Of a DNA stretch of 64,000 nucleotides, positions 1 to 64,000 are shown one piece after another (the stretch's first letter is position 1; each line of letters starts with the position of its first letter). The notes below the pieces were generated by a model that was not told where the DNA came from, did not search any database, and saw only the letters and a program-made list of their open reading frames with translations. The stretch lies in the NCBI GenBank assembly GCA_949284715.1, contig CASDWH010000042.1:1-64000 (forward strand), written 5' to 3'. This DNA is from an uncultured bacterium (GTDB taxonomy: Bacteria; Cyanobacteriota; Vampirovibrionia; Gastranaerophilales; Gastranaerophilaceae). The position numbers and the translations under genes are program-made.

Positions 1-105
1 ATCATTGTTAGCCTTTATATATATTTATAGCAATGACATTAATCACTCTCTATGAGTTAAATATCAAGCAAACTCTTTCAAAACGTATCATTCATACACA
101 ATTCA

Positions 106-123
106 TTTTTTGAACACTTTTTT
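106..123. repeat. Left copy of inverted repeat flanking the defence block
   Basis: The sequence TTTTTTGAACACTTTTTT lies just outside the first gene of the accessory region. Bases 107-122 are the exact reverse complement of 9990-10005 beyond the recombinase gene. Six of the 16 matched bases (GAACAC) are outside A/T runs, so chance similarity in AT-rich DNA is possible. The rest of positions 1-153 holds no gene that I can see. Confidence 0.45.
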
Positions 124-153
124 AACGGTACTAAAACTGGTTTTAAATACTAT

Positions 154-378
154 TTAAAAATTATTGTTGTCAGGATAATTTATAAAATAAGCGTTTACTG
201 TATCAGTATCTCGCCTTAAATTTTCGACGATTGGGGTGAGATTATACAGCTCTTCAATCTCTTGTTGCGTTCTGCAAAAATAATCAATAACAGTGGCTGT
301 GTTGTAGATCCGCTCCGCTAATTTTTCTAACTTCCTAAAATCTTTTTGTTTAATGCGATATTTTTTACTTTTACTCAT
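154..378 (-). CDS. Small hypothetical protein (74 aa)
   Basis: I do not recognise this protein. It is 74 residues long, with a very basic N-terminus (SKSKKYRIKQKDFRKLEK) followed by a mostly helical-looking stretch; there is no signal peptide or membrane segment. The gene is probably real because the start codon is preceded by a strong Shine-Dalgarno (AAGGAGG, about 5 bases upstream). It runs divergently from the vsr gene, so the 83 bases between them must hold both promoters. Its place at the edge of the defence block, inside the flanking inverted repeat, suggests it travels with the island, but nothing in the sequence tells what it does. Confidence 0.6.
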   Translation of the reverse strand: MSKSKKYRIKQKDFRKLEKLAERIYNTATVIDYFCRTQQEIEELYNLTPIVENLRRDTDTVNAYFINYPDNNNF

Positions 379-461
379 ACGACCTCCTTTTTAGGTGTCG
401 TATTTGTCACTCTAAATTAAAATTAAATCAAGTAATTATATTTTTGGACTAAAATAATTTT

Positions 462-878
462 ATGACAGATAACTTAACACCAGAACAAAGAAATAAAAAT
501 ATGAAAGCAATAAAAAGTTCCCATACCAAAATGGAAGATCAAATATGCCGTGCCCTATGGAGTATGGGTTTACGTTTTAGGCGAAATGTAAAAGGGCTGC
601 CAGGGAAGCCAGATATTGCTATAAAGAAATATAAAATTGTTATTTTTCTTGATTCATGTTTTTGGCATAGGTGTCCAGAACATTTCAAAAAACCAAAATC
701 AAATACGGCTTATTGGGAACCAAAAATTGAAAATAATGTAATTAGAGATATAAATATCACTCAATACTATATTACTAATAATTGGCATATTCTCAGAGTT
801 TGGGAGCATGATTATAAAAGAGAACTAAACAATACTGTGATAAAGATTGCTTATTTTATAAAAACGCATTCACAGTAA
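462..878 (+). CDS. vsr: Very short patch repair (Vsr) endonuclease
   Basis: Vsr enzymes nick DNA 5' of a T:G mismatch that arises when 5-methylcytosine deaminates, and so protect hosts carrying a C5-cytosine methylase. The 138-residue length is normal. The family core is visible: N-terminal RNKNMKAIKSSHTKMED helix, GLPGKPDIA with the metal-binding Asp, the FLDSCFWHRCPEHF block with Cys/His zinc and active-site residues, and the late RVWEHDY segment. The cytosine methylase that would create its substrate is the next gene, 52 bases downstream. No Shine-Dalgarno precedes the ATG; a TAAAAT hexamer at 450-455 ends six bases before it, so the mRNA may be leaderless. Confidence 0.9.
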   Translation: MTDNLTPEQRNKNMKAIKSSHTKMEDQICRALWSMGLRFRRNVKGLPGKPDIAIKKYKIVIFLDSCFWHRCPEHFKKPKSNTAYWEPKIENNVIRDINITQYYITNNWHILRVWEHDYKRELNNTVIKIAYFIKTHSQ

Positions 879-892
879 CATTTTTAACACTA

Positions 893-921
893 TTCACATA
901 ATAGTAATTTTATGATAAAAT
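893..921 (+). promoter_or_regulatory. Predicted promoter of the cytosine methylase gene
   Basis: A -35 box TTCACA (893-898) and a -10 box TAAAAT (916-921) are 17 bases apart. The -10 ends nine bases before the methylase ATG at 931 and no Shine-Dalgarno is present, so translation probably starts on a leaderless or nearly leaderless message. Confidence 0.45.
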
Positions 922-930
922 ATACTGGGC

Positions 931-1989
931 ATGAAGTATGTAAATAATGAGAAAACAGATAAGAAGTATAATAAACTAAAAGTAGGAAGTTTATTCGCCG
1001 GTGTTGGTGGGATATGTCAGGCATTTAAAAATGCTGGATTTGAGGTTATTTGGGCAAATGAAATTGATCCTAATGCATGTAAAACGTATGAATGCAATCA
1101 TAGAAAAACTCATCTTTTTGCGAAAAGTATTGAAGACCTGACCAAAGATGAATTGCAAAAATATGGACAAATAGACATCTTAACAGCAGGATTTCCTTGC
1201 CAGCCGTTTTCTCTTGCAGGACATCGTTTAGGTTTTGATGATCCTAGAGGGAAATTATTTTTCAATTTTATAACAATACTTAAATGGACTCAGCCAAAAG
1301 CATTTTTTTTAGAAAATGTTAAAAATATCATGAGTCACAATGAGGGGAAAACTATTGAAAAAATAAGAACTTCGATAGAAAATTGCGGATATTCATTTAT
1401 ACCATTTGTGCTGAAAGCATCTGATTATTCTAAAATTCCTCAAGCTAGAGAGCGTACATACATGGTTGGATTTAAAGGAGAGAGTAGAAAAGATGACGAA
1501 CAAATATTAACAAAATTATTTGAGCCGCCACAAGAAGTGAAAACAATATATCCTTTTAGCCACTTTTTAGAAGAAGATTCTGTTTTAGAAAGTGATTTTT
1601 ATACATCTGATAGTGAAATAAGTCAAAAAATCAGAAAAAATGTAATAAAACCTAATACTTTTTATCAGTACAGGAGATATTATGTTAGAGAAAATAAATC
1701 GAACATGTGCCCAACATTAACTGCAAATATGGGTAGTGGAGGTCATAATGTTCCTATAATTTTGGATAAAAATATTCCTAGAAAATTAACACCTAAAGAA
1801 TGTTTTAATTTTCAGGGTTTTCCAAGAACATTTAAATTACCAAATAATGTTAATAGATCTCAGTTATATAAACAGGCAGGCAATGCTGTAGTTGTTCCTG
1901 TCGTCGAATCAATTGCTACTCAAATCAAGAAGGTGTTGGAACAGGCTAATGACAATGAATCAAGTCGAGGTAGAGCCCAATATAAGTAA
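931..1989 (+). CDS. DNA (cytosine-5-)-methyltransferase
   Basis: This enzyme transfers a methyl group from S-adenosylmethionine to cytosine C5 in a specific DNA site. The conserved motifs appear in order: motif I FAGVGG (about residue 23), motif IV GFPCQPFS with the catalytic Cys (about residue 92), motif VI ENVKN, motif VIII QARER, and motif X near QAGNAVVVPV at the C-terminus. The target-recognition region lies between about residues 185 and 300. At 352 residues it is a standard single-specificity enzyme. It sits between vsr and the GHKL ATPase, whose start lies inside its last 41 bases. In this setting the mark probably lets the defence operon tell self from invading DNA. The recognition site cannot be read from sequence. 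Confidence 0.93.
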   Translation: MKYVNNEKTDKKYNKLKVGSLFAGVGGICQAFKNAGFEVIWANEIDPNACKTYECNHRKTHLFAKSIEDLTKDELQKYGQIDILTAGFPCQPFSLAGHRLGFDDPRGKLFFNFITILKWTQPKAFFLENVKNIMSHNEGKTIEKIRTSIENCGYSFIPFVLKASDYSKIPQARERTYMVGFKGESRKDDEQILTKLFEPPQEVKTIYPFSHFLEEDSVLESDFYTSDSEISQKIRKNVIKPNTFYQYRRYYVRENKSNMCPTLTANMGSGGHNVPIILDKNIPRKLTPKECFNFQGFPRTFKLPNNVNRSQLYKQAGNAVVVPVVESIATQIKKVLEQANDNESSRGRAQYK

Positions 1990-3397
1990 TTTTATTACTT
2001 CACTTAGGGATATTGGTTATTCTTTTGATACAGCTATTGCTGATATTATTGATAATAGCATATCTGCAGGAGCAAAAATAATTGATATATATGCCTCAGG
2101 TAAAGAAAAATATGTAGTTATTTCAGATAATGGCAGAGGAATGACAAAAGACGAATTGAAAGAGTCTATGAGACTAGGTTCTTGTTCTCCTTTCACAGAA
2201 CGCCAAGGTTATGATTTAGGAAGATTTGGACTTGGTTTAAAAACGGCATCTTTTTCGCAATGTAAAAAATTAACAGTTATTTCTAAATGTAACAATGATA
2301 TAAATGCATATTGTTGGGATCTTGATTATTTAGTTGAGCAAAATAGATGGTTGTTAAAAGAAATTGCTATTGATACTTTTAAAGATAAAGATTGGTTTAG
2401 ATTTTTAGAGGTTAATTCTGAAGGTACGATTATATTTTGGGAAAATATTGATAGATATGACGAATTTGAATTAAATGAAAAATTTGACAATTTGAGAAAT
2501 CATTTATCTATAACTTTTCATCGTTTTTTAGAAGGAGAATTCCCCTCCAGAACAATAAAAATCACTTTTAACAATAGAGTAATTTTGCCATTTAATCCTT
2601 TTAATGACAAAAATCAAGCAACTCAAAGAAAACCTACTGAACGATTTGAAATAAACGGTGAGGATATAACTGTAACTCCATATATACTACCACATCCAAA
2701 CAAAGTTTCAAAAGAAGAATATGAAAAGTATGCAACAAATGAGGGATATCAAAAAACACAGGGATTTTACTTATATAGAGCAGGAAGGCTTCTTATATAT
2801 GGGACTTGGTTTAAACTACATAAACAATCAGAAGCGCACAAACTTGTGAGAATCAAAATCGATATTAGTAATAAAATGGATTTTCTCTGGAAAATTGATG
2901 TAAAAAAATCTACAGCAACACCAATACCACAGATTAAGCATGAATTAAAACGTATTATTGGACAAATTACAAATCAAGGTTTTCAAGTTTATAGGCAACG
3001 AGGACATAAAATAATAGATACATCTTTAGAAAGATATTGGTATATAAATAAACAGAATGGGAAGACAAAGTATTGTATCAATAAAGACCATCCTATGTAT
3101 AAAATACTTTACCACTCATTACCAGAAGAAGATATGAATATTTTAAATTCATACTTAGCTGATATTGAAAAATATATTCCTATAGATAGTATTATTGCAC
3201 AGGCAATGGAAAAGCCTCACGATATAAATCAATTTGATGAATGTAACGTTATCGCTAAAATAAACAACTGTGTATTAGAAATGAAAAATATGAATCTTAG
3301 CAATGATGATATTTTTTCTTTTTTATCCAAATGTGAAGGATTTTCTGAAAATATAAATTTGATAAAACAAGTATTGGAGGATTTAGATGACAAGTGA
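1949..3397 (+). CDS. MutL/MORC-like GHKL ATPase of the defence operon
   Basis: This is a GHKL-fold ATPase with a MutL/MORC-like layout. The N box (DIIDNSISAG), the G1 loop (DNGRGM) and the G2 lid (GRFGLGLKTAS) all fall in the first 100 residues, followed by an S5-like transducer region and a C-terminal part of no known fold. I take the start at 1949 (or 1955), because upstream codons run through the methylase C-terminus in another frame; the overlap of about 40 bases points to translational coupling. Such ATPases occur with cytosine methylases, Z1 proteins and AIPR proteins in restriction-like systems. Its likely role is an ATP-gated clamp or sensor for foreign or unmethylated DNA; that role is inferred. 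Confidence 0.85.
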   Translation: MTMNQVEVEPNISNFITSLRDIGYSFDTAIADIIDNSISAGAKIIDIYASGKEKYVVISDNGRGMTKDELKESMRLGSCSPFTERQGYDLGRFGLGLKTASFSQCKKLTVISKCNNDINAYCWDLDYLVEQNRWLLKEIAIDTFKDKDWFRFLEVNSEGTIIFWENIDRYDEFELNEKFDNLRNHLSITFHRFLEGEFPSRTIKITFNNRVILPFNPFNDKNQATQRKPTERFEINGEDITVTPYILPHPNKVSKEEYEKYATNEGYQKTQGFYLYRAGRLLIYGTWFKLHKQSEAHKLVRIKIDISNKMDFLWKIDVKKSTATPIPQIKHELKRIIGQITNQGFQVYRQRGHKIIDTSLERYWYINKQNGKTKYCINKDHPMYKILYHSLPEEDMNILNSYLADIEKYIPIDSIIAQAMEKPHDINQFDECNVIAKINNCVLEMKNMNLSNDDIFSFLSKCEGFSENINLIKQVLEDLDDK

Positions 3398-6062
3398 TTA
3401 TGATAAAGTATTGGAATATTTAAAAAATTCATTAATTGATAAAAATAATATAACAGTAGGTGATATTAATGCTTGTATTGAAAAAATTAATATAATTATA
3501 AAAAATGATTTATTTATGCCTGAGGTATCTTTTAAAGAATTAGATGACAACATAAAAATAAGGCTTCGAAAAGATATCGAAATGCTTTATGATATTAAAA
3601 TGGATGACTGTACTATATTAACGGGAGAAGAACAACGAACAAAGGACAATGAATGGTGGAACAAGAAAAAAAAATCTTTGGATTCAGAGTTCTCATATTG
3701 GAAACATTATTTACAAACACTATCAAAATTACCTCCTAAAGTAGCAAGAACAATTGATACTGATACAGATATGATTATGAATAATTTGTTTGATCCCGCA
3801 TCAGACTCACAGTCAGAGAGCCGTTATGGTATGGTTATGGGACATGTCCAATCTGGGAAAACATCAAATTATGCGGGTTTAATTTGTAAAGCACTAGATG
3901 CTGGATATAAATTTATAGTTATTATAGCTGGTATTCATGATAATTTAAGGAACCAAACTCAAAAACGTATTTCAAATATTTTTAAAAATATTAATAGAAG
4001 TAAACAACCTTTTATTTTGACAACTGCTGATAACGATTTTCAAAAATCGTCACCTCAAAAATTTTCTACTTTAAACTTTGATAATACGGCAAGCCCTGTG
4101 TTTATTGTTATCAAAAAGAATAAAACAGTTTTAGATGCAGTTTTAAAATGGGCATCTCAAGATAATAGAGTTCCGATGCTTGTTATTGATGACGAAGCTG
4201 ATAATGCAACAATTAATACAAAAGAAGAAGATGATCCTACTGCTATAAATTTAAGAATTCGCCGGCTCCTTAAAAAGTTTAACAAGTTTTCATATGTCGC
4301 GTATACAGCAACTCCCTTTGCAAATATTTTTATAAATGATGATGCAGGAAATGATGAAGATGGACCGGATTTATTTCCTAAAGATTTTATTATCGTATTA
4401 AAAGCTCCGTCAAATTATATTGGTGCTACAAAATTATTTTTAGAAGAAAATATAGATTCCCATAATCAAAATTTATTAAATATAGATGAAATAGAAAATA
4501 TTGAAGATCCAAGTGAATATTATACAATTAAAGGACAAGAGGAGCATTGTAAGTTTGAAATTCCGAGAAATCATAAAAAAGATTTTCAGCCACAAGCTCT
4601 GCCTTCAAGTTTATTGCTTGCTATTAGATTATTTTTCATAAATATTGCAATTAGAAATATACGACACCAGAATAGTGAACATAATTCTATGTTAATACAT
4701 GCATCTAGATTTACAGGTGTACATTCCGCAATTGCACATCTGGTAGAACAATATGTATCAGAAATGAGAAAAGAGATTTGTCTATATGGACAATTTAATA
4801 GTGAAGAATCTTCTATATTAAGCAGTATGAAATCTGATTTTTATGAATATTATAATAATACTAATCTTGAGTGGCTAGATATTTTGTTAGAACTAAATAA
4901 AATATATGATAAAGTTGATGTAAGAGAAGCTCACTGCAACTCTAAACAAAGAATTGAATATTCAGAAATTCATCAAACAAACATAATAGCAATTGGTGGT
5001 AATAGTTTATCTCGCGGCTTTACACTAGAAGGTCTTAATGTTAGTTATTTTCTAAGAAATGCAGGAGCTGCAGATACATTAATGCAAATGGGTAGGTGGT
5101 TTGGTTATAGAAAAGACTATGAAGATATATGCAAGGTGTTTATGCCTGAGGATATTATAGCAAAGTTTGAATATGTTGCAGATATGTCAAATGAACTATA
5201 TGAGCTTGTTGACGATATGAATAAATATCAGAAGACTCCAAAAGAATTTGGGCTTAGTGTTAAAATACATCCTGAAAACTTTTTGATTTCTGCAAGAAAC
5301 AAAATGAAATCGGCACAACAATTTAATGTTCAAATTGGTTTAGATGGATTAACAAAGGAAGCCTCCAGGATTTCACGTAATGATAAATTTGTTGAACAAA
5401 ATCTGAATGCACTAAATAATTTTATACTTGAGATTAATTCAAAGTATCAAAAGATAGAAAGAGATACAAAAGGTACAAAATTCTTATGGTTAGATGTTCC
5501 ATCAGAGGAAATATATAGATTTTTAAATAATTGTCATTTTCTACCTGGTTATGAACACTTTCCTTTTGATGATATAAAACAATATATTGAAAAATATAAT
5601 AATGATTTATGGCGTGTGGCTTTGATTGGTACAGAGAATGCCAAAATAAAATACAGGATTGAAGATATATGTGTGGGAACGCAATTAAGAAACGTCTATG
5701 AAGATATTGAAAAAAATGTATACATATTGGGTGCTCATAGACAAATGACCTCTGGAATTGTTGAAAAATGGGGATTAACTTCAGAAGAATTTGATAATTT
5801 AAAAAATAATATTAATAGAAAAATAACTCGAGGCGATATAAGGAAACAATTATCTGGACCGCTTTTAATTTTAGGTATAATATCTCCAAATAATAGGGAA
5901 AAAAATGACTTTAAACATAAATATTTTCCATCTTTAAGCTGTACTTTCCCGAGTTTAACTGGAGAGAGACAGCCCAAAACGATTACTAGGATGGTTAATT
6001 CAGTAGGTATAAAACAATTATTAGAGCAAAAAAGAATTGAAGAGGAGACTGACGATGAATAA
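3387..6062 (+). CDS. Z1-domain ATPase/helicase-like protein of the defence operon
   Basis: This 891-residue protein carries a superfamily-2-like ATPase core with the Z1 domain. A Walker A loop GHVQSGKTSN lies at about residue 152, a Walker B/DEAD-like VIDDEADNAT at about 270, and the motif-III-like YTATPFANIF at about 310. The characteristic Z1 segment, with GGNSLSRGFTLEGL and MQMGRWFGYR, lies at about 535-575. The start has a good Shine-Dalgarno (GGAGG, seven bases upstream), and the gene overlaps the preceding ATPase by 11 bases. Z1 proteins are found with MutL-like ATPases and AIPR proteins in phage-defence operons and probably translocate on or remodel DNA. The biochemical activity here is inferred. 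Confidence 0.88.
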   Translation: MTSDYDKVLEYLKNSLIDKNNITVGDINACIEKINIIIKNDLFMPEVSFKELDDNIKIRLRKDIEMLYDIKMDDCTILTGEEQRTKDNEWWNKKKKSLDSEFSYWKHYLQTLSKLPPKVARTIDTDTDMIMNNLFDPASDSQSESRYGMVMGHVQSGKTSNYAGLICKALDAGYKFIVIIAGIHDNLRNQTQKRISNIFKNINRSKQPFILTTADNDFQKSSPQKFSTLNFDNTASPVFIVIKKNKTVLDAVLKWASQDNRVPMLVIDDEADNATINTKEEDDPTAINLRIRRLLKKFNKFSYVAYTATPFANIFINDDAGNDEDGPDLFPKDFIIVLKAPSNYIGATKLFLEENIDSHNQNLLNIDEIENIEDPSEYYTIKGQEEHCKFEIPRNHKKDFQPQALPSSLLLAIRLFFINIAIRNIRHQNSEHNSMLIHASRFTGVHSAIAHLVEQYVSEMRKEICLYGQFNSEESSILSSMKSDFYEYYNNTNLEWLDILLELNKIYDKVDVREAHCNSKQRIEYSEIHQTNIIAIGGNSLSRGFTLEGLNVSYFLRNAGAADTLMQMGRWFGYRKDYEDICKVFMPEDIIAKFEYVADMSNELYELVDDMNKYQKTPKEFGLSVKIHPENFLISARNKMKSAQQFNVQIGLDGLTKEASRISRNDKFVEQNLNALNNFILEINSKYQKIERDTKGTKFLWLDVPSEEIYRFLNNCHFLPGYEHFPFDDIKQYIEKYNNDLWRVALIGTENAKIKYRIEDICVGTQLRNVYEDIEKNVYILGAHRQMTSGIVEKWGLTSEEFDNLKNNINRKITRGDIRKQLSGPLLILGIISPNNREKNDFKHKYFPSLSCTFPSLTGERQPKTITRMVNSVGIKQLLEQKRIEEETDDE

Positions 6063-6981
6063 TCCTTGGGAAAATATAGGACAAGGTTACTACAGAAGGC
6101 AAGATAAAGATATAAATGCTTTTTATGCTAAGAATGAATCTGGCGAATATCTTTTTATAATTGACTTAGAAGAATTATTAGATAAAGATATTGAGTTATC
6201 TTTAAAAGGAATTGATTTAAAAACTTCAAAAAAAGACAATTCTTCTTTTTTGACATTAATATTGAAAAATGAAACTAATTGGGAGATATTTCTTCAATTG
6301 TGTGAAGATCTTATGATTTCTGCAAAGGCTGTAAAATCAAACCGAGCAAAAAACATTCATTCAAGATTAGTAAGATGGCAAACTTTTTTAAAGAATGAAA
6401 ATTACAATATATCAGAAGAAATACAAATAGGATTAATGGGAGAACTAATTTTTCTTAATGAATATTTATCAAAATATGTTTCTCTTGAACAGGCTATAAA
6501 TGCCTGGGTAGGTCCAGAAAAAGAAAAACAAGACTTTAGACTCAAAGGTATTAGTATAGAAATAAAATCCTTTATGGATAATAAACAAGATCAAGTTAAT
6601 ATATCCTCAGTAGAACAATTAAATAATAATGATAACAATTTGTATTTATGTACAATGGGTTTTAAATCATCTGATAGTGGTGAAACTTTGGAAGACTATT
6701 GTAAGAAGATACAAAAAAGAATTTATGAAGAATGTCCATCAATATTATCTGTGTTTGAAGACTTATTAATGTCATATGGTTATTATTTACATTGCAAATA
6801 TGATAACCTTAAACAGCTGTCGCAATATAAAAATAGTTGTTATATCGTGAATAATAAATTTCCTAAAATACCAATTACAATAAAAAATCCAGCGATATTA
6901 AATATTAATTATAAATTGGATCTTTCATACTGTAAAGAATTTCTTGTAGAAATTAAAGATATAATGGAATTAATTAAGTAG
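6055..6981 (+). CDS. PD-(D/E)XK family protein (DUF4420)
   Basis: This is a putative nuclease subunit of about 308 residues. Helices that include IGLMGELIFLNEYL precede a strand pair with DFRLKGISIEIKSF, which fits the D...ExK active site of PD-(D/E)XK nucleases and the DUF4420 family found in Mza-like defence operons. The start is set at ATG 6055, behind AGAGGAG; an upstream in-frame TTG at 6037 lies inside the end of the Z1 gene and is less likely. The ORF overlaps the Z1 gene by 8 bases. It is probably the DNA-cutting component, which the sequence alone cannot prove. Confidence 0.8.
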   Translation: MNNPWENIGQGYYRRQDKDINAFYAKNESGEYLFIIDLEELLDKDIELSLKGIDLKTSKKDNSSFLTLILKNETNWEIFLQLCEDLMISAKAVKSNRAKNIHSRLVRWQTFLKNENYNISEEIQIGLMGELIFLNEYLSKYVSLEQAINAWVGPEKEKQDFRLKGISIEIKSFMDNKQDQVNISSVEQLNNNDNNLYLCTMGFKSSDSGETLEDYCKKIQKRIYEECPSILSVFEDLLMSYGYYLHCKYDNLKQLSQYKNSCYIVNNKFPKIPITIKNPAILNINYKLDLSYCKEFLVEIKDIMELIK

Positions 6982-6993
6982 GCAGGTATATAA

Positions 6994-9054
6994 ATGTTTT
7001 CAATTGAAGATTTTCATGAATATTTGGTACAGAGCGTTTTTTCCTCTGCTGAATGCTCTGGCTGTATGAGAGAAGAAGCCTTTTTGGAAGAAGTCTCTGC
7101 ATATTTAATAGATGAGTCTGATGTCTCAGAAAATGTTCAGTTTGCTGATTATAGAAAGACTGGTTTAGAAGTTCACGGTTGGGATTACGATGATGAAAGG
7201 GGAATTTTGACCTTAATAGTTCACGAATTTAGTCAAAAAGAAGCTTTGGCAAATATTGGTAAAATAGATATTGAAACCAAATTTAAGCGACTAAAAACCT
7301 TTTTCTCAAAAGCCTTATCTGGTTTGTACAAAAATATGGAAGAATCATCTCCAGCTTATGAAATGGCCTACAATATCTACGATAAAAAAGATAATTTTAA
7401 TACAATTCGATTATTACTGATTACAGACTATAAAATTTCAATTCGCTCAGATGAGGACTTTTCCTCAGAAAAAGTGCTGCAAGGTTATCATTTTGAATAT
7501 AGAATTCTTGATATTGATTATTTATACAAAATATATCAAAGCCAGAATCAAGTAAATGATTATGAAATTGATGTAGAGAAAATTTTAGGACATCCATTAA
7601 ATTTCTTAATGGCAGATTCACGAAGTGATATATATGATTCCTATTTATTAGTGGCTCCTGGGGAATTAATATATAAAATATATGATACATATGGACAAAA
7701 ATTATTAGAACAAAACGTCAGAACCTTTTTACAATTTAAAGGGAAGGTTAACAAAGGTCTAAGAATTACATTAAGAGAAAAACCTGAAATGTTTTTTGCT
7801 TATAACAATGGTTTAACAGCTACTGCAACTGATATCAAATTTACAGGTGATAAAAAAATAAAATCTATAACTGGATTACAGATTGTTAATGGCGGACAGA
7901 CAACATCAGCAATATATGCTGTAAAACGTAATGATAAAGCCTCTTTGGAAAATGTGTATGTTCAAATTAAATTATCTGTAATTAAAAAATCAGAAGAAAC
8001 AGATAAATTTGTAAGTAAAATATCAGAATATGCTAATACACAAAATAAAGTAAATAAATCTGACTTTTTTGCAAATAGTCCTTTTCACAAAGATTTTAAA
8101 CAGCATTCCGAAAAAATTTATGCTCCGGCTAAAGACCGTTATTATAAAACTAGATGGTTTTATGAAAGAGCAAGAGGGCAGTATTTACAATCTATTGCTT
8201 TATTTAAAACAAAAGCTGAACAAAATAAATTTAAGAAAGAAAATCCAAAGGCTCAAGTTATTGAAAAGCCAATGCTCGCAAAAAGTGAAATGTCATGGAT
8301 GATGCATCCTCACATTGTTGCACGTGGAGCAGAAACTTGTTTTGCCGAATTTGCTAATTATATTAGTAAAGAGATCGAAAAAGATGAAAATTGTATTACA
8401 GAATTTTATTTCAAATCAGCTGTTGCAAAAATAATTATATTTAAGGAAACTGAAAAAATTGTATCTTCATCTACTTGGTACAATGGTGGTTATAGAGCAC
8501 AATGTGTGACATATACTATAGCTTTGTTGGCATATTTGTTTGAACAAAAAAATAAGATATTTGATTTTATGTCTATATGGGAAAAACAAGAAATCAGTGA
8601 GGAATTAAGAGAATATATTTCTATCCTTGCAGAGAAAGTATATGAATTAATTATGCAACCAGTTGAAGGGGCTGCTAATATTGGTCAATATTGCAAAAAA
8701 CTAGAGTGTTGGGACAAAGTAAAAAAATTGGCAAATGAACTCTATATTGATACTTACATTGAATTATTATCTACAACTAAGGAAGAGGCTAATATCAAAA
8801 AACGTGAGGCAAAAAATAATTTAGAAATAGATAATAGTGTAAAAATGCAGGAATTTGTTATCAAAATAGGATTTAATTCTTGGAATAATATATTAATTAA
8901 TGATACAAAATATAATCATCCATTATCACTCTCCCAAACCGAATACGGTGTATTGTCATCTATGGTTTCAGGCAAAATTAATTTTCCTACACCCAAGCAA
9001 GCTAAAGTATTATATAACATATATCAACGAGCTAAAGAAAAAGATATAATATAA
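6994..9054 (+). CDS. AIPR (abortive infection phage resistance) family protein
   Basis: This 686-residue protein belongs to the AIPR family. The hallmark is the central ITGLQIVNGGQTTSAIYA segment (about residues 297-314), preceded by FFAYNNGLTATA and followed by the DRYYKTRWFYERARGQY block. AIPR proteins were first linked to abortive infection and recur in restriction-type operons, but their biochemical activity is not settled. The gene has an AGGCAGG ribosome site and begins 12 bases after the DUF4420 gene, so it belongs to the same operon. Codon and base use match its neighbours, which fits co-transfer of the whole set. Confidence 0.88.
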   Translation: MFSIEDFHEYLVQSVFSSAECSGCMREEAFLEEVSAYLIDESDVSENVQFADYRKTGLEVHGWDYDDERGILTLIVHEFSQKEALANIGKIDIETKFKRLKTFFSKALSGLYKNMEESSPAYEMAYNIYDKKDNFNTIRLLLITDYKISIRSDEDFSSEKVLQGYHFEYRILDIDYLYKIYQSQNQVNDYEIDVEKILGHPLNFLMADSRSDIYDSYLLVAPGELIYKIYDTYGQKLLEQNVRTFLQFKGKVNKGLRITLREKPEMFFAYNNGLTATATDIKFTGDKKIKSITGLQIVNGGQTTSAIYAVKRNDKASLENVYVQIKLSVIKKSEETDKFVSKISEYANTQNKVNKSDFFANSPFHKDFKQHSEKIYAPAKDRYYKTRWFYERARGQYLQSIALFKTKAEQNKFKKENPKAQVIEKPMLAKSEMSWMMHPHIVARGAETCFAEFANYISKEIEKDENCITEFYFKSAVAKIIIFKETEKIVSSSTWYNGGYRAQCVTYTIALLAYLFEQKNKIFDFMSIWEKQEISEELREYISILAEKVYELIMQPVEGAANIGQYCKKLECWDKVKKLANELYIDTYIELLSTTKEEANIKKREAKNNLEIDNSVKMQEFVIKIGFNSWNNILINDTKYNHPLSLSQTEYGVLSSMVSGKINFPTPKQAKVLYNIYQRAKEKDII

Positions 9055-9077
9055 ATTAATTATTGGAGGTATTGTAT

Positions 9078-9308
9078 ATGGCCAAAATTACAAAAATTTA
9101 TAAAAAAGTTGAAACAAAATCTTGTAAACATATTACCAGTGTTGAAATGGAAATAGCTAAATCTGATGACAATAAATATATTATACTTTCAACTTTTGGA
9201 AGTTCTTCAAGAAAAGAGCCAGGGAAAGCTTCTCAAATTATTCATCTTAATAAGGAAACAGCATCTAAGCTAATTGCAATTTTGCAAAAATGGGTTATGG
9301 ATTCATAA
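9078..9308 (+). CDS. Small protein at the end of the defence operon (76 aa)
   Basis: I do not recognise this 76-residue protein with confidence. It reads as alternating beta strands (ITSVEMEIAKS, NKYIILSTFGSSS), then a basic loop and a C-terminal helix (KETASKLIAILQKWV), a layout seen in small nucleic-acid-binding folds; that resemblance is only suggestive. The start at 9078 is chosen because GGAGG sits eight bases upstream; an earlier in-frame ATG at 9063 overlaps this ribosome site. It lies 23 bases after the AIPR gene on the same strand, so it is probably the last gene of the defence transcript, either as an accessory or a control protein. Confidence 0.65.
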   Translation: MAKITKIYKKVETKSCKHITSVEMEIAKSDDNKYIILSTFGSSSRKEPGKASQIIHLNKETASKLIAILQKWVMDS

Positions 9309-9343
9309 TAGACTTATAAAAATCCATAATTAACTGCTTCGTT

Positions 9344-9883
9344 TTACAAATAAAAATTCCTATAGACCTTATCGATATCTTCTTGTTCGATGCCGATGTA
9401 GCGGAGTGTTACTGATGGTGAGGAATGGTTGAAGATTTTTTGCAGGAGTACTATATCATTATATTTTTTATAATGATGATACCCGAATGTCTTTCTCAAC
9501 GTATGTGTTCCAATTCTTTCCTTCGCCCCAACAGCTTGTGCTGCCTTATTCAAAATTCTATACGCCTGTGCTCTATCAAGCCTGCAATGTTTTTGTGTAT
9601 AAAAAAGCGGTTGCTTACTCGGAAATCCTTCTACAAATAAATCAATCTCCTCTTTCAAAAACCTATTAAGCGGAAATTTCTTATACTTATTCGTCTTTTT
9701 CTCTCTAATTTCAATATAATCTCTGCCTTTTACATCTCCAACATCAAGCGATAATATATCAGATATTCTGAGTCCCGTATTTATCCCAAAACTAAAAAGC
9801 AGTGCATCTCTTGGCTTTTTAGCCAAATATTTTTTAATCTTTTGGATATCTTCTAGCTTTTTTATAGGTTGTACTACATTCAT
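9344..9883 (-). CDS. Tyrosine recombinase, catalytic domain only (179 aa)
   Basis: This site-specific recombinase of the integrase/Xer family has its catalytic set in order: Arg in NTGLRISDIL (about residue 38), a Lys in the KTNKYKKF beta hairpin, HTLRK (HxxR), the late HSSPSVTLRY block and the nucleophile Tyr in LRYIGI (about residue 162). At 179 residues it lacks the N-terminal core-binding domain of normal integrases, which are around 300 or more residues. The ORF begins with a clean M-N-V-V-Q and has no upstream remnant, so it looks like a native short form rather than a truncation. It runs convergent to the defence operon and probably moves, or moved, this island. Confidence 0.88.
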   Translation of the reverse strand: MNVVQPIKKLEDIQKIKKYLAKKPRDALLFSFGINTGLRISDILSLDVGDVKGRDYIEIREKKTNKYKKFPLNRFLKEEIDLFVEGFPSKQPLFYTQKHCRLDRAQAYRILNKAAQAVGAKERIGTHTLRKTFGYHHYKKYNDIVLLQKIFNHSSPSVTLRYIGIEQEDIDKVYRNFYL

Positions 9884-9989
9884 TTTTAAACTCGCTTAAT
9901 CACAGACAATGATTGCTTCCTTCCTATAAAAAGTAAAGTCTAATGACACAAAATTTAAACACTGTTTAAACGACATTTAATCAGCGTTC

Positions 9990-10005
9990 AAAAAGTGTTC
10001 AAAAA
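9990..10005. repeat. Right copy of inverted repeat flanking the defence block
   Basis: AAAAAGTGTTCAAAAA here is the exact reverse complement of bases 107-122. It lies about 107 bases upstream of the recombinase start, in a gene-free stretch (9884-10184) that also contains short TTTAAAC-type palindromes (9955-9980), a terminator hairpin and the hipBA promoter. Confidence 0.45.
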
Positions 10006-10077
10006 TTTCGGCAACATTCAAAATATACTTCCGCCTGCAAAAAAATCCGTTCACCCCTACCCACATATATTTACCCC

Positions 10078-10110
10078 AAAATACAACACAACTTCATTTT
10101 GTTGTATTTT
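10078..10110. terminator. Bidirectional terminator-like hairpin
   Basis: An 11-bp perfect stem (AAAATACAACA pairing with TGTTGTATTTT, 10078-10088 and 10100-10110) encloses an 11-base loop. A and T runs form its outer ends, so it could work on either strand. It sits between the recombinase promoter and hipBA and would insulate the toxin-antitoxin genes. Confidence 0.55.
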
Positions 10111-10128
10111 TCGATTTATTAAATATTG

Positions 10129-10185
10129 GATAATATATTATCTAAATATTGACTTTTTACTAAATTTAGTATAATATATTATCTA
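10129..10185 (+). promoter_or_regulatory. hipBA promoter with paired operator repeats
   Basis: The 15-base sequence ATAATATATTATCTA occurs twice, at 10130-10144 and 10171-10185, 41 bases apart (about four helical turns). Each copy contains the palindrome ATAATATATTAT; the first extends to a 14-base palindrome at 10129-10142. A -35 box TTGACT (10149-10154) and -10 TATAAT (10170-10175) lie between and over them. The second copy covers the -10 box and the start codon, so binding by the antitoxin would block transcription. The short 15-base spacer suggests a weak promoter. Confidence 0.7.
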
Positions 10186-10463
10186 TGAATGGCTTTTTAT
10201 TTAATCCCAAAACTCCTAATGATATTGCAAAAGAATTGGTTGAGAAAATTAAGCATCATAGAAAAAAGCTTAAAATTTCTCAGACTCAACTTGCATCAAA
10301 ATCCGGTGTTAGTCTTGGTTCTATTAAAAGATTTGAATCTAAGTATGAAATTTCTCTGAATTCTTTTATAAAAATCCTAATCGCTCTTAATTTAGAGAGG
10401 GATTTGGAAAATTTATTCACCCAAAAAAATTACAACTCAATTGATGAGGTTATAAATGGATAA
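10185..10463 (+). CDS. hipB: HipB-type antitoxin, HTH_XRE family
   Basis: This 92-residue protein has a helix-turn-helix of the XRE/Cro class at about residues 20-75. SQTQLASKSGVSLGSIKRFE forms the turn and recognition helix. It is the DNA-binding antitoxin partner of HipA, encoded directly downstream with an 8-base overlap, and by analogy with HipB it should neutralise the kinase and repress its own promoter. The ATG lies only nine bases after the -10 box with no Shine-Dalgarno, so the message is probably leaderless. Confidence 0.85.
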   Translation: MNGFLFNPKTPNDIAKELVEKIKHHRKKLKISQTQLASKSGVSLGSIKRFESKYEISLNSFIKILIALNLERDLENLFTQKNYNSIDEVING

Positions 10464-11559
10464 CTATAAATATTTAAAAGTTTTTTATAATGATATTTTA
10501 GTTGGCACTTTAGCTAAAACTCCTGATAGAGTTGTTGCTTTTGAATATGATTCTGATTGGTTGAATAACGGATTTAGCATTTCACCTTTTAGTTTGCCGC
10601 TTATCAAGAAAGTTTTTATTCCAAAATATGATCCATTTGGCGGTTTATTTGGAGTTTTTAACGACAGTTTGCCTGATGGTTGGGGGAGGCTACTTGTTGA
10701 CAGATTGTTTTTGAAAAATAAAATTAATCCTAATGAAATAGATAACCTCAATCGACTTGCTGTTGTCCAAGAATGTGGTATGGGGGCTTTGACTTACAAG
10801 CCTGAGCATAAGTTTGAATTAGAAAATAGTATTCAAGATTATGATATTCTTGCTCAGGAGTGTTCAAAGATATTAGAATCGCAAAATTCAGATAATTTGG
10901 ATGAACTTTTTATCTTAGGAGGCTCATCCGGTGGTGCAAGACCAAAGATTTTGACATCGATTGACAACGAGGACTGGATTATTAAATTCCCATCATCCTC
11001 TGATCCTAAAAATATTGGTGAAAAAGAATATCAATATTCATTATGTGCAAAAGATTGCGGAATAAATATGACAGAAACAAGACTTTTCCCATCAAAAATA
11101 TGTTCAGGATATTTTGGGATAAAAAGGTTTGACCGTAAAAACGCTAAAAAAGTTCATATGGTATCAGTTAGCGGACTTTTAGAGACAAGTCATAGACTTC
11201 CTAATCTTGATTACAATACATTGATGAAATTAACACTTGAACTAACAAGAAATTATCAGGATATTGAACAATTATTCAAGCTAATGTGCTTTAATGTTTT
11301 TGCACACAACAGAGATGACCATTCAAAGAATTTTTCTTTTCTTTTTAATGATACAAAAAAAGAATGGCACATATCTCCTGCGTACGATTTAACTTACAGT
11401 TTTTCATTTAATGGGGAACATGCGACAACAATTAATGGCGAGGGCAAAAATCCGACTTTAGACGATATTCTAGCCGTGGCAAAAAATATAGGACTCAAGG
11501 AAAAATTTGCAAAAGATATTGCATCAGATATTCAAGAAAAGTGCTCGAAATTATTTTAA
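10456..11559 (+). CDS. hipA: HipA-family serine/threonine kinase toxin
   Basis: HipA toxins phosphorylate targets such as glutamyl-tRNA synthetase and stop growth. This 367-residue protein is full length for a short HipA. The N-terminal coupling domain has FGVFNDSLPDGWGR (about residues 61-74), then the GGSSGGARPK phosphate-binding loop (about 153-162). The catalytic loop NVFAHNRDDHSKN (about 279-291) carries the Asp base and metal-binding Asn, and SPAYDLTYS stands in for the DFG motif. All key residues are present, so the toxin should be active. It overlaps the antitoxin gene by 8 bases. Location next to the defence block and recombinase marks it as part of the accessory region. Confidence 0.9.
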   Translation: MDNYKYLKVFYNDILVGTLAKTPDRVVAFEYDSDWLNNGFSISPFSLPLIKKVFIPKYDPFGGLFGVFNDSLPDGWGRLLVDRLFLKNKINPNEIDNLNRLAVVQECGMGALTYKPEHKFELENSIQDYDILAQECSKILESQNSDNLDELFILGGSSGGARPKILTSIDNEDWIIKFPSSSDPKNIGEKEYQYSLCAKDCGINMTETRLFPSKICSGYFGIKRFDRKNAKKVHMVSVSGLLETSHRLPNLDYNTLMKLTLELTRNYQDIEQLFKLMCFNVFAHNRDDHSKNFSFLFNDTKKEWHISPAYDLTYSFSFNGEHATTINGEGKNPTLDDILAVAKNIGLKEKFAKDIASDIQEKCSKLF

Positions 11560-11666
11560 TTAATCTCATCTTTTTGCCTATTTAATCTTTAAATAGAAGC
11601 TTCTTTAAATTAATAATAGGTTTCTGGGACATTGAGACGAGGAAAATTGAATAAAAAATCAAACAG

Positions 11667-11690
11667 ACAGCCGATTTGAGGCTGTTTTTT
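11667..11690 (+). terminator. Intrinsic terminator after hipA
   Basis: ACAGCC (11667-11672) and GGCTGT (11680-11685) form a 6-bp GC-rich stem with a 7-base loop, followed at once by a run of T. It lies about 110 bases past the hipA stop and points the same way. Confidence 0.75.
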
Positions 11691-11731
11691 AGTATTGAGA
11701 TGTATGGGTCTTTTCGTCTTGGATTATTCGG

Positions 11732-11762
11732 GGTGTCGGGAAGTTCTCAGCTTCCCGACACC
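11732..11762. repeat. Intergenic perfect hairpin (REP-like)
   Basis: A perfect 12-bp inverted repeat (GGTGTCGGGAAG and CTTCCCGACACC) encloses a 7-base loop. It is GC-rich in an AT-rich setting and has no T-run after it, so it is not a normal terminator. It lies in the 509-base gene-free stretch between hipA and the chloramphenicol acetyltransferase gene, which otherwise holds only the terminator above and the element at 11860. Confidence 0.5.
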
Positions 11763-11859
11763 TTACGGGCTTGCTCGTTAAGCCTCGCATCGCCCTACCG
11801 AAAATCCGCTTGCACTCAAGTACTCATTTTTTACGCTCTTTTGCACTAATTTTCTGTCA

Positions 11860-11878
11860 CCCTGAATTTATTTCAGGG
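11860..11878. repeat. CCCTGAA...TTCAGGG intergenic palindrome
   Basis: CCCTGAA and TTCAGGG form a 7-bp hairpin with a 5-base loop, embedded in GTCACCCTGAA... and ...CAGGGTCT. Short palindromes of this kind are scattered between genes in many bacterial genomes. Only one copy is visible here, so its repeat nature in this genome is inferred. Confidence 0.4.
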
Positions 11879-12068
11879 TCTATCCTGCTCACAAAGCCTA
11901 TTTTAGCCCAGTGCAATTAAGTGCAAAAAAGTGCAATTTTATTTTTGCTTGCAAATTGAGATACCCCAAATTATTAATGAGATTGGGATTTTGTAAACTT
12001 TGTATAAAACTGTGCATAACTAACTTTTATATTGTAAAATCTAATATTATAAAATAAGGATAAATTTA

Positions 12069-12707
12069 ATGAAATTTGAAATAAAAGATAAAAATTGGAA
12101 AAGATATAATTTATTTTGGCATTATATTAATAATTTGCGTAATGTTCTTAGTGTGACATGTGATATTGATATAACTAAATTTCTACCTTATATAAAATCT
12201 AAAGGTTACAGGTTTTATCCTTCTTTTATGTGGACAGTATGTAAAATTATCAATACCCATGAAGAATTCAGATTAGGCTGGGATGAAAATAATCAAGTTG
12301 GTGTGTATGATGTAATTCATCCATATTTTGCACATTTTTTCAAGGAAGATGAAATGTGTGCGTTATTCGTTGCTGAATACAATGAAAATTTAGAAATTTT
12401 TCATAATAACTTTGTGAATATTATTGATAAATACAAAGATTGTAGAGCTTTTGATTTTAAAAATGTTCCTCCAAATGTTTTTAATGTTTCCTGTTTACCT
12501 TGGATAAATTATAAAAATTTTGATATTCACGTTTTTGATGAGGGAAAATATTTAGCTCCAGTAATTACCTGGGGAAAATATGTTGAGAAAAACGACAGAA
12601 TAACACTTCCATTTTCATTTAATATCCATCATGCTGCTGCCGATGGTTATCACCTTTCAAGATTTTTCATTGAATTGCAAGAATTACTAAATTCTTTTGA
12701 AGACTAA
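12069..12707 (+). CDS. cat: Type A chloramphenicol O-acetyltransferase
   Basis: The enzyme would transfer acetyl from acetyl-CoA to chloramphenicol and inactivate it. The 212-residue length matches type A CATs, which act as trimers in the cytoplasm. The decisive motif is FNIHHAAADGYHLSRFF near the C-terminus, with the catalytic His and structural Asp (HHxxxDG). The N-terminal FWHYINNLRNVLSVTCDIDIT and central LPWINYKNFDIH blocks also fit the family. A ribosome site (AAGGA) lies 9 bases upstream. It stands alone in the accessory region, with no integron or insertion sequence beside it. It could be a true resistance gene or an acetyltransferase homologue acting on another substrate. Confidence 0.85.
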   Translation: MKFEIKDKNWKRYNLFWHYINNLRNVLSVTCDIDITKFLPYIKSKGYRFYPSFMWTVCKIINTHEEFRLGWDENNQVGVYDVIHPYFAHFFKEDEMCALFVAEYNENLEIFHNNFVNIIDKYKDCRAFDFKNVPPNVFNVSCLPWINYKNFDIHVFDEGKYLAPVITWGKYVEKNDRITLPFSFNIHHAAADGYHLSRFFIELQELLNSFED

Positions 12708-12777
12708 TTTATAGAATTAAAGTTTTTATATAAAATATCTATCTTATTGAGCTTTTAATCTTTTATCAAAAGTTCTT

Positions 12778-13735
12778 TTATATTTCCATTTCTTTAGGGT
12801 TGCTTTCTGCTATCAGTAAGGTCAATGCAAACAGTGTACCGTTATCAATAGTCGGTTTATCATTTTTGTATAACATATTATTTCTATCAAGAAAATATAA
12901 AAAGCAGCTTGCAGCAATTCTTTTGTTGCCATCAGAGAATGAAGGGTTCTTTGTTATCAGATACAAAAGCATTGCAGCTTTTTCTTCTAGTGTCGGATAA
13001 AGTTCTTCCCCGTCAAAGGTTTGATATATCTGGTTCACAGAACTTTCAAAAGAATTGTCTTTGGGATTTGCAAAAAAATCTGAGGCAAACTCGGATTTCA
13101 TATTGTCTATAACCTGCAAAAATTCTTATGTAGGAATCCGTACAGCCTCTTTCTTGGTTAGTCCTTTTTTATCAAGAGTTTTATGTTCAAAGTTATCAAG
13201 CAAATCCAGACCTTTAGCAAAATTTTCAAGTAAATTGGCAACATCTTGAGCCTTTTTAACGGTGTCAATTTGATTATTCAAACTTCTTGAAAGCAGACGG
13301 ACTCTTGTTTTAAGGGCTTCTATTTTACTTTTTTGCGATTGTAAAAGTTTTTCATTAACAGCATAGCCTTTAGTCAGATAGTTTCTTAGAACATTTGTTG
13401 CCCAAATTCTAAATTGTGTGGCTTTTTTAGAGTTTATTCTGTAGCCTACTGCAATAATCATGTCTAGATTGTAATAAGCTGTTTCTCTTAAGACATCTCT
13501 GTTACCTTCTTTTTGAACTATTTCCAAAATGGAAATAGTTGAACTCTTTTGGAGTTCTTCTTCTCTGTAACATATTATTTATATGCTTATTTATTGCAGG
13601 AGTTTTAACACCAAAAAGTTCCGCCATGGCTTTTTGTGTCAGCCAGATTGTGTCTTGTTCCAGCTTAACATCAAGAGATACTGAACAATCAGCACTTGTA
13701 TAGATTACAATTTCACCTTTATTCAAGTTTTCCAC
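12778..13735 (-). pseudogene. RhuM-Fic family protein, broken by a frameshift and a stop codon
   Basis: Three ORF pieces together make one RhuM-Fic protein of about 315 residues. The N-terminus starts at GTG 13735 behind AAGGAG and covers EIVIYTSADCS, TIWLTQKAMAELFGV and INKHINNM. A one-base shift in a GAAGAAGAA run near 13555-13562 then moves the frame to EEELQKSSTISILE and on through YYNLDMIIAVGYR. After VRIPT an in-frame TAA at 13126-13128 interrupts the frame; behind it the Fic/Doc part continues with FSDGNKRIAAS (the Fic catalytic loop, first His replaced: NPSFSDGNKR) and ALTLLIAESNPKE. Fic domains transfer AMP or similar groups to proteins and often act as toxins. Two lesions mean the gene is dead unless sequencing errors are responsible. 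Confidence 0.85.
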
Positions 13736-13994
13736 TAAATAAACTCCTTTGTTATGTAATGATATTAACACAAAAATGCAGCTGGATTTACGCACATCCA
13801 GCCCCCCAGAGCAAGTCGCGTGTTATTTGTAATGAGGGCAGTTTGGCGTAAACGCCCAGGTTAGGTTCTTGACGTGGCTGTTTTAGACGTAAGAATAAAG
13901 TTTTGTTACAAGGTTTTGTAAAAAGATAATAAGTGGTATTTTATAAGTATTACAATAATCTTTATACTATAATTTAATAATAAGGAATGAATGT

Positions 13995-14459
13995 ATGAAA
14001 AAACTATTATTTATCTTTATTATATATTTTATGTTACACCTACAATCTTGTGCTGCTACTTGGGTTCAAGTTGGAGATGAGGTATATATTGATAAGGATA
14101 GTATAGAATATTATATTAATGACTTTGGCGAAACTCAGTTTGATAAAAAAATATATTGGATGAAATCAATAAATATTGACAATACTTATCAGCAAATAGA
14201 GGAAGGGATTGGAAAGAAAATTTCATATATTTTGGCGCAAAGGATTGTTGATATTGCACAAAAAAAAGTTGCCGTTAAGTCTTGTGTTTTTTATGACGAA
14301 AATGGTAACTCTGTATTTAATTTTACAAATAGGGATTATGCATTAAACTGGGATACTATCGTTCCAAATAGTAATGGCGAATTTTACTTTGAACTAATTA
14401 AAAATCCAAGATATTTAAAAAGAATGTATAAAAAGCAACAACTTAGAATAAACAAATAA
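13995..14459 (+). CDS. Secreted or lipoprotein of unknown function, surface-adhesin-E-like
   Basis: This 154-residue protein begins with a clear signal peptide (KKLLFIFIIYFMLHLQSCAA). The Cys in LQSC could serve as a lipobox, making it a lipoprotein. The mature part, with TWVQVGDEVYIDKDSIEYY, KKIYWMKSIN and a Tyr/Trp-rich tail, has the pattern of small periplasmic proteins related to surface-adhesin protein E; I hold that only loosely. A -10-like TATAAT at 13968-13973 and a ribosome site AAGGA precede it. No operon partner is obvious. Confidence 0.6.
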   Translation: MKKLLFIFIIYFMLHLQSCAATWVQVGDEVYIDKDSIEYYINDFGETQFDKKIYWMKSINIDNTYQQIEEGIGKKISYILAQRIVDIAQKKVAVKSCVFYDENGNSVFNFTNRDYALNWDTIVPNSNGEFYFELIKNPRYLKRMYKKQQLRINK

Positions 14460-14473
14460 AAGTATTATTCCAA

Positions 14474-14614
14474 TTGTTAAAGCTTTTTGGCTTATTTGCT
14501 GCAAGTAAAAGGCTTCGGGATATAAAATGGAAACAATGGCTTTTAATCATCTGGGCAATACCATATCTCGGTTTATGTATAGGTTTGCCGCTGCTTGTCA
14601 TAAAAAGTAAATAG
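14474..14614 (+). CDS. Possible small membrane peptide (46 aa, TTG start)
   Basis: An open frame of 47 codons reads LLKLFGLFAASKRLRD..WLLIIWAIPYLGLCIGLPLLVIKSK, with one good membrane helix at its C-terminal half. It lacks ATG, GTG and a clear ribosome site; the only start is TTG. It may be a real small membrane peptide or the tail of a decayed gene. Confidence 0.25.
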   Translation: MLKLFGLFAASKRLRDIKWKQWLLIIWAIPYLGLCIGLPLLVIKSK

Positions 14615-14700
14615 CTGGCGGTGTATTGTATAATTCCAACTTATCCTGTTTGCATTCACTGTCCGTTTGTAGTAGTATAGATGAATAATGAGGTGGGCAT

Positions 14701-14811
14701 ATGGAATTCTTTAGAGAAAATAAAAAGGTTATTATCGGGATTATTATAATATCATTTTTGCTATGGACATTTGGCGTTGGTATTTTAATGTTATTTAGCC
14801 TGGGACAGTAA
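14701..14811 (+). CDS. Small single-pass membrane protein (36 aa)
   Basis: The frame encodes MEFFRENKKVIIGIIIIS.. with a single membrane helix of about 25 hydrophobic residues and a short tail ending SLGQ. GAGGTGG sits about 8 bases before the ATG, which supports real translation. It ends 5 bases before the LytM peptidase gene, so it is probably the first gene of the 14.7-19.4 kb envelope operon. The N-terminus resembles the membrane anchor of SurA-type chaperones, but no chaperone domain follows. Confidence 0.6.
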   Translation: MEFFRENKKVIIGIIIISFLLWTFGVGILMLFSLGQ

Positions 14812-14816
14812 TATAT

Positions 14817-15929
14817 ATGAAAAAAGTCCTGTTGATTTTTATGTTAATAGTAATGTTTTTATCTGCCGGCGGATACGGTGCATCCGCGTGGGCAACGCAG
14901 GACATTGCACACAAACACAGGCAGACAAAGGAAAAAATCCGTAAATTAAAATGGCTTGAAAATATTGAAACAAGTAAGTTATATAAAAATCAGCAGAAGC
15001 TTGAAAGCGCAAAAAATACACTTCAAACATCCAAAAGCCAGCTTGTTACAACTCAGAACGAACTTGCCGGATTGGAGGTAAAATTATTTAAGGCTGTTAA
15101 CGAATATAAAGAATTAAATGATACATTACAAACCCATATAAGAAATGTTTATAAGGTAAAACGCAGAGCTATATGCGAATTGTTATTAAATGCCGGAAAT
15201 ATAAATGTACTTGTTGATCGTTTGTATTTTCAAAAGATTATTTTGAAAAAAGATTTTGAGCAGATGACTGAGGCAAAGAAAAAGGCGCATGAAATTGCTG
15301 TTTTAAAGGCTACAATTGAACTTCGCAAACGTAACCTGGAGCAGCAAAAGCGTACCGCAGAAAGCCAGCAGATTTATATTCAGAGTGCAATAGATAGAAA
15401 TGAAGCAATGATAAATAAACTGCGTACAGACAGGGCTTATTATGAAAAAACGGAACGGGAACTTGCAAGGCAGTCTGCAAGTATTGGTTCATATATTAAC
15501 AGAACAGGAAGTTCTGATGTAAAAGTTGCATCAGGATTTATAAAGCCAATAGGCGGCCCGATAACATCACCATTTGGAACACGTGTTCACCCGATATTTA
15601 AAAGTAAATCTTTCCATTCCGGGATTGATATCGGCGGGCCTAATTTGGGAGCCATAAGAGCATCAAATGCCGGCAAAGTAATATATTCCGGCTGGTATGG
15701 CGGGTATGGTAAAGTGGTTATACTGGAACACGGGATAGTTAACGGTAAACCAATGACTACGTTGTATGCACATATGAATACAATAAAGGTTAGTAACGGA
15801 CAATATGTACAAAAAGGTCAGGTGATCGGGCTAGAAGGTACAACCGGTTATAGTACAGGCCCTCACTGCCACTTTGAGGTGCGTGTAAACGGGCAGCCGA
15901 ATAATCCGGTTAATTATATAGGAAGGTAA
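14817..15929 (+). CDS. M23 (LytM) family peptidoglycan peptidase with coiled coil
   Basis: This 370-residue exported protein has the layout of EnvC/NlpD-like murein hydrolase factors. A signal peptide (residues 1-26) is followed by a long coiled coil (about 35-220) and a C-terminal LytM domain (about 240-370). The zinc ligands are intact: HPIFKSKSFHSGID (His and Asp of HxxxxxxxHxGxD type), YAHMN and HCHFEVRVNG (HxH). It may therefore be a real endopeptidase rather than a mere amidase activator. It would act on peptidoglycan in the periplasm, for instance in cell separation. It lies 5 bases after a small membrane protein gene and 3 bases before the LptD-like gene. Confidence 0.88.
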   Translation: MKKVLLIFMLIVMFLSAGGYGASAWATQDIAHKHRQTKEKIRKLKWLENIETSKLYKNQQKLESAKNTLQTSKSQLVTTQNELAGLEVKLFKAVNEYKELNDTLQTHIRNVYKVKRRAICELLLNAGNINVLVDRLYFQKIILKKDFEQMTEAKKKAHEIAVLKATIELRKRNLEQQKRTAESQQIYIQSAIDRNEAMINKLRTDRAYYEKTERELARQSASIGSYINRTGSSDVKVASGFIKPIGGPITSPFGTRVHPIFKSKSFHSGIDIGGPNLGAIRASNAGKVIYSGWYGGYGKVVILEHGIVNGKPMTTLYAHMNTIKVSNGQYVQKGQVIGLEGTTGYSTGPHCHFEVRVNGQPNNPVNYIGR

Positions 15930-15932
15930 TAG

Positions 15933-18137
15933 TTGAGTACTAGATATAAAATACTTTTAATAGCATTATTGGCAGGGGCAAATATTTCCCAGGCTGCATT
16001 TATGGGGTTAACTACGCCTGCTGATTATACAGGGGACAGCATTATCGGCCCCCCGCTTAAGAGTGTTGAACAGGCGTATACTCCGCCGAAGGCTGAACAT
16101 GATTCCCAAACAGTTCCTCCCCTTAAAAAATTAAGGCTGAAGTATCAGCATAAGTATAAGAAGTTTTTTGGAGAACAACCGCCAAATCAGTTTTTAGATC
16201 CTGAAGAGGTTGTTGAGGCCGCAATTCCTGATACGGGTGAGGCGACATCTGATGAAAGCAATATTAATCCTGCTCCGGAAAAGAAAGCAAAGAAAAAATG
16301 GTTTAAGCGCAAGAAAAAAAATAAAAATACAGAATCTGTTGATAATGCTGAAAAAAATGTTTCTGATATCAAGCGGTCAGCTTCTGAACAGCCTGTAGAA
16401 CAAAAAAAACTTTCTGTACAAAAGGACAATAAAGAAGTTACAGATAGAGTTATAATGAATTGCCAAACCATGGATTATGATAATGACAAGGCTGTAATTA
16501 CAGCACACGGAAATGTTGCAATTACTCTTGTTGATGAAGGTGCGACTCTTTATGCTGATGAAGTTGTCTTTGATAAAGTGGCAAATACAATTACTGCAAA
16601 GGATAAGGTTCTTATAAAAAAGAAAAATCTGGAGGTAACAGGCGATTATATATTTATTGATTTAAATGAAGAAAATGCTCTTATAAGCCGCCCTGTAAGC
16701 ACACTAAGCGCATTAGAGATTAACGCGGAAGAAGCAAATTTGCAGGAAAATGTCGTAACTCAGACCAATGGTTCAATACTTTTCAAGAAAAGTGCGCCGT
16801 TTTTCTTCCGTTCAGGAAAACGCGGGCCGCGTTTAGAACAAATGCTGACAAGAAAAGAAGATACGCTTAGTGATGATTTGCAAGAGGGCAGATACAAAAT
16901 TAAAGTTACTAAGATGGTAATTAACAGCGAAAAAGAACACGATACATTTCTTGTTCAAAAAGCTACAATATACAAAGATGGTAAAAAACTAATAACACTT
17001 CCGAGAACAAAATTTTATACAAATAAAAATCATGATTATGCGGAAGGTGATTTTATAGAAATCGGTTCCAAGCGAGATGCCGGTATTTTCCTTGGGCCGG
17101 GGGTTGTGTTTAAACTGCCCAAGGGGGCTGCTCTTAAGGCTGTACCTTTTGTCAGCTATAAAGATGAAATTGGGTTTGGCGGTATGTTAAGATTTAACAG
17201 CGGTACCAATGAAACTTATTTGTTATACGGCTCCCAGCGTGATAAGTTTATCGGGCGAGGTATTCAGGACTTAGATGATAATTTAAAAATAGAATACGCT
17301 ACAAACGATTATATGAATGAATGGTTTTTGGGGCGTGCTAGACCTGAATATGGTATTAGTCTTGTATATGACAAGTCGTATTTTAATCCGTCATTTTTAG
17401 GTGGTGAACGGAATATGATTTTCCGCCACAGAGTATCAGGCGGCTGGTATAAGGATATCGGCGAAGACAGGTATTATAGACAGTTAAAAGGTGCAGGACG
17501 TGAAACTACCAGATTTAAGTATATGGCAGAAATTGACCAAACAATCTGGGATAGAAAAAATGCAGATGATTTAACCTGGCTGCAATTGAATTTAGTAGGT
17601 CAGTTATCGGCTGCATTGTATGGAACAGGTGATACTCAAACAGTTGCACGTATAGGCCCGCGGATTCATACCCAATACAAACGCTGGATGCAGGATATAG
17701 GATATTTTCAATCTGCGTTTCAGGATGATTCACCTATGCCGGTTTATGATGCCTACAGATATGGTGCTTCTAACGCTTATATCAGAGAAACCTTAAAGCT
17801 TAATAAAATGCTTGCTGTTTCCTGGTTTGGCTCTGTTACGCTGTCTGATGACACATATACAAATAAAATGTTTCAAGAATGTGCATTTTATGTATCTCTC
17901 GGGCCGGATGATTTAAGGCTAAACATCGGATATGATTTTGTGAGGGAAAATGTTTACTTCATGGTTGATGTTGCTTTAGATCCTAAAGGAACAGAAGTAA
18001 AATATGATAAACTGGAGATTAAAAATCCTGATAACCTCGGTAAGAAAAAAGAGGATAATACTCCAAGGCCGGAGCCTGTATATGGAAGGCCTAAAAAGAC
18101 CCCAGTATTAAGAAACGCAATAGTGGAGCCAGTGTAG
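15933..18137 (+). CDS. LptD/OstA-like outer-membrane assembly protein
   Basis: This 734-residue protein starts at TTG behind GGAAGG. It has a signal peptide (to about residue 22), then a low-complexity lysine-rich linker (about 100-175) and an OstA/LptA-like beta-jellyroll (about 180-255: MDYDNDKAVITAHGNVAITL, ADEVVFDK, NTITAKDKV). A long beta-strand-rich C-terminal part with many aromatic strand ends is consistent with an outer-membrane barrel. By family it should help place lipopolysaccharide in the outer leaflet. Its size is near that of LptD (about 780 residues in E. coli), but the barrel part is too divergent for me to be certain. It is co-transcribed with a LytM peptidase. Confidence 0.7.
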   Translation: MSTRYKILLIALLAGANISQAAFMGLTTPADYTGDSIIGPPLKSVEQAYTPPKAEHDSQTVPPLKKLRLKYQHKYKKFFGEQPPNQFLDPEEVVEAAIPDTGEATSDESNINPAPEKKAKKKWFKRKKKNKNTESVDNAEKNVSDIKRSASEQPVEQKKLSVQKDNKEVTDRVIMNCQTMDYDNDKAVITAHGNVAITLVDEGATLYADEVVFDKVANTITAKDKVLIKKKNLEVTGDYIFIDLNEENALISRPVSTLSALEINAEEANLQENVVTQTNGSILFKKSAPFFFRSGKRGPRLEQMLTRKEDTLSDDLQEGRYKIKVTKMVINSEKEHDTFLVQKATIYKDGKKLITLPRTKFYTNKNHDYAEGDFIEIGSKRDAGIFLGPGVVFKLPKGAALKAVPFVSYKDEIGFGGMLRFNSGTNETYLLYGSQRDKFIGRGIQDLDDNLKIEYATNDYMNEWFLGRARPEYGISLVYDKSYFNPSFLGGERNMIFRHRVSGGWYKDIGEDRYYRQLKGAGRETTRFKYMAEIDQTIWDRKNADDLTWLQLNLVGQLSAALYGTGDTQTVARIGPRIHTQYKRWMQDIGYFQSAFQDDSPMPVYDAYRYGASNAYIRETLKLNKMLAVSWFGSVTLSDDTYTNKMFQECAFYVSLGPDDLRLNIGYDFVRENVYFMVDVALDPKGTEVKYDKLEIKNPDNLGKKKEDNTPRPEPVYGRPKKTPVLRNAIVEPV

Positions 18138-18140
18138 AAA

Positions 18141-18767
18141 ATGTTTGATAGAAAAACACTTGAAGAGCTAATTATAAATTACGGAAAGCGGATGGGGGAA
18201 AAGAATTTTACACCGGGATATTCAGGCAACATTTCTTGCAGATATGAAGATGGGATGCTGATTACCACATCCGGTTCGGCAAACGGGTATTTAAAGGAAG
18301 AATGTATTGTATATACGGGGTTTGACGGGCAGGCAAAAGAGGCGGGTAAAAAACCGTCATCGGAGAAGCTTTTACATATAGAGTTTTATAAAAAACGCCC
18401 TGATATCAATTTTATATTGCATGTACACGCTCCGTGTTTAAGTGCGTTTGCATCAGCCGGAAAAGCTCTTGAAACTCCGGTTATGGCTGAAAATATATTT
18501 TACTTTGGCGGTATCCCGCTTGCAGAGTACGCTCTGCCGTCATCAAAAGAGCTTGTTGATAATACTGCAAAATTTTTTGATAAATATGATGCAGTATTAA
18601 TGGCGAATCACGGGTTTATTGTCGGCAGTTCAACAATGGAGGATGCCTATATGAAGCTTGAATTGGCGGAATCTTATGCGCAGGTTGTACTTTTGACTAA
18701 TTTACTTGGCGGGGCCAAGCCTTTGACTGAGGAACAGACTCAGGCTGTATTGGTGCTGAGAGGTTAA
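18141..18767 (+). CDS. Class II aldolase/adducin family protein
   Basis: This 208-residue protein belongs to the zinc-dependent class II aldolases of the FucA/AraD/MtnB type. Visible motifs are TPGYSGNISCR and TTSGSANGYL (phosphate binding), KPSSEKLLHIEFY with the catalytic Glu, HVHAPC (two zinc His) and ANHGFIVG (third zinc His). The full set means it should be active. Substrates in the family include fuculose-1-phosphate, ribulose-5-phosphate and methylthioribulose-1-phosphate, and sequence alone does not decide between them. It lies 3 bases after the LptD-like gene and 12 bases before rnhB, in the same operon. Confidence 0.88.
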   Translation: MFDRKTLEELIINYGKRMGEKNFTPGYSGNISCRYEDGMLITTSGSANGYLKEECIVYTGFDGQAKEAGKKPSSEKLLHIEFYKKRPDINFILHVHAPCLSAFASAGKALETPVMAENIFYFGGIPLAEYALPSSKELVDNTAKFFDKYDAVLMANHGFIVGSSTMEDAYMKLELAESYAQVVLLTNLLGGAKPLTEEQTQAVLVLRG

Positions 18768-18779
18768 AGCGGCGTTTTT

Positions 18780-19427
18780 ATGGGGAAAGAGTTATTTATA
18801 TTTGATAAAACTTTTGATGCTCAGGTAATAGGGACTGATGAAGCAGGACGTGGCCCGGCTTCCGGCGGTGTATTCGCAGCGGCGGTCGCTTTTAGTGAAA
18901 ATTGTTCCGATATAGAGCAGGAACTAGAGAGCTTAAATGATTCTAAAAAGCTTTCAAAACATAATCGCGAAGAACTTTATCATATTATAAAGCATAATAC
19001 AATTAATTCTGTTGTGTGTGTTGAAGTAAGTGAAATTGAAAGGTTTAATATTTTAAATTCATCGCTTAAGGCGATGAAATTAGCCTGTGAAAGTGTTATA
19101 TCAAGGCTTGCAGGTGTTGAAATAATAACGCTTGTTGACGGAAATAAACTTATAAAAAACTATAGTTATCCTCAAAAATATATTGTAAAAGGAGATTCAA
19201 AATCAGCCTCAATAGCAGCGGCGAGTATTCTTGCAAAAGTTGAACGCGACTGGTATATGGAAAAGCTGGATTTAGAATTCCCTGAATATAACTGGCGCCA
19301 GAATGCTGGATATTTAACCAGACAGCATATTGAGGCTATTCAGAAGTTCGGAGTTACAAAATATCATCGCCGCTCGTTTCTTAAAAATATTTTAACGGGA
19401 GAAAAACAATTATCATTATTAAAATAG
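18780..19427 (+). CDS. rnhB: Ribonuclease HII
   Basis: RNase HII removes ribonucleotides and RNA primers from RNA-DNA hybrids. At 215 residues it is of normal length. The family signature GTDEAGRGPASGGVFAAAV lies at about residues 19-37 and holds the first Asp-Glu pair of the active site; LNDSKKLSK, TLVDGNKL and GDSKSASIAAASILAKVERD supply the remaining acidic residues and the substrate-binding Lys/Ser. It is the last gene of the envelope operon and is followed by a strong terminator. Confidence 0.95.
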   Translation: MGKELFIFDKTFDAQVIGTDEAGRGPASGGVFAAAVAFSENCSDIEQELESLNDSKKLSKHNREELYHIIKHNTINSVVCVEVSEIERFNILNSSLKAMKLACESVISRLAGVEIITLVDGNKLIKNYSYPQKYIVKGDSKSASIAAASILAKVERDWYMEKLDLEFPEYNWRQNAGYLTRQHIEAIQKFGVTKYHRRSFLKNILTGEKQLSLLK

Positions 19428-19433
19428 TAAAAG

Positions 19434-19462
19434 AAAAGGAGAAACTTTAAATTTCTCCTTTT
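19434..19462. terminator. Terminator after rnhB
   Basis: AAAAGGAGAAA (19434-19444) pairs perfectly with TTTCTCCTTTT (19452-19462) over an 11-bp stem with a 7-base loop. A and T runs on both sides let it work for the rnhB operon and for the convergent minus-strand gene that ends at 19494. Confidence 0.8.
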
Positions 19463-19493
19463 ATTATCTAAGAATGTACTTTATATATTAACA

Positions 19494-20822
19494 TTAGGCT
19501 GCGTTCTGTTCTGTTTTATTACCTTCTAATTGTTTATACTTTGCTTCAAGTTCCTTTATAGCCATTTCTTTAGCTTCAAATTCTTTAAGCATTTCAATTC
19601 GTCTGTTCTGTTCTTCAATATGTTTTCTGTGAGTTTCGTTATATTTTGCGCCGAGCTTGTTTGCCGGTTTCATAATAAGTACCGGAACTACATATCTGTA
19701 AATCATACCGAAGATAAACAGTGATTTAACTATTCCCATACCTTTAATTTTGAAGTTAAGTTCTTTGTTTTTAATAACATCGCGGGCATAATCTTCTGCA
19801 TTAGCAATGATTTTTTCGGGTTTTATCTTTGCAGAGTCAGGAAGAAGAGAGTTTGCCTTGTTAAACAGATTTTTGATATCCTCTGCTGATGGTATTTTAT
19901 TTTCTTTAAGGATAGTATTTGCTTTTTTTATGGCATTCTCAATATCTTCCATTAGCGGAATGCGTTTGTTTTCGGGAAGTTTGGAGTTAATCTTTTTCAG
20001 TGCAGTATTTATATCATCTGCAAGTTCTTTATTGCCTTCAGGTGCATTGAGAAGTTCGTAAGATTTATCTACAATTTTTTGTGTATTATTGTCGAATAAC
20101 TCAATTTGTTTATCTTGCGGCAGTTTTTTGTTAGCTTTAGATATTGCATTGTTAATATCATCCTTCAGAGTTGTTTTAGTTGCGTCATCCATAGTATTAT
20201 CTGCATTTTTAATTAAAACATCAATATCGCGCTGCATCGGAATTTGGGATTCATACGGAAGAGATTCATTTGCCTTTTTAATCGCATTAAGCCGTAACTG
20301 TTTGAGATAAAGTCTTTCATTTGACTCGTCAATTAGTTTTTGAAGTTCTTCTGGAGTAGCATTAAGCTGGGTTGCCGCATAATTATGGGTTACTTTATTC
20401 CATTTTTTTGCAAGTTTGTTATCTATAAGATAGGCAAGAACAGTAGAACCGATGTAGGTCATACCATCATTAATTGCAAGGGTATTTCTTCTTTCCGGGT
20501 CTAATTTATCATTTTCAAGAGTTTTTATAACGTACATAAATGAAATAATAAATGAGTTAACGGCAGAGCAAAGGTTAACAATGTTCATATTTTCAGTTTT
20601 TTTACCGAACCATTTTATAATACCGGATTGCATTAATCTCCCGTAGTAATTTTTTGCAATTCCATCAACTAATCTGTCATAAGTTCCGCCTTTGAAGGTG
20701 GGTGTTGATTGCCTTTTTTGAAGAGAGAGAGGTTCTTCGTAATTATTATTATCAGTAAATCCTTTATAATTATTTTTTAAGTAAGGATTATTATTAAGTT
20801 TTGGTTGTATAGAGAGATTCAT
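19494..20822 (-). CDS. Hypothetical protein with internal repeats and FKG motif
   Basis: I do not recognise a family. The 442-residue protein opens with an Asn-rich stretch and a PTFKGG motif (about residues 41-46). Weakly hydrophobic segments follow (about 85-120), then at least four degenerate repeats of the type INxAIxKANxxLPxxxxI (about 150-320), a hydrophobic segment near 370-390, and a charged coiled-coil tail rich in Glu/Lys. It looks like a membrane-associated structural or scaffold protein. Its ATG overlaps the stop codon of the upstream gene in TAATG, so the two are translationally coupled and probably act together. Confidence 0.7.
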   Translation of the reverse strand: MNLSIQPKLNNNPYLKNNYKGFTDNNNYEEPLSLQKRQSTPTFKGGTYDRLVDGIAKNYYGRLMQSGIIKWFGKKTENMNIVNLCSAVNSFIISFMYVIKTLENDKLDPERRNTLAINDGMTYIGSTVLAYLIDNKLAKKWNKVTHNYAATQLNATPEELQKLIDESNERLYLKQLRLNAIKKANESLPYESQIPMQRDIDVLIKNADNTMDDATKTTLKDDINNAISKANKKLPQDKQIELFDNNTQKIVDKSYELLNAPEGNKELADDINTALKKINSKLPENKRIPLMEDIENAIKKANTILKENKIPSAEDIKNLFNKANSLLPDSAKIKPEKIIANAEDYARDVIKNKELNFKIKGMGIVKSLFIFGMIYRYVVPVLIMKPANKLGAKYNETHRKHIEEQNRRIEMLKEFEAKEMAIKELEAKYKQLEGNKTEQNAA

Positions 20823-21577
20823 TATGCCACCTCCTTTCCGGGGGCAGAAACATTTTGTTGGGGCTGTTGTACAATTTCGTCTTCTTTCTTTTTACTTCCG
20901 CCTTTTTCAATACCAAAAGCGTATTTTAAAATCGGCGGAATAAGTGCGATTGTAAGTATAGCTTTCGGTATGCCTATTGAAATTTCAGGAATCATTTCAA
21001 TGAATTTACAGGTGTTTTTAAATATTTTTGAAGTTTGAACTTTTCTGGCGCCCAGTGATTCAATACCGTAGAAGGAAGCCATTTTAGGGTCAAGGTATTT
21101 GGCAGGGTTTTCTTTAAATCTTTTAACACCATCAGTAACAGGTTTCATGACAGCACAGGTAACGCCGAAACCTACACCGGCAGAAGATATTGCGTGGGTT
21201 GCGGCGTGATAAGAGTCTTCCCTGTCGTCTTTGCCTGCCATTAATATGTTTGTTGCCGGCCGGAATCCGCCTGCAACGACTAGTGCAACACCATTTTGTG
21301 CAAGTGCTGTTTTTTCTTCAAAAAATTTAAGCATACTGTTAAACATTTTTGATTTATAAAGCCATTTTGCAAACGGCCCGGGTCTTTGACCGGTAAAATT
21401 AATGGCAGCTACATTTTCATTCCTCATGTTGCTGCCATTAATATCATTATTTATTATACTACTACTCTCGTCGCACAAAGCCGTACTCTTTCGGTGAATA
21501 TTACGCTCGGTACACATGCTCTGCATCGGCGATTTAGACCTTAGTCTGTTTTCTGATTGTAAAAAATCAATTTTCAT
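20822..21577 (-). CDS. Hypothetical membrane-associated protein with FTG motif
   Basis: I do not recognise this 251-residue protein. The N-terminal 50 residues are polar and end in AAINFTGQRPGPFAK, a motif like the PTFKGG of its downstream partner. Hydrophobic stretches follow at about residues 92-105 (NGVALVVAGGF) and 125-145, and another near 212-232 (IPKAILTIALIPPIL). The C-terminus is charged. An AGAGG ribosome site precedes the ATG. The stop codon overlaps the start of the 442-residue repeat protein. The shared motif and coupling suggest a two-protein module on a membrane. Confidence 0.65.
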   Translation of the reverse strand: MKIDFLQSENRLRSKSPMQSMCTERNIHRKSTALCDESSSIINNDINGSNMRNENVAAINFTGQRPGPFAKWLYKSKMFNSMLKFFEEKTALAQNGVALVVAGGFRPATNILMAGKDDREDSYHAATHAISSAGVGFGVTCAVMKPVTDGVKRFKENPAKYLDPKMASFYGIESLGARKVQTSKIFKNTCKFIEMIPEISIGIPKAILTIALIPPILKYAFGIEKGGSKKKEDEIVQQPQQNVSAPGKEVA

Positions 21578-21776
21578 TTTTGCCTCTTTTGTAAGCTAAT
21601 CTGTCTACACAATTATTCTAAAACAAAACAAATTTTTTTTTGCGTTATTATTTACATTTTGTTACAAAAAATTAAACTTAGATTGGCAAATCCGCTTGTT
21701 ATCAGTATTGCAAATTTTTAATTAAAATTATTATTTCTTAAGATTTGTAATATTAGCCATACGTCTTATATATTTT

Positions 21777-22481
21777 TTACATCCAGTGCAGGTATTTATA
21801 ATGTTCTGATGTTACCAGAAGTTGTTTTTTCATGCCCGAAGTTTCACTTTTGATAAATTTAATATTGTTTTGAGTTAATTTATTGAATAAATCTTTTGCA
21901 GTATTTTGTTCTCCTTTTCTTTCGTAATCATCAAGAATAATGATAAAATCGGTGTTGAGGTTATCAGGGATAAGGTCAAGTATATTTGAACGCGGAGTTT
22001 GCTGTCCTACGCCGAAAGGGCCGTCGATTATAATAAAATCAAATTTTTCTTCCGGCAAGGACACATATTTCAAACTGCCGTTTGGAAGAGTTTCTGTTTC
22101 TTTTAGCTCTATTTTGGTGTTTTCAGAGAGGTCAAGTTTTTGAGAAAAAACATTAATCCAGTTTTTATTATTTTCGATTATTGTTAATTTTGCATTCTTA
22201 TTTTTGTATTTTACGTACTGAGTCGTTATTTTGCTGGACTGCCCCAGTCCTAATTCAAGAATGTTATGCGGCTCGTAGTTGTCTAAAACACTGAACAGTA
22301 AAAATAAAAATGAATAGTTTGCGGCACCTTTTGTGGGGCAGAAAGATTGGTTTAAAAGCCATTTGGATTCTTTTATGCTGTCATGCAAATAGTTTGCATA
22401 CAGGTTTTCTTTTAACAGAAGATTGTTTTCACTTATTTGTTTTATCAGGGCTTTAAATTCGCTATATAATGGTAGTTTCAT
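21777..22481 (-). CDS. Class I SAM-dependent methyltransferase-like protein
   Basis: This 234-residue protein has a Rossmann methyltransferase core: motif I NILELGLGQSS at about residue 71, acidic strand-2 end LTIIENN, and motif IV-like DFIIIDGPFGVG at about 150, then IIILDDYER. The substrate is unknown. It is the last gene of a minus-strand operon with a GT8 glycosyltransferase and a second methyltransferase, so it probably modifies a surface glycan or a polysaccharide precursor. AAAGGAG lies before the start; the gap to the upstream gene is 10 bases. Confidence 0.7.
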   Translation of the reverse strand: MKLPLYSEFKALIKQISENNLLLKENLYANYLHDSIKESKWLLNQSFCPTKGAANYSFLFLLFSVLDNYEPHNILELGLGQSSKITTQYVKYKNKNAKLTIIENNKNWINVFSQKLDLSENTKIELKETETLPNGSLKYVSLPEEKFDFIIIDGPFGVGQQTPRSNILDLIPDNLNTDFIIILDDYERKGEQNTAKDLFNKLTQNNIKFIKSETSGMKKQLLVTSEHYKYLHWM

Positions 22482-22491
22482 ACTTGCTCCT

Positions 22492-23325
22492 TTATAAATT
22501 TTGTTTTATTACAGCGTGTAAAAATTTTATTAATTGATTGTTGTTTTTTAATTTTAGTTTAATCTTTTTGTATGGCGAGAGATTATAATATTTTTTAAAA
22601 ATCTTTGATACCAGCCCCGTGTTATAAATCCAGGGCTTGAGTTTTACGGCAAAATGCAGGATAGCGGCTTCTTTTATCTGTTTTTTAGTTTTATTCAAAG
22701 GTATCATATTATATTTTTCAGGTAAAAATACTACTCTGTTATACAGGATTTTATTGAAAGCATCTTGATCCATAAAGTAATTGTATTGATTTGTTTTATA
22801 TTCAAGAAGTTTGTTTGTAAGACGGGCTTCCCTCATTTTTTTTAGGTTGAGCAGCATTACCCCCGAGTTAAAATATTTTTCCGGTTCAATTTGCAGATGT
22901 TCAGTGTGCTGCGGCATGGCATACAGTGCGCTGTCAGAAACCACTCCTGCATAATTATCTTCTAGTTCCGTATTATATAATTCATCAAGCGGTTTTTGGA
23001 TAATTGTATCACCGTCAAGGTACAGTACTTTATCTTCACTCGAAAGGATTTCAGGAAGAAAAAATTTGATAAGGGCAGTACTTGTCACGTGGTTAAATGC
23101 ATTAATATGCTGCGGGATTAATTTCTTTATATCTACCAGTATAATGACGATTTCTGCCGTGGTGTCATTCAGTGAATTGATACAGGCAATAGTGCCGGAG
23201 GCTTCAAACGTTGTAATTAGGTAAATTTTGTAGTTTGAAGATTTGTTTTTTATTGCAGATGTAATGCTTACCAGAGCGGGCATTACATAGTTTTGGTCGG
23301 TTATGTAAACAAGACTTATACCCAT
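22492..23325 (-). CDS. Glycosyltransferase family 8
   Basis: GT8 enzymes are retaining transferases that use UDP-sugars, for example to add galactose or glucose to the lipopolysaccharide core. This 277-residue protein shows the N-terminal nucleotide-binding part (GISLVYITDQNYVMPALVSITS), the DxD metal site in KVLYLDGDTIIQKPL (about residue 103), YFNSGVMLLNL and the MDQDAFNKIL block, then HFAVKLKPW, all typical of the family. A short basic C-terminal tail may hold it to the membrane. It overlaps the upstream methyltransferase gene by 10 bases. The acceptor is inferred to be an outer-surface glycan. Confidence 0.88.
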   Translation of the reverse strand: MGISLVYITDQNYVMPALVSITSAIKNKSSNYKIYLITTFEASGTIACINSLNDTTAEIVIILVDIKKLIPQHINAFNHVTSTALIKFFLPEILSSEDKVLYLDGDTIIQKPLDELYNTELEDNYAGVVSDSALYAMPQHTEHLQIEPEKYFNSGVMLLNLKKMREARLTNKLLEYKTNQYNYFMDQDAFNKILYNRVVFLPEKYNMIPLNKTKKQIKEAAILHFAVKLKPWIYNTGLVSKIFKKYYNLSPYKKIKLKLKNNNQLIKFLHAVIKQNL

Positions 23326-24137
23326 AAATTCTTTTTTGCCGCCTTTAAAAATTTGAAAAACTTATGAGAGGAGGAATGATTTGTTACAGGTTTTAAGTTG
23401 CAGAAAGAATCAAATAATTGCAGCATTTCTTTAGAATAATGTTTTTCAAAACATTTTCTGACAGCAATTATATCCTCTTTAGAAATTATGTATTCCCACG
23501 GAAGCCGCAGGCAATTAAAAATATCAAACACATTGTCCATAATATCATTGTCAAGAATTACTGCTCCTATATTGACGAAAAAGTTACCCTGCGGCAGAAT
23601 TTTTTTGCCTTTGACTGCACTATAAAGAATACAGCATGTAGGGCTGCGGTCAGCCTTAAGCGCGTGCAGGGTTATATCATGAAGAATTAAAATGCCGCCC
23701 TTTTTCATATATGGAAGTATTTGCAGGAAATCAAGAAATTCGCCCGGGTTTCTATGTGCTGTATCAAGAAAACACAAATCAAATTTTTCTCCGTCAGCGC
23801 AAAATTCGTCAAGGTAATTGCAGCACATTCCGCCGATTTTTAGTGTCCACCTGTTTTTTAGATGCGGGGTTTTATCTAATAAATACCCGACAGGCTTGCC
23901 GTTTCTTTCAAGATGGCTGTAATAATCGTGAGAGTATAATTTCCCGCCGTTCTTCATCGCATCAAGAATAACTATTGATGACGATCCGGAAGCAACTCCT
24001 ACTTCAAGTACTTTTTGGGGCTTGTATTCCTGAATAATTCCGGAGATAAAACATTGATCCTGCCTTATTGAATACCCTTTACTGATTATCGGCAGAAGTT
24101 CTTTTGTAATATTGTCAGTATAATTTTTTCTTATCAT
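23316..24137 (-). CDS. Class I SAM-dependent methyltransferase (Methyltransf_24 type)
   Basis: This 273-residue protein has motif I KVLEVGVASGSSSIVILDAM (about residue 38) and the acidic strand-2 end LYSHDYYS. The motif IV segment FDLCFLDTAHRNPGE is followed by GGILILHDITLH, a pattern found in methyltransferases of glycan clusters (CmcI/Methyltransf_24-like). It would use S-adenosylmethionine; the acceptor is unknown. It lies one base after the Rossmann protein gene and overlaps the GT8 gene, so the set is translated as one unit. Confidence 0.75.
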   Translation of the reverse strand: MIRKNYTDNITKELLPIISKGYSIRQDQCFISGIIQEYKPQKVLEVGVASGSSSIVILDAMKNGGKLYSHDYYSHLERNGKPVGYLLDKTPHLKNRWTLKIGGMCCNYLDEFCADGEKFDLCFLDTAHRNPGEFLDFLQILPYMKKGGILILHDITLHALKADRSPTCCILYSAVKGKKILPQGNFFVNIGAVILDNDIMDNVFDIFNCLRLPWEYIISKEDIIAVRKCFEKHYSKEMLQLFDSFCNLKPVTNHSSSHKFFKFLKAAKKNLWV

Positions 24138-24138
24138 T

Positions 24139-24549
24139 CTAATTCAGCCTATATATTTCTGCCCATAAATCTTTTAGAGGTTTTTTAATTAAGGGGCGGA
24201 TTTTAGTTTTTTTATTAACAGTCTGTTCCAAATTTTCTATTATATCAACAAAATTCAGCGTGCAGACTAGAATGTAATCAGGCGAAAGCGCCGGTATATC
24301 ATCAACTTTGTATTTTGTATAGCCAAGACAGGTTTCACCTTGCTGTATATCTTTGAACGAACGGTCTGTAATTCCTATGATGTTCAGCCTGCTTAAATCA
24401 AAGATGGTCAACAGGTCATGAAGGAAAGTACCGGCTCCGTATAACAAAATCTTTTTATTTTTTAATTTTTTTTCAAGCTGGTTCAGTCTTTTTTCAAATT
24501 TAATCTTTTTTAAGTAATCTAAATGTTCTTGATTATAAACTTCATCCAT
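24139..24549 (-). CDS. Rossmann-fold nucleotide-binding protein of a glycan operon
   Basis: This 136-residue protein has a charged helical start and then KKILLYGAGTFLHDLL (about residue 32), a glycine-rich dinucleotide-type loop, and IIGITDRSF and PDYILVCTLNF strands. This pattern is common in small proteins of polysaccharide clusters, where it often forms the N-terminal part of larger sugar-modifying enzymes. There is no catalytic domain after it, so it may be a stand-alone binding subunit or a remnant. It lies 22 bases after the DnaQ-like gene. Confidence 0.6.
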   Translation of the reverse strand: MDEVYNQEHLDYLKKIKFEKRLNQLEKKLKNKKILLYGAGTFLHDLLTIFDLSRLNIIGITDRSFKDIQQGETCLGYTKYKVDDIPALSPDYILVCTLNFVDIIENLEQTVNKKTKIRPLIKKPLKDLWAEIYRLN

Positions 24550-24571
24550 CTCTTCTTTTTCCTGTTATCAT

Positions 24572-25126
24572 TTATGATACTACAAAAGATAGTTGTTGTG
24601 GATGTTCTAATTGTTCACGTATTTTGTAGTAGACATTGTAGGTTATTTCGCAGTCTTTTAAAGCTCTGTGATGCCCTTTTGTACTGATATTGAAATGTTT
24701 TGCGAGATTAGACAGCTTATAACTCGGGAGATTGGGGCAGAATTTTCTTGCAAGCTTTACTGTATCAAGCAGTTTATTATCAATAGTTGCACCTAAATGT
24801 TTTTCGATGTTATGTTTTAAGAAACGGTAGTCAAAATTGATATTATGCCCTACAATACAGTCCCCTTCCAGAAACTGCCTGAATCTTAATAATGTACTTT
24901 TTAAATCAGGCGCATCTTTAACCATTTCGTTTGTAATGCCGGTAAGCGATGATATAAACGGGTTGATAATACCATCAGGTTTTATAAGGGATGAGAATTT
25001 GTCCATAATGGTGTTATTTCGGACTTTAATTGCCGATAGTTCAATAATCTCGTCTTTTAGCGGTGAAAGTCCCGTTGTTTCTATATCAACAATAGTGTAG
25101 TCTGATAAAAAACTATTTTTGTCCAT
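24572..25126 (-). CDS. DnaQ-like 3'-5' exonuclease (DEDDh family)
   Basis: This DEDDh exonuclease resembles the proofreading epsilon subunit of DNA polymerase III. The motifs are TIVDIETTGLSPLKDEIIEL (ExoI, Asp-Glu), VGHNINFDYRFL (ExoII) and HRALKDCEIT (ExoIII with His and Asp). At 184 residues only the nuclease domain is present. I set the start at ATG 25126, because a TATAAT box ends only seven bases upstream; the longer frame from 25147 would lie on the promoter itself. It could be the true epsilon subunit or an accessory exonuclease. It heads the minus-strand operon that continues with glycan genes. Confidence 0.85.
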   Translation of the reverse strand: MDKNSFLSDYTIVDIETTGLSPLKDEIIELSAIKVRNNTIMDKFSSLIKPDGIINPFISSLTGITNEMVKDAPDLKSTLLRFRQFLEGDCIVGHNINFDYRFLKHNIEKHLGATIDNKLLDTVKLARKFCPNLPSYKLSNLAKHFNISTKGHHRALKDCEITYNVYYKIREQLEHPQQLSFVVS

Positions 25127-25133
25127 ACCTGAA

Positions 25134-25162
25134 ATTATACTCCGCATTGAAACATTTTACAA
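25134..25162 (-). promoter_or_regulatory. Predicted promoter of the DnaQ-like gene
   Basis: Read on the minus strand, TTGTAA (25162-25157) and TATAAT (25139-25134) are 17 bases apart. The -10 box ends seven bases before the ATG at 25126 and no Shine-Dalgarno fits between, so the transcript is probably leaderless. Confidence 0.6.
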
Positions 25163-25206
25163 ATTTTGTGATTGTAATTTTTATATTTTTATGTGATAAA
25201 CGGGAT

Positions 25207-25848
25207 ATGAGAGAGATTTTACAAAGTAAGAGTTTTATATCTTTTTTGATTTTGACATTGTTGTTTGTAGTTTATACTCTGCTTCTGGTTGTTTTTATTA
25301 CTCCAGTAACGGCTTTTGATATAAAAATAATACTTACTGTAAAGCAAATTTTTGAATTTCTTCCGCTTCCTTTTGTTGTTGCAGTGACGGATTTCGGGTT
25401 TTCATCATATTTTATACCGTTTTTAGTTCCATTATTTGTAATTTGTCTTTATTTAAAGAAATATGTAACATTTGTATTAATAACAGCGGGCTACCTGCTT
25501 TTAGTACCATTTATACAGATAGTTAAAAATATTATTATGCGTGACAGGCCTGATGTACACCTGCAAAGAATTGCAGAAACAGAGTTTTCATATCCTTCAG
25601 GACATTCTCTTCTCGCATTTTTTATGGGAAGTATACTGTTATATCTGGCTGAAACTTATGTGAAAAATGTAATTATAAAGCGGATATTATTCTTGATTAT
25701 AATATTATGGATGCTGGTTATTCCTTTTACCCGTGTATGGCTCGGTGTGCATTTCCCAACAGATACTATAGGCGGTGCGCTGCTTGGCTCTTCTATTGCA
25801 TGTCTTGTAATAACAATAATTAGATATTTTGAAAAGCCTGTGAAATAA
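25207..25848 (+). CDS. PAP2-family membrane phosphatase
   Basis: PAP2 enzymes dephosphorylate lipid pyrophosphates or phosphatidic acid at the membrane, for example recycling undecaprenyl pyrophosphate. The three signature motifs are present: KNIIMRDRPD (KxxxxxxRP type), YPSGHS with the first catalytic His, and RVWLGVHFPTDTIGG (SRxxxxxHxxxD type, first Ser replaced by Thr in FTR). Five or six membrane helices surround them. I place the start at 25207 (MREIL), because the earlier frame from 25147 overlaps the divergent exonuclease start. The length is then about 213 residues, normal for the family. Confidence 0.85.
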   Translation: MREILQSKSFISFLILTLLFVVYTLLLVVFITPVTAFDIKIILTVKQIFEFLPLPFVVAVTDFGFSSYFIPFLVPLFVICLYLKKYVTFVLITAGYLLLVPFIQIVKNIIMRDRPDVHLQRIAETEFSYPSGHSLLAFFMGSILLYLAETYVKNVIIKRILFLIIILWMLVIPFTRVWLGVHFPTDTIGGALLGSSIACLVITIIRYFEKPVK

Positions 25849-25930
25849 TTTTACAGTCTAAAAATCTACGGTGGTTTTATCGAACTTGTCTGCTGCGATA
25901 TTAAGTTTTTATTAATTGTAAGGAAAACAC

Positions 25931-25981
25931 TTGCAATTAAAATTTGTTCGGGCTATAATTTAATCGTGAATTAAATCACGA
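25931..25981 (+). promoter_or_regulatory. adhE promoter with Rex operator
   Basis: TTGCAA (25931-25936) and TATAAT (25954-25959) are 17 bases apart. Directly after the -10 box, over the expected start of transcription, lies TCGTGAATTAAATCACGA (25964-25981). It is an inverted repeat that matches the Rex box TTGTGAANNNNTTCACAA at all but three fixed positions. The Rex repressor gene is the next gene after adhE. High NADH should release Rex and turn adhE on. Confidence 0.85.
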
Positions 25982-25999
25982 AATAGGAGAATAGAAGAT

Positions 26000-28645
26000 A
26001 TGACTACAAAAACAAAAAAAACAGTTGAAAAGTTGGAAGAAACTTTGAATCAACCTACTGTTGTTGAAACTGTTGAGCAGCTCGAAGGATTGATTTCCAG
26101 AGTAAGAAGAGCTCAAAAAATCTTTTCTACTTTCTCTCAAGAAAAAGTAGATGCAATATTTAAAGCAGCAGCAACCGCTGCCGACAAAGCACGTATTCCT
26201 CTTGCAAGAATGGCTGTTGAAGAAACAGGCATGGGTGTTATGGAAGATAAAATTATTAAAAACCACTTTGCATCAGAATACATTTACAACAAACACAAAG
26301 AAGCAAAAACCTGTGGTATAATAAGAGAAGATAAAACCAACGGTATTAAAATTGTTGCAGAACCTTTAGGCGTTCTTGCAGGTATTGTTCCTACAACAAA
26401 CCCGACTTCTACAGCGATTTTCAAATCATTAATTTCATTAAAAACAAGAAACGGGATTATTTTCTCACCCCACCCGAGAGCGAAAAAATCAACTATTGCA
26501 GCCGCAAAATTAGTTCTTGACGCAGCAGTTGCAGCAGGCGCTCCGGCTGATATTATCGGTTGGATTGATGTTCCGTCTGTTGAACTTTCAGCAGCTTTGA
26601 TGAAACACCCTCACGTTGATTGTATTTTAGCAACCGGCGGGCCTGGTATGGTTATGGCAGCATATTCATCAGGAAAACCGGCATTAGGTGTAGGCCCAGG
26701 TAATGTTCCTGCAATCATTGATGAAACCGCCGATATCTTAACCGCTGTTTCTTCAATTATTATGTCTAAAACTTTTGATAACGGTATGATTTGTGCTTCT
26801 GAACAATCAGTTATCATTGTTTCTGATGTATATGAACAAGTTAAAAAAGAATTCCAATACAGAGGCGCTTATGTATTAAGCAAAGAAGAAGCTGACAAAG
26901 TTGCCTCAATTATTCTTACACCGGCCGGCAGTGTTAACCCGAAAATAGTCGGTCAGCCTGCTCACACTATCGCAGAGCTTGCAGGTATTAAAGTTCCTGA
27001 AAATACAAAAGTTCTTATCGGTGAAGAAAAAGAAGTTGCGGTAGAAAATCCGTTTGCACACGAAAAACTTTCTCCGCTTCTTGCAATGTATAAAGCAAAG
27101 AACTTTGAAGATGCTGTAGAAAAGGCGCATGATCTTGTAATGTTAGGCGGCGCAGGCCACTCAGCAGCCCTTTATACAGATGCAAGAGTTCAGGATAGAA
27201 TAGATTACTTCGCAGAAAGAATTCCTACTTGCAGATTGTTAATTAATTCACCATCTTCACAAGGCGGTATCGGTGATTTATATAACTTCAAGCTTGAACC
27301 GTCACTTACATTAGGCTGCGGCTCTTGGGGCGGTAACTCTGTAAGCGGTAACGTTGGTGTTGAAAACTTATTGAACTATAAAACAGTAGCTGAAAGGAGA
27401 GAAAATATGCTTTGGTTTAAGGTTCCGCCGAAAGTTTACTTCAAGAGAGGCGCTGTTGATTTAGCCCTTAAAGAACTTCAAGGCAGAAAACGTGCATTTA
27501 TTGTTACAGACCGTTTCTTATTCAATTCAGGTGCTGTATATAATATTACTAATGTACTTGATTCAATCGGTATTGATTATCAAATCTTCTTTGATGTAAA
27601 ACCGGATCCAACCCTTTCTACTATCAATGAAGCAATGGCAATGATTAAACCGTATGAACCTGATATATTTATAGCATTAGGCGGCGGATCTCCGATGGAT
27701 GCTGCTAAGATTATGTGGTTAATGTATGAACAGCCTGATACAGTATTTGAAGATATATCAATGAGATTTATGGATATCAGAAAGAGAATCTGTCATATCC
27801 CTGAACTCGGTAAGAAAGCTACAATGGTTGCTATACCTACAACATCAGGTACAGGTTCAGAAGTTACACCGTTTGCAATTATTACTGATGATGAAACACA
27901 CGTAAAATACGCAATTGCTGATTACGCCCTGACACCTAATATGGCTATTATTGATCCGAACTTTGTTGACGGTATGCCAAAAGGTTTAACTGCCGCATCA
28001 GGTATTGATGCTCTTGTTCACTCGATTGAAGCATACGTTTCATCTATGGCAACTAACTTTACAAACTCTAATGCTTTAGAAGCTTGTAAATTAGTATTCA
28101 AATACCTTGAACGTTCATATAAAGATGGAGCAAAAGACCCGATTGCAAGAGAAAAAATGCACTATGCCGCAACTATTGCAGGTATGGCATTTGCAAACGC
28201 ATTCTTAGGACTCTGCCACTCTATGGCTCACAAACTGGGTGCTATGTTTAACGTTCCTCACGGTGTTGCAAACGCATTGTTAATCAGACAGGTAATTAAG
28301 TACAACTCTACTGATTGCCCGCACAAACAATGTATCTTCCCGCAATACAAATATCCGTCAGCAAAACTTAGATACAGTCAAATTGCTGATGAATTAGGTC
28401 TTGGCGGTAAAAATGAAGATGAAAAAGTTCAACTTCTTATCAATGCAATTGATAACCTGATGAGCAGTATTAATCTTCCTAAGTCAATTAAAGACTTCGG
28501 CGTAACAGAAGAAGACTTCTACGCTAAACTGGATAATATGGTTGAATTAGCATTTGATGACCAATGTACAGGTGCTAACCCGGCTTATCCTCTTATGGAA
28601 GATATTAAGAAAATCTACATCGACGCATTTAACGGTGTTGTGTAG
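26000..28645 (+). CDS. adhE: Bifunctional aldehyde-alcohol dehydrogenase AdhE
   Basis: AdhE reduces acetyl-CoA to acetaldehyde and then to ethanol, oxidising two NADH, and forms helical filaments (spirosomes). The 881-residue length is standard. The N-terminal aldehyde dehydrogenase half has [10 protein letters not shown] and the catalytic Cys in [10 protein letters not shown] (about residue 258). A linker leads to the C-terminal iron alcohol dehydrogenase with [24 protein letters not shown], and iron-binding His residues in [14 protein letters not shown] and [10 protein letters not shown]. The ribosome site is AGGAG. The promoter carries a Rex box and a strong terminator follows. Together with Rex and the hydrogenase genes it points to mixed ethanol and hydrogen fermentation. 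Confidence 0.97.
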
Positions 28646-28663
28646 AAACTGTTATTTAACTGC

Positions 28664-28688
28664 GGCGGGGAGTTTTCCCCGCCCTTTT
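28664..28688 (+). terminator. Terminator after adhE
   Basis: GGCGGGGA (28664-28671) and TCCCCGCC (28676-28683) form an 8-bp GC-rich stem with a 4-base loop, followed by CTTTT. It separates adhE from the rex gene, whose own -10-like TATAAT lies at 28717-28722. Confidence 0.85.
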
Positions 28689-28762
28689 AATTTGTATACT
28701 GACAGATACGGGGCGGTATAATTACTTATTAGATAGCAAGTTTAATAATATAAAGGTGAGCG

Positions 28763-29377
28763 ATGACAAAAAAAATTTCTGATAAAACAATAAACAGATT
28801 AACTTTATATCATTGTATTCTTACTGATTGTATAAGAAAAGGGATTGATAGTATTTCCTCTACGACAATAGCAGGTTTGCTGCGAATAGATGATTCTCAG
28901 GTAAGGAAAGATATAGCTATGCTTGATAATACCGGTAAATCCCGTGTGGGGTATGATGTAAAAGAATTGAAATCTGCTATTGAACATAACCTGGCATTTA
29001 GCAAGGTCAAAAATGTGTTTATTGTAGGGGCCGGAAACTTAGGATTTGCACTTGCTAAATATAATAATTTTTCAAATTACGGTCTGAATATTTTAGCGCT
29101 GTTTGATAATAATCCGCTAAAACATGATGTTGAAGTCGGCGGTAAAAAAGTTTATCCGATAGAAGATTTAAAGGGACAGGCAAAGAAAATGGATGTTGAT
29201 ATCGCGATTCTTACTGTACCGTATAATGCGGCGCAGCAGGTAACAGATTATATGGTAGAGGCCGGAATTAAATATATCTGGAATTTTACGCCTGTCGTTC
29301 TTGCTGTTCCTGACGATGTTCAGGTGTGGAATGAAAATTTAATGGGGAATTTTCTCCAGTTTACGTATAGCAAATAA
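28763..29377 (+). CDS. rex: Redox-sensing transcriptional repressor Rex
   Basis: Rex is a homodimeric repressor that senses the NADH/NAD+ ratio and controls fermentation genes. The 204-residue length is normal. The N-terminal winged helix (about residues 1-75, with SSTTIAGLLRIDDSQVRKDIAML) is followed by a Rossmann domain with VFIVGAGNLGFALAKY and then LFDNNPLK. The C-terminal swapped helix, WNFTPVVLAVPDDVQVWNEN, includes the typical tail. AAGGTGAG precedes the ATG. Its immediate target is the adhE gene upstream, whose promoter contains a matching operator. Confidence 0.96.
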   Translation: MTKKISDKTINRLTLYHCILTDCIRKGIDSISSTTIAGLLRIDDSQVRKDIAMLDNTGKSRVGYDVKELKSAIEHNLAFSKVKNVFIVGAGNLGFALAKYNNFSNYGLNILALFDNNPLKHDVEVGGKKVYPIEDLKGQAKKMDVDIAILTVPYNAAQQVTDYMVEAGIKYIWNFTPVVLAVPDDVQVWNENLMGNFLQFTYSK

Positions 29378-29439
29378 TAAAATATAAAAATCTTTATGTG
29401 CTATTATGAAAGTATAGATTGGAGGGGCAGAAAGTAATT

Positions 29440-30855
29440 ATGTATAATCCTAAATCTTCAAAGGCAGAGGAATTTATTTCGCACGAAGAGATATTAGATA
29501 CTCTAGACTGGGCAGAAAAGAATAAAAATGATGCGGAACTTGTTGATAAAGTTCTTGCAAAGGCGCGTTTGAGGAAGGGGCTGAATCATAGGGAGGCCTC
29601 GCTGCTGCTTGCCTGTGAACTTGAAGATAAAAATCAGGAACTGTATGCCCTTGCACGCGAAATTAAAGAAGATTACTACGGAAACAGGATTGTACTTTTT
29701 GCACCGCTCTATCTTTCAAATTACTGTGTAAACGGCTGTATTTACTGCCCATATCACAAGAAAAATACCCATATCCCGCGTAAAAAAATGACTCAGGAAG
29801 AAATTCGCCGCGAGGTTATTGCGCTTCAGGATATGGGGCATAAAAGACTTGCAATTGAATCAGGCGAAGATCCTGTTAATAACCCTATAGAGTATATTCT
29901 TGAATCTATTAAAACAATTTATGAAACAAAACATAAAAACGGCAGTATCAGACGTATAAATGTAAATATTGCAGCAACCACTGTTGAGAACTACAGACGG
30001 TTGAAAGAAGCGCAAATAGGTACGTATGTACTGTTTCAGGAAACGTATCATAAAGAGAGTTATGAAAGACTTCACCCGACCGGGCCGAAACATAATTATG
30101 CCTACCATACAGAAGCAATGGACAGGGCTATGCAGGGCGGAATTGATGATGTAAGCCTTGGAGTATTGTTCGGACTGGAACGCTATAAGTATGAATTTGC
30201 AGGATTATTGATGCATGCAGAACACCTTGAGGCAGTATACGGTGTCGGGCCGCACGCGATAAGTGTTCCAAGAATTAAAAAGGCTGATGATATTGACCCG
30301 TCTGCATTTGAAAACGGAATAAATGACGATACCTTTGCCAAAATAGTTGCCTGTATAAGGGTTTCAACTCCATATACTGGAATGATTATATCAACTAGAG
30401 AGAGTCAAAAATGCCGCGAAAGAGTCCTGGAGCTTGGTGTTTCGCAGATAAGCGGCGGTTCAAGAACGAGTGTCGGCGGGTATACGGAAGAAAAATATGA
30501 GGAAGAAACCTCACAGTTTGATATTAGCGACAGAAGGTCACTGGATGAGGTTGTCGCGTGGCTGCTTAAATTAGGCCATATCCCGAGTTTTTGTACAGCC
30601 TGCTATTCTTCTCATAGAACAGGAGAAAGCTTTATGGCCGTCTGTAAGAATGAGCAGATACATAACTTCTGCACCCCAAACGGGTTAATGACTTTAAAAG
30701 AATATTTATTGGATTATGCGTCGCCTGAAACTAAAAAGCTGGGATTTGAGGCAATTGACAGAGAGCTGGCAAAATTCCCTGAGGGGGCGATGAAGGATAC
30801 GCTTCTGAAAAATCTCGATTTAATTTCTCAGGGCGGTAGAAATTACAAGTTCTAA
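29440..30855 (+). CDS. hydG: [FeFe] hydrogenase H-cluster maturase HydG
   Basis: HydG is a radical-SAM tyrosine lyase that makes the CO and CN ligands of the hydrogenase H-cluster. The N-terminal cluster motif NYCVNGCIYCPYHKKN is CX3CX2C. The C-terminal second cluster is CX2CX22C (CTAC ... CTPNG), as in authentic HydG rather than ThiH. The body, including AIESGEDP and VGGYTEEKYEEETSQFDISD, fits the family. I choose ATG 29440 behind GGAGGGG, giving 471 residues; an in-frame TTG at 29419 is upstream of that ribosome site. HydE and HydF are not in this window. The hydrogenase it serves is probably the one at 54.6 kb. Confidence 0.94.
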   Translation: MYNPKSSKAEEFISHEEILDTLDWAEKNKNDAELVDKVLAKARLRKGLNHREASLLLACELEDKNQELYALAREIKEDYYGNRIVLFAPLYLSNYCVNGCIYCPYHKKNTHIPRKKMTQEEIRREVIALQDMGHKRLAIESGEDPVNNPIEYILESIKTIYETKHKNGSIRRINVNIAATTVENYRRLKEAQIGTYVLFQETYHKESYERLHPTGPKHNYAYHTEAMDRAMQGGIDDVSLGVLFGLERYKYEFAGLLMHAEHLEAVYGVGPHAISVPRIKKADDIDPSAFENGINDDTFAKIVACIRVSTPYTGMIISTRESQKCRERVLELGVSQISGGSRTSVGGYTEEKYEEETSQFDISDRRSLDEVVAWLLKLGHIPSFCTACYSSHRTGESFMAVCKNEQIHNFCTPNGLMTLKEYLLDYASPETKKLGFEAIDRELAKFPEGAMKDTLLKNLDLISQGGRNYKF

Positions 30856-30910
30856 AATTATACAATAATTGTAATATAATTTAACAATGTAACGAAATGT
30901 AAATATGAGT

Positions 30911-30968
30911 TTGCAGCAGGCTCAAACTAAGTTATAATGCCCTATATGATATGATATGATATGATATG
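30911..30968 (+). promoter_or_regulatory. Pilin-gene promoter with ATATG tandem repeat at the start of the leader
   Basis: TTGCAG (30911-30916) and TATAAT (30933-30938) are 16 bases apart. Five exact copies of ATATG (30944-30968) begin where transcription should start, 88 bases before the pseudopilin ATG. Repeat-number changes would alter the leader and perhaps expression. Confidence 0.55.
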
Positions 30969-31055
30969 GTGGGGGAGTCTAAAGTTTTGTTTTAGTGTGC
31001 CGTAAAGAATACTATGTGCCAAGAAATTAGTATTTAAAAATTTAGAGAGGTAAAC

Positions 31056-31832
31056 ATGAAAAAACAAAACGGTTTTACGCTCGTTGAAATTCTTATTTCT
31101 CTTGCATTGGTTGGTGTCTTGAGTGTCGTTGCAATTCAAACACTCAGGACAAGAGATATGAGTGAAGAATTTACGGCTAAGCGTGACAAAGCAGCGATGA
31201 ACATTGAAGGTGTTATTCATCAGGCTATGTTTGAGCAAAAAAGAGAAGAACTGGGGTCTGTCGGGGATATACAGGGGTTTATTAATGAAAAACTTCAAGC
31301 CGGCAGCGGGGATGGTTATAGTCTTATGCGTGACGGTACTGCATATTCTTTTTCGTCAAACGGCGATGGTGATTATGCCGGGGAATTGACATTGGACGTA
31401 AATGGAAGTATTGCGCCCAATGTAGCAGGGGAAGATATATATAAGTATAAGATAAATAGCAGAGGTAATTTGATTCTGGCAAATAATACAGAGTCTGATA
31501 ATACTCCTCCGGCAGATGATACAGGCAATGGCGGCGCTTCTGACGCCGGCGGAGAAGATACTGAACAGCAGCCGGATAATGAAGGTGGAAACCCTGATAA
31601 CAATATGCCGCCGCCGGGAGTTTTACCGCCAATATCGGTAGGGTATGAGAGCGGTACACCTGAAAAAGTAAATGAAGATAATTGTAATAAAAAAGGCGGT
31701 TTCTTCACTTACAATAGTACTGGTAATGCTTATTGTATTATTGCTTCTGTTGAAGGGTATGATTTATCAAAAGAGCAAATTGAAGAGCTTTATGGTGATT
31801 GGGTATTTAATCCTCCTGAAAACGATAAATAA
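31056..31832 (+). CDS. Type IV pilin-like protein (prepilin N-terminus)
   Basis: The 258-residue protein begins KKQNGFTLVEILISLALVGVLSVVAIQTL, the prepilin peptidase cleavage and methylation site followed by the hydrophobic assembly helix, including the conserved Glu+5. The rest has no known fold; residues about 145-200 are rich in Asn, Asp, Gly and Pro (DDTGNGG..GGEDTEQQPDNEGGNPDN), likely an extended surface-exposed linker. It may be a minor pilin or type II secretion pseudopilin. A good ribosome site (AGAGAGG) is present. No other pilus genes are beside it. Confidence 0.82.
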   Translation: MKKQNGFTLVEILISLALVGVLSVVAIQTLRTRDMSEEFTAKRDKAAMNIEGVIHQAMFEQKREELGSVGDIQGFINEKLQAGSGDGYSLMRDGTAYSFSSNGDGDYAGELTLDVNGSIAPNVAGEDIYKYKINSRGNLILANNTESDNTPPADDTGNGGASDAGGEDTEQQPDNEGGNPDNNMPPPGVLPPISVGYESGTPEKVNEDNCNKKGGFFTYNSTGNAYCIIASVEGYDLSKEQIEELYGDWVFNPPENDK

Positions 31833-31838
31833 TCATTC

Positions 31839-31875
31839 TTAAGAGCAATGCCTGCGGTGTTGCTCTTAATTATTT
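31839..31875. terminator. Terminator between convergent genes
   Basis: TTAAGAGCAA (31839-31848) and TTGCTCTTAA (31860-31869) make a perfect 10-bp stem with an 11-base loop, followed by TTATTT. It ends the pilin transcript. Its right arm also covers the stop codon of the convergent minus-strand gene. Confidence 0.7.
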
Positions 31876-32183
31876 ACCCCTTTTTCATTTTGCTTAATGT
31901 ATTCGCACTCTGCTTCAAGCCGTTTATCTTCCATTGCATCAATGAATTGCTGGATATTTTTGAGGCTGCCGAGTTCAAACCCTGTTTCCGCAAGGAGTAC
32001 ACAGTCGTTGCAGAGCCGGTATTCATTATATTGTATAGAGCCGGCAAGACATTTATATCCGCCGCAGCCATCGCATACAAAAAACTCGTTAACAATATCA
32101 GGATTCTCTTCTATATCATCAAGCCGCATTTGTTCTGCAACCTGCTGCATTTCTTCAACAATTTCTTCTTTTGATTTTGGCAT
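31866..32183 (-). CDS. Small zinc-ribbon-like protein (105 aa)
   Basis: I do not recognise a named family. The 105-residue protein has an acidic helical start and a central FFVCDGCGGYKC...RLCNDCVLLAETG part with two CxxC pairs about 20 residues apart, which look like a treble-clef or ribbon zinc site. A helical tail follows. Its ATG overlaps the stop of pdxJ in TAATG, so it is translated together with pdxJ. Whether the coupling reflects function is unclear. Confidence 0.65.
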   Translation of the reverse strand: MPKSKEEIVEEMQQVAEQMRLDDIEENPDIVNEFFVCDGCGGYKCLAGSIQYNEYRLCNDCVLLAETGFELGSLKNIQQFIDAMEDKRLEAECEYIKQNEKGVNN

Positions 32184-32893
32184 TATATAACTAACTCCTT
32201 CATCTCCATAACCGCTTGCTTTAATCCGACAAATACAGCTCTTGAAATTATACTATGGCCTATATTGAGTTCGTGAAGGTTAGGAATTTCTTTCATTCTT
32301 TTAACATTCTGATAGTTTAAACCATGCCCTGCATTGACTTTTAGCCCGAGATTTTGGGCAAAAACGGCGGCGCCTTTTAAATCTTCAAATGTTTGCTGCT
32401 CTTTTTCGCCGCCAAACTCTTCGGAATAACGGCCAGTGTGTAATTCTATAAATTGTGCGCCTGTTTTTGCGGCGGCGGATACCTGAGAAATATCGGGGTC
32501 AATAAAAAAGCTTACTTCAATTCCTGCGGCAAGCAGCGGTTTTACAAAACTGCAAGCTCTTTCAAGCTGCCCGTGGACATCCAGTCCGCCTTCTGTTGTT
32601 AATTCCTGTCTTTTTTCCGGAACAATACACACCGAATGCGGCATTATACGCATGGCAATACTTTTCATTTCGTCTGTCATGGCCATTTCCAGATTCAGAA
32701 CTGTACGCGGAAGTTTGCTTATGAGTTCTACATCCATATCATTAATATGACGTCTGTCTTCTCTCAGGTGGGTTGTAATACTGTTTGCACCTGCATCATT
32801 ACAAATCCTTGCCGCTTTTATAACATCCGGTTCAACTCCGCCTCTTGCATTCCTTAGGGTTGCAACGTGATCAATATTTACACCTAATAGCAT
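32183..32893 (-). CDS. pdxJ: Pyridoxine 5'-phosphate synthase PdxJ
   Basis: PdxJ condenses 1-deoxy-xylulose 5-phosphate with 3-amino-1-hydroxyacetone phosphate to give pyridoxine 5'-phosphate, the last ring-forming step of the DXP-dependent vitamin B6 pathway. The 236-residue TIM barrel is of normal length. GVNIDHVATLRNARGG (N-terminus), ITTHLREDRRHI, FIDPDISQ, ELHTGRYS and VNAGHGLNYQN are family signatures. AGGAGG precedes the ATG. It heads a two-gene unit with the small zinc-ribbon gene. Confidence 0.96.
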   Translation of the reverse strand: MLLGVNIDHVATLRNARGGVEPDVIKAARICNDAGANSITTHLREDRRHINDMDVELISKLPRTVLNLEMAMTDEMKSIAMRIMPHSVCIVPEKRQELTTEGGLDVHGQLERACSFVKPLLAAGIEVSFFIDPDISQVSAAAKTGAQFIELHTGRYSEEFGGEKEQQTFEDLKGAAVFAQNLGLKVNAGHGLNYQNVKRMKEIPNLHELNIGHSIISRAVFVGLKQAVMEMKELVI

Positions 32894-32906
32894 TATTTAA
32901 CACCTC

Positions 32907-34220
32907 CTATAATTTCTTCCATAACTTATTTAACTCTAACAGAGCCGTGTATGTCGGAAGTATTGTAATATTATTTTCTGAAATAGTCAGGGTATAGTCA
33001 ATAGCATTTTTAATATCCGGAATTACAATTATTTTTTCTTTGGGAAATCCTGTATATTTAAGCCGGACAGCCATATCTTCCGCCCTGCTTCCTGATACCA
33101 CAACAGGTTTTTGAACATCTTTTATCCGCTCAAAACCTGCATCCCAGAGCCATGAAACATCGCGCCCGTCTGCATAATTATCGTTTATTATTATTAACAA
33201 ATTTGATTCAAGATTAAGACTTTTAATGACTTCGCTTGCGCCTGCCGGATTTTTTATTAATTGAATAAGGGTTTTGTGTCCATGGACATCTCTTAGTTCG
33301 CTTCTTCCAAATTCTGTTTTAAACTCGATTAGCGGCTGTTTAATATTTTCTATTCCTGCGGTTTTAAGAAGCGCAATCGCTGCAAGTGCGTTGTAAGCAT
33401 TAAACAGACCGACAAGCGGAACTTTATATTCTTCATCTTTGAGCTTTATTATCGAGTAATTTTTTTCAAGAGTAACTTCGGCTTCAAATTCAGGCTGCGG
33501 ACGTTTAAAGCCGCAATCACAATAATAATGTCCTTGTTGTGCATAGAATTTTTTTGAATATTTTAAAGCCCTGCCGCATGGACAGTTAAAAATTTCTTCC
33601 GGAGCAGGCATTGCTTTTCCTCCGGTATTATCAACAATATTTTTTATCCCGTAAAAAACAATCTCTCCGCTTTGGTTTTTAAGGCTGGCAACCAAAGGGT
33701 CATCCGCATTTAGTATAAGCCGTACATCAGGAATAACGTTAATACCGTTTTGAATTTTTTGCTTGGTTGTGTCAAGTTCTCCGTAGCGGTCAAGCTGGTC
33801 GCGGAAAAGATTTGTTACTACAAGACAGTCTGCCGGAATAAATTTTGCGGTTTTTGCAAGATAAGCTTCGTCAGACTCTATTACGCAATTATCGTAATAT
33901 TTATCAGGTTCAAGTGATAGTGCAAATGTGTTCGCAATTCCTGTTATCATATTTGCACCCTTAGAGTTTGCAATTACGCTTCTTCCGTTTGCTCTCAGAA
34001 TATGGCTTATAATTCCGCTTGTGGTTGTTTTCCCGTTTGTGCCGGTAACCATTATTTTTTCTTTTCTGATTGATTTTACACCATCTGATAAAAAATCAGG
34101 ATAATTTTTTAAAACAAGCGAGCCGATAAAAGAGGTTCCTTCCCCGGCATTGGTCAGCCTGATTAGTTTGTAAGCTGTTTTAGCAAGACATAAAGTTATC
34201 AAGAGTTTAAGATTCCGCAT
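32907..34220 (-). CDS. murT: MurT-like Mur ligase (lipid II isoglutaminyl synthase subunit)
   Basis: MurT with the glutamine amidotransferase GatD amidates the D-Glu of the peptidoglycan stem peptide. This 437-residue protein has the Mur ligase ATP loop MVTGTNGKTTTSGII, NLFRDQLDRYGE, and the inserted Cys4 ribbon (NCPCGRAL..YYCDCGF). The C-terminal DUF1727/MurT_C part contains NDNYADGRDVSWLWD. I place the start at ATG 34220 behind GGGAG; the longer frame from 34286 overlaps the divergent gene's promoter. GatD, normally adjacent, is absent from the window. A hydrophobic stretch at residues 3-20 may tether it to the membrane. Confidence 0.88.
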   Translation of the reverse strand: MRNLKLLITLCLAKTAYKLIRLTNAGEGTSFIGSLVLKNYPDFLSDGVKSIRKEKIMVTGTNGKTTTSGIISHILRANGRSVIANSKGANMITGIANTFALSLEPDKYYDNCVIESDEAYLAKTAKFIPADCLVVTNLFRDQLDRYGELDTTKQKIQNGINVIPDVRLILNADDPLVASLKNQSGEIVFYGIKNIVDNTGGKAMPAPEEIFNCPCGRALKYSKKFYAQQGHYYCDCGFKRPQPEFEAEVTLEKNYSIIKLKDEEYKVPLVGLFNAYNALAAIALLKTAGIENIKQPLIEFKTEFGRSELRDVHGHKTLIQLIKNPAGASEVIKSLNLESNLLIIINDNYADGRDVSWLWDAGFERIKDVQKPVVVSGSRAEDMAVRLKYTGFPKEKIIVIPDIKNAIDYTLTISENNITILPTYTALLELNKLWKKL

Positions 34221-34297
34221 TAAAATATTCTCCCGAACGGTATTTATTTTTTTTGAAAAATAAAATATAATAGCATGGTAATACAAAGAAGGACAAT

Positions 34298-34654
34298 ATG
34301 ATACTGTTTTTATTCACAATCGTGTTTTTAGCTGAATTAATTCTTACCGGCTTTATTCTAATAAAGCTTATAGATATGGATTTGGCAATAATAGAGTTTG
34401 ATGAAAAACTTCAAGCAGAAAGAAGTATAGTTAAATACTCGATGTACTATCTAAAAGAAGTTACCGCTGCATATAAAGAACTTGTAGATGTTACATTCAA
34501 AAATTTTGATAAAAAGTATCGCCGCTTTGGTTTTAGCAGTCTAAAATCAACATTATTGTCATTATTTGTGCTTTTACTTCCCAAAACATACCGCCGGTTA
34601 ATTGATTCCACAAAGCTGGGTTATAAAGTCGTCAGGTATTTATATAAAGCTTAA
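34298..34654 (+). CDS. Small membrane-anchored protein (118 aa)
   Basis: I do not recognise a family. The protein has one N-terminal membrane helix (ILFLFTIVFLAELILTGFILIKLI). A charged helical region follows, then a basic part (FDKKYRRFGF) and a second hydrophobic segment (LSLFVLLLPKTY). AAGGA precedes the start. It heads a run of three small membrane-linked genes on the plus strand (34298-35386) that end before a YtxH gene, so a shared envelope role is possible. Confidence 0.6.
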   Translation: MILFLFTIVFLAELILTGFILIKLIDMDLAIIEFDEKLQAERSIVKYSMYYLKEVTAAYKELVDVTFKNFDKKYRRFGFSSLKSTLLSLFVLLLPKTYRRLIDSTKLGYKVVRYLYKA

Positions 34655-34694
34655 TATATGTTATAATTGAAAAAAGAAAAGAGGAAAGAATATT

Positions 34695-35006
34695 ATGTGC
34701 AAAGAAAAATCATCATTCGGGTTTGGCATGGGGCTTATAGCTGGTGTTGTAGGCGGTATAATTGCAGGTATTTTGTATGCACCAAAACCCGGCGCAGAGT
34801 CACGCAAAATTCTTAAAGAATCAATTTGCGAGTTTATAGAAAAGAATTCTCCCGCTGTTTCAGAGGCAAAAAAGAATGCTATTGAATCTGTTGACTTACT
34901 TCGTTATAAACTCGAAAGACAGTATAAAAAAATTAATGATAAGCTGAAGTCTATGAGAATGCAAAAAGCAAAACAGCTAGAAACAACTGATTATGATTTT
35001 AATTAG
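34695..35006 (+). CDS. YtxH domain-containing protein
   Basis: This 103-residue protein has the YtxH pattern: a glycine-rich membrane helix (GFGMGLIAGVVGGIIAGILYAPKPGAESRKIL) ending in the APKPGxExR motif, then a helical tail with Lys/Glu repeats. YtxH-type proteins are stress-linked in Firmicutes, but their function is unknown. GAGGAAAG lies before the ATG. A second YtxH gene follows at 35471. Confidence 0.8.
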   Translation: MCKEKSSFGFGMGLIAGVVGGIIAGILYAPKPGAESRKILKESICEFIEKNSPAVSEAKKNAIESVDLLRYKLERQYKKINDKLKSMRMQKAKQLETTDYDFN

Positions 35007-35017
35007 AAAGGAATATT

Positions 35018-35386
35018 ATGGATTTACAGCTAACACACGGTTTAGTATTTTTGACCTGGTCAAGTGCAGTAATGATTATCCTGATTGGGATTTTCGTTGT
35101 AAAAGTTCTGTTTGACCTTTCAAGACTTACAAATACGATGAATGATACTGCAAACATTGTTAAAAACGAAATCGAGCCGACTTTGAAGAACGTTAATGAA
35201 ACAGTAGAAATTGTTTCAACAAGAGTAAAAGAGGCTAATAATATAGTTACAAATGTTGAAGGTAAAGTTAAAGAGGCAGCAAAAGAAGGTAAGAAACTTT
35301 TAAAAACCATAGGCGGCGGAATTTTTGCTCTTGGAAAGTTCGCATTTAGCGGTATTTCCGGGTATATAAAATCAAAAATTAAATAG
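35018..35386 (+). CDS. DUF948-like single-pass membrane protein
   Basis: The protein (122 residues) has an N-terminal membrane helix (LVFLTWSSAVMIILIGIFVVKVLFDL). A long amphipathic helix follows (NTMNDTANIVKNEIEPTLKNVNETVEIVSTRVKEANNIVTNVEGKVKEAAKEG), in a heptad-like pattern seen in DUF948 proteins that occur beside YtxH genes. It lies 11 bases after the first YtxH gene. It probably forms a coiled coil at the membrane with its neighbours; the role is unknown. Confidence 0.7.
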   Translation: MDLQLTHGLVFLTWSSAVMIILIGIFVVKVLFDLSRLTNTMNDTANIVKNEIEPTLKNVNETVEIVSTRVKEANNIVTNVEGKVKEAAKEGKKLLKTIGGGIFALGKFAFSGISGYIKSKIK

Positions 35387-35470
35387 TAAACTTTTTAACT
35401 AGGCTTTTTGTTGAATTAAATTCTACAACAGGTCATTTATACTTTAGTAAAGAAAAGGAGAAAAATAACT

Positions 35471-35743
35471 ATGTCAATTATGAAATTTTTTGCAGGATTT
35501 GCAGTAGGTGCCGCATTAGGTGCGTTGGCAGGTATCTTGCTTGCTCCTCAGTCAGGTGCCGAAACTCGTGAAATGATTGGTGATGTAGCATCTGATGTTG
35601 CAAAGCGTACTGAAGATACAGTTAAAGATATTCAGCGAAAGGCGGATGATATCGTTTCTGATATGCAGGCAAAAGGCGAAGAAATGATTAATAAAATTCA
35701 AGACCTTATTAAAAAGCAAAAAGAAGAAATCGCTCAAAACTAG
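35471..35743 (+). CDS. YtxH domain-containing protein, second copy
   Basis: This 90-residue protein repeats the YtxH pattern, with a glycine- and alanine-rich helix (FAGFAVGAALGALAGILLAPQSGAETREMI) followed by a helical tail of Lys/Asp-rich heptads (KRTEDTVKDIQRKADDIVSDM). A strong AAAGGAG ribosome site and a terminator at its end suggest an abundant, separately regulated protein. It is 84 bases after the preceding gene, so it probably has its own promoter. Confidence 0.82.
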   Translation: MSIMKFFAGFAVGAALGALAGILLAPQSGAETREMIGDVASDVAKRTEDTVKDIQRKADDIVSDMQAKGEEMINKIQDLIKKQKEEIAQN

Positions 35744-35763
35744 TTTTTAAAACAAATTTAGTT

Positions 35764-35798
35764 AAAAAAAGGTGTGCAATCCTTTGTACACCTTTTTT
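35764..35798 (+). terminator. Terminator after the second YtxH gene
   Basis: A run of A, GGTGTGC and the complementary GTACACC followed by six T form a stem of about 13 bp including the A/T ends (arms at 35765-35777 and 35786-35798). Confidence 0.8.
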
Positions 35799-35862
35799 CA
35801 TGCACCGATAGTATTCCCTTTTGCTCTAAAATAATATATAATTTATAAATAAGAGGGAACTT

Positions 35863-37518
35863 ATGGTTAATCTAATTATAATATTAGCAGCAGTAGTACT
35901 GGCGGGCGGCGCTATATATGTGCTATATTCTTTGCTGCTGTATACGGGCGGTAAGGATCCTCATGAAGAATTACAGTTGACTACAAAAAATATTATTGAA
36001 CAGGTAGATGTTTTATATAAGAAAAAAGAGTATGCACTTCTGGAACTTTTTGCAACAAAATATCTGGATAGGGTTCCAGGAAATTATACGGTTAGAGAGT
36101 ACCTTGCTAAATCGTATTTTGAAACAAAAAAGATTAATAAAGCCATCAATGAGTGTATACTGCTTATTAAACACTCTCCGCAAAATCTTGAGGTGCGTAA
36201 GCTTCTTGGGGAGTGTTATGTAAAAAAAGAAATGTATATGGATGCACTTACCCAGTTTGAAATCTGTTACCAGCAGGATGAACAGCAGGCAGATGTTGTA
36301 AAGCGTCTTGCTGAATTGTATAAACAAACTGACCAGATTTATTCTGCAATTAACGCTTACAAGCTTTATACTGAAATGATAGAAGAATCTCCCGAACAGG
36401 CAGATATATATTCTATTCTTGCAGAGTTGAATGAAGCTGCCGGTTACTATCCTGCTGCTTTTGAAGCTTATAAACAGCGATTAACTATTTATCCAACAGA
36501 TTTTGATACAAATAAAAAACTTGCAAATCTATATATCAAAATTAAAAACCTTCCTAAAGCGCTTGAAATCCTTGAATATATGCTTACCTTTACTACTGAT
36601 AACAGGCAGAAAATAGGATTGCTTGATAATATAATAGATATTAAAACAGAATTGGAGGATTATAACGGTGCTTTAGATTCGGCTAACCGCTTGCTGGAAT
36701 CTCCCGGTGCTGATACTTTCAAAACCAGAAATATAATCGCCTCTTTGTTAATTAAACAAGGACGTCTGGATGAAGGAATTCACATTCTTGAAGATTTGGT
36801 TATGCTTTCGCAAAATGCGTACGATGTAACCATGGAGCTGGCTATGGCTTACCGTAAAAATAAAAACTTTAAAGCTGCTCTTGAAAAGTACAAAACCCTT
36901 CTCGATATAGCTGATCAGAAGGAGGCTAAAGAAATACGTTCTAAAATTTGCGAACTTTATATTGATTGGGCAATGTATAAAGAAAGAGGAAAGAAATTTG
37001 ATGATACTGAAGCTTTAAAATACTTGACCAATGCAATGCAGTATGACGCACTCAATCCTAAGGTATATTACAATTTTGCTATGGTTAGTATGAAAAATAC
37101 CAACTATAACGACGCTGTAATGTATCTTTTAAAGGCTATTGAATTTGAAAAAGAAGAATCAGAGCTATGCCAGTACTACATAAAGCTTTCTGAATGCCAT
37201 CACCAGCTTGGAAATGTGTTTGAAGAGAAAAAAGCTCTGGCTGATTTGTTGAGTATTGATGAAGAAAATGCTGTAGGACATATGAAAATGGGTATTTTAT
37301 ATCATTCGCAGCAGGATATTAAAAATGCCGAGGATTCTCTTTTAAAAGCTATTTCTCTAGATGATACGTTAGTTGACGCAAAGTATTATCTGGCACTTAT
37401 TTATGAAACCCATGATAAAGAAAAAGCAAATAAACTTTATCAGGAGATTCTTGAACAAGATCCGACTTATCAAAATGCGCGGCTTGCACTCACAGAAATT
37501 AATGTTCAGGATAATTAA
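35863..37518 (+). CDS. Membrane-anchored TPR protein (551 aa)
   Basis: One N-terminal membrane helix (NLIIILAAVVLAGGAIYVLYSLLL) is followed by a superhelix of tetratricopeptide repeats covering nearly the whole protein. Repeats read like YPAAFEAYKQRLTIYP, YNDAVMYLLKAIEFE and INKAINECILLIKHSP. Such proteins act as protein-protein scaffolds, often in the cytoplasm or periplasm next to the membrane, for example in pilus or envelope assembly. The partners are not known. The ORF ends 20 bases inside the convergent bioC gene, so the two tails overlap. Confidence 0.82.
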   Translation: MVNLIIILAAVVLAGGAIYVLYSLLLYTGGKDPHEELQLTTKNIIEQVDVLYKKKEYALLELFATKYLDRVPGNYTVREYLAKSYFETKKINKAINECILLIKHSPQNLEVRKLLGECYVKKEMYMDALTQFEICYQQDEQQADVVKRLAELYKQTDQIYSAINAYKLYTEMIEESPEQADIYSILAELNEAAGYYPAAFEAYKQRLTIYPTDFDTNKKLANLYIKIKNLPKALEILEYMLTFTTDNRQKIGLLDNIIDIKTELEDYNGALDSANRLLESPGADTFKTRNIIASLLIKQGRLDEGIHILEDLVMLSQNAYDVTMELAMAYRKNKNFKAALEKYKTLLDIADQKEAKEIRSKICELYIDWAMYKERGKKFDDTEALKYLTNAMQYDALNPKVYYNFAMVSMKNTNYNDAVMYLLKAIEFEKEESELCQYYIKLSECHHQLGNVFEEKKALADLLSIDEENAVGHMKMGILYHSQQDIKNAEDSLLKAISLDDTLVDAKYYLALIYETHDKEKANKLYQEILEQDPTYQNARLALTEINVQDN

Positions 37519-38197
37519 TTACTACATAGACTGGGTTGTATGTTAATTTGAATTTGCCAAATTGCTTTATATATTCTTTTTCAAATTGCAGCAGGCGGCC
37601 TTTTGTAAATGTGTAGTTTGTTAATGCATTGACTCCTGTATTTTGGATGTGTTTTAAAAGTGCTGTTATGGAATCAAATTCAAGTTCAATAATATCTTCT
37701 TTTGCTTTTTCCGGGTATTCATAATAGTTAAGTCCGATGCCCAGCAGTTTTTTTATTTCATAAAAGTTTTTGCTGCCAAATGTTGAAAAAGCCAGTATAC
37801 CGTTTGCTTTAAGATGTGTTTGTAATTTTTCTATAACAGCGCAAGGATTATTAAACCACTGAAAAACGGCATTTGAAATGATAAGATTGTATTTTTTGTT
37901 TTCGAGTTTTATTTCTTCAATATTACCGGGAATAAAATTAACATTTTTATCGTATTTTATTATTATCTTATAACATTCTTCTACTATATCATTTGCTGTA
38001 TATTTTTTGTATTTGAGTTTTTGAGCGCATTGTTGTGTTAATAAACCGCTGCCGCATCCTATTTCCAGAATTCTGTCATAATCTTTTGCAGGGAGAATAT
38101 TTACAAGTGTTTCTGCCATTGATTTTTGTATAAAGGCGTTTTCATCGTACATTGCAAGACTTTTTTGAAAACGTTTTTTTAGAAGCAGTTCATTCAT
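37499..38197 (-). CDS. bioC: Malonyl-ACP O-methyltransferase BioC
   Basis: BioC methylates malonyl-ACP to disguise it as a fatty acid primer, the first committed step of pimelate synthesis for biotin. This 232-residue protein shows motif I RILEIGCGSGLLTQQC (about residue 41), NDIVEECYK, NLIISNAVFQWF (motif IV) and LKANGILAFSTFG. The start at ATG 38197 overlaps the bioG stop in ATGA and lies behind the coupled ribosomes; the longer frame from 38236 lies inside bioG. Its stop overlaps the end of the convergent TPR gene. It is the last gene of the bioF-bioG-bioC set. Confidence 0.88.
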   Translation of the reverse strand: MNELLLKKRFQKSLAMYDENAFIQKSMAETLVNILPAKDYDRILEIGCGSGLLTQQCAQKLKYKKYTANDIVEECYKIIIKYDKNVNFIPGNIEEIKLENKKYNLIISNAVFQWFNNPCAVIEKLQTHLKANGILAFSTFGSKNFYEIKKLLGIGLNYYEYPEKAKEDIIELEFDSITALLKHIQNTGVNALTNYTFTKGRLLQFEKEYIKQFGKFKLTYNPVYVVINYPEH

Positions 38198-38799
38198 AGC
38201 AGTTCTTCCCAATTTGTATACGCAAAAAACGGACAATGACCGCTGTTTATTATTTCCGGTGTTTTCCAGAAGTTAATTTGTGATTTTGACGGGATAATTT
38301 TATCGTTGTTGCTTACGATTACTCTTGTATAATGATAACTCACGTCAGGGGTATAGTTCCTCAATGCAGCCAATTCGTTTTTTTGATTAAGATTACTCCT
38401 TGATGGAAATTCAAATTTTGCAGGAATGTTGTCGAACATATTAGTTATGAATTTTTTTGCAGATGATTCATCAAAATTTCTTTCCATCAGTTTATAAATC
38501 CGGGGATTGATACCGTATTCCGCGCTAATAGGGAAAAGAGTTCCATTTATGGCGGTGGCGCTTATTTGTCCGCAATTATATAATGTTGCAACCATAACCC
38601 CCATTGACCAGGCGATGACGTGTATTTCGCTATATATTGAAATATCAGGAAGCGGCGAAAGTTCATTATAATCACAAATGGTTAATACATCATAATTCCC
38701 CGGATTAAGATGCTTGATTACACAGTCATCCATCCCCCAGCCGTTGAAAAATATTATGAGTTTATTGTTGTTTTTTTTATTTAACCAGTTGAAGTTCAT
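38194..38799 (-). CDS. bioG: Pimeloyl-ACP methyl ester esterase BioG
   Basis: BioG (DUF452 family) cleaves the methyl ester from pimeloyl-ACP to end the BioC-started pathway, replacing BioH in many bacteria. This 201-residue alpha/beta hydrolase has LIIFFNGWGMDD near the N-terminus, the nucleophile Ser in HVIAWSMGVMVA (about residue 72), and a final NSGHCPFF with the catalytic His. It overlaps bioF by 23 bases and bioC by 4, which points to tight coupling. Confidence 0.88.
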   Translation of the reverse strand: MNFNWLNKKNNNKLIIFFNGWGMDDCVIKHLNPGNYDVLTICDYNELSPLPDISIYSEIHVIAWSMGVMVATLYNCGQISATAINGTLFPISAEYGINPRIYKLMERNFDESSAKKFITNMFDNIPAKFEFPSRSNLNQKNELAALRNYTPDVSYHYTRVIVSNNDKIIPSKSQINFWKTPEIINSGHCPFFAYTNWEELL

Positions 38800-39895
38800 C
38801 AGATATATTATCTAACAATAGTTTTATATCTTCAAGAGTTGTTTCTGCTGTAAGTGAAACACGTATTCTGGAACTACCTTCCGGAACTGTCGGTGGGCGT
38901 ATTGGCAGGACAAAATATCCAAGCCTTTGCAATTGTTCACAAACACATTCTGTTAGTTCCGCATCGCCGAGTATTAGCGGAATAATTTGTGTCACAGACG
39001 GGGTTTCCAATCCGGAATCCTTTAAATATTTTTGCACCGCTGTTATGTTTTTGAACAATTTTGTTTTCTGTTCCATTATTAAATCTGCTTTCTGTGTAAG
39101 CAGCCAGTATGTCCATGCAATGTTAACAGGCGGGATTGCTGTAGAAAAAATAAATGAACGTGATTTGTTTATTAATGTTGCGATGATTTCTTCCGTAGAA
39201 ACAACAAACGCCCCAAAGGAAGCAAGTGCTTTCCCAAATGTCGCAGTTACAATATCTACATCATAACCTTTACTTATCCCCCCGCCAAAATCATCGTCTA
39301 TTGCCATAAATGCGTGGGCTTCATCTATCATTAATTTACAATTGTATTTTTTCTTTAAATCTACTAACTGTTTTATATCAGCGCAGTCGCCGTCCATTGA
39401 AAATACACTTTCTGAAACAATTATGGCATTGTTGAAATTCTCGCGGTGTTTGATTAATAGCTCTTCAAGGTTCTCATAATCAAGATGTCTGTATCTGAAA
39501 AAATTTCCGTCAGAGAGCCGCATTCCGTCAATTATGCTGGCATGGTTCAATTTGTCGGAAAATACAACATCGCCCTTGCCGTTTAATGCTGATATAACAC
39601 CCAGGTTGCACTGGTAACCGGTGTTATATAAAAGCGCTTTCTCTTTATTAAATATTTGCGCAATTAATAATTCTAAATCTTTATATATAGTTTCACTTCC
39701 GCTTAAAAGTCTTGCAGAGGCCGATGAAAAGAAATAATTTTTGCCTGTTTCTAAAAATTCATCAACAAGTTCTTTTTTTGTGCTTAATCCCAGATAATCG
39801 TTTGATGAAAGATTCAGCAGGTTTTTATTATTTATATTTATGTATTTATCAAACCGATAATTAATATCCTTGATAAATCTGAAGTTCTTACTCAT
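38777..39895 (-). CDS. bioF: 8-amino-7-oxononanoate synthase BioF
   Basis: BioF condenses pimeloyl-ACP (or CoA) with L-alanine, using pyridoxal phosphate, to make 8-amino-7-oxononanoate, an early step of biotin synthesis. The 372-residue length is normal for this alpha-oxoamine synthase. LLNLSSNDYLGLS, ALLYNTGYQCN, LMIDEAHAF and VTATFGKALASFGAFVV (with the PLP-binding Lys in FGKA) are visible. ATG 39895 has GGAGTG just upstream and is preferred to the frame start at 39958. It is the first gene of the biotin set; bioA, bioD and bioB are not in this window. Confidence 0.92.
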   Translation of the reverse strand: MSKNFRFIKDINYRFDKYININNKNLLNLSSNDYLGLSTKKELVDEFLETGKNYFFSSASARLLSGSETIYKDLELLIAQIFNKEKALLYNTGYQCNLGVISALNGKGDVVFSDKLNHASIIDGMRLSDGNFFRYRHLDYENLEELLIKHRENFNNAIIVSESVFSMDGDCADIKQLVDLKKKYNCKLMIDEAHAFMAIDDDFGGGISKGYDVDIVTATFGKALASFGAFVVSTEEIIATLINKSRSFIFSTAIPPVNIAWTYWLLTQKADLIMEQKTKLFKNITAVQKYLKDSGLETPSVTQIIPLILGDAELTECVCEQLQRLGYFVLPIRPPTVPEGSSRIRVSLTAETTLEDIKLLLDNISDELQLVK

Positions 39896-40031
39896 ATACA
39901 CTCCTGTTCCTGTGTTTTTTCTGCTTATACAGGCTAAAAATTGTCTTATCTTTAACATTTTACACCATAAAATCTGAAATTCAATTCAGGCATGATATTT
40001 TTTCTTATTAGAAAAATATCTTTTGTTTTGC

Positions 40032-40037
40032 TAAAAT
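40032..40037 (+). promoter_or_regulatory. -10 box of the DUF4127 gene
   Basis: TAAAAT lies six bases before the ATG at 40044, and there is no Shine-Dalgarno between. The spacing is the same as at vsr and hisS and fits a leaderless transcript; no good -35 box is seen. Confidence 0.4.
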
Positions 40038-40043
40038 AGTTTT

Positions 40044-41450
40044 ATGAGGATTTGTTTTATACCAATAGATAATCGCCCTGTCTGCACATATCTACCTGAA
40101 GATATTGTATCTTGCGATGAAAGCATTGAGTTTTATATGCCGCCCCTTGAAATACTTGGCGGACTCGATAAAAATGCAGATGCGGCTGGAATTTATGACT
40201 GGCTCCAGCAAATCCCTCAGGTTGATTATACAATTGTATCTCTTGATACAATTGCCTATGGCGGATTAATTCCCTCCAGACGCTCTAATCTTTCATTTGA
40301 TGAAATAAAGAATAATCTGCAAAAATTTAAAACTGTCTTAAAACAAAAATCCGGAAAAATTTTTGCTTTTTCCAGTATAATGCGGATTTCTAATAATAAC
40401 GTGAATATTGAAGAAAAAGAATACTGGGCCGATTACGGCCAAAAAATATTTGAATACTCATTTACACGCTCTAAATACGGTGAAATCTCAAAAGAATGCC
40501 AAAACGCAAAAAAACAAATTCCTGATAGCATCCTTAATGATTATCTTGCTGGCCGCAAAAGAAATTTTGAAATTAATAAACTTTACCTCGGCTGGAAAAA
40601 AGAAGGATTTTTTGATGTCCTGATTTTTTCTAAAGATGATTGTGCAAAATTCGGATTGAATACTGATGAGGGCTACGAACTCTATAAACTTGGCGCCGAT
40701 GTAATGACGGGCGCTGACGAAATTCCGCTTACCCTGCTTGCCCGCACGATACAAAAAAATATTTCTATTTGTCCGGTGTTTCTGGAAGAAAATTCAAAAT
40801 ACTTAATTTCAAACTATGAAGATATCTCCGTTGAAAAATCCGTTATCAGGCAGGCTGAACTTGCCGGGTTTAAAATAACGCCATATAATGATGCTGATAT
40901 TATTTTGATAGTTAATAACTTTAAAGAGCATCAGGGGGAAATCGTCATGAATATTGATACCGACCCCTTTAAAGGTAATTTCACCCCGCCGGAAAAGCCG
41001 TATATTATTGCCGATGTAAGATATACCAACGGTGCTGATAATTCTTTTGTAAATGCTTTATTTGAAAACGGCAGAGATAAAAATTTTCTCGCCTATGCGG
41101 CCTGGAACACAACGGCAAATACCACAGGAAGCCTTTTATGTCTGGCGAAAGTTGTGTATGGGGCAGCGCTACTGGATACCAGTGCCTACGAAAAGCTGCT
41201 TATGATAAGACTTCTTGATGACTGGGCATATCAGGCTAATGTCCGGCAAATGATTGATAAGCCTCAAAATATCGACAATCTTATGCAGCCATTTATACAA
41301 AAAATAAGCAGTTTCCTAGGCTGGTATCCCCTCTCTGTTTATTTTACTCACCCCTGGGCAAGGCTGTTTGAAATAAACGTTAGTTTAAAAATGGAAAACA
41401 AAAATGAGTTTAATAGAAATTATACTTTTAGCGATAGCTTTATCAATTGA
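40044..41450 (+). CDS. DUF4127 family protein
   Basis: This 468-residue protein belongs to DUF4127, a family of unknown function in Gram-positive and related bacteria. The N-terminal RICFIPIDNRPVCTYLPEDI, SLDTIAYGGLIPSRR and the late YADVRYTNGAD-like segment (PYIIADVRYTNGADNSF) with YAAWNTTANTTGS are typical. There is no signal peptide. The start ATG lies six bases after a TAAAAT box. Its 3' end overlaps mntP by 47 bases in another frame, a long overlap for co-directional genes. Confidence 0.82.
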   Translation: MRICFIPIDNRPVCTYLPEDIVSCDESIEFYMPPLEILGGLDKNADAAGIYDWLQQIPQVDYTIVSLDTIAYGGLIPSRRSNLSFDEIKNNLQKFKTVLKQKSGKIFAFSSIMRISNNNVNIEEKEYWADYGQKIFEYSFTRSKYGEISKECQNAKKQIPDSILNDYLAGRKRNFEINKLYLGWKKEGFFDVLIFSKDDCAKFGLNTDEGYELYKLGADVMTGADEIPLTLLARTIQKNISICPVFLEENSKYLISNYEDISVEKSVIRQAELAGFKITPYNDADIILIVNNFKEHQGEIVMNIDTDPFKGNFTPPEKPYIIADVRYTNGADNSFVNALFENGRDKNFLAYAAWNTTANTTGSLLCLAKVVYGAALLDTSAYEKLLMIRLLDDWAYQANVRQMIDKPQNIDNLMQPFIQKISSFLGWYPLSVYFTHPWARLFEINVSLKMENKNEFNRNYTFSDSFIN

Positions 41451-41949
41451 TGCCTGTGTTGTATCTTTTACCTATGGATTGGTAATAGAAAAGCGGAAAT
41501 GCCTTACTTCTCTCCTGCTTGCTTTGTTTACAGGGTTCTTTCAGTTCTTAATGCCTGTTTTAGGATTTACTTTTACAAGTCTGTTACAGTCCTATATTCA
41601 TAAATTTGCATCGGTAATTGTTTTTCTAATATTTACATACCTCGGTGTCCGTTTTATTAAAGAAGCATTCCAGAAAGACAAGAAACAGCCTAAATGCCTT
41701 GGCCTTGTCTGTCTTTTTATGATTGCTGTAGCTACCAGTATTGACGCATTTTCTGCCGGTATTTCTCTTATGCTTTGCGGTAACAAAATTCTTCCTCCTG
41801 CTCTCATAATAGGTGTTATAACATTTTTGAACTCTCTTCTTGGGTTCTGGAGCGGGTTTTCACTCAAAAAATTCCCCTCCTTTTATCTTGAGATTTCCGG
41901 TGGTATAATACTTATAACTCTTGGAATTAAAGCCTTAATATCCGGTTAG
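41404..41949 (+). CDS. mntP: Manganese efflux pump MntP
   Basis: MntP exports Mn(II) across the inner membrane. The 181-residue length and six membrane helices fit, with the paired acidic motifs LSIDACVVSFTYGL (about residues 15-28) and TSIDAFSAGISL (about 110-121) that carry the metal-binding Asp residues. It begins inside the end of the DUF4127 gene and is followed 13 bases later by a DtxR-family regulator. Confidence 0.9.
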   Translation: MSLIEIILLAIALSIDACVVSFTYGLVIEKRKCLTSLLLALFTGFFQFLMPVLGFTFTSLLQSYIHKFASVIVFLIFTYLGVRFIKEAFQKDKKQPKCLGLVCLFMIAVATSIDAFSAGISLMLCGNKILPPALIIGVITFLNSLLGFWSGFSLKKFPSFYLEISGGIILITLGIKALISG

Positions 41950-41962
41950 AAAAGGAGTAATC

Positions 41963-42382
41963 TTGAAACAAAAAAAGTTGTCCTCAAGTCTTGAAGATTA
42001 TATTGAAGCTATTTACAATCTTTCAAATTCTGATGGTAAAGTCCGTTCTGTTGATATAGCCAGGGAACTCGGTGTTACCCGCGCCTCTGTTTCCGAAGCC
42101 GTTCAAAAACTTGCTAAAGATGGTTTTGTTGATTATGAAAAATACAATGATGTTTCACTTACTATCGACGGAAAACAAGCTGCAGAAAATATTATTTTAA
42201 AGCACAAAGTGTTTACCGAATTCTTTACTAAAGTCCTCGGGATAGAGCAGCAAGAAGCTGAAGAAAATGCCTGTCGTATAGAACACGTTATTTCTCCCGT
42301 AATCTATAAAAAGCTTAAAGCCTATCTCGATTTTTTGGAGAAAAATCAGGACTTAATTAAAAAATTTAAATTAAAAGATTAA
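41963..42382 (+). CDS. mntR: DtxR/MntR-family metal-dependent regulator
   Basis: This 139-residue protein begins at TTG behind AAGGAG. A winged helix (about residues 1-70: SSLEDYIEAIYNL, VRSVDIARELGVTRASVSEAVQKLAKDGFVDY) is followed by the metal-binding and dimer domain (ENIILKHKVFTEFF, EENACRIEHVISP), in which Glu and His ligands typical of MntR appear. There is no C-terminal SH3 domain, as in MntR. It probably senses Mn(II) and controls manganese transport, including the mntP gene next to it. Confidence 0.85.
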   Translation: MKQKKLSSSLEDYIEAIYNLSNSDGKVRSVDIARELGVTRASVSEAVQKLAKDGFVDYEKYNDVSLTIDGKQAAENIILKHKVFTEFFTKVLGIEQQEAEENACRIEHVISPVIYKKLKAYLDFLEKNQDLIKKFKLKD

Positions 42383-42566
42383 CTTTTGTATCGAATTGTG
42401 AATGTGATTTGGTGATTCTCTAAAATTCCGTACTGAAAATCCAAAATACAGGCTGTGAGCAAATTTGCTGGTATTCCCTATTGCTGTGCCTCCGGGTTTA
42501 GTGAGAAAAAGTCAACTTTTTCGTTTATTTAATTTACTCAAATTACCATTATTTCCCAATCAAAGA

Positions 42567-42595
42567 TTGACATTACATTGTGTGCGATGTTTAAT
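42567..42595 (+). promoter_or_regulatory. Promoter of the rpsL-rpsG operon
   Basis: A perfect -35 TTGACA (42567-42572), a 17-base spacer and -10 TTTAAT (42590-42595) lie about 310 bases before rpsL. No other promoter of this quality lies nearer, so the rpsL mRNA should carry a long leader with the tandem repeat. The region 42383-42566 holds only a weak AAAAAGT...ACTTTTT hairpin (42505-42522) that may end the mntR message. Confidence 0.7.
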
Positions 42596-42675
42596 CATAT
42601 TAGCACCTTAGTCGAAATTTTCTTGCCGGATTTGACGGCTCAAGGGGGGCAGATAGAAGCCCGGATGCGTTTGAT

Positions 42676-42838
42676 GGTGAAAAGCCGGAGGCAGTCGGTC
42701 GTGAAAAGCTCAGAGGCGGTCGGTGGTCAAAACCAAAGGCAGTCGGTCGTGAAAAGCTCAGAGGCAGTCGGTCGTGAAAAGCTCAGAGGCAGTCGGTGGT
42801 CAAAACCAAAGGCGGTCGGTCGTGAAAAGCTCAGAGGC
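42676..42838. repeat. Minisatellite of two interleaved units in the rpsL leader
   Basis: Two related units alternate. Type A is 25 bases (GGTCGTGAAAAGCTCAGAGG + CAGTC or CGGTC) and type B is 23 bases (GGTGGTCAAAACCAAAGGCA + GTC). After a divergent first copy the order is A (42697), B (42722), A (42745), A (42770), B (42795), A partial (42818). The array sits about 70 bases before rpsL, after the promoter. Confidence 0.9.
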
Positions 42839-42905
42839 GCGGTTCCCGTAGTATCTTGCCTGTTATCTGTCGAAATGTACATTACAAAGGTAAAAAGGAG
42901 AAATT

Positions 42906-43283
42906 ATGCCTACAATTAACCAACTTGTGCGCTCCGAACGTAAAAAGCTCACAGACAAAACCAAATCGCCGGCTCTTATGGAATGTCCTCAAAGACGCGG
43001 CGTTTGTACCAGGGTATACACAACTACCCCTAAAAAACCTAACTCTGCTTTGAGAAAGGTTGCCAGAGTCAGATTAACCAACGGATTTGAAGTTACATCA
43101 TACATCCCTGGTATCGGACACAACCTCCAGGAACACAGTGTTGTTCTTATCAGAGGCGGCAGGGTTAAAGACCTTCCGGGTGTTAGATATCACATTGTAA
43201 GAGGAACACTTGATACAGCAGGTGTTGCTAACAGAGCGCAAAGCCGTTCTAAGTACGGTGCTAAAAAGGGAGGTAAGAAATAA
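42906..43283 (+). CDS. rpsL: 30S ribosomal protein S12
   Basis: S12 helps keep decoding accurate and is the classic streptomycin target. The 125-residue length is normal. [29 protein letters not shown] and [18 protein letters not shown] are visible. The Lys residues that mutate in streptomycin resistance are both wild type (PKKPNS and RVKDLPG). AAAGGAG is present before the ATG. The stop overlaps the rpsG start in TAATG. Confidence 0.97.
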
Positions 43284-43753
43284 TGTCAAGACGTTCTAAA
43301 CCTGAAAGAAGAATCCCCGCAGCGGATCCTATCTACAATAATGTTGATGTTTCTAAATTTATCAACAGAATTATGCGACGCGGTAAAAAGTCATTAGCAG
43401 AAAAAATCTTCTATGCTGCACTTCAAAAAGTTGAAGAAAGAACTAACGAAAAAGCTTTGGAAGTATTCCAAAAAGCAATTACTAATGCTACTCCACTGCT
43501 GGAAGTAAAAGCAAGACGTATCGGTGGTTCTACTTATCAAGTACCTATTGAAGTTAAAGCTGATAGAGGCTTTGCTCTTGCTTCTTCATGGCTTATTACA
43601 GCAGCCAAAGCAAGAAGTGGTAAATCTTTTATTGATAAACTTACTCTTGAACTTATTGATGCCTCTAATGGTATTGGTGCTGCTTGTAAAAAACGTGAAG
43701 ATACCCATAAAATGGCTGAAGCAAACAAGGCTTTTGCTCATTACAGATACTAA
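43283..43753 (+). CDS. rpsG: 30S ribosomal protein S7
   Basis: S7 binds 16S rRNA and starts assembly of the 30S head. The 156-residue length is standard, with VDVSKFINRIMRRGKKSLAEKI, KARRIGGSTYQVPIEV and KKREDTHKMAEANKAFAHYR. It is coupled to rpsL. In most bacteria fusA and tuf follow; here a terminator comes directly after rpsG, so the str operon is split. Confidence 0.96.
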   Translation: MSRRSKPERRIPAADPIYNNVDVSKFINRIMRRGKKSLAEKIFYAALQKVEERTNEKALEVFQKAITNATPLLEVKARRIGGSTYQVPIEVKADRGFALASSWLITAAKARSGKSFIDKLTLELIDASNGIGAACKKREDTHKMAEANKAFAHYRY

Positions 43754-43777
43754 TTTCAGGTATTTAATAAGGAGTAT

Positions 43778-43810
43778 AAAGAGGACGGTGTTAATTACCG
43801 CCCTCTTTTT
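43778..43810 (+). terminator. Terminator after rpsG
   Basis: AAAGAGGACGGT (43778-43789) pairs with ACCGCCCTCTTT (43797-43808) over 12 positions with one mismatch, followed by TTT. Confidence 0.85.
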
Positions 43811-44045
43811 GTATATCTGTGTATTTGACCTTGTAATGCCGTGTTCCCCTCTCTGTAACTTTTTTCAAGTGGTTATGAACTTTTTGTAACAATAACTATG
43901 TAAAAATTTTAATGAAGTAAATGAAAACCTCGTAAGTGTTATAAATATTATATTATAGCTAATATCTAAAAAAATATTTGTAAATATTTAGGCATGCACG
44001 AATATTTCTGCTATACAATCAAACTGTTTTGGAGTATACTTTATT

Positions 44046-44131
44046 TATAATTTTTTGGAAATGAATAATAAGTATTCCAATTAAGAGGAGATTTTGAGCG
44101 GTAGTGGGTTATTCTATTACCGTTTTTTTTA
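44046..44131 (+). ncRNA. Candidate small RNA between rpsG and gyrA
   Basis: In the 470-base gap between rpsG and gyrA, a TATAAT box (44046-44051) is followed by a stem TTGGAA/TTCCAA (44055-44080). An AAGAGGAG stretch comes next, then a hairpin CGGTAGT...ATTACCG and eight T (ending near 44131). This looks like a short, terminated RNA of about 70 bases. There is no ORF in it and the -35 box is poor, so the call rests on the promoter-terminator spacing. Confidence 0.35.
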
Positions 44132-44163
44132 GGGCTTATCTGGCAAAAGTTTTATTATACAGC

Positions 44164-44196
44164 TAAAAAACGCATTACTGATATTTAGTAATGCGT
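44164..44196 (-). terminator. Terminator of gyrA
   Basis: ACGCATTACT and AGTAATGCGT (44170-44179 and 44187-44196) form a perfect 10-bp stem. Read on the minus strand it is followed by a run of T and lies 28 bases after the gyrA stop. Confidence 0.85.
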
Positions 44197-44223
44197 CTTA
44201 ATAGTTTTTCTTTTATACAGCAT

Positions 44224-46782
44224 CTATTCTTGTTCGTTATCTAGCAGTGAACCCTGCTGGATTGATATATCTTCTGCTATATCTGATGCTACAACGGATT
44301 GGGGCGCTGCCGAGTCCTCATCGCTGTCAGTATTTACTATCTTATTACAAGAAACAACAGTATCGTTATCAGAAAGATTTTGTGCTTTGACACCGGTTGC
44401 AGGTCTGCCCTGGCAGGAAATATCCTGTGCTTTAATTCTTGATACAACGCCGTTTGCAGTTACTATCATAATTTCGTCTTTTTCATCAACAATTGTTAAG
44501 GCCACAAGCCTGGAGGTGCTTGATTTAAACTTGGTTGCAATTAAACCGATGCCGCCTCTGTTCTGTGTTCTGAATTCAGATATCTTTGTCCTTTTACCAA
44601 ACCCGTCAGAGGTTACGACAAGTAAATCTCCGTCTTTGTCCCTTGGTACAATATCACAGCCGATTATTGTATCACCAACTCTTAATTTCATTGAGTTTAC
44701 ACCCCTTGCACTTCTGCCGAGAGGCCTTAAATCCTCAATCGGGAACCTGATTGCCATACCGCAGGAGGTGCCGATTATTATCTCATCATTAGCTTTCGAG
44801 AGTTTAACCCAGTTGAGTTTGTCATCTTCTTCCAGTCCGATTGCTATAATACCGCTTCTTCTGATATTTGCAAAATTATCAAGCTCTATTCTCTTAATAT
44901 ATCCTTTTTGCGTAAGCATAATTAAGTTCATATCGTGAGAGAAGTTACTTACCGGAACAACGGCTGTAATTTTTTCATCCTGCGAAATTGGCAGAACATT
45001 GACGATAGGCAGCCCTTTAGCCTGTCTGCCGCCTTCAGGGAAATCATAAACATTGAGGCTGTAGCAGATACCTTTTGTACTGAAGAATAATACCTTGTCA
45101 TGCATCATTGCAGTAAAGAAGTGCTGTATATCATCATCTTCTTTAGTTTTTATGCCGCTTTTACCGCGGGTTGCACGGTTTTGGCGTTCAAAAGTATCCA
45201 AAGAAATCCTCTTTAAGTATCCTTGATGTGTAATAAATACAGCCATTGGAATGTTTGGTGTAAGATCTTCTATTGTTACTTCATCAAGCTCCGGAACTAT
45301 TTGTGTTTTTCTGTCATCACCGTATTTTTCTTTATCTTCAAGCAGTTCAGCTTTAATAATATTGAGTACTTTCTGTCTGCTTGCTAAGATATCCTCATAT
45401 TCCGCAATCTTTTTGATTAATTCATCATATTCATTTTTAATCTTGTCTTGTTCTAATCCTGTTAAACGTCTTAATTGCATTTCAAGGATTGCGTTAGCCT
45501 GATCCGCGTCAAGTCCGAATCTGCTCATCAAACCGTTGCGTGCATCGTCGGTTGTTTTTGATTTCTTAATAAGTTCAATAACTTCATCCAGTGAACCTAA
45601 CGCTATAAGTAAACCGGCTAATATATGCGCTCTTATTTTTGCTTTCTTTAAGAAATAGATTGTACGTCTTGTTACGATTTCTACACGGTGTTCAACGAAT
45701 TCATTAAGTACATCATACAGATTCATCAAACGCGGCTGTTTTCCGCATAATGCAAGCATGTTTACACCAAATGTCGTTGATAATTGTGTAAACTTAAACA
45801 AATTATTTTTTACTACATCCGGCTTTGCGTCACGTTTAAGTTCAATAACAATACGCATGCCTTCTCTGTCTGATTCATCGCGAAGGTCTGAAATTCCGTT
45901 TATTTTACCTTCTTTTACAAGTTCTGCAATTTTTTCTATTAGTTGTGCTTTGTTAACCTGATAAGGAATCTCTGTAACAATAATTGCAGTTCTAGCCTGT
46001 CTGCCGCCGCCGCCGGGTATTTCTTCTATTGTGGCAACAGCTCTCATTTTAATTGAGCCTCTGCCTGTTTCGTAAGCCTGTTTAATATCCCCTAAACCTA
46101 CGATTGTTGCCGCTGTCGGAAAATCAGGCCCTTTTATGTATTCCATTAATTCGGAAACGGTAATATTAGGATTATCAATCAAAGCAATTGTACCGTCAAC
46201 TATTTCGCACAGGTTATGCGGCGGAATATTGGTAGCCATACCTACTGCAATACCTGAAACGCCGTTCAATAAAAGCATAGGAAGTCTTACAGGTAATACA
46301 GAAGGCTCTTCTAGTGAACCGTCAAAGTTTGGTACAAAGTCTACAGTTTCGCAGTCTATATCGGCCAGCATAGATGTGGTAATTTTATGCATTCTTGCTT
46401 CTGTATAACGCATTGCTGCGGCGCCATCACCGTCAACAGAACCAAAGTTTCCGTGTCCGTCTACTGTTAAATATCTTGTTGAAAAATCCTGAGCCATACG
46501 AACCAGTGATTCATAAACTGCTGTATCACCGTGCGGGTGGTATTTACCAAGAACTTCTCCGACGATACGGGCGCATTTTTTAAACGGCTTGTCAGGAGTC
46601 ATGCCGAGTTCATTCATCGCAAATAATATCCGTCTGTGTACCGGCTTTAGCCCGTCACGGACATCCGGCAGGGCGCGGCCAACGATTACGCTCATTGCAT
46701 AATCTATATATGACCGTTTCATCTCTTCTCTAATATTAACAGGAACGATTTTCCCGTCTGAAAACATATTTTGCTGGCTCAA
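44224..46782 (-). CDS. gyrA: DNA gyrase subunit A
   Basis: GyrA cuts and reseals DNA while GyrB drives negative supercoiling with ATP. The protein is about 852 residues. [28 protein letters not shown] and the catalytic Tyr in [11 protein letters not shown] are clear. The quinolone-determining segment reads [17 protein letters not shown]: Thr at the Ser83 position and Glu at Asp87, both found naturally in susceptible species. The beta-pinwheel domain lacks the exact QRRGGKG box and has [10 protein letters not shown] in its place. I put the start at TTG 46782, five bases after AAGGAGG, rather than at 46803, which lies upstream of that ribosome site. Confidence 0.93.
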
Positions 46783-46824
46783 AACTTCCTCCTTACATCC
46801 CAAATAATATATTCATTTTATCAT

Positions 46825-46856
46825 AAAAAAAAACGCTGTAAAGTAAATATAACAGC
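46825..46856 (-). terminator. Terminator after the GIY-YIG-like gene
   Basis: On the minus strand GCTGT and ACAGC (46852-46856 and 46835-46839) form a 5-bp stem with a 12-base loop, followed by a long run of T, 27 bases past the upstream gene. Confidence 0.6.
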
Positions 46857-46882
46857 ATATAATAGCACTAAACCCGTAAAGC

Positions 46883-47362
46883 TTATTTTATGTTTAATAA
46901 ATTATTGAAGATAGCTTCATTAAATTTATAGTTAAAAGGCGGCTTATACGTTTGAATTAGGTTCTTCTTTATAGTTTCCGCTTCTTTTTCTGTAAAATCT
47001 GAACACAGGCAGGCATAAAATTCTGCGTTTTTGTTTAGCCAGTTAATGATAATTTTTTTAGTATCGGATAATTTGCGGGTGTCCTTACTAATATCTTTAT
47101 CTATTAGCAGTTTACTGATACTTTTTAGCAGGGAATTTTTTCCATTAGGATTTCTACAGCTTTTTAATCTTTGTTCAGAATTCTTGGTCATCCCGAACCA
47201 GAGTATATTGTCTATATTTTTAATGTGTTCTTTAATCTGGTTACACATATTTCTATTTTGTGTAAATAATTCTTCTAAACAGCCGTCGTTATTCAATTTG
47301 AGTAATAAAATGCAAGATTTTCCGGTAAAGAATTTATCATATCTTTTAAATTTTTCTAACAT
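46883..47362 (-). CDS. Possible GIY-YIG-like nuclease domain protein (159 aa)
   Basis: This 159-residue protein is not clearly classified. DNILWFGMTKNSEQRL resembles the second strand and helix of the GIY-YIG fold (YVGxTxNxxxRL), and AETIKKNLIQTYKPPFN resembles its C-terminal Glu and PxN segment. The first strand reads CILLLKL in place of GIY, so the catalytic Tyr may be missing. It could be a diverged nuclease or only a fold relative. It stands alone between gyrA and a tRNA. Confidence 0.45.
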   Translation of the reverse strand: MLEKFKRYDKFFTGKSCILLLKLNNDGCLEELFTQNRNMCNQIKEHIKNIDNILWFGMTKNSEQRLKSCRNPNGKNSLLKSISKLLIDKDISKDTRKLSDTKKIIINWLNKNAEFYACLCSDFTEKEAETIKKNLIQTYKPPFNYKFNEAIFNNLLNIK

Positions 47363-47424
47363 GACTAAAGTACACCAACAACTAAACTAAATCTGATTTA
47401 TAGCAGAAAAATATTTCTAAAAAC

Positions 47425-47496
47425 CGGCGGCAACGGGATTTGAACCCGTGTCAACAGAATGAGAATCTGCTATCCTGACCCCTAGACGATACCGCT
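47425..47496 (-). tRNA. tRNA-Glu (anticodon CTC)
   Basis: On the minus strand a tRNA of about 72 bases folds with acceptor AGCGGTA, D-arm GTCTAGGGGTCAGGAT, anticodon stem CAGA/TCTG with loop TTCTCAT (anticodon CTC), T-arm ACGGG-TTCAAAT-CCCGT and 3' acceptor TGCCGCC plus discriminator G. CCA is not encoded. The A1-C72 pair is a mismatch, so the exact 5' end may be off by one base. Confidence 0.88.
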
Positions 47497-47624
47497 GCGG
47501 CTAAATTTATTGTAGAACAATAAAAAATTTTTTCAAGTTTTTATTTAAAAAGAATTATGGCAGCAAAAAATACTGCACATTGCGCGTGCAAACCCTTTAA
47601 ATGTGTTGTCTGGTATAGTATGAA

Positions 47625-47798
47625 CTAGTTTAATTCTGCGGAGTATCTTGAAAGTGCTTCGGCAGAAATTTCTGCAACATCTTCAATAATGTTACCGGCA
47701 ATTTGCATTGTCTGCTGCTGTGCTTTAATACCCTGTATAGCATAAGCCAGTTCTACCATCTGTGAACTCATATCACTGCTAAGTTGACTAATATCCAT
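47625..47798 (-). CDS. YjfB-like putative motility protein (57 aa)
   Basis: The frame encodes a 57-residue protein beginning MDISQLSSDMSSQMVELAYA and continuing IQGIKAQQQTMQIAGNII, then an acidic helix. This pattern matches the small YjfB/putative motility protein family (MDIxxLS...), which is found in flagellated bacteria and whose exact role is unknown. AGGAAG lies six bases before the ATG. It is short and easy to miss; its N-terminal match and ribosome site are the support. It lies upstream of the tRNA-Glu on the same strand. Confidence 0.65.
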   Translation of the reverse strand: MDISQLSSDMSSQMVELAYAIQGIKAQQQTMQIAGNIIEDVAEISAEALSRYSAELN

Positions 47799-48070
47799 GT
47801 TTACTTCCTATTATTAACTGGGACATTATAATTATAACTCGTTTTATATCTTTTTCAATATAAAACGGATAGGCTAAATATATATTGGCATCTTCTTCTG
47901 TGCTATAAGGCTTGTAATTAAAGTCTTGTAGTCTATTGTAATTTTTTGTAAAAATTTGTGTACAAAATAAAAATATATTAGCAATTACAATCTTTTGGTG
48001 TATTGACAAGAATAGATAAAATCTTCTAATCTTAAGACAGATTAAGTTAAAATTTCAGACTGGGAGAATT

Positions 48071-49255
48071 ATGGGTATAAAACTGAATAGAAAACAAATG
48101 GCGGTTATTGTGCTGCTGGTTATAATAGTGCCAATTGTATATAATAAAGTTTCTGGAGCAATACTCGGGGTTATACAAAAACAGGCTCTGCTGGCGCCTA
48201 AAGAGGTAATTGTAGATAATCCGCACATTGAAGAAGTTAATGTTTCAGCTGAAGCAACAGGGCGGGTTGAGCCGGTATATTCTGTTGATGTGGTGGCGCG
48301 GGTTCCCGGTTTTTTATTGAAAAAATCATTTAAAGAGGGTGATTTTGTAAAAAAGGGACAGGTTCTTTTTCAAATTGACCCGAGAGAATATCAAATTGAG
48401 GTTAATAACTCTAAGGCTTCTGTTAGACAATATGAAGCTTTATTGACAAATGCACAGCAGGAATTGGACAGGGCAAATGCGCTGGTCAAAGAGGATTTAA
48501 TAAGCCGTTCTGATGTTGATCAGAGCCTGGCGGTAAGAAACCAGAACAGAGCTTTGCTTGAGGCTGCAAAACAGCAGCAGGCGCTTGCAGAAGTTAACCT
48601 TGGTTACACAACAATAAAATCACCTATTGAAGGCAGAATAGGAAAAGTTAATATTACAGAAGGGAACTATGTTACCGCAACCTCAGGTCCGCTTGTAAAT
48701 ATTGCCAGCCTTAATCCGATATATGTTTCTTTCAGCCTTAAAGAGAGCGACTTTATAAAAATGATAAAGGCAAGTAATTTGTTTAAAGATGTTCAGGTAT
48801 ATGTAGAATTGGATGACGGTAAGTGGTACGACAAAGTTGGAACGATTAACTTTGTTGATAATAAGATGGATAAAGATTCAGGCTCTGTAAGTATGCGGGC
48901 CAAATTTGATAACTCAAGGTTATGGCTTATGCCGGGAGCCTATATGAGAGTTAAACTTGTCGCACCGCAAAAAGTGCAATATATAACTGTTCCGCAGGCT
49001 TGTACCAAAGGTGATGCAATGAGCGGGTATTATGTTTGGGCCGTTAAGGATGGCAAGGCAGTAAAGAAAAATATAGAAGTTTCTGATGATATAAATACAA
49101 ATTGGGTTGTTGAAAGCGGTGTAACTTTAGATGACACGATTGTTGTTTCCGGTATACAAAATATTTCTGTAGAAGGTCAAAAACTAAAGACTATTAAGCA
49201 GACCGCAAATATTTCGGAAACGGATAGTGATGCACAGCCTACAGGTAGTAACTAA
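48071..49255 (+). CDS. RND efflux periplasmic adaptor (HlyD/AcrA family)
   Basis: The adaptor links the inner-membrane RND pump to the outer-membrane channel. This 394-residue protein has an N-terminal membrane anchor (about residues 9-30) without a lipobox and the split lipoyl domain ([32 protein letters not shown], later [20 protein letters not shown]). A coiled-coil hairpin (about 108-165) and a beta-barrel domain ([22 protein letters not shown]) follow. Its last base is the first base of the pump gene ATG. It belongs to a three-gene tripartite efflux operon. Confidence 0.93.
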
Positions 49256-52200
49256 TGAAAAAAATACTGGATAAAGATAAATTATTCTTTTTTATAAGAA
49301 AACCGCGTTTTGCACTTGTAATTTCGGTGTGTATTGTAATTCTTGGTATAATATCTATTCTTGGTTTAAAACAGGAAAGCTATCCGGATGTAACGCCGCC
49401 GCAAGTCAGGGTTTCAGCCTCTTATCAGGGGGCAAGTGCAGAGGTAATAGAATCTTCTGTTGCAACGGTTTTAGAGAACAAGCTTAATGGTGTAGAAGAT
49501 TTAACATATATGTCCTCAACTTCATATGACGGAAGTTACTCGCTCACCTTATATTTCAAGGTTGGTTCTGATAAAGATATAAACCTGATGAATGTTCAGA
49601 ACAGAATCCAACAGGTTTTATCCCAACTGCCAGAAGATGTTCAGCGGACTGGCGTAACAGCAATAAGCCGCTCATCTGGTTCTGGTGCAATTATTCTTAC
49701 GCTGTATCCCGAGTCAGGTAATTGGTCACAGCTTGATTTAACAAACTATGGGTCAATATATATTAAGGATGAGTTAAAGCGCGTTGAAGGTGTTGCAGAT
49801 GTAAGTGTTTTCGGTGCCGGCGACTACTCAATGAGAATTTGGCTCGATCCTCAAAAAATGGCCGGTTTAAATGTTTCTACAAGCGAAATAAAAAATGCAA
49901 TATCAACACAGAATACGCAGGTTACAGCCGGCGCTCTGGGCGCTCTTCCTACTGATGAAAAAAGTGCTTTGCAATTAACTTTGAAGACTCAGGGGCGGCT
50001 GGATGAGGTTGAACAATTTGAAAATATAATTTTACGTTCTAATATTGATGGCTCAAATGTTCGGCTCAAAGATGTTGCACGTGTTGAGTTAGGCGCGTCT
50101 TCGTATTCAAATTTGGGGCTTGTAAACGGAAAACCTGCGGCTGTTGTTGTTATCTCACAACTTCCTGATGCCAATATTATTAATCTTTCTAAAGCGGTAA
50201 AGGCCAAAGTTGATGAATTGAACTCAACACTGGATAACGGAATAAAAATTCTTTACGTTAAAGATGATGCAACATTTATTCATGAATCAATGAAAGAAGT
50301 TGAATTTACTATTCTTCTGACTGCTTTGATTGTTGTTATAATTATATTTCTGTTTTTGGGCGATCCGATGGCGACGCTGGTTCCCTGTGTTACTATTCCG
50401 GTGTCTTTAATCGGTACGTTTTTTGCTTTGAATGTTATGGGCATGTCAATAAACCTGTTGACATTATTTGCGCTGGTTCTTGCTGTAGGTGTTGTTGTTG
50501 ATGATGCTATAGTTGTAATAGAAAATGTTAAACGGCACATAGATGAAGGTAAATCTGCTGTAGTTGCAACACAGCTTACGATGGAAGAAGTCGGTTCTTC
50601 TCTTGTTGCAATGGCAATGGTATTGATGGCCGTATTTGTCCCTATTATATTTATGGGGGGAATGACGGGGGTTATGTATAAGCAGTTTGCAGTGTGTATA
50701 GCTGTTTCTATTGCTATTTCTGCAATTTGCGCTTTATCATTATCTCCGGCTATGTGTTCTCATTTCCTTAAAGATAATAGAAATAATGTTTTTGGTAAGG
50801 TAGAAAAACGTAATTTATTCAATTTTATAAAAAATAAGATAAATAACGAAGCTGGAATTATTGTTAAAAAATTCAATGACTTTTTTGCAAAGGTTGAAGA
50901 TTTTTACATGGAGTATGTTGAAAAATTTGTATATGATAAAAAGCTTGTCGCGATATTTTATGTTGTAATTGTGGCGCTTACTCTTTTATCCTTCAAAATG
51001 ATTTCAACGGGCTTTATTCCTGATGAAGATCAGGGGGTTCTGCTGGCTAGTATTACTTTGCCGGATGGCGCATCTTTATCAAGAACAGAGGATGTATCTA
51101 CAAAATTTGTTAATGAGATTCGTGATATTGATGGTATTAATGAAGAAAAACTTACAGTTTTTGGGGGCGATGGTTCTACAAACCAGTCTACGGTTATCAT
51201 TCAGCTTGATGATTATGCTGACAGAAAGGTTGGTGTAGTTGACTGGATAAAACGTAAAATAAAAGGTCAGGCGACAGATTTATCTCACGTTGCAATTTTA
51301 AATAAAGTCAGGACAGTTGCTTCCAATACAAAAGAAGCTTCTATTGTTGCCTTCTCTCCTCCGGCAATAAGCGGTATGAGTATGATGGGCGGATTTGAAT
51401 TTCAAATGCTTTCAAAAGGGGAGTATACCCCGCAGGAACTTGAAACCTGGGCAAATAAACTTATTGCCGCAGCTAACCAAAATCCGTCATTGTCAAGTGT
51501 ATATACTTCATTTCAGGCAAATGTTCCGCAGTACATAGTTGAAATTGATTACGAAAAAGCACTTGCACAAAAAGTGGATTTACAGGAACTTTATTCAACA
51601 CTTTCTTCAATGCTTGGAACTTATTATGTAAACGACTTTAACAAATATGACCGTGTATTTAAAGTCCAAATGCAGGCAGAGAGTCAATTCAGAAATAAAG
51701 CAACTGATTTATCGGGTATATATGTTAAAAATACAAACGGTGTTATGGTGCCTATATTATCAATAATTAAATTAAAGCAAACTGTGGGTACTGCATCAAT
51801 TTCAAGGTATAACCAGTACAAATCAGTACAAATACAGGGGCAGCAGGCGGCAGGAAAAAGTTCCGGCGATGCTATGAATGCGATGGAAGATGTCGCAAAT
51901 AGTGTATTACCCGGTGATATCGGCTTTGACTGGTCAGGAACCTCGGCGCAGGAACGTGAAGCTTCCGGACAAACTGTTATGATAGTAAGTCTGGCATTAC
52001 TGTTCGTATATCTCTTCCTTGTTGCGCTGTATGAAAGTTATACTATTCCTGTTGCTGTTCTGCTTATTTCTCCGATAGCGGTGCTTGGCGCATTATTGTT
52101 CCAGATGATGATTAATCAGGCATTTGATATTTATTCACAGGTTGGTATGATTACTCTCGTGGGACTTGCTGCTAAACAATCTATTTTGATTGTAGAGTTT

Positions 52201-52503
52201 GCAAAAGAGGAACACGAAAAACACGGACTTCCTGTTAAAGATGCGGCAATTAAAGCAGCAAAATTAAGATTTAGAGCTATTATGATGACGGAACTGGCGT
52301 TTATTATCGGTGTTATGCCAATGCTATTTGCTGTTGGTGCAGGGGCAAATTCAAGAATATCTGTAGGTTCAACCGTTATAGGCGGTATGATTGCTGCCTG
52401 TACTCTTGGTGCGGTTCTTACGCCGGCATTTTACGTTATTGTTCAGGATATCGTAGATAAATTCCCGACAAAAGAAATTACAGAAGAAGATTTGGAGATG
52501 TAG
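49255..52503 (+). CDS. RND multidrug efflux permease (AcrB/HAE1 type)
   Basis: This 1082-residue proton-driven pump would form the inner-membrane part of a tripartite exporter. The 12-helix layout with two large periplasmic loops is visible. The Asp pair in helix 4 is present ([20 protein letters not shown]), FIKKPIFA-like start [12 protein letters not shown] is seen, and the helix-10/11 region is [24 protein letters not shown]. Typical drugs in the HAE1 group are hydrophobic or amphiphilic; the actual substrates cannot be told. It lies between the adaptor and a TolC-like channel. Confidence 0.95.
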
Positions 52504-52511
52504 TTTTAACG

Positions 52512-54026
52512 ATGAAAAGGGCTATAAGTTTATTTTTAATATTTTCAGTATTTATACTAAATACCGGTACAGCATTTGCTTTTTTGGGGAAAAAGAATGA
52601 TGATGCAAATGAAAAACCGATTCATATTGTAAAACCTGAAAAGCAAAAAAAAGTTAATAAAAGAAAAGAACGTAAGAAAAAAGAAGAAAACGAACGGACA
52701 AAAGAAGAAACTTCAAAAGAAGCTGAGGGCATGTATGAAACGAAATTCCCTGTTATTGACAGCCAGATTGAATATAAGGATTTTAACGGCGAAGTTACGC
52801 TGGAGGATTGTATTAAACTTGCAATTACACACCATCCTTCTATAATGTCAGCAATCAGCAATGCAGAAATTTATAAAACACAAATCGGGCAGGCGTGGGC
52901 AAATTATTTCCCGACTCTCAGCGCCGGTACAAGCTATTCCAGAAACGATATGCTGATGACGATGGGCGGCGGGGCTTATTCCAGCATGATGAACAGAAAA
53001 TATGATTTGTTTTATGTCCCGACTCTTTCTGCGGATATGCTTTTATTCGATTTTGGAAAAACAAAAGCAAATGCAGATATGGCAAAGCGGACTTATGAAT
53101 CTTCAAGGTATGATGCTGAAACGAGTATTGAAACGGTTATTTATAATGTAAAAGTTGCATACTACAACGTGCTTTTTGCAGAAGAGCAGCAGCTTGTTTA
53201 TGAAGATACGGTTAAAGATTTTGAACTTCAATTAAAGCAGGCAAAAGCTTATTATGAAATAGGTAAAAAAGCAAAAATAGATGTAACGACAGCAGAATAT
53301 AACCTGGGAAACGCAAAAGTAAATCTTATTAAAGCTAAGAACACACATGAACTTGCAGCCGCACAGCTTGCTAATGCTGTAGGTATTCCGGAGCTGGAAA
53401 ATGTTGTGTTAAAGAGTAAACTAAATACAAAGGTGTATGATGTGCAGTTTGATAAACTTTTAAGCACCGCGGAAGCGGCCCGCCCGTCACTGCTTTCTGC
53501 TAAAAAAAGAATGGACTCTGCGGAGCTTAATATTCGAGCCGCCAAAAGAGCTTTTGCTCCGGATATAAGTGCATTTGCATCATATAACAGAGGCGGACAG
53601 CGTATTGATAGTGATAACGGGTATCAATTTGGTGTTCAGCTTAATTATACTGCACTGAATATTTATCTCTTAAAAAAACAGGTTGATCAGGCTAAAGCTA
53701 ATTACAAAAAACTCGTTGCCGATTATGAACTGGAAAAACAGGGCGTGTATCTTGAAGTAAAAAGTGCCTATATTAATCTTATGAATTCTTTTGACAGCCT
53801 TGCAGTTTCAAAACTTGCGCTTCAACAGGCAAAGGAACAACAGTATCAAGCATTCAGACGCTATCAGGTCGGGCTTGGTAATGCAATTGAGTTTAAAGAT
53901 GCAGAAAATACATATTTAAATGCCCAGTTAAGTTATTATTCCAACCTTCTTGATTATAACGTAAATGCTGCTGAACTTGAAAGAGTAATAGGCGCTCCGA
54001 TAAAAGAAACGGAAGAAGAATTGTAA
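52512..54026 (+). CDS. TolC-family outer-membrane efflux channel
   Basis: TolC-like proteins form trimeric channels through the outer membrane and periplasm. This 504-residue protein has a signal peptide (residues 1-24), then an unusual Lys/Glu-rich linker (about 30-75: KPEKQKKVNKRKERKKKEEN). The two OEP repeats follow, with VTLEDCIKLAITHHPSIMSA, ARPSLLSAKKRMDSAELNI, YQVGLGNAIEFKDAENTYLNAQ and the final N-terminal-like VIGAPIKETEEEL. The charged linker is absent from standard TolC and may bind anionic envelope polymers; that is a guess. It lies 8 bases after the pump gene. Confidence 0.92.
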   Translation: MKRAISLFLIFSVFILNTGTAFAFLGKKNDDANEKPIHIVKPEKQKKVNKRKERKKKEENERTKEETSKEAEGMYETKFPVIDSQIEYKDFNGEVTLEDCIKLAITHHPSIMSAISNAEIYKTQIGQAWANYFPTLSAGTSYSRNDMLMTMGGGAYSSMMNRKYDLFYVPTLSADMLLFDFGKTKANADMAKRTYESSRYDAETSIETVIYNVKVAYYNVLFAEEQQLVYEDTVKDFELQLKQAKAYYEIGKKAKIDVTTAEYNLGNAKVNLIKAKNTHELAAAQLANAVGIPELENVVLKSKLNTKVYDVQFDKLLSTAEAARPSLLSAKKRMDSAELNIRAAKRAFAPDISAFASYNRGGQRIDSDNGYQFGVQLNYTALNIYLLKKQVDQAKANYKKLVADYELEKQGVYLEVKSAYINLMNSFDSLAVSKLALQQAKEQQYQAFRRYQVGLGNAIEFKDAENTYLNAQLSYYSNLLDYNVNAAELERVIGAPIKETEEEL

Positions 54027-54075
54027 AACTAAGATATTTGTATTACAATTATCTAACATAATTGAGGAGAAAAAC

Positions 54076-54516
54076 ATGAAAATACCTAAAATTTACCCCG
54101 GAAATAGCAAGCGTTTGTTGTGTCTGACAAAGTCCTATATAGGCCAAAGACCTGATGGCAGCAAATTTAACGGCTATAAGGCTGTTATAAAACGGGAACC
54201 GGAAGAGGTAATTGGTATAACGCCGAAGGGCACAAAATTTTATAAAGAAAAATTAAGTGATAATTCGGCTGATTTATATATGCTTACAAGGGATAATGAA
54301 GAGATTATTGCTACAAAAAGACCGTCTGGTGTAAATGTTGTAAAAAGCTGCAATAAACAAATTGTTTCAAATACCGAGTCCTATTCCCGCAGTATTGGCT
54401 ACAGTGCCGATAGTGATGAAAAAGTTTTATTGAGAATTATTAAACATAATGAAAATACCGGCGAAAAAACAAAAGGACTTCCTAAGTTTGTAAAGAAGCT
54501 TTTTGAATTAATGTAA
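54076..54516 (+). CDS. Hypothetical protein (146 aa)
   Basis: I do not recognise this protein. It is 146 residues, basic (KIPKIYPGNSKRL at the start; KGLPKFVKKLFELM at the end), with no signal peptide or membrane helix. Short strand-like stretches are separated by Gly/Asn turns, as in ADLYMLTRDNEEIIATKRP. A good GAGGAG ribosome site and a terminator just after it support a real gene. It lies 49 bases after the TolC gene and may be transcribed with the efflux operon. Confidence 0.6.
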   Translation: MKIPKIYPGNSKRLLCLTKSYIGQRPDGSKFNGYKAVIKREPEEVIGITPKGTKFYKEKLSDNSADLYMLTRDNEEIIATKRPSGVNVVKSCNKQIVSNTESYSRSIGYSADSDEKVLLRIIKHNENTGEKTKGLPKFVKKLFELM

Positions 54517-54520
54517 TTCT

Positions 54521-54560
54521 AAGAAGGCGGAAAATTTTTAATTTTCCGCCTTCTTTTTTA
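54521..54560 (+). terminator. Terminator of the efflux region
   Basis: AAGAAGGCGGAAAAT and ATTTTCCGCCTTCTT form a perfect 15-bp stem (54521-54535 and 54541-54555), followed by T residues. It lies between convergent genes. Confidence 0.85.
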
Positions 54561-56018
54561 ACTATTTCTTTCCAGATTTTTACTGTTATCGAGTAATGCT
54601 TTAAGTTCTTTTTTTGCAACCCGCGGGATATTTATAGTAGCATTTCCGCCGATACATCCGCCTTCGCAGCACATTACTTCAACAAGGTTACAGCCCGGGC
54701 AGCTTTTGTTTTTAGCAAAGTTTTTAAGCTCTTTAGCTGTATCTTTAGTAAGTCCGCTGATTACATACGGTTTAACCTCCTCAGGATTTTTACAAACGGA
54801 CTTTACTGCTTCTGCAACCCCTGTTGTAACTCCGAAGTTTCTGCCCTGTTTAGAACTTTCTGTATCAAATTTTTCTTCTTCGCATTCTGCAACTTCAATA
54901 CGCTTAGCTATAAATAAAGCTCCAAGTTCTTCGTATGTCATAACGTAATCAACATTTGGATTTTCCATAGTTTCTTTACGCTTTGCAACGCAAGGGCTTA
55001 TGAATACAGTAATAGCGTCAGGATACTGTTTTTTAACAATTTCTGCTATGTAATAAAGCGGAGTTTCTGTTGTTGATTTAAACTCCTGGATTTCGGGAAG
55101 ATGTTTTTTTACAAACTGGTTGTAGCCGGCGCAGCAAGATGTTGTCATAAAAGCAGCGCCTTCTTCCATTCTTTCTTCAAATTCTTTTGCTTCATTTATA
55201 GTTGTAACATCGGCACCTTGGGCAACTTCAAACACTTCATAAAAACCGGCTTTTTTCATAGCTGTTTTTAACTGATAGATGTTACCCGGAAGCTGTCCTA
55301 TGATAGAAGGTGCAACCATTGCAATGACTTTTTTAGAGCCTGATTTGATGTATTTCAAAATATCTATAATCTGGCTTTTTTCATGGACTGCGCCAAACGG
55401 GCATGCTGCAACGCATTTCCCGCAGGAGATACACTGCTCAAAATCAATTCTTGTAATACCGTTGGCATCTTTCTGGATAGCACCAACCGGACACGCATCT
55501 TCACAAGGAACTGCAAGTTTAACGATAGCATTATACGGGCAGGCATTCATACACATTTTACAGCTTTTACATTTGCTGCCGTCAATTTTTGATTTTCCGT
55601 CAACCATCTCAATAGCGCCAAATTTGCAAGCTGTTTGACAGGGGCGGGCAACACAGCCTTTGCATAAATCAGTTACATAAATACGGCTGGGAACACATCC
55701 TGCACAAGCTGCGTCAAGAACCGTTAACGGATTTTCATCAACTTTTTCACGTTCAACAGCTTCTCGTGCGTAGTCTGATAAAAGCTTATATTCAATATCA
55801 TCTTCAAGTGCAAAACCTAAACCGGCTTTAACTCTTTCTTTTAATATAGCTCTTTCTTTATAAATACAGCATCTGTAAGGTACATCTGCACCTTTCGGCC
55901 TCATATCATAGGGGATTAATCTGGTGTTTTCTTCGTAATTATCAGAAAAAAACGCTTCTATTATTCTTGCTAAAATCTCTTTTTTCAAATGTATTGATTG
56001 ACTATTATTGTTTCCCAT
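54558..56018 (-). CDS. Monomeric [FeFe] hydrogenase (group B-like)
   Basis: This 486-residue enzyme would reduce protons to H2 with electrons from ferredoxin, or the reverse. The N-terminal third carries several [4Fe-4S] motifs (CKGCVARPCQTAC, CKSCKMCMNACP, CEDACP, CISCGKCVAACPFGA). The H-cluster motifs follow: L1 TTSCCAGYNQF, L2 FISPCVAKRKE, L3 VEVMCCEGGCIGGNA. The Cys residues needed to bind the H-cluster are present, but L1 has Ala where typical enzymes have Pro and L2 has SPC instead of MPC, as is usual in group B relatives. It overlaps the small ferredoxin gene by 14 bases and depends on HydG (29.4 kb) for assembly. Confidence 0.88.
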   Translation of the reverse strand: MGNNNSQSIHLKKEILARIIEAFFSDNYEENTRLIPYDMRPKGADVPYRCCIYKERAILKERVKAGLGFALEDDIEYKLLSDYAREAVEREKVDENPLTVLDAACAGCVPSRIYVTDLCKGCVARPCQTACKFGAIEMVDGKSKIDGSKCKSCKMCMNACPYNAIVKLAVPCEDACPVGAIQKDANGITRIDFEQCISCGKCVAACPFGAVHEKSQIIDILKYIKSGSKKVIAMVAPSIIGQLPGNIYQLKTAMKKAGFYEVFEVAQGADVTTINEAKEFEERMEEGAAFMTTSCCAGYNQFVKKHLPEIQEFKSTTETPLYYIAEIVKKQYPDAITVFISPCVAKRKETMENPNVDYVMTYEELGALFIAKRIEVAECEEEKFDTESSKQGRNFGVTTGVAEAVKSVCKNPEEVKPYVISGLTKDTAKELKNFAKNKSCPGCNLVEVMCCEGGCIGGNATINIPRVAKKELKALLDNSKNLERNS

Positions 56019-56274
56019 CTTCTTTTAACTTCCTATCTATTTCCTGTAAAACCTTATCTATAGTAGCTTCTTGAATAATTACATCATTAACTTTAACGTA
56101 AGGAGCTTTTGAGTATTCAGAACTATCCGTACAGTAGTTTAAGCAGGTGCTGCCGACAATTGAAACATCTTCTCCATAGCGTTTGTTAACAATGTCTACT
56201 AATTCCTGAAGTTGAGATGCGCCCATTACAAAACAGGTTGTTCCCATGCAAATTTTTACATTAACTTTTGCCAT
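56005..56274 (-). CDS. Thioredoxin-like [2Fe-2S] ferredoxin
   Basis: This 89-residue protein has the NuoE/HndA-type [2Fe-2S] pattern: CMGTTC (CX4C) near the N-terminus and GSTCLNYC (CX3C) about 35 residues later, then a YVKVNDVI strand and a helical tail. It probably carries electrons for the hydrogenase encoded directly downstream in the same operon. A TATAAT box lies upstream on the minus strand near 56315-56320, in the 168-base gap before the SMR gene. Confidence 0.85.
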   Translation of the reverse strand: MAKVNVKICMGTTCFVMGASQLQELVDIVNKRYGEDVSIVGSTCLNYCTDSSEYSKAPYVKVNDVIIQEATIDKVLQEIDRKLKEDGKQ

Positions 56275-56442
56275 ATTTTTTCCTTTTCAATGTTAGTTAT
56301 TATAATAATTTATTATACCATATTTTATTCTTGCACTTGTTTTCCATATTTGATTGTATGGGAAGTTTAGCAAGCTCCTATTCAATTGTGTATCAAGCAA
56401 AGAGATAATACAATTGTTTGTAGATAAAATGTTACAAAAATC

Positions 56443-56760
56443 TTAGTGAGCGAGCAATTTTAGTCCGGTAATTCCTGAGAGAATAAGCCCTATACAAATT
56501 AACCGCATAGCAGTTGCCGGCTCTTTAAACAGAATTATCCCTAAAATAACTGTTCCCATAGTGCCGATACCTGTCCAGATTGCGTATGCAGTTCCAAGCG
56601 GTAAGTTTTTCAGAGCAAGCGCAAGAAAATAAAAGCTTGCTATCATGCAAATTACAGTTATCACAGATATAACAGGCTGTGTGAAGCCGTGTGAAAATTT
56701 AAGCCCAATAGCCCAGCTTATTTCAAAAACACCTGCAATTAATAAATGTATCCATTCCAT
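56443..56760 (-). CDS. gdx: SMR-family guanidinium exporter (Gdx/SugE type)
   Basis: This 105-residue protein has four membrane helices and the SMR membrane Glu in AGVFEISWAIGLKFSHGF (about residue 13). The sequence KNLPLGTAYAIWTGIGTMGTVILGI and RLICIGLILSGITGLKLLAH match the SugE/Gdx branch rather than EmrE. Gdx proteins swap guanidinium for protons. The assignment is supported by the guanidine-I riboswitch in its leader. The gene is alone in its transcript. Confidence 0.93.
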   Translation of the reverse strand: MEWIHLLIAGVFEISWAIGLKFSHGFTQPVISVITVICMIASFYFLALALKNLPLGTAYAIWTGIGTMGTVILGIILFKEPATAMRLICIGLILSGITGLKLLAH

Positions 56761-56781
56761 AAAAAAGTCCTTTCTAATACT

Positions 56782-56890
56782 AAAAAATCCCGCAGAGATA
56801 TATTATCTCCCGGGTTTTTGTCCCTCCGTGTCCGTAAGTATTACGGGTTTTCTCTCGGCCCTGACCGGTTGTCCCGCGGAACCCTAGAAA
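56782..56890 (-). promoter_or_regulatory. Guanidine-I (ykkC) riboswitch with terminator
   Basis: On the minus strand the leader reads CTAGGGTTCCGCG, then ACCGGTC and GGGCCGAGAG, then ACACGGAGGGA and AAAACCCGGGAGA, the signature blocks of the guanidine-I aptamer in the right order. The GGGAGA block also forms one arm of a hairpin (CCCG..GAGATA / TATCTC..CGGG, 56789-56814) followed by T residues (56783-56788). This is a transcription-off terminator that guanidine binding should prevent. The exporter gene starts 22 bases downstream. Confidence 0.95.
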
Positions 56891-56926
56891 ACTTATGTTC
56901 ATTATACTCTTATAAAGATATATTGT

Positions 56927-57571
56927 CTATAAAGTTTTACCAAGTTCGTAAGCTTTTTGAGGGAAGGCAGTGATATTTATATCCCCTGCACTCCATACTC
57001 CCGGAACTATAATTTGTCCGGCGTCGCTCCAGCCTAAGTATGCAATAAGATTTTCGTAGTGTTTTATAATAGGTTCTGCTACAGTTTTTGATGTGTCAGC
57101 GTAGGTCATTAATAATACTGCTTTTTTAGGTCTGTGTATTTGACCGTTAATTGCATAGAATCGGTCAATAACGGCTTTTAGCTGGGATGATATGCCGAAA
57201 TAATACATAGGAGTTGCAAAAACTACAGCATCTGTATCAACAATATTTTTACGTATAAATTCAAAATCGTCTTTGAATACGCATTCTCCGTTCATTCCGC
57301 ATTTATTGCAGGCTATACACGGATGAACATTCTTTTGTGCCGAATCAAATCGTACAACTGTATGTCCGGCTTCTTCTGCGCCTTTTATAAAGTTATCGGC
57401 CAGAGTATTTGAGTTTCCATTTATTCTTGGACTTCCTGTTATAACAAGTATTTTCATATTTCTTCCTCCTTTGTTTTCGCTGTTTGTCGTTACGGAAACA
57501 CCTGCAATACCGGCACCAGCGGCCGCTGCTGCTGTTAAGAGTGTATTTTTTATAAAATTTCTTCTATTCAT
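56927..57571 (-). CDS. Flavodoxin-like NAD(P)H-dependent oxidoreductase with Tat-type leader
   Basis: The core (from MKILVITGSPRINGNSNTLAD) is an FMN-binding flavodoxin-fold reductase of the iron-sulfur flavoprotein type, with the phosphate loop TGSPRxxGNS, a compact Cys motif CIACNKCGMNGEC and ATPMYYFGISSQLKAVIDRF. The ORF adds 38 residues: MNRRNFIKNTLLTAAAAAGAGIAG is a typical twin-arginine signal (RRNFIK). Both starts have good ribosome sites: AGGAG before 57571 and AAAGGAGG before the internal ATG at 57457. The cell may make an exported and a cytoplasmic form. The electron partner is unknown. Confidence 0.8.
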   Translation of the reverse strand: MNRRNFIKNTLLTAAAAAGAGIAGVSVTTNSENKGGRNMKILVITGSPRINGNSNTLADNFIKGAEEAGHTVVRFDSAQKNVHPCIACNKCGMNGECVFKDDFEFIRKNIVDTDAVVFATPMYYFGISSQLKAVIDRFYAINGQIHRPKKAVLLMTYADTSKTVAEPIIKHYENLIAYLGWSDAGQIIVPGVWSAGDINITAFPQKAYELGKTL

Positions 57572-57640
57572 TTTCGCTGCTCCTGTTTATTAGTGTAATA
57601 TATTAGAGTTACTCTAAGTCAAGTAATTTTTTCAACTAAT

Positions 57641-57672
57641 AAAAAACCGGCTGGTATATACCAGCCGGTTTA
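57641..57672 (-). terminator. Terminator after rplA
   Basis: A palindrome (AAACCGGCTGGTA...TACCAGCCGGTTT, 57644-57671) forms a stem of about 13 bp and, read on the minus strand, is followed by T residues. It ends the ribosomal operon before rplJ-rplL would be expected. Confidence 0.85.
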
Positions 57673-57696
57673 AATTTTAGCGTTTAAAAGTCAATC

Positions 57697-58422
57697 TTAT
57701 CCAAGAAGTTCTTTTACTTCGCTTGCAAGGTTCTTAGTATCGAGTTTAAGACCTGGCCCCATTGTTGTTGTAAGGTAAGCAGACTTAACATAAGTACCTT
57801 TTGCAGAAGCCGGTTTAGCTCTTAAAACAGCATCAGCAAGAGTTGCAAAGTTTTTAATCAGGTCTTCTTGAGAGAATTGAATCTTACCGATAGGACAGTG
57901 AATCATACCCTGTTTATCAGCACGGAATTCAACTTTACCTGCTTTAGCGTCCTTAACAGCTTTTGCAATATCAAGAGTAACAGTACCGGTTTTCGGGTTT
58001 GGCATTAAGCCTTTAGGCCCTAACACTTTACCTAATTTACCAAGCATACCCATACAATCAGGGGTTGCAATAAGAGTATCGAACTCAAACCAGCCGCCGC
58101 TGATTTTGTCGATAATGTCTTCGGTGCCGGCGAATTCAGCGCCTGCTTCTTTTGCTTCAGTAACCTTAGCACCTTTAGCAATAACGCAGACACGAACTTC
58201 TTTACCCAAACCTGCCGGAAGTACAACTGTTGAACGTACTTGTTGATCGGCGTGTTTTACTTCAATCCCCAATCGCATGTGACATTCAACTGTTTCATTG
58301 AACTTGGAAAGTTCTTTTGATATTTCTTGTAATTTAGCTATGGCTTGTGTAGAAGAAGTTGGTTGTTCAAACCCTTCAAGCATTTCCATAACTTTTTTTT
58401 GTTTTTTAGTTAATTTTGACAT
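57697..58422 (-). CDS. rplA: 50S ribosomal protein L1
   Basis: L1 forms the stalk base near the E site and in E. coli represses its own operon by binding the mRNA leader. The 241-residue length is normal. [65 protein letters not shown] and [14 protein letters not shown] are family signatures. A hairpin element and AAAGGAA precede the ATG. It is the last gene of the operon. Confidence 0.97.
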
Positions 58423-58437
58423 TTTTTAAATTCCTTT

Positions 58438-58468
58438 CATGGTATTAGCGGACAAAAGTCCTTCCATA
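58438..58468 (-). promoter_or_regulatory. Structured RNA element in front of rplA
   Basis: On the minus strand the segment is TATGG-AA-GGAC-TTTT-GTCC-GCTAATA-CCATG. Two helices, 5 and 4 bp, are separated by an asymmetric loop (AA on one side, seven bases on the other) and capped by a tetraloop. The Shine-Dalgarno GAAAGGA follows at once. An element of the same shape with paired base changes precedes rplK (58921-58952). Confidence 0.75.
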
Positions 58469-58474
58469 ATTTAC

Positions 58475-58906
58475 TTACGCTTCTTCTTTAACTGTAACAC
58501 CCATAGCTCTGCAAGAACCTTTAATCATATTAACGGCTGCTTCCATAGATGTAGCGTTTAAATCGTTCATTTTGATTTTAGCGATTTCTTCCAGTTGAGC
58601 GCGGGTAATTTCACCGACTTTTTGTTTGTTAGGTGCAGCAGAACCTTTTGAAAGGTTGATTGCTTTCTTTATCAAAACAGGAGCCGGAGGTGATTTTGTA
58701 ACAAAAGTGAAACTTCTGTCTTCGTAAACATCAATAACAACAGGGATAATGTATCCTGCTTGGGATTCTGTTCTAGCGTTGAACTGCTTGCAGAAATCCA
58801 TGATGTTAACACCGTGCTGACCCAGAGCCGGCCCTACCGGAGGTGACGGGTTAGCTTTGCCTGCTTCTATTTGCAGTTTAATTTTACCTACTACTTTTTT
58901 TGCCAT
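58475..58906 (-). CDS. rplK: 50S ribosomal protein L11
   Basis: L11 is part of the GTPase-associated centre and is needed for the stringent response. The 143-residue length is normal with the start at ATG 58906 behind AAAGGAG; a longer frame from 58951 runs through the hairpin element. [46 protein letters not shown] and SCRAMGVTV are typical. It lies between nusG and rplA. Confidence 0.97.
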
Positions 58907-58920
58907 TTTATTTCTCCTTT

Positions 58921-58952
58921 CGTGGTACGAACGGGGGGCAGCCCCTTCCACG
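58921..58952 (-). promoter_or_regulatory. Structured RNA element in front of rplK
   Basis: On the minus strand the segment is CGTGG-AA-GGGG-CTGC-CCCC-CGTTCGTA-CCACG. It folds like the element before rplA: outer 5-bp helix, AA bulge opposite eight bases, inner 4-bp helix and tetraloop, with the Shine-Dalgarno AAAGGAG directly after. Four base pairs differ from the rplA element with pairing kept. Confidence 0.75.
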
Positions 58953-58961
58953 TACTATTCA

Positions 58962-59588
58962 TTATATTTTTTGAATTTGTTTGTATTCTAACTCAACGGG
59001 AGTTTCACGTCCGAATACCGAAACATTAACTCTGAGCTTAGCTTTATCCGGATAAACTTCTGTAATATCGCCGACAAAGTCTGCAAACGGGCCGGATATA
59101 ATTCTGATTTTATCGCCTGCTTTAACGTCAAGTTCAATCTTTTGAACCTGAGAAGTGGAACGGTGAATAATCTTTTTAATTTCGCTTTCCTTAGCCGGAA
59201 TCGGTTTTTTGGCTGAACCGACAAACTTGGTAACACCTGCTGTGTGGCGCACTACATACCAGCTGTCTTCATCCATAATCATTTCGACCAGAACGTAGCC
59301 CGGGAAGATTTTTTCGTCTTTTTCGTGTTTTTTACCGTTTTTAATCTGTGTAACGGTTTTTTGCGGAACTTCTACACGGAAAATTTTATCAGACATATTC
59401 ATATATTCAATACGTTTTTCTAGGTTGCTTTTAACCTTGTTTTCGTAACCTGAATAAGTGTGTACAATATACCAGCGCTTTTCGTTTTTTCTGCGGCTTT
59501 TTGGTGCTTCTTCCTGCTGTTCATCCGCTAAAACTTCTTCATTCTCTTCTGTTTCAGCTATATTCATTTCTTGGTCTTTTTCACTCAT
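58962..59588 (-). CDS. nusG: Transcription termination/antitermination protein NusG
   Basis: NusG binds RNA polymerase and couples it to Rho or to the ribosome. After a long acidic N-terminal tail (about residues 1-35) come the NGN domain (KRWYIVHTYSGYENKVKSNLEKR, FPGYVLVEM) and the C-terminal KOW domain (GDKIRIISGPFADFVGDITEVYPDKAKLRVNVSVFGRETPVEL). ATG 59588 is chosen, seven bases after AAGGTG; the next ATG upstream, 59594, is too close to it. It lies 11 bases after secE. Confidence 0.95.
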   Translation of the reverse strand: MSEKDQEMNIAETEENEEVLADEQQEEAPKSRRKNEKRWYIVHTYSGYENKVKSNLEKRIEYMNMSDKIFRVEVPQKTVTQIKNGKKHEKDEKIFPGYVLVEMIMDEDSWYVVRHTAGVTKFVGSAKKPIPAKESEIKKIIHRSTSQVQKIELDVKAGDKIRIISGPFADFVGDITEVYPDKAKLRVNVSVFGRETPVELEYKQIQKI

Positions 59589-59599
59589 TACCATTCACC

Positions 59600-59818
59600 T
59601 TATATTTTGGATAATACGAAATCAAAAAGGATATCTACAATGTAGATAAATACTGTAAATACAAAAACGATACCTACAACAAATATCGTTTCAATGACAA
59701 CCTGCTGCCTTTCCGGCCAGGTAATTTTGCCCCATTCGGATCTTACGCCTTTAAAATAATTAACAATTCCGCTTGCGGCATTGGTCATTTTCGCATTTTC
59801 GTTAGTTTTAGTACTCAT
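59600..59818 (-). CDS. secE: Preprotein translocase subunit SecE
   Basis: SecE clamps SecY in the protein-export channel. This 72-residue short form has one membrane helix (IETIFVVGIVFVFTVFIYIVDILFDFVL) and the conserved amphipathic segment NYFKGVRSEWGKITWPERQQV. AAAGGAA precedes the ATG. It lies between tRNA-Trp and nusG in the usual order. Confidence 0.96.
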   Translation of the reverse strand: MSTKTNENAKMTNAASGIVNYFKGVRSEWGKITWPERQQVVIETIFVVGIVFVFTVFIYIVDILFDFVLSKI

Positions 59819-59840
59819 TTTTGTTCCTTTTTATAAAAAT

Positions 59841-59913
59841 CACGCCCTGAAGGACTCGAACCCTCGACATCCGGTTTTGGAGACCGACGTTCTACCAACT
59901 GAACTAAGGACGC
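59841..59913 (-). tRNA. tRNA-Trp (anticodon CCA)
   Basis: On the minus strand GCGTCCT opens the acceptor, the D-arm has GTTCAGTTGGTAGAAC, the anticodon stem CGGT/ACCG encloses CTCCAAA-type loop with anticodon CCA, and the T-arm is GAGGG-TTCGAGT-CCTTC. It sits between rpmG and secE, a conserved order in many bacteria. CCA is not encoded. Confidence 0.93.
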
Positions 59914-59946
59914 TTATAGCAGACGAGCCGATTCGCCTGCTTTATG

Positions 59947-60114
59947 CTACTTAGTTTCTTTGTGGTTAGTGTGTTTTTTACATGTCGGACAATACTTGCT
60001 TAATTCAAGTCTGTCTTTTATGTTTTTTTTGTTCTTAACGGTTGTGTAGTTTCTTTCTTTGCAGTCTTCGCAAGCAAGAACTACCATTCTATCATTTTTT
60101 CCTTTAATGCCCAT
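59947..60114 (-). CDS. rpmG: 50S ribosomal protein L33
   Basis: This 55-residue protein has the complete zinc-binding form of L33: [20 protein letters not shown] and [16 protein letters not shown], with two CxxC pairs. AAAGGAAT precedes the ATG. Zinc-binding L33 is one of the ribosomal proteins that many bacteria exchange for a zinc-free copy when zinc is scarce; no second copy is in the window. It heads the rpmG-tRNA-Trp-secE-nusG-rplK-rplA operon. Confidence 0.95.
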
Positions 60115-60148
60115 TGTTTTATTCCTTTATATAATTTGTTTTCTATCT

Positions 60149-60179
60149 AAAACAGAATGTGGCTCCCACATTCTGTTTT
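60149..60179. terminator. Strong hairpin in the leader of the rpmG operon
   Basis: A 14-bp perfect stem (AAAACAGAATGTGG and CCACATTCTGTTTT) with a 3-base loop lies between the promoter below and rpmG. T residues follow on both strands, so it can act as a bidirectional terminator. Read on the minus strand it could be an attenuator of the ribosomal operon. Confidence 0.6.
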
Positions 60180-60196
60180 TATCGGCGTACTATTTT

Positions 60197-60235
60197 ATAT
60201 TATTACAAACATATTTTAATTGCAAATATTTGCAA
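60197..60235 (-). promoter_or_regulatory. Predicted promoter of the rpmG operon with palindrome
   Basis: On the minus strand TTGCAA (60225-60220) and TAATAT (60202-60197) are 17 bases apart. The -35 box is one end of the perfect 16-base palindrome TTGCAAATATTTGCAA (60220-60235), which could be an operator. Confidence 0.5.
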
Positions 60236-60238
60236 AGA

Positions 60239-60386
60239 TTTGTTAAGTGACAGGGAAAGTTTACACTTTTTCCAATTCTTGTCTTGATGATAGTATTATT
60301 GTTATATAATAGATTCTCATCTCCCCCTGCTGTTGTCCATGATAATTTCAAACAAATTTTTTTTTTTTTTACAGTCACTTAACAAA
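60239..60386. repeat. 148-base segment with 13-bp terminal inverted repeats
   Basis: TTTGTTAAGTGAC (60239-60251) and GTCACTTAACAAA (60374-60386) are perfect inverted repeats around 122 bases that include a run of 14 T (60357-60370). No ORF is inside. The layout resembles a small miniature transposable element, but only one copy is seen. The remaining 60387-60687 holds a CTCGCT..AGCGAG hairpin (60473-60500) and no credible gene. Confidence 0.45.
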
Positions 60387-60687
60387 ACTGCAACAGGGCA
60401 AAATTCTTTTGCTCACTCGCGTTGAATGGGTCTACAGGCAAAAGCTCCCGTTTTGCCTTCCGCCCCTCGCTCGTTCGCGCTGTTTGAGCGTAGCGAGTTA
60501 TTTTGCCTTGGGTTGAGTTTAGTGGCTGTTTTTGATTGCGAAACAAAAGAAAGAAATAAAGCGCGGGTGCAGGGGGGCATAACCCCCTGTATAAATTATT
60601 GTCTTTCCTTTTGTTTAATAACTTTTATTTAAGTTTTTAACAGTTATTTAAATAATTTTATTAAAATTATTCGGGACAGTAGTGCAG

Positions 60688-62025
60688 CTACTCCAGCCAG
60701 TGGAGGAAACGTATTCCTATATAAATGGTGGACATTATAAGTGATATGAAAGTCACTAATACACCATATTTCAGGTAGTACATAAACTTAATCGGGTAAC
60801 CTTTTACGGCAGAGGTTTCTGAAACAATAACATTGGCTGCCGCGCCTATAATTGTCATATTCCCGCCAAGGCAGGCGCCTAAGGACAAACACCACCATAG
60901 GGACAGTGTATACGCTTCGCCCATCTGGTGCTGGATTTCTAAAAGCATTGGCGCCATTGTTGCTGTATACGGTATATTATCTACAACGCCTGATAAAATT
61001 CCGGAACACCATATAATAAGCATTGATGCCGCGTTTTGTGAGCCGTTTGTTACATTTAGAATCCAATCTGCCATCATTTTAATTCCGCCTGCGGCATCAA
61101 ATGCGCCGATTATGATAAACAGACCTATAAAGAAAAATATTGTATTCCATTCAATTTCTTCAAAGATTTTGCCGGGTTTTTCAAATAAAAGCAGAATACT
61201 TGCGCCAAGCATAGCTGTAACACATGTTTGGATATGAGTAACGTCGTGTAGTATAAATCCTGCAATTACAAGAAAAAGTATAACAGCCGAGCGCCACAAC
61301 AGAAATTTGTCTGTAATTGTTTTTGAATTATCAAGGTTTGCTACCTTTGACATTTTATCAGGGGTTGTAACAAGCTGTTTCTTGAAAATAGCGGCAAGTA
61401 TAAAAACATTTACAATAAGAATTAATGTAACTATTCCTGTTAATTCTTTTAAAAAATCAAGGAACGAAAGCCCTGCTACGCTTCCAATAATAATATTCGG
61501 CGGATCGCCGATAAGCGTTGCTGTTCCTCCGATGTTAGAGGCAAGGATTTCTGTTATAAGAAACGGAACAGGGTTAATGTCAAGTTCTTTAGCTATGACA
61601 AATGTTACAGGCATGATAAGGATTACGGTTGTAACATTATCTAAAAATGCTGACGCTATTGCTGTAAAAAATGCAAGTGCAAAGAATATTTTAACAGGGT
61701 GTCCCTTAGTCTTTTTTAGCATTTCATTTGCCAGCCAGTTAAACATTCCGCTTCGGGCGCAGATACTTACGATAATCATCATTGCCACAAGCAGGAATAC
61801 TACATTAAAATCAACGAAATTAATAAAATATTTTGTATCCAAAGCCCCGTTACCGAGTTTTTGGTACTGGCTTAAAAGCCCTAATATCAGTGTAATACTG
61901 GCGCCAAGGAGTGCAATAGTGGTTTTTGGAATTTTTTCAAGCGCGATAAATATGTATGCAATTATTAAAATTCCTGCGGAAACAGCGATTGCGTTAGTTT
62001 GTATAAATGTAGTCAAATATTCCAT
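60688..62025 (-). CDS. ArsB/NhaD-family ion transporter
   Basis: This 445-residue protein has about 11-12 membrane helices and belongs to the ion transporter superfamily that includes ArsB and NhaD. The signature TEILASNIGGTATLIGDPPNIIIGS (about residues 158-182) and its counterpart near the C-terminus (SLGACLGGNMTIIGAAANVIVSE) are the two inverted-repeat ion-binding hairpins. AFLDNVTTVILIMPVTFV and DNIPYTATMAPMLLE also fit. It may exchange Na+ for H+ or export arsenite; no ars regulator or arsenate reductase is beside it, so the substrate is open. AAAGGAGAGG precedes the ATG. Confidence 0.85.
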   Translation of the reverse strand: MEYLTTFIQTNAIAVSAGILIIAYIFIALEKIPKTTIALLGASITLILGLLSQYQKLGNGALDTKYFINFVDFNVVFLLVAMMIIVSICARSGMFNWLANEMLKKTKGHPVKIFFALAFFTAIASAFLDNVTTVILIMPVTFVIAKELDINPVPFLITEILASNIGGTATLIGDPPNIIIGSVAGLSFLDFLKELTGIVTLILIVNVFILAAIFKKQLVTTPDKMSKVANLDNSKTITDKFLLWRSAVILFLVIAGFILHDVTHIQTCVTAMLGASILLLFEKPGKIFEEIEWNTIFFFIGLFIIIGAFDAAGGIKMMADWILNVTNGSQNAASMLIIWCSGILSGVVDNIPYTATMAPMLLEIQHQMGEAYTLSLWWCLSLGACLGGNMTIIGAAANVIVSETSAVKGYPIKFMYYLKYGVLVTFISLIMSTIYIGIRFLHWLE

Positions 62026-62082
62026 AACCTCTCCTTTGTACGCTTGTTTATCAAGTTTATCATAAATTTGTTGAAAATTGAA

Positions 62083-62112
62083 TTGACTTCATAACTCTGG
62101 TTTTATTATAAT
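62083..62112 (+). promoter_or_regulatory. Promoter of hisS, leaderless type
   Basis: TTGACT (62083-62088) and TATAAT (62107-62112) are 18 bases apart. The -10 box ends six bases before the hisS ATG at 62119 and no Shine-Dalgarno exists, so the mRNA should start at or next to the start codon. Confidence 0.7.
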
Positions 62113-62118
62113 TTAAGT

Positions 62119-63438
62119 ATGACGCAGATAATTAAGGTACAAAAGGGTACAAAAGATATATTACCGCAGGATATAGCGGTCTGGCATAAGATGGAAGAGG
62201 CGGCGCTTGAAATTTTTACAAGAGCCGGTTATAAAGAAATTCGCACACCAATATTTGAAGCGACAGAACTATTTCAGCGCGGCGTCGGTGATACAACCGA
62301 TATTGTAAATAAAGAAATGTATACATTTGAAAAATCGGAACGTTCGCTCACTTTAAGGCCGGAAAATACGGCAGGCGTTGTGCGTTCATATATTGAAAAT
62401 GGCATGCATAGACTTTCAGCACCTGTTAAACTCTGGTACAAAGGGCCGATGTTCAGGTATGAACGTCCGCAGGCAGGGCGTCAAAGACAGTTTCATCAGG
62501 TCGGCGTTGAAATGTTTGGCATAGAGGACTCGTCGGCGGATGCAGAGGTAATTCTGCTCGCTCTTAATTATTTAAAAAAACTCGGACTTCCGAATTTGTC
62601 AGTAGAATTGAATACGCTCGGATGTACGAACTGTAGAAAAGAGTTTAGAGCATTGCTTATTGAAACCTTACGGCCTCATTATGATAAATTGTGTGATGAC
62701 TGCAAAGCACGATTTGAAAAAAATCCGTTAAGGCTGCTGGATTGCAAGGTTGATTCTTGTAAAGAGATTTTTGCTCTGCCGGAAGTGCAGCGGGTTATTC
62801 AGGCTGATTATACTTGCCCCGGGTGCAGTATGCATTTTGAACAGCTAAAATCTTACCTTGATAATTTAGGGGTAAATTATACCGTAAATAAGCTTTTAGT
62901 GCGCGGTCTGGATTATTATAACAGAACAGTTTTTGAAATAAAATCTGAAAATCTTGGTTCTCAAAACGCTGTTTGCGGCGGCGGGCGCTATGATACTCTG
63001 GTTTCTAAACTTGGCGGAGAACCTACTCCAGCTATCGGCTGGGCGATGGGTATGGAACGTCTGGCAGCACTTTTGCCGGAAATAAAAGATGATAAGCTTG
63101 ATATATATATTGTTTCCGGAAATAAATTAGAAGCAATTAAACTGGCAGAACGTTTTAGAGCATTAAACTATAACGTTGATTTCGATATGGCAGGGAAAAA
63201 ATTTGCAAAACAGCTTGAAAAAGCAGCAAAAACGGCGCATTTTGCTATTATTCTGGGGGAAGATGAGATAAATGGCGAGTATTTGACTCTCAAAAATCTG
63301 GAAACAGCAGCACAAATTCAGTTTCCGCTTGAAAATCTTTCTGATTTTGAGGCACGTACTTATAAATTTATTAGTACTAACTCTTCAGAATGGCTTCAGT
63401 CAAAGCATTCAATGCTAATGTCGGGTTTTGCGATATAA
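62119..63438 (+). CDS. hisS: Histidyl-tRNA synthetase
   Basis: HisRS charges tRNA-His with histidine. The 439-residue length and class II motifs fit: motif 1 RTPIFEATELFQRGVGDTTD, motif 2 MFRYERPQAGRQRQFHQVGVEMFG, the histidine-specific LLVRGLDYYNRTVFEI (HisA-type), and motif 3 PAIGWAMGMERL. The C-terminal anticodon domain (IYIVSGNKLEAIKLAERFR) is complete. There is no operon partner, and a terminator follows. Confidence 0.97.
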   Translation: MTQIIKVQKGTKDILPQDIAVWHKMEEAALEIFTRAGYKEIRTPIFEATELFQRGVGDTTDIVNKEMYTFEKSERSLTLRPENTAGVVRSYIENGMHRLSAPVKLWYKGPMFRYERPQAGRQRQFHQVGVEMFGIEDSSADAEVILLALNYLKKLGLPNLSVELNTLGCTNCRKEFRALLIETLRPHYDKLCDDCKARFEKNPLRLLDCKVDSCKEIFALPEVQRVIQADYTCPGCSMHFEQLKSYLDNLGVNYTVNKLLVRGLDYYNRTVFEIKSENLGSQNAVCGGGRYDTLVSKLGGEPTPAIGWAMGMERLAALLPEIKDDKLDIYIVSGNKLEAIKLAERFRALNYNVDFDMAGKKFAKQLEKAAKTAHFAIILGEDEINGEYLTLKNLETAAQIQFPLENLSDFEARTYKFISTNSSEWLQSKHSMLMSGFAI

Positions 63439-63456
63439 AAATATTTCAATCATAAA

Positions 63457-63493
63457 AATAAGCAGTTACAAAATGTAACTGCTTATTTTTTTA
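63457..63493 (+). terminator. Terminator after hisS
   Basis: AATAAGCAGTTACA and TGTAACTGCTTATT (63457-63470 and 63474-63487) form a perfect 14-bp stem with a 3-base loop, followed by T residues. Confidence 0.85.
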
Positions 63494-63686
63494 TAAAAAA
63501 CGAACCCTCTCAAAGCCCAGACTATTCTTTATTTGCTCCTGATTGTTTTTATAATTATTGTAAACTTTTGTAACAAATATGAATAGGTTTTGTTATAGAA
63601 AAATCTAAAACAGGAATATATATTTTGTGGGAACCACGCAAGGATGCATGTAAAAAAATACAAGACAAAATGAAAGGAGTCTCAAA

Positions 63687-64000
63687 ATGTCTTTATCTAT
63701 TGTTACCAACGTTCAGTCACTCAAAGTGCAACAAAACCTTACTGCGGCAACTGACACACTAAACACCGCAATTGAAAGAATGACAACAGGTTACAAAATC
63801 AACAGCGCAAAGGATGATGCTGCGGGTTACAGTATTGCAGCGCAAATGGAGGCGAAATTAAGTTCTTATGACGTTGCTTCAAACAACGCTCAAATTGGTT
63901 TGGATATGTTAACCACAACCGAAGAAAACTATTCATTGATTGTTGATCACCTTCAACGTATCAGAGATTTGACCGAACAAGCAGCAAACGGAACTTATTC
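63687..64000 (+). CDS. Flagellin, N-terminal part (runs off the window)
   Basis: The frame opens MSLSIVTNVQSLKVQQNLT and continues TLNTAIERMTTGYKINSAKDDAAGYSIAAQM, the D0/D1 N-terminal signature of flagellin, then ..NAQIGLDMLTTTEENYSLIVDHLQRIRDL. 104 residues are visible and the end is cut by the window edge. A strong AAAGGAGT ribosome site lies 8 bases before the ATG. The 248 bases after hisS hold a terminator and probably the flagellin promoter; I see no clear sigma-28 box. The motility-type small protein at 47.6 kb fits a flagellated cell. Confidence 0.95.
   Translation, partial: MSLSIVTNVQSLKVQQNLTAATDTLNTAIERMTTGYKINSAKDDAAGYSIAAQMEAKLSSYDVASNNAQIGLDMLTTTEENYSLIVDHLQRIRDLTEQAANGTY

Follow-up and report, generated by a model that had tools for sequence, protein, structure and literature searches.

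The rpsL-rpsG locus and its promoter

The window, which is the whole 64,000-nt stretch of DNA that was analysed, carries the genes of ribosomal proteins S12 (rpsL) and S7 (rpsG) on its plus strand (Table 1). The two genes abut, and the bicistron ends after rpsG, where a terminator-like site (44096-44125) is followed by a gyrA-like ORF on the minus strand. The operon stops without fusA and tuf, having the convergent gyrA-like gene opposite (43283-44224). The upstream neighbours are a regulator of the iron-dependent repressor family and an MntP-like pump. The draft genome has 42 contigs. Its closely related named genomes are Candidatus Gastranaerophilales MAGs, which would place the window in that group.

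The promoter of the rpsL-rpsG transcript is composed of TTGACA (42567-42572) and TTTAAT (42590-42595) with 17 nt between them, and matches 11 of the 12 consensus bases. An earlier note on this DNA had described a near-perfect promoter upstream of a repeat array and the S12 gene downstream; both are present, the gene being identified by PF00164. The automated promoter scan accepts only -10 boxes whose second base is A, and for that reason alone it missed the TTTAAT promoter. The rpsL leaders were gathered from about 80 genomes of the family, and nearly all of those examined share the 17-nt spacing and have a -10 box like that of the window.

Table 1. Positions of the leader features and genes within the window
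Feature	Position	Strand	Remark
Promoter of rpsL-rpsG transcript, TTGACA-17-TTTAAT	42567-42595	+	sequence; family conservation
P1, conserved 5' hairpin of leader RNA	42606-42645	+	covariation, arm swaps, rpsL linkage
P1 stem	42606-42614 with 42636-42645		
P1 loop	42623-42628		UUGCCG
P2a 5' strand (candidate closing helix), GGCAGAUA	42648-42655	+	complementary to 42864-42871
Minisatellite array	42677-42838	+	in variable domain of leader
Unit A'	42677-42700		24 bases, degenerate
Unit A, first copy	42701-42725		25 bases
Unit B, first copy	42726-42748		23 bases
Unit A, second copy	42749-42773		25 bases
Unit A, third copy	42774-42798		25 bases
Unit B, second copy	42799-42821		23 bases
Partial unit A	42822-42838		17 bases
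P2a 3' strand (candidate), UAUCUGUC	42864-42871	+	in block conserved within genus
Shine-Dalgarno of rpsL, AAGGAG	42895-42900	+	sequence; kept in family leaders inspected
rpsL, ribosomal protein S12	42906-43283	+	Pfam PF00164, E 8.5e-41
rpsG, ribosomal protein S7	43283-43753	+	Pfam PF00177, E 8.3e-57

The P1 hairpin of the leader RNA

P1 begins about 5-12 nt after the promoter and was found across about 20 genera. Its loop is GUGCUG in most genera, and UUGCCG in the window's genus and in g38; judged from the sequences, this change could mark an altered ligand contact. The UUGCCG loop also occurs in the L144 lineage. The native arms of P1 pair with -11.0 kcal/mol, compared with -7.6 ± 0.5 kcal/mol when arms are swapped across genera, and none of 2000 swaps is as good. 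In an alignment of 16 distinct sequences, whose bulge was set by inserting N in some rows and is thus slightly biased toward structure, 95% of the cells are paired, the covariation score is 0.447 against 0.273 ± 0.027, and both sides are changed in 16 cells, compared with 5.8 in shuffles. Sliding the pairing partner abolishes the covariation signal. The arm-exchange test is free of the choice of bulge placement.

Where a covariance model finds P1, it finds one copy per genome (E < 1e-11), located at rpsL. The exact 28-base core of P1 has 79 matches in genomes of 84,980 species, all 79 upstream of rpsL. Their titles are mostly Gastranaerophilales, Melainabacteria or bacteria without a name, and the matches titled Acinetobacter (two) and Muribaculaceae (one) look like mislabelled bins. 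Some genera seem to have lost P1: G017 (L039) has AAAAAGG repeats at the position expected for P1, and G008 (L041) has only 33 nt from the -10 box to ATG.

The leader has a conserved, covarying structure 5' of a ribosomal protein operon, as is characteristic of r-protein leader RNAs. Against the Rfam families, rpsL leaders included, the window leader had no match near any gathering score, and the leaders of eight other genomes gave nothing at E ≤ 1. A preQ1-II riboswitch match in the last part of the leader reaches 22 bits against a cut-off of 47 and was taken as chance. Mimicry of 16S rRNA by P1 and by the motif CCGGAAUGCGUAAGGGUUUCAGG described below was likewise set aside, the local matches being no better than those of shuffles (P 0.13-0.33). 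The plus strand from 42604 to 42905 has no terminator-like site, which distinguishes the leader from a transcription attenuator. P1 looks like a control element for ribosomal protein S12 that catalogues do not yet list. Because it is associated exclusively with rpsL-rpsG, and in light of other rpsL leaders (PMC2965389), we infer that P1 would be a regulatory element for S12/S7, probably autoregulatory, with S7 or S12 as its ligand.

The variable domain and its tandem repeats

In the window's genus, two stretches of the leader region are conserved, one comprising the promoter and P1 and the other the final 40 nt ahead of ATG; the interval between them is species-specific. The leader measures 198-521 nt from the -10 box to ATG in this genus and 33-241 nt in other genera, and the distance from P1 to the ribosome-binding site varies from roughly 20 to 450 nt across species. 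Complementary strings, GGCAGAU and AUCUGYC, flank the variable slot and define the candidate helix P2a. They carry a compensatory change in G005 (GACAGAU/AUCUGUC), and G003 deviates from the pattern. For 11 genera, the native P2a strands pair with -16.4 and exchanged strands with -13.2 ± 1.0. In the full-leader fold of the window's species, the P2a pair probability is 0.05, and the helix is not favoured.

The content of the slot differs among genera. It is nearly empty in g53 and g42, and some other genera hold another conserved domain with the motif CCGGAAUGCGUAAGGGUUUCAGG, which is absent from the window's genus and, in the five relatives holding it, is found only near rpsL. This second hairpin motif was seen in L034, L035, L036, L054-L057, L082, L106, and other family leaders, often accompanied by the arms GGACGUAGGG...GGCAGUCC, suggesting a three-way domain.

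In the window, the slot is occupied by a minisatellite (TRF; best score 296, period 73, 95% matches), so the array that the earlier note had reported in the rpsL leader does exist. It is by far the strongest tandem repeat of the window, the runner-up scoring 73. The unit sizes of 25 and 23 bases given earlier hold as well, but the alternation is not strict, and one unit had been overlooked. The higher-order period is the 73-base trimer A-B-A. The units carry point changes, and the longest exact repeat internal to the array is 36 bp. In being made of head-to-tail imperfect units longer than about 10 bp, the array conforms to bacterial minisatellites (VNTRs). Its GC content is 0.57, compared with 0.38-0.39 in the flanks and 0.35 in the window, in agreement with the GC-rich units noted before. 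The pattern of unit A (≤3 mismatches) has no second site in the 2.0-Mb genome, where the array is therefore unusual, and further genomic copies of the kind left by a dispersed repeat or mobile element (REP, MITE, CRISPR) were sought in the same 2.0 Mb and none was found.

Two congeners have arrays of their own in the same leader slot, a 62-bp unit repeated five times in G002 and a 97-bp unit repeated three times in G006. Three others (G001, G003, and G005) have the slot without an array, and arrays are lacking in the rpsL leaders of most other genera. The arrays of G002 and G006 are similar to each other (53 against 20.2 ± 3.1 for shuffled sequences), and the window array has no significant similarity to either. 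The A-B unit does align to a single stretch of the G001 insert, AACAGCTCCAAGACGGCAGAGGTCAAAGACCAAAGCAGT, with a score of 31 against 16.3 ± 2.2 (0 of 300 shuffles). Since this sister species has one diverged A-B copy, the unit was amplified within the genus. In the lineage whose S12 starts with MPTMNQLVRQERK, tandem repeats of 111 bp, 55 bp, and 8 bp occur in the same slot: 111 bp × 1.9 in L144, 55 bp × 2.8 in L221, and 8-bp runs in several leaders. Read by eye, what is repeated in L221 looks like the closing hairpin. The leaders L144, L151, L154, L188, and L210 contain an inserted module bounded by GTTTTAAA...TTTAAAAC, which looks like a long imperfect hairpin; it has 8-bp TCACTTAN repeats in one arm and is duplicated in L144.

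At the same loci, the 9.0 kb of leader contain 7 arrays and the remaining 71.8 kb of noncoding DNA contain 9, a roughly sixfold higher density in the leader, the leader count including the window by ascertainment (6 without it) and the noncoding estimate being crude in that only ORFs of at least 80 codons were masked.

Interpretation and comparison with known systems

What the computations show is that P1 exists, that it is linked to rpsL, and that the domain after it is variable. The reading that we favour, with a probability of about two in three, is that the array arose by a largely neutral tandem expansion in a leader domain that tolerates it, P1 being the conserved, probably autoregulatory element. 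It is favoured because the arrays share no fold or sequence across clades and because altering the copy number in silico predicts no consistent effect on the ribosome-binding site. The rpsL-rpsG mRNA of Gastranaerophilales would have a structured 5' leader with P1 at its 5' end, followed by a variable domain, which in several genera may be bounded by the closing helix, and by a short Shine-Dalgarno linker. P1 would most likely be bound by S7 or S12, which would thereby repress the operon that encodes it, in the manner of other str-type operons. As P1 and the ribosome-binding site would work without fixed spacing, changes of length would be tolerated in the variable domain, and slipped-strand duplication could therefore amplify pieces of it repeatedly. 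The window minisatellite would be one such amplification, apparently a recent one, of a unit that is single and diverged in the sister species, and is probably close to neutral for expression.

The alternatives concern first of all what the array might do. The earlier note proposed that it could tune expression, and gain or loss of units might alter leader length or folding and hence rpsL-rpsG output, as at a contingency locus. Arrays do recur in this single leader in several species, and in Moraxella expression is altered by tandem repeats situated between the promoter and the start codon (PMC4679880). Yet most species are without an array, among them three congeners and the members of most other genera, and removing or adding units in silico changes the predicted Shine-Dalgarno exposure non-monotonically (0.39, 0.39, 0.62, 0.59, 0.64, 0.68, and 0.50 for zero to six units; 0.52 for the native leader and 0.56 with more units). 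With exposure showing no trend with copy number, we consider tuning unlikely. Slightly more doubtful still is that selection favours tandem amplification in a repeat-driven, fast-evolving domain between P1 and the ribosome-binding site, setting the strength of S12/S7 autogenous control in each species. The enrichment over other noncoding DNA may indicate that something favours arrays, a point against neutrality. Against the neutral reading also stand the insert of about 100 nt or more kept by all congeners, its purine-richness across the genus (58-64%), and the related repeats kept by G002 and G006. The units were also suggested to be RNA-binding sites, in which case the array would titrate or concentrate a regulator. 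They are well conserved inside the array, and the window array folds more weakly than shuffles (z +2.6), which would leave it more single-stranded. This proposal found no support and is quite improbable, as the unit occurs only in this array in the genome, unit sequences differ among array-bearing species, and the folding statistics are opposite in G002 (z -3.5) and G001 (z -3.2). With G006 at -1.1, no fold signal is common to the arrays, and repeated hairpins as the array's function were rejected on these conflicting z-scores.

Other alternatives question whether the array is transcribed, real or noncoding. A weak promoter-like TTGCCT-16-TACATT, read by eye, lies 3' of the array at about 42857-42884, and rpsL transcription might begin there and leave the array outside the mRNA. 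This is very improbable, since P1 covaries as RNA and in about 20 genera keeps almost the same distance from the strong promoter, just past the -10 box; the promoter-P1 arrangement extends to genera in which the -10 box and ATG are only about 75 nt apart. An RNA structure at the position of P1 implies a transcript start upstream of P1 and hence of the array, so transcription from the upstream promoter would run through the array, which belongs to the mRNA leader as the earlier note had it. An assembly artefact, affecting the array or its copy number, is still harder to credit: the genome is a draft and its named relatives are MAGs, but point changes set the units apart, the longest exact repeat is much shorter than the words that assemblers usually work with, and the slot also carries arrays in other assemblies of the genus. 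Hardly conceivable is a short coding sequence, either a leader peptide or the 113-aa ORF at 42578-42919. An open frame does span the array; however, the ORF begins inside the promoter, and coding is rejected because unit lengths of 24, 25, 23, 62, and 97 bp shift the frame.

On present evidence the minisatellite itself is a by-product, and P1 is the part of the leader worth following. As a structured RNA, the leader is well supported and missing from the catalogues, and it goes with a single essential operon across a gut-bacterial order that is largely uncultured. It adds to the few lineages with a described rpsL leader. Between the -10 box and ATG it ranges in length from 33 to 521 nt, and with the recurrent arrays of its variable domain it offers a natural series that probes how much slack an essential r-protein leader has.

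In E. coli, the S7 repression site lies between rpsL and rpsG. In the window, by contrast, rpsL runs directly into rpsG (43283), and the conserved RNA is located ahead of rpsL. The E. coli str operon, which has the same S12 and S7 genes, is under translational repression by S7 (cited in PMC2965389). Naville and Gautheret (2010) described rpsL-leaders in Listeria, Xanthomonas, Pseudomonas, and Rickettsia as a "multiform ribosomal protein leader" (PMC2965389). These are likewise structured, lineage-specific leaders before rpsL-rpsG, thought to mediate autoregulation by S7 or another r-protein. They are attenuators with an intrinsic terminator, whereas none was found in the Gastranaerophilales window leader, which also has no Rfam sequence match to them and places its hairpin at the 5' end, before an expandable domain. 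Twenty ribosomal leader candidates (PMC7247131) resemble P1 in being r-protein leader RNAs; searched by term, that paper yields no rpsL leader, its single 'rpsl' being rpsI in an L13 entry, and names neither Cyanobacteria nor Melainabacteria. Direct repeats 5' of start codons, some before r-protein genes, are also known in Beggiatoaceae as TAACTGA heptamers with a proposed role in translation (PMC4679880). There, one heptamer is dispersed in 169 sets and often overlaps the expected ribosome-binding site, whereas the window repeat is unique in its genome and leaves the Shine-Dalgarno intact.
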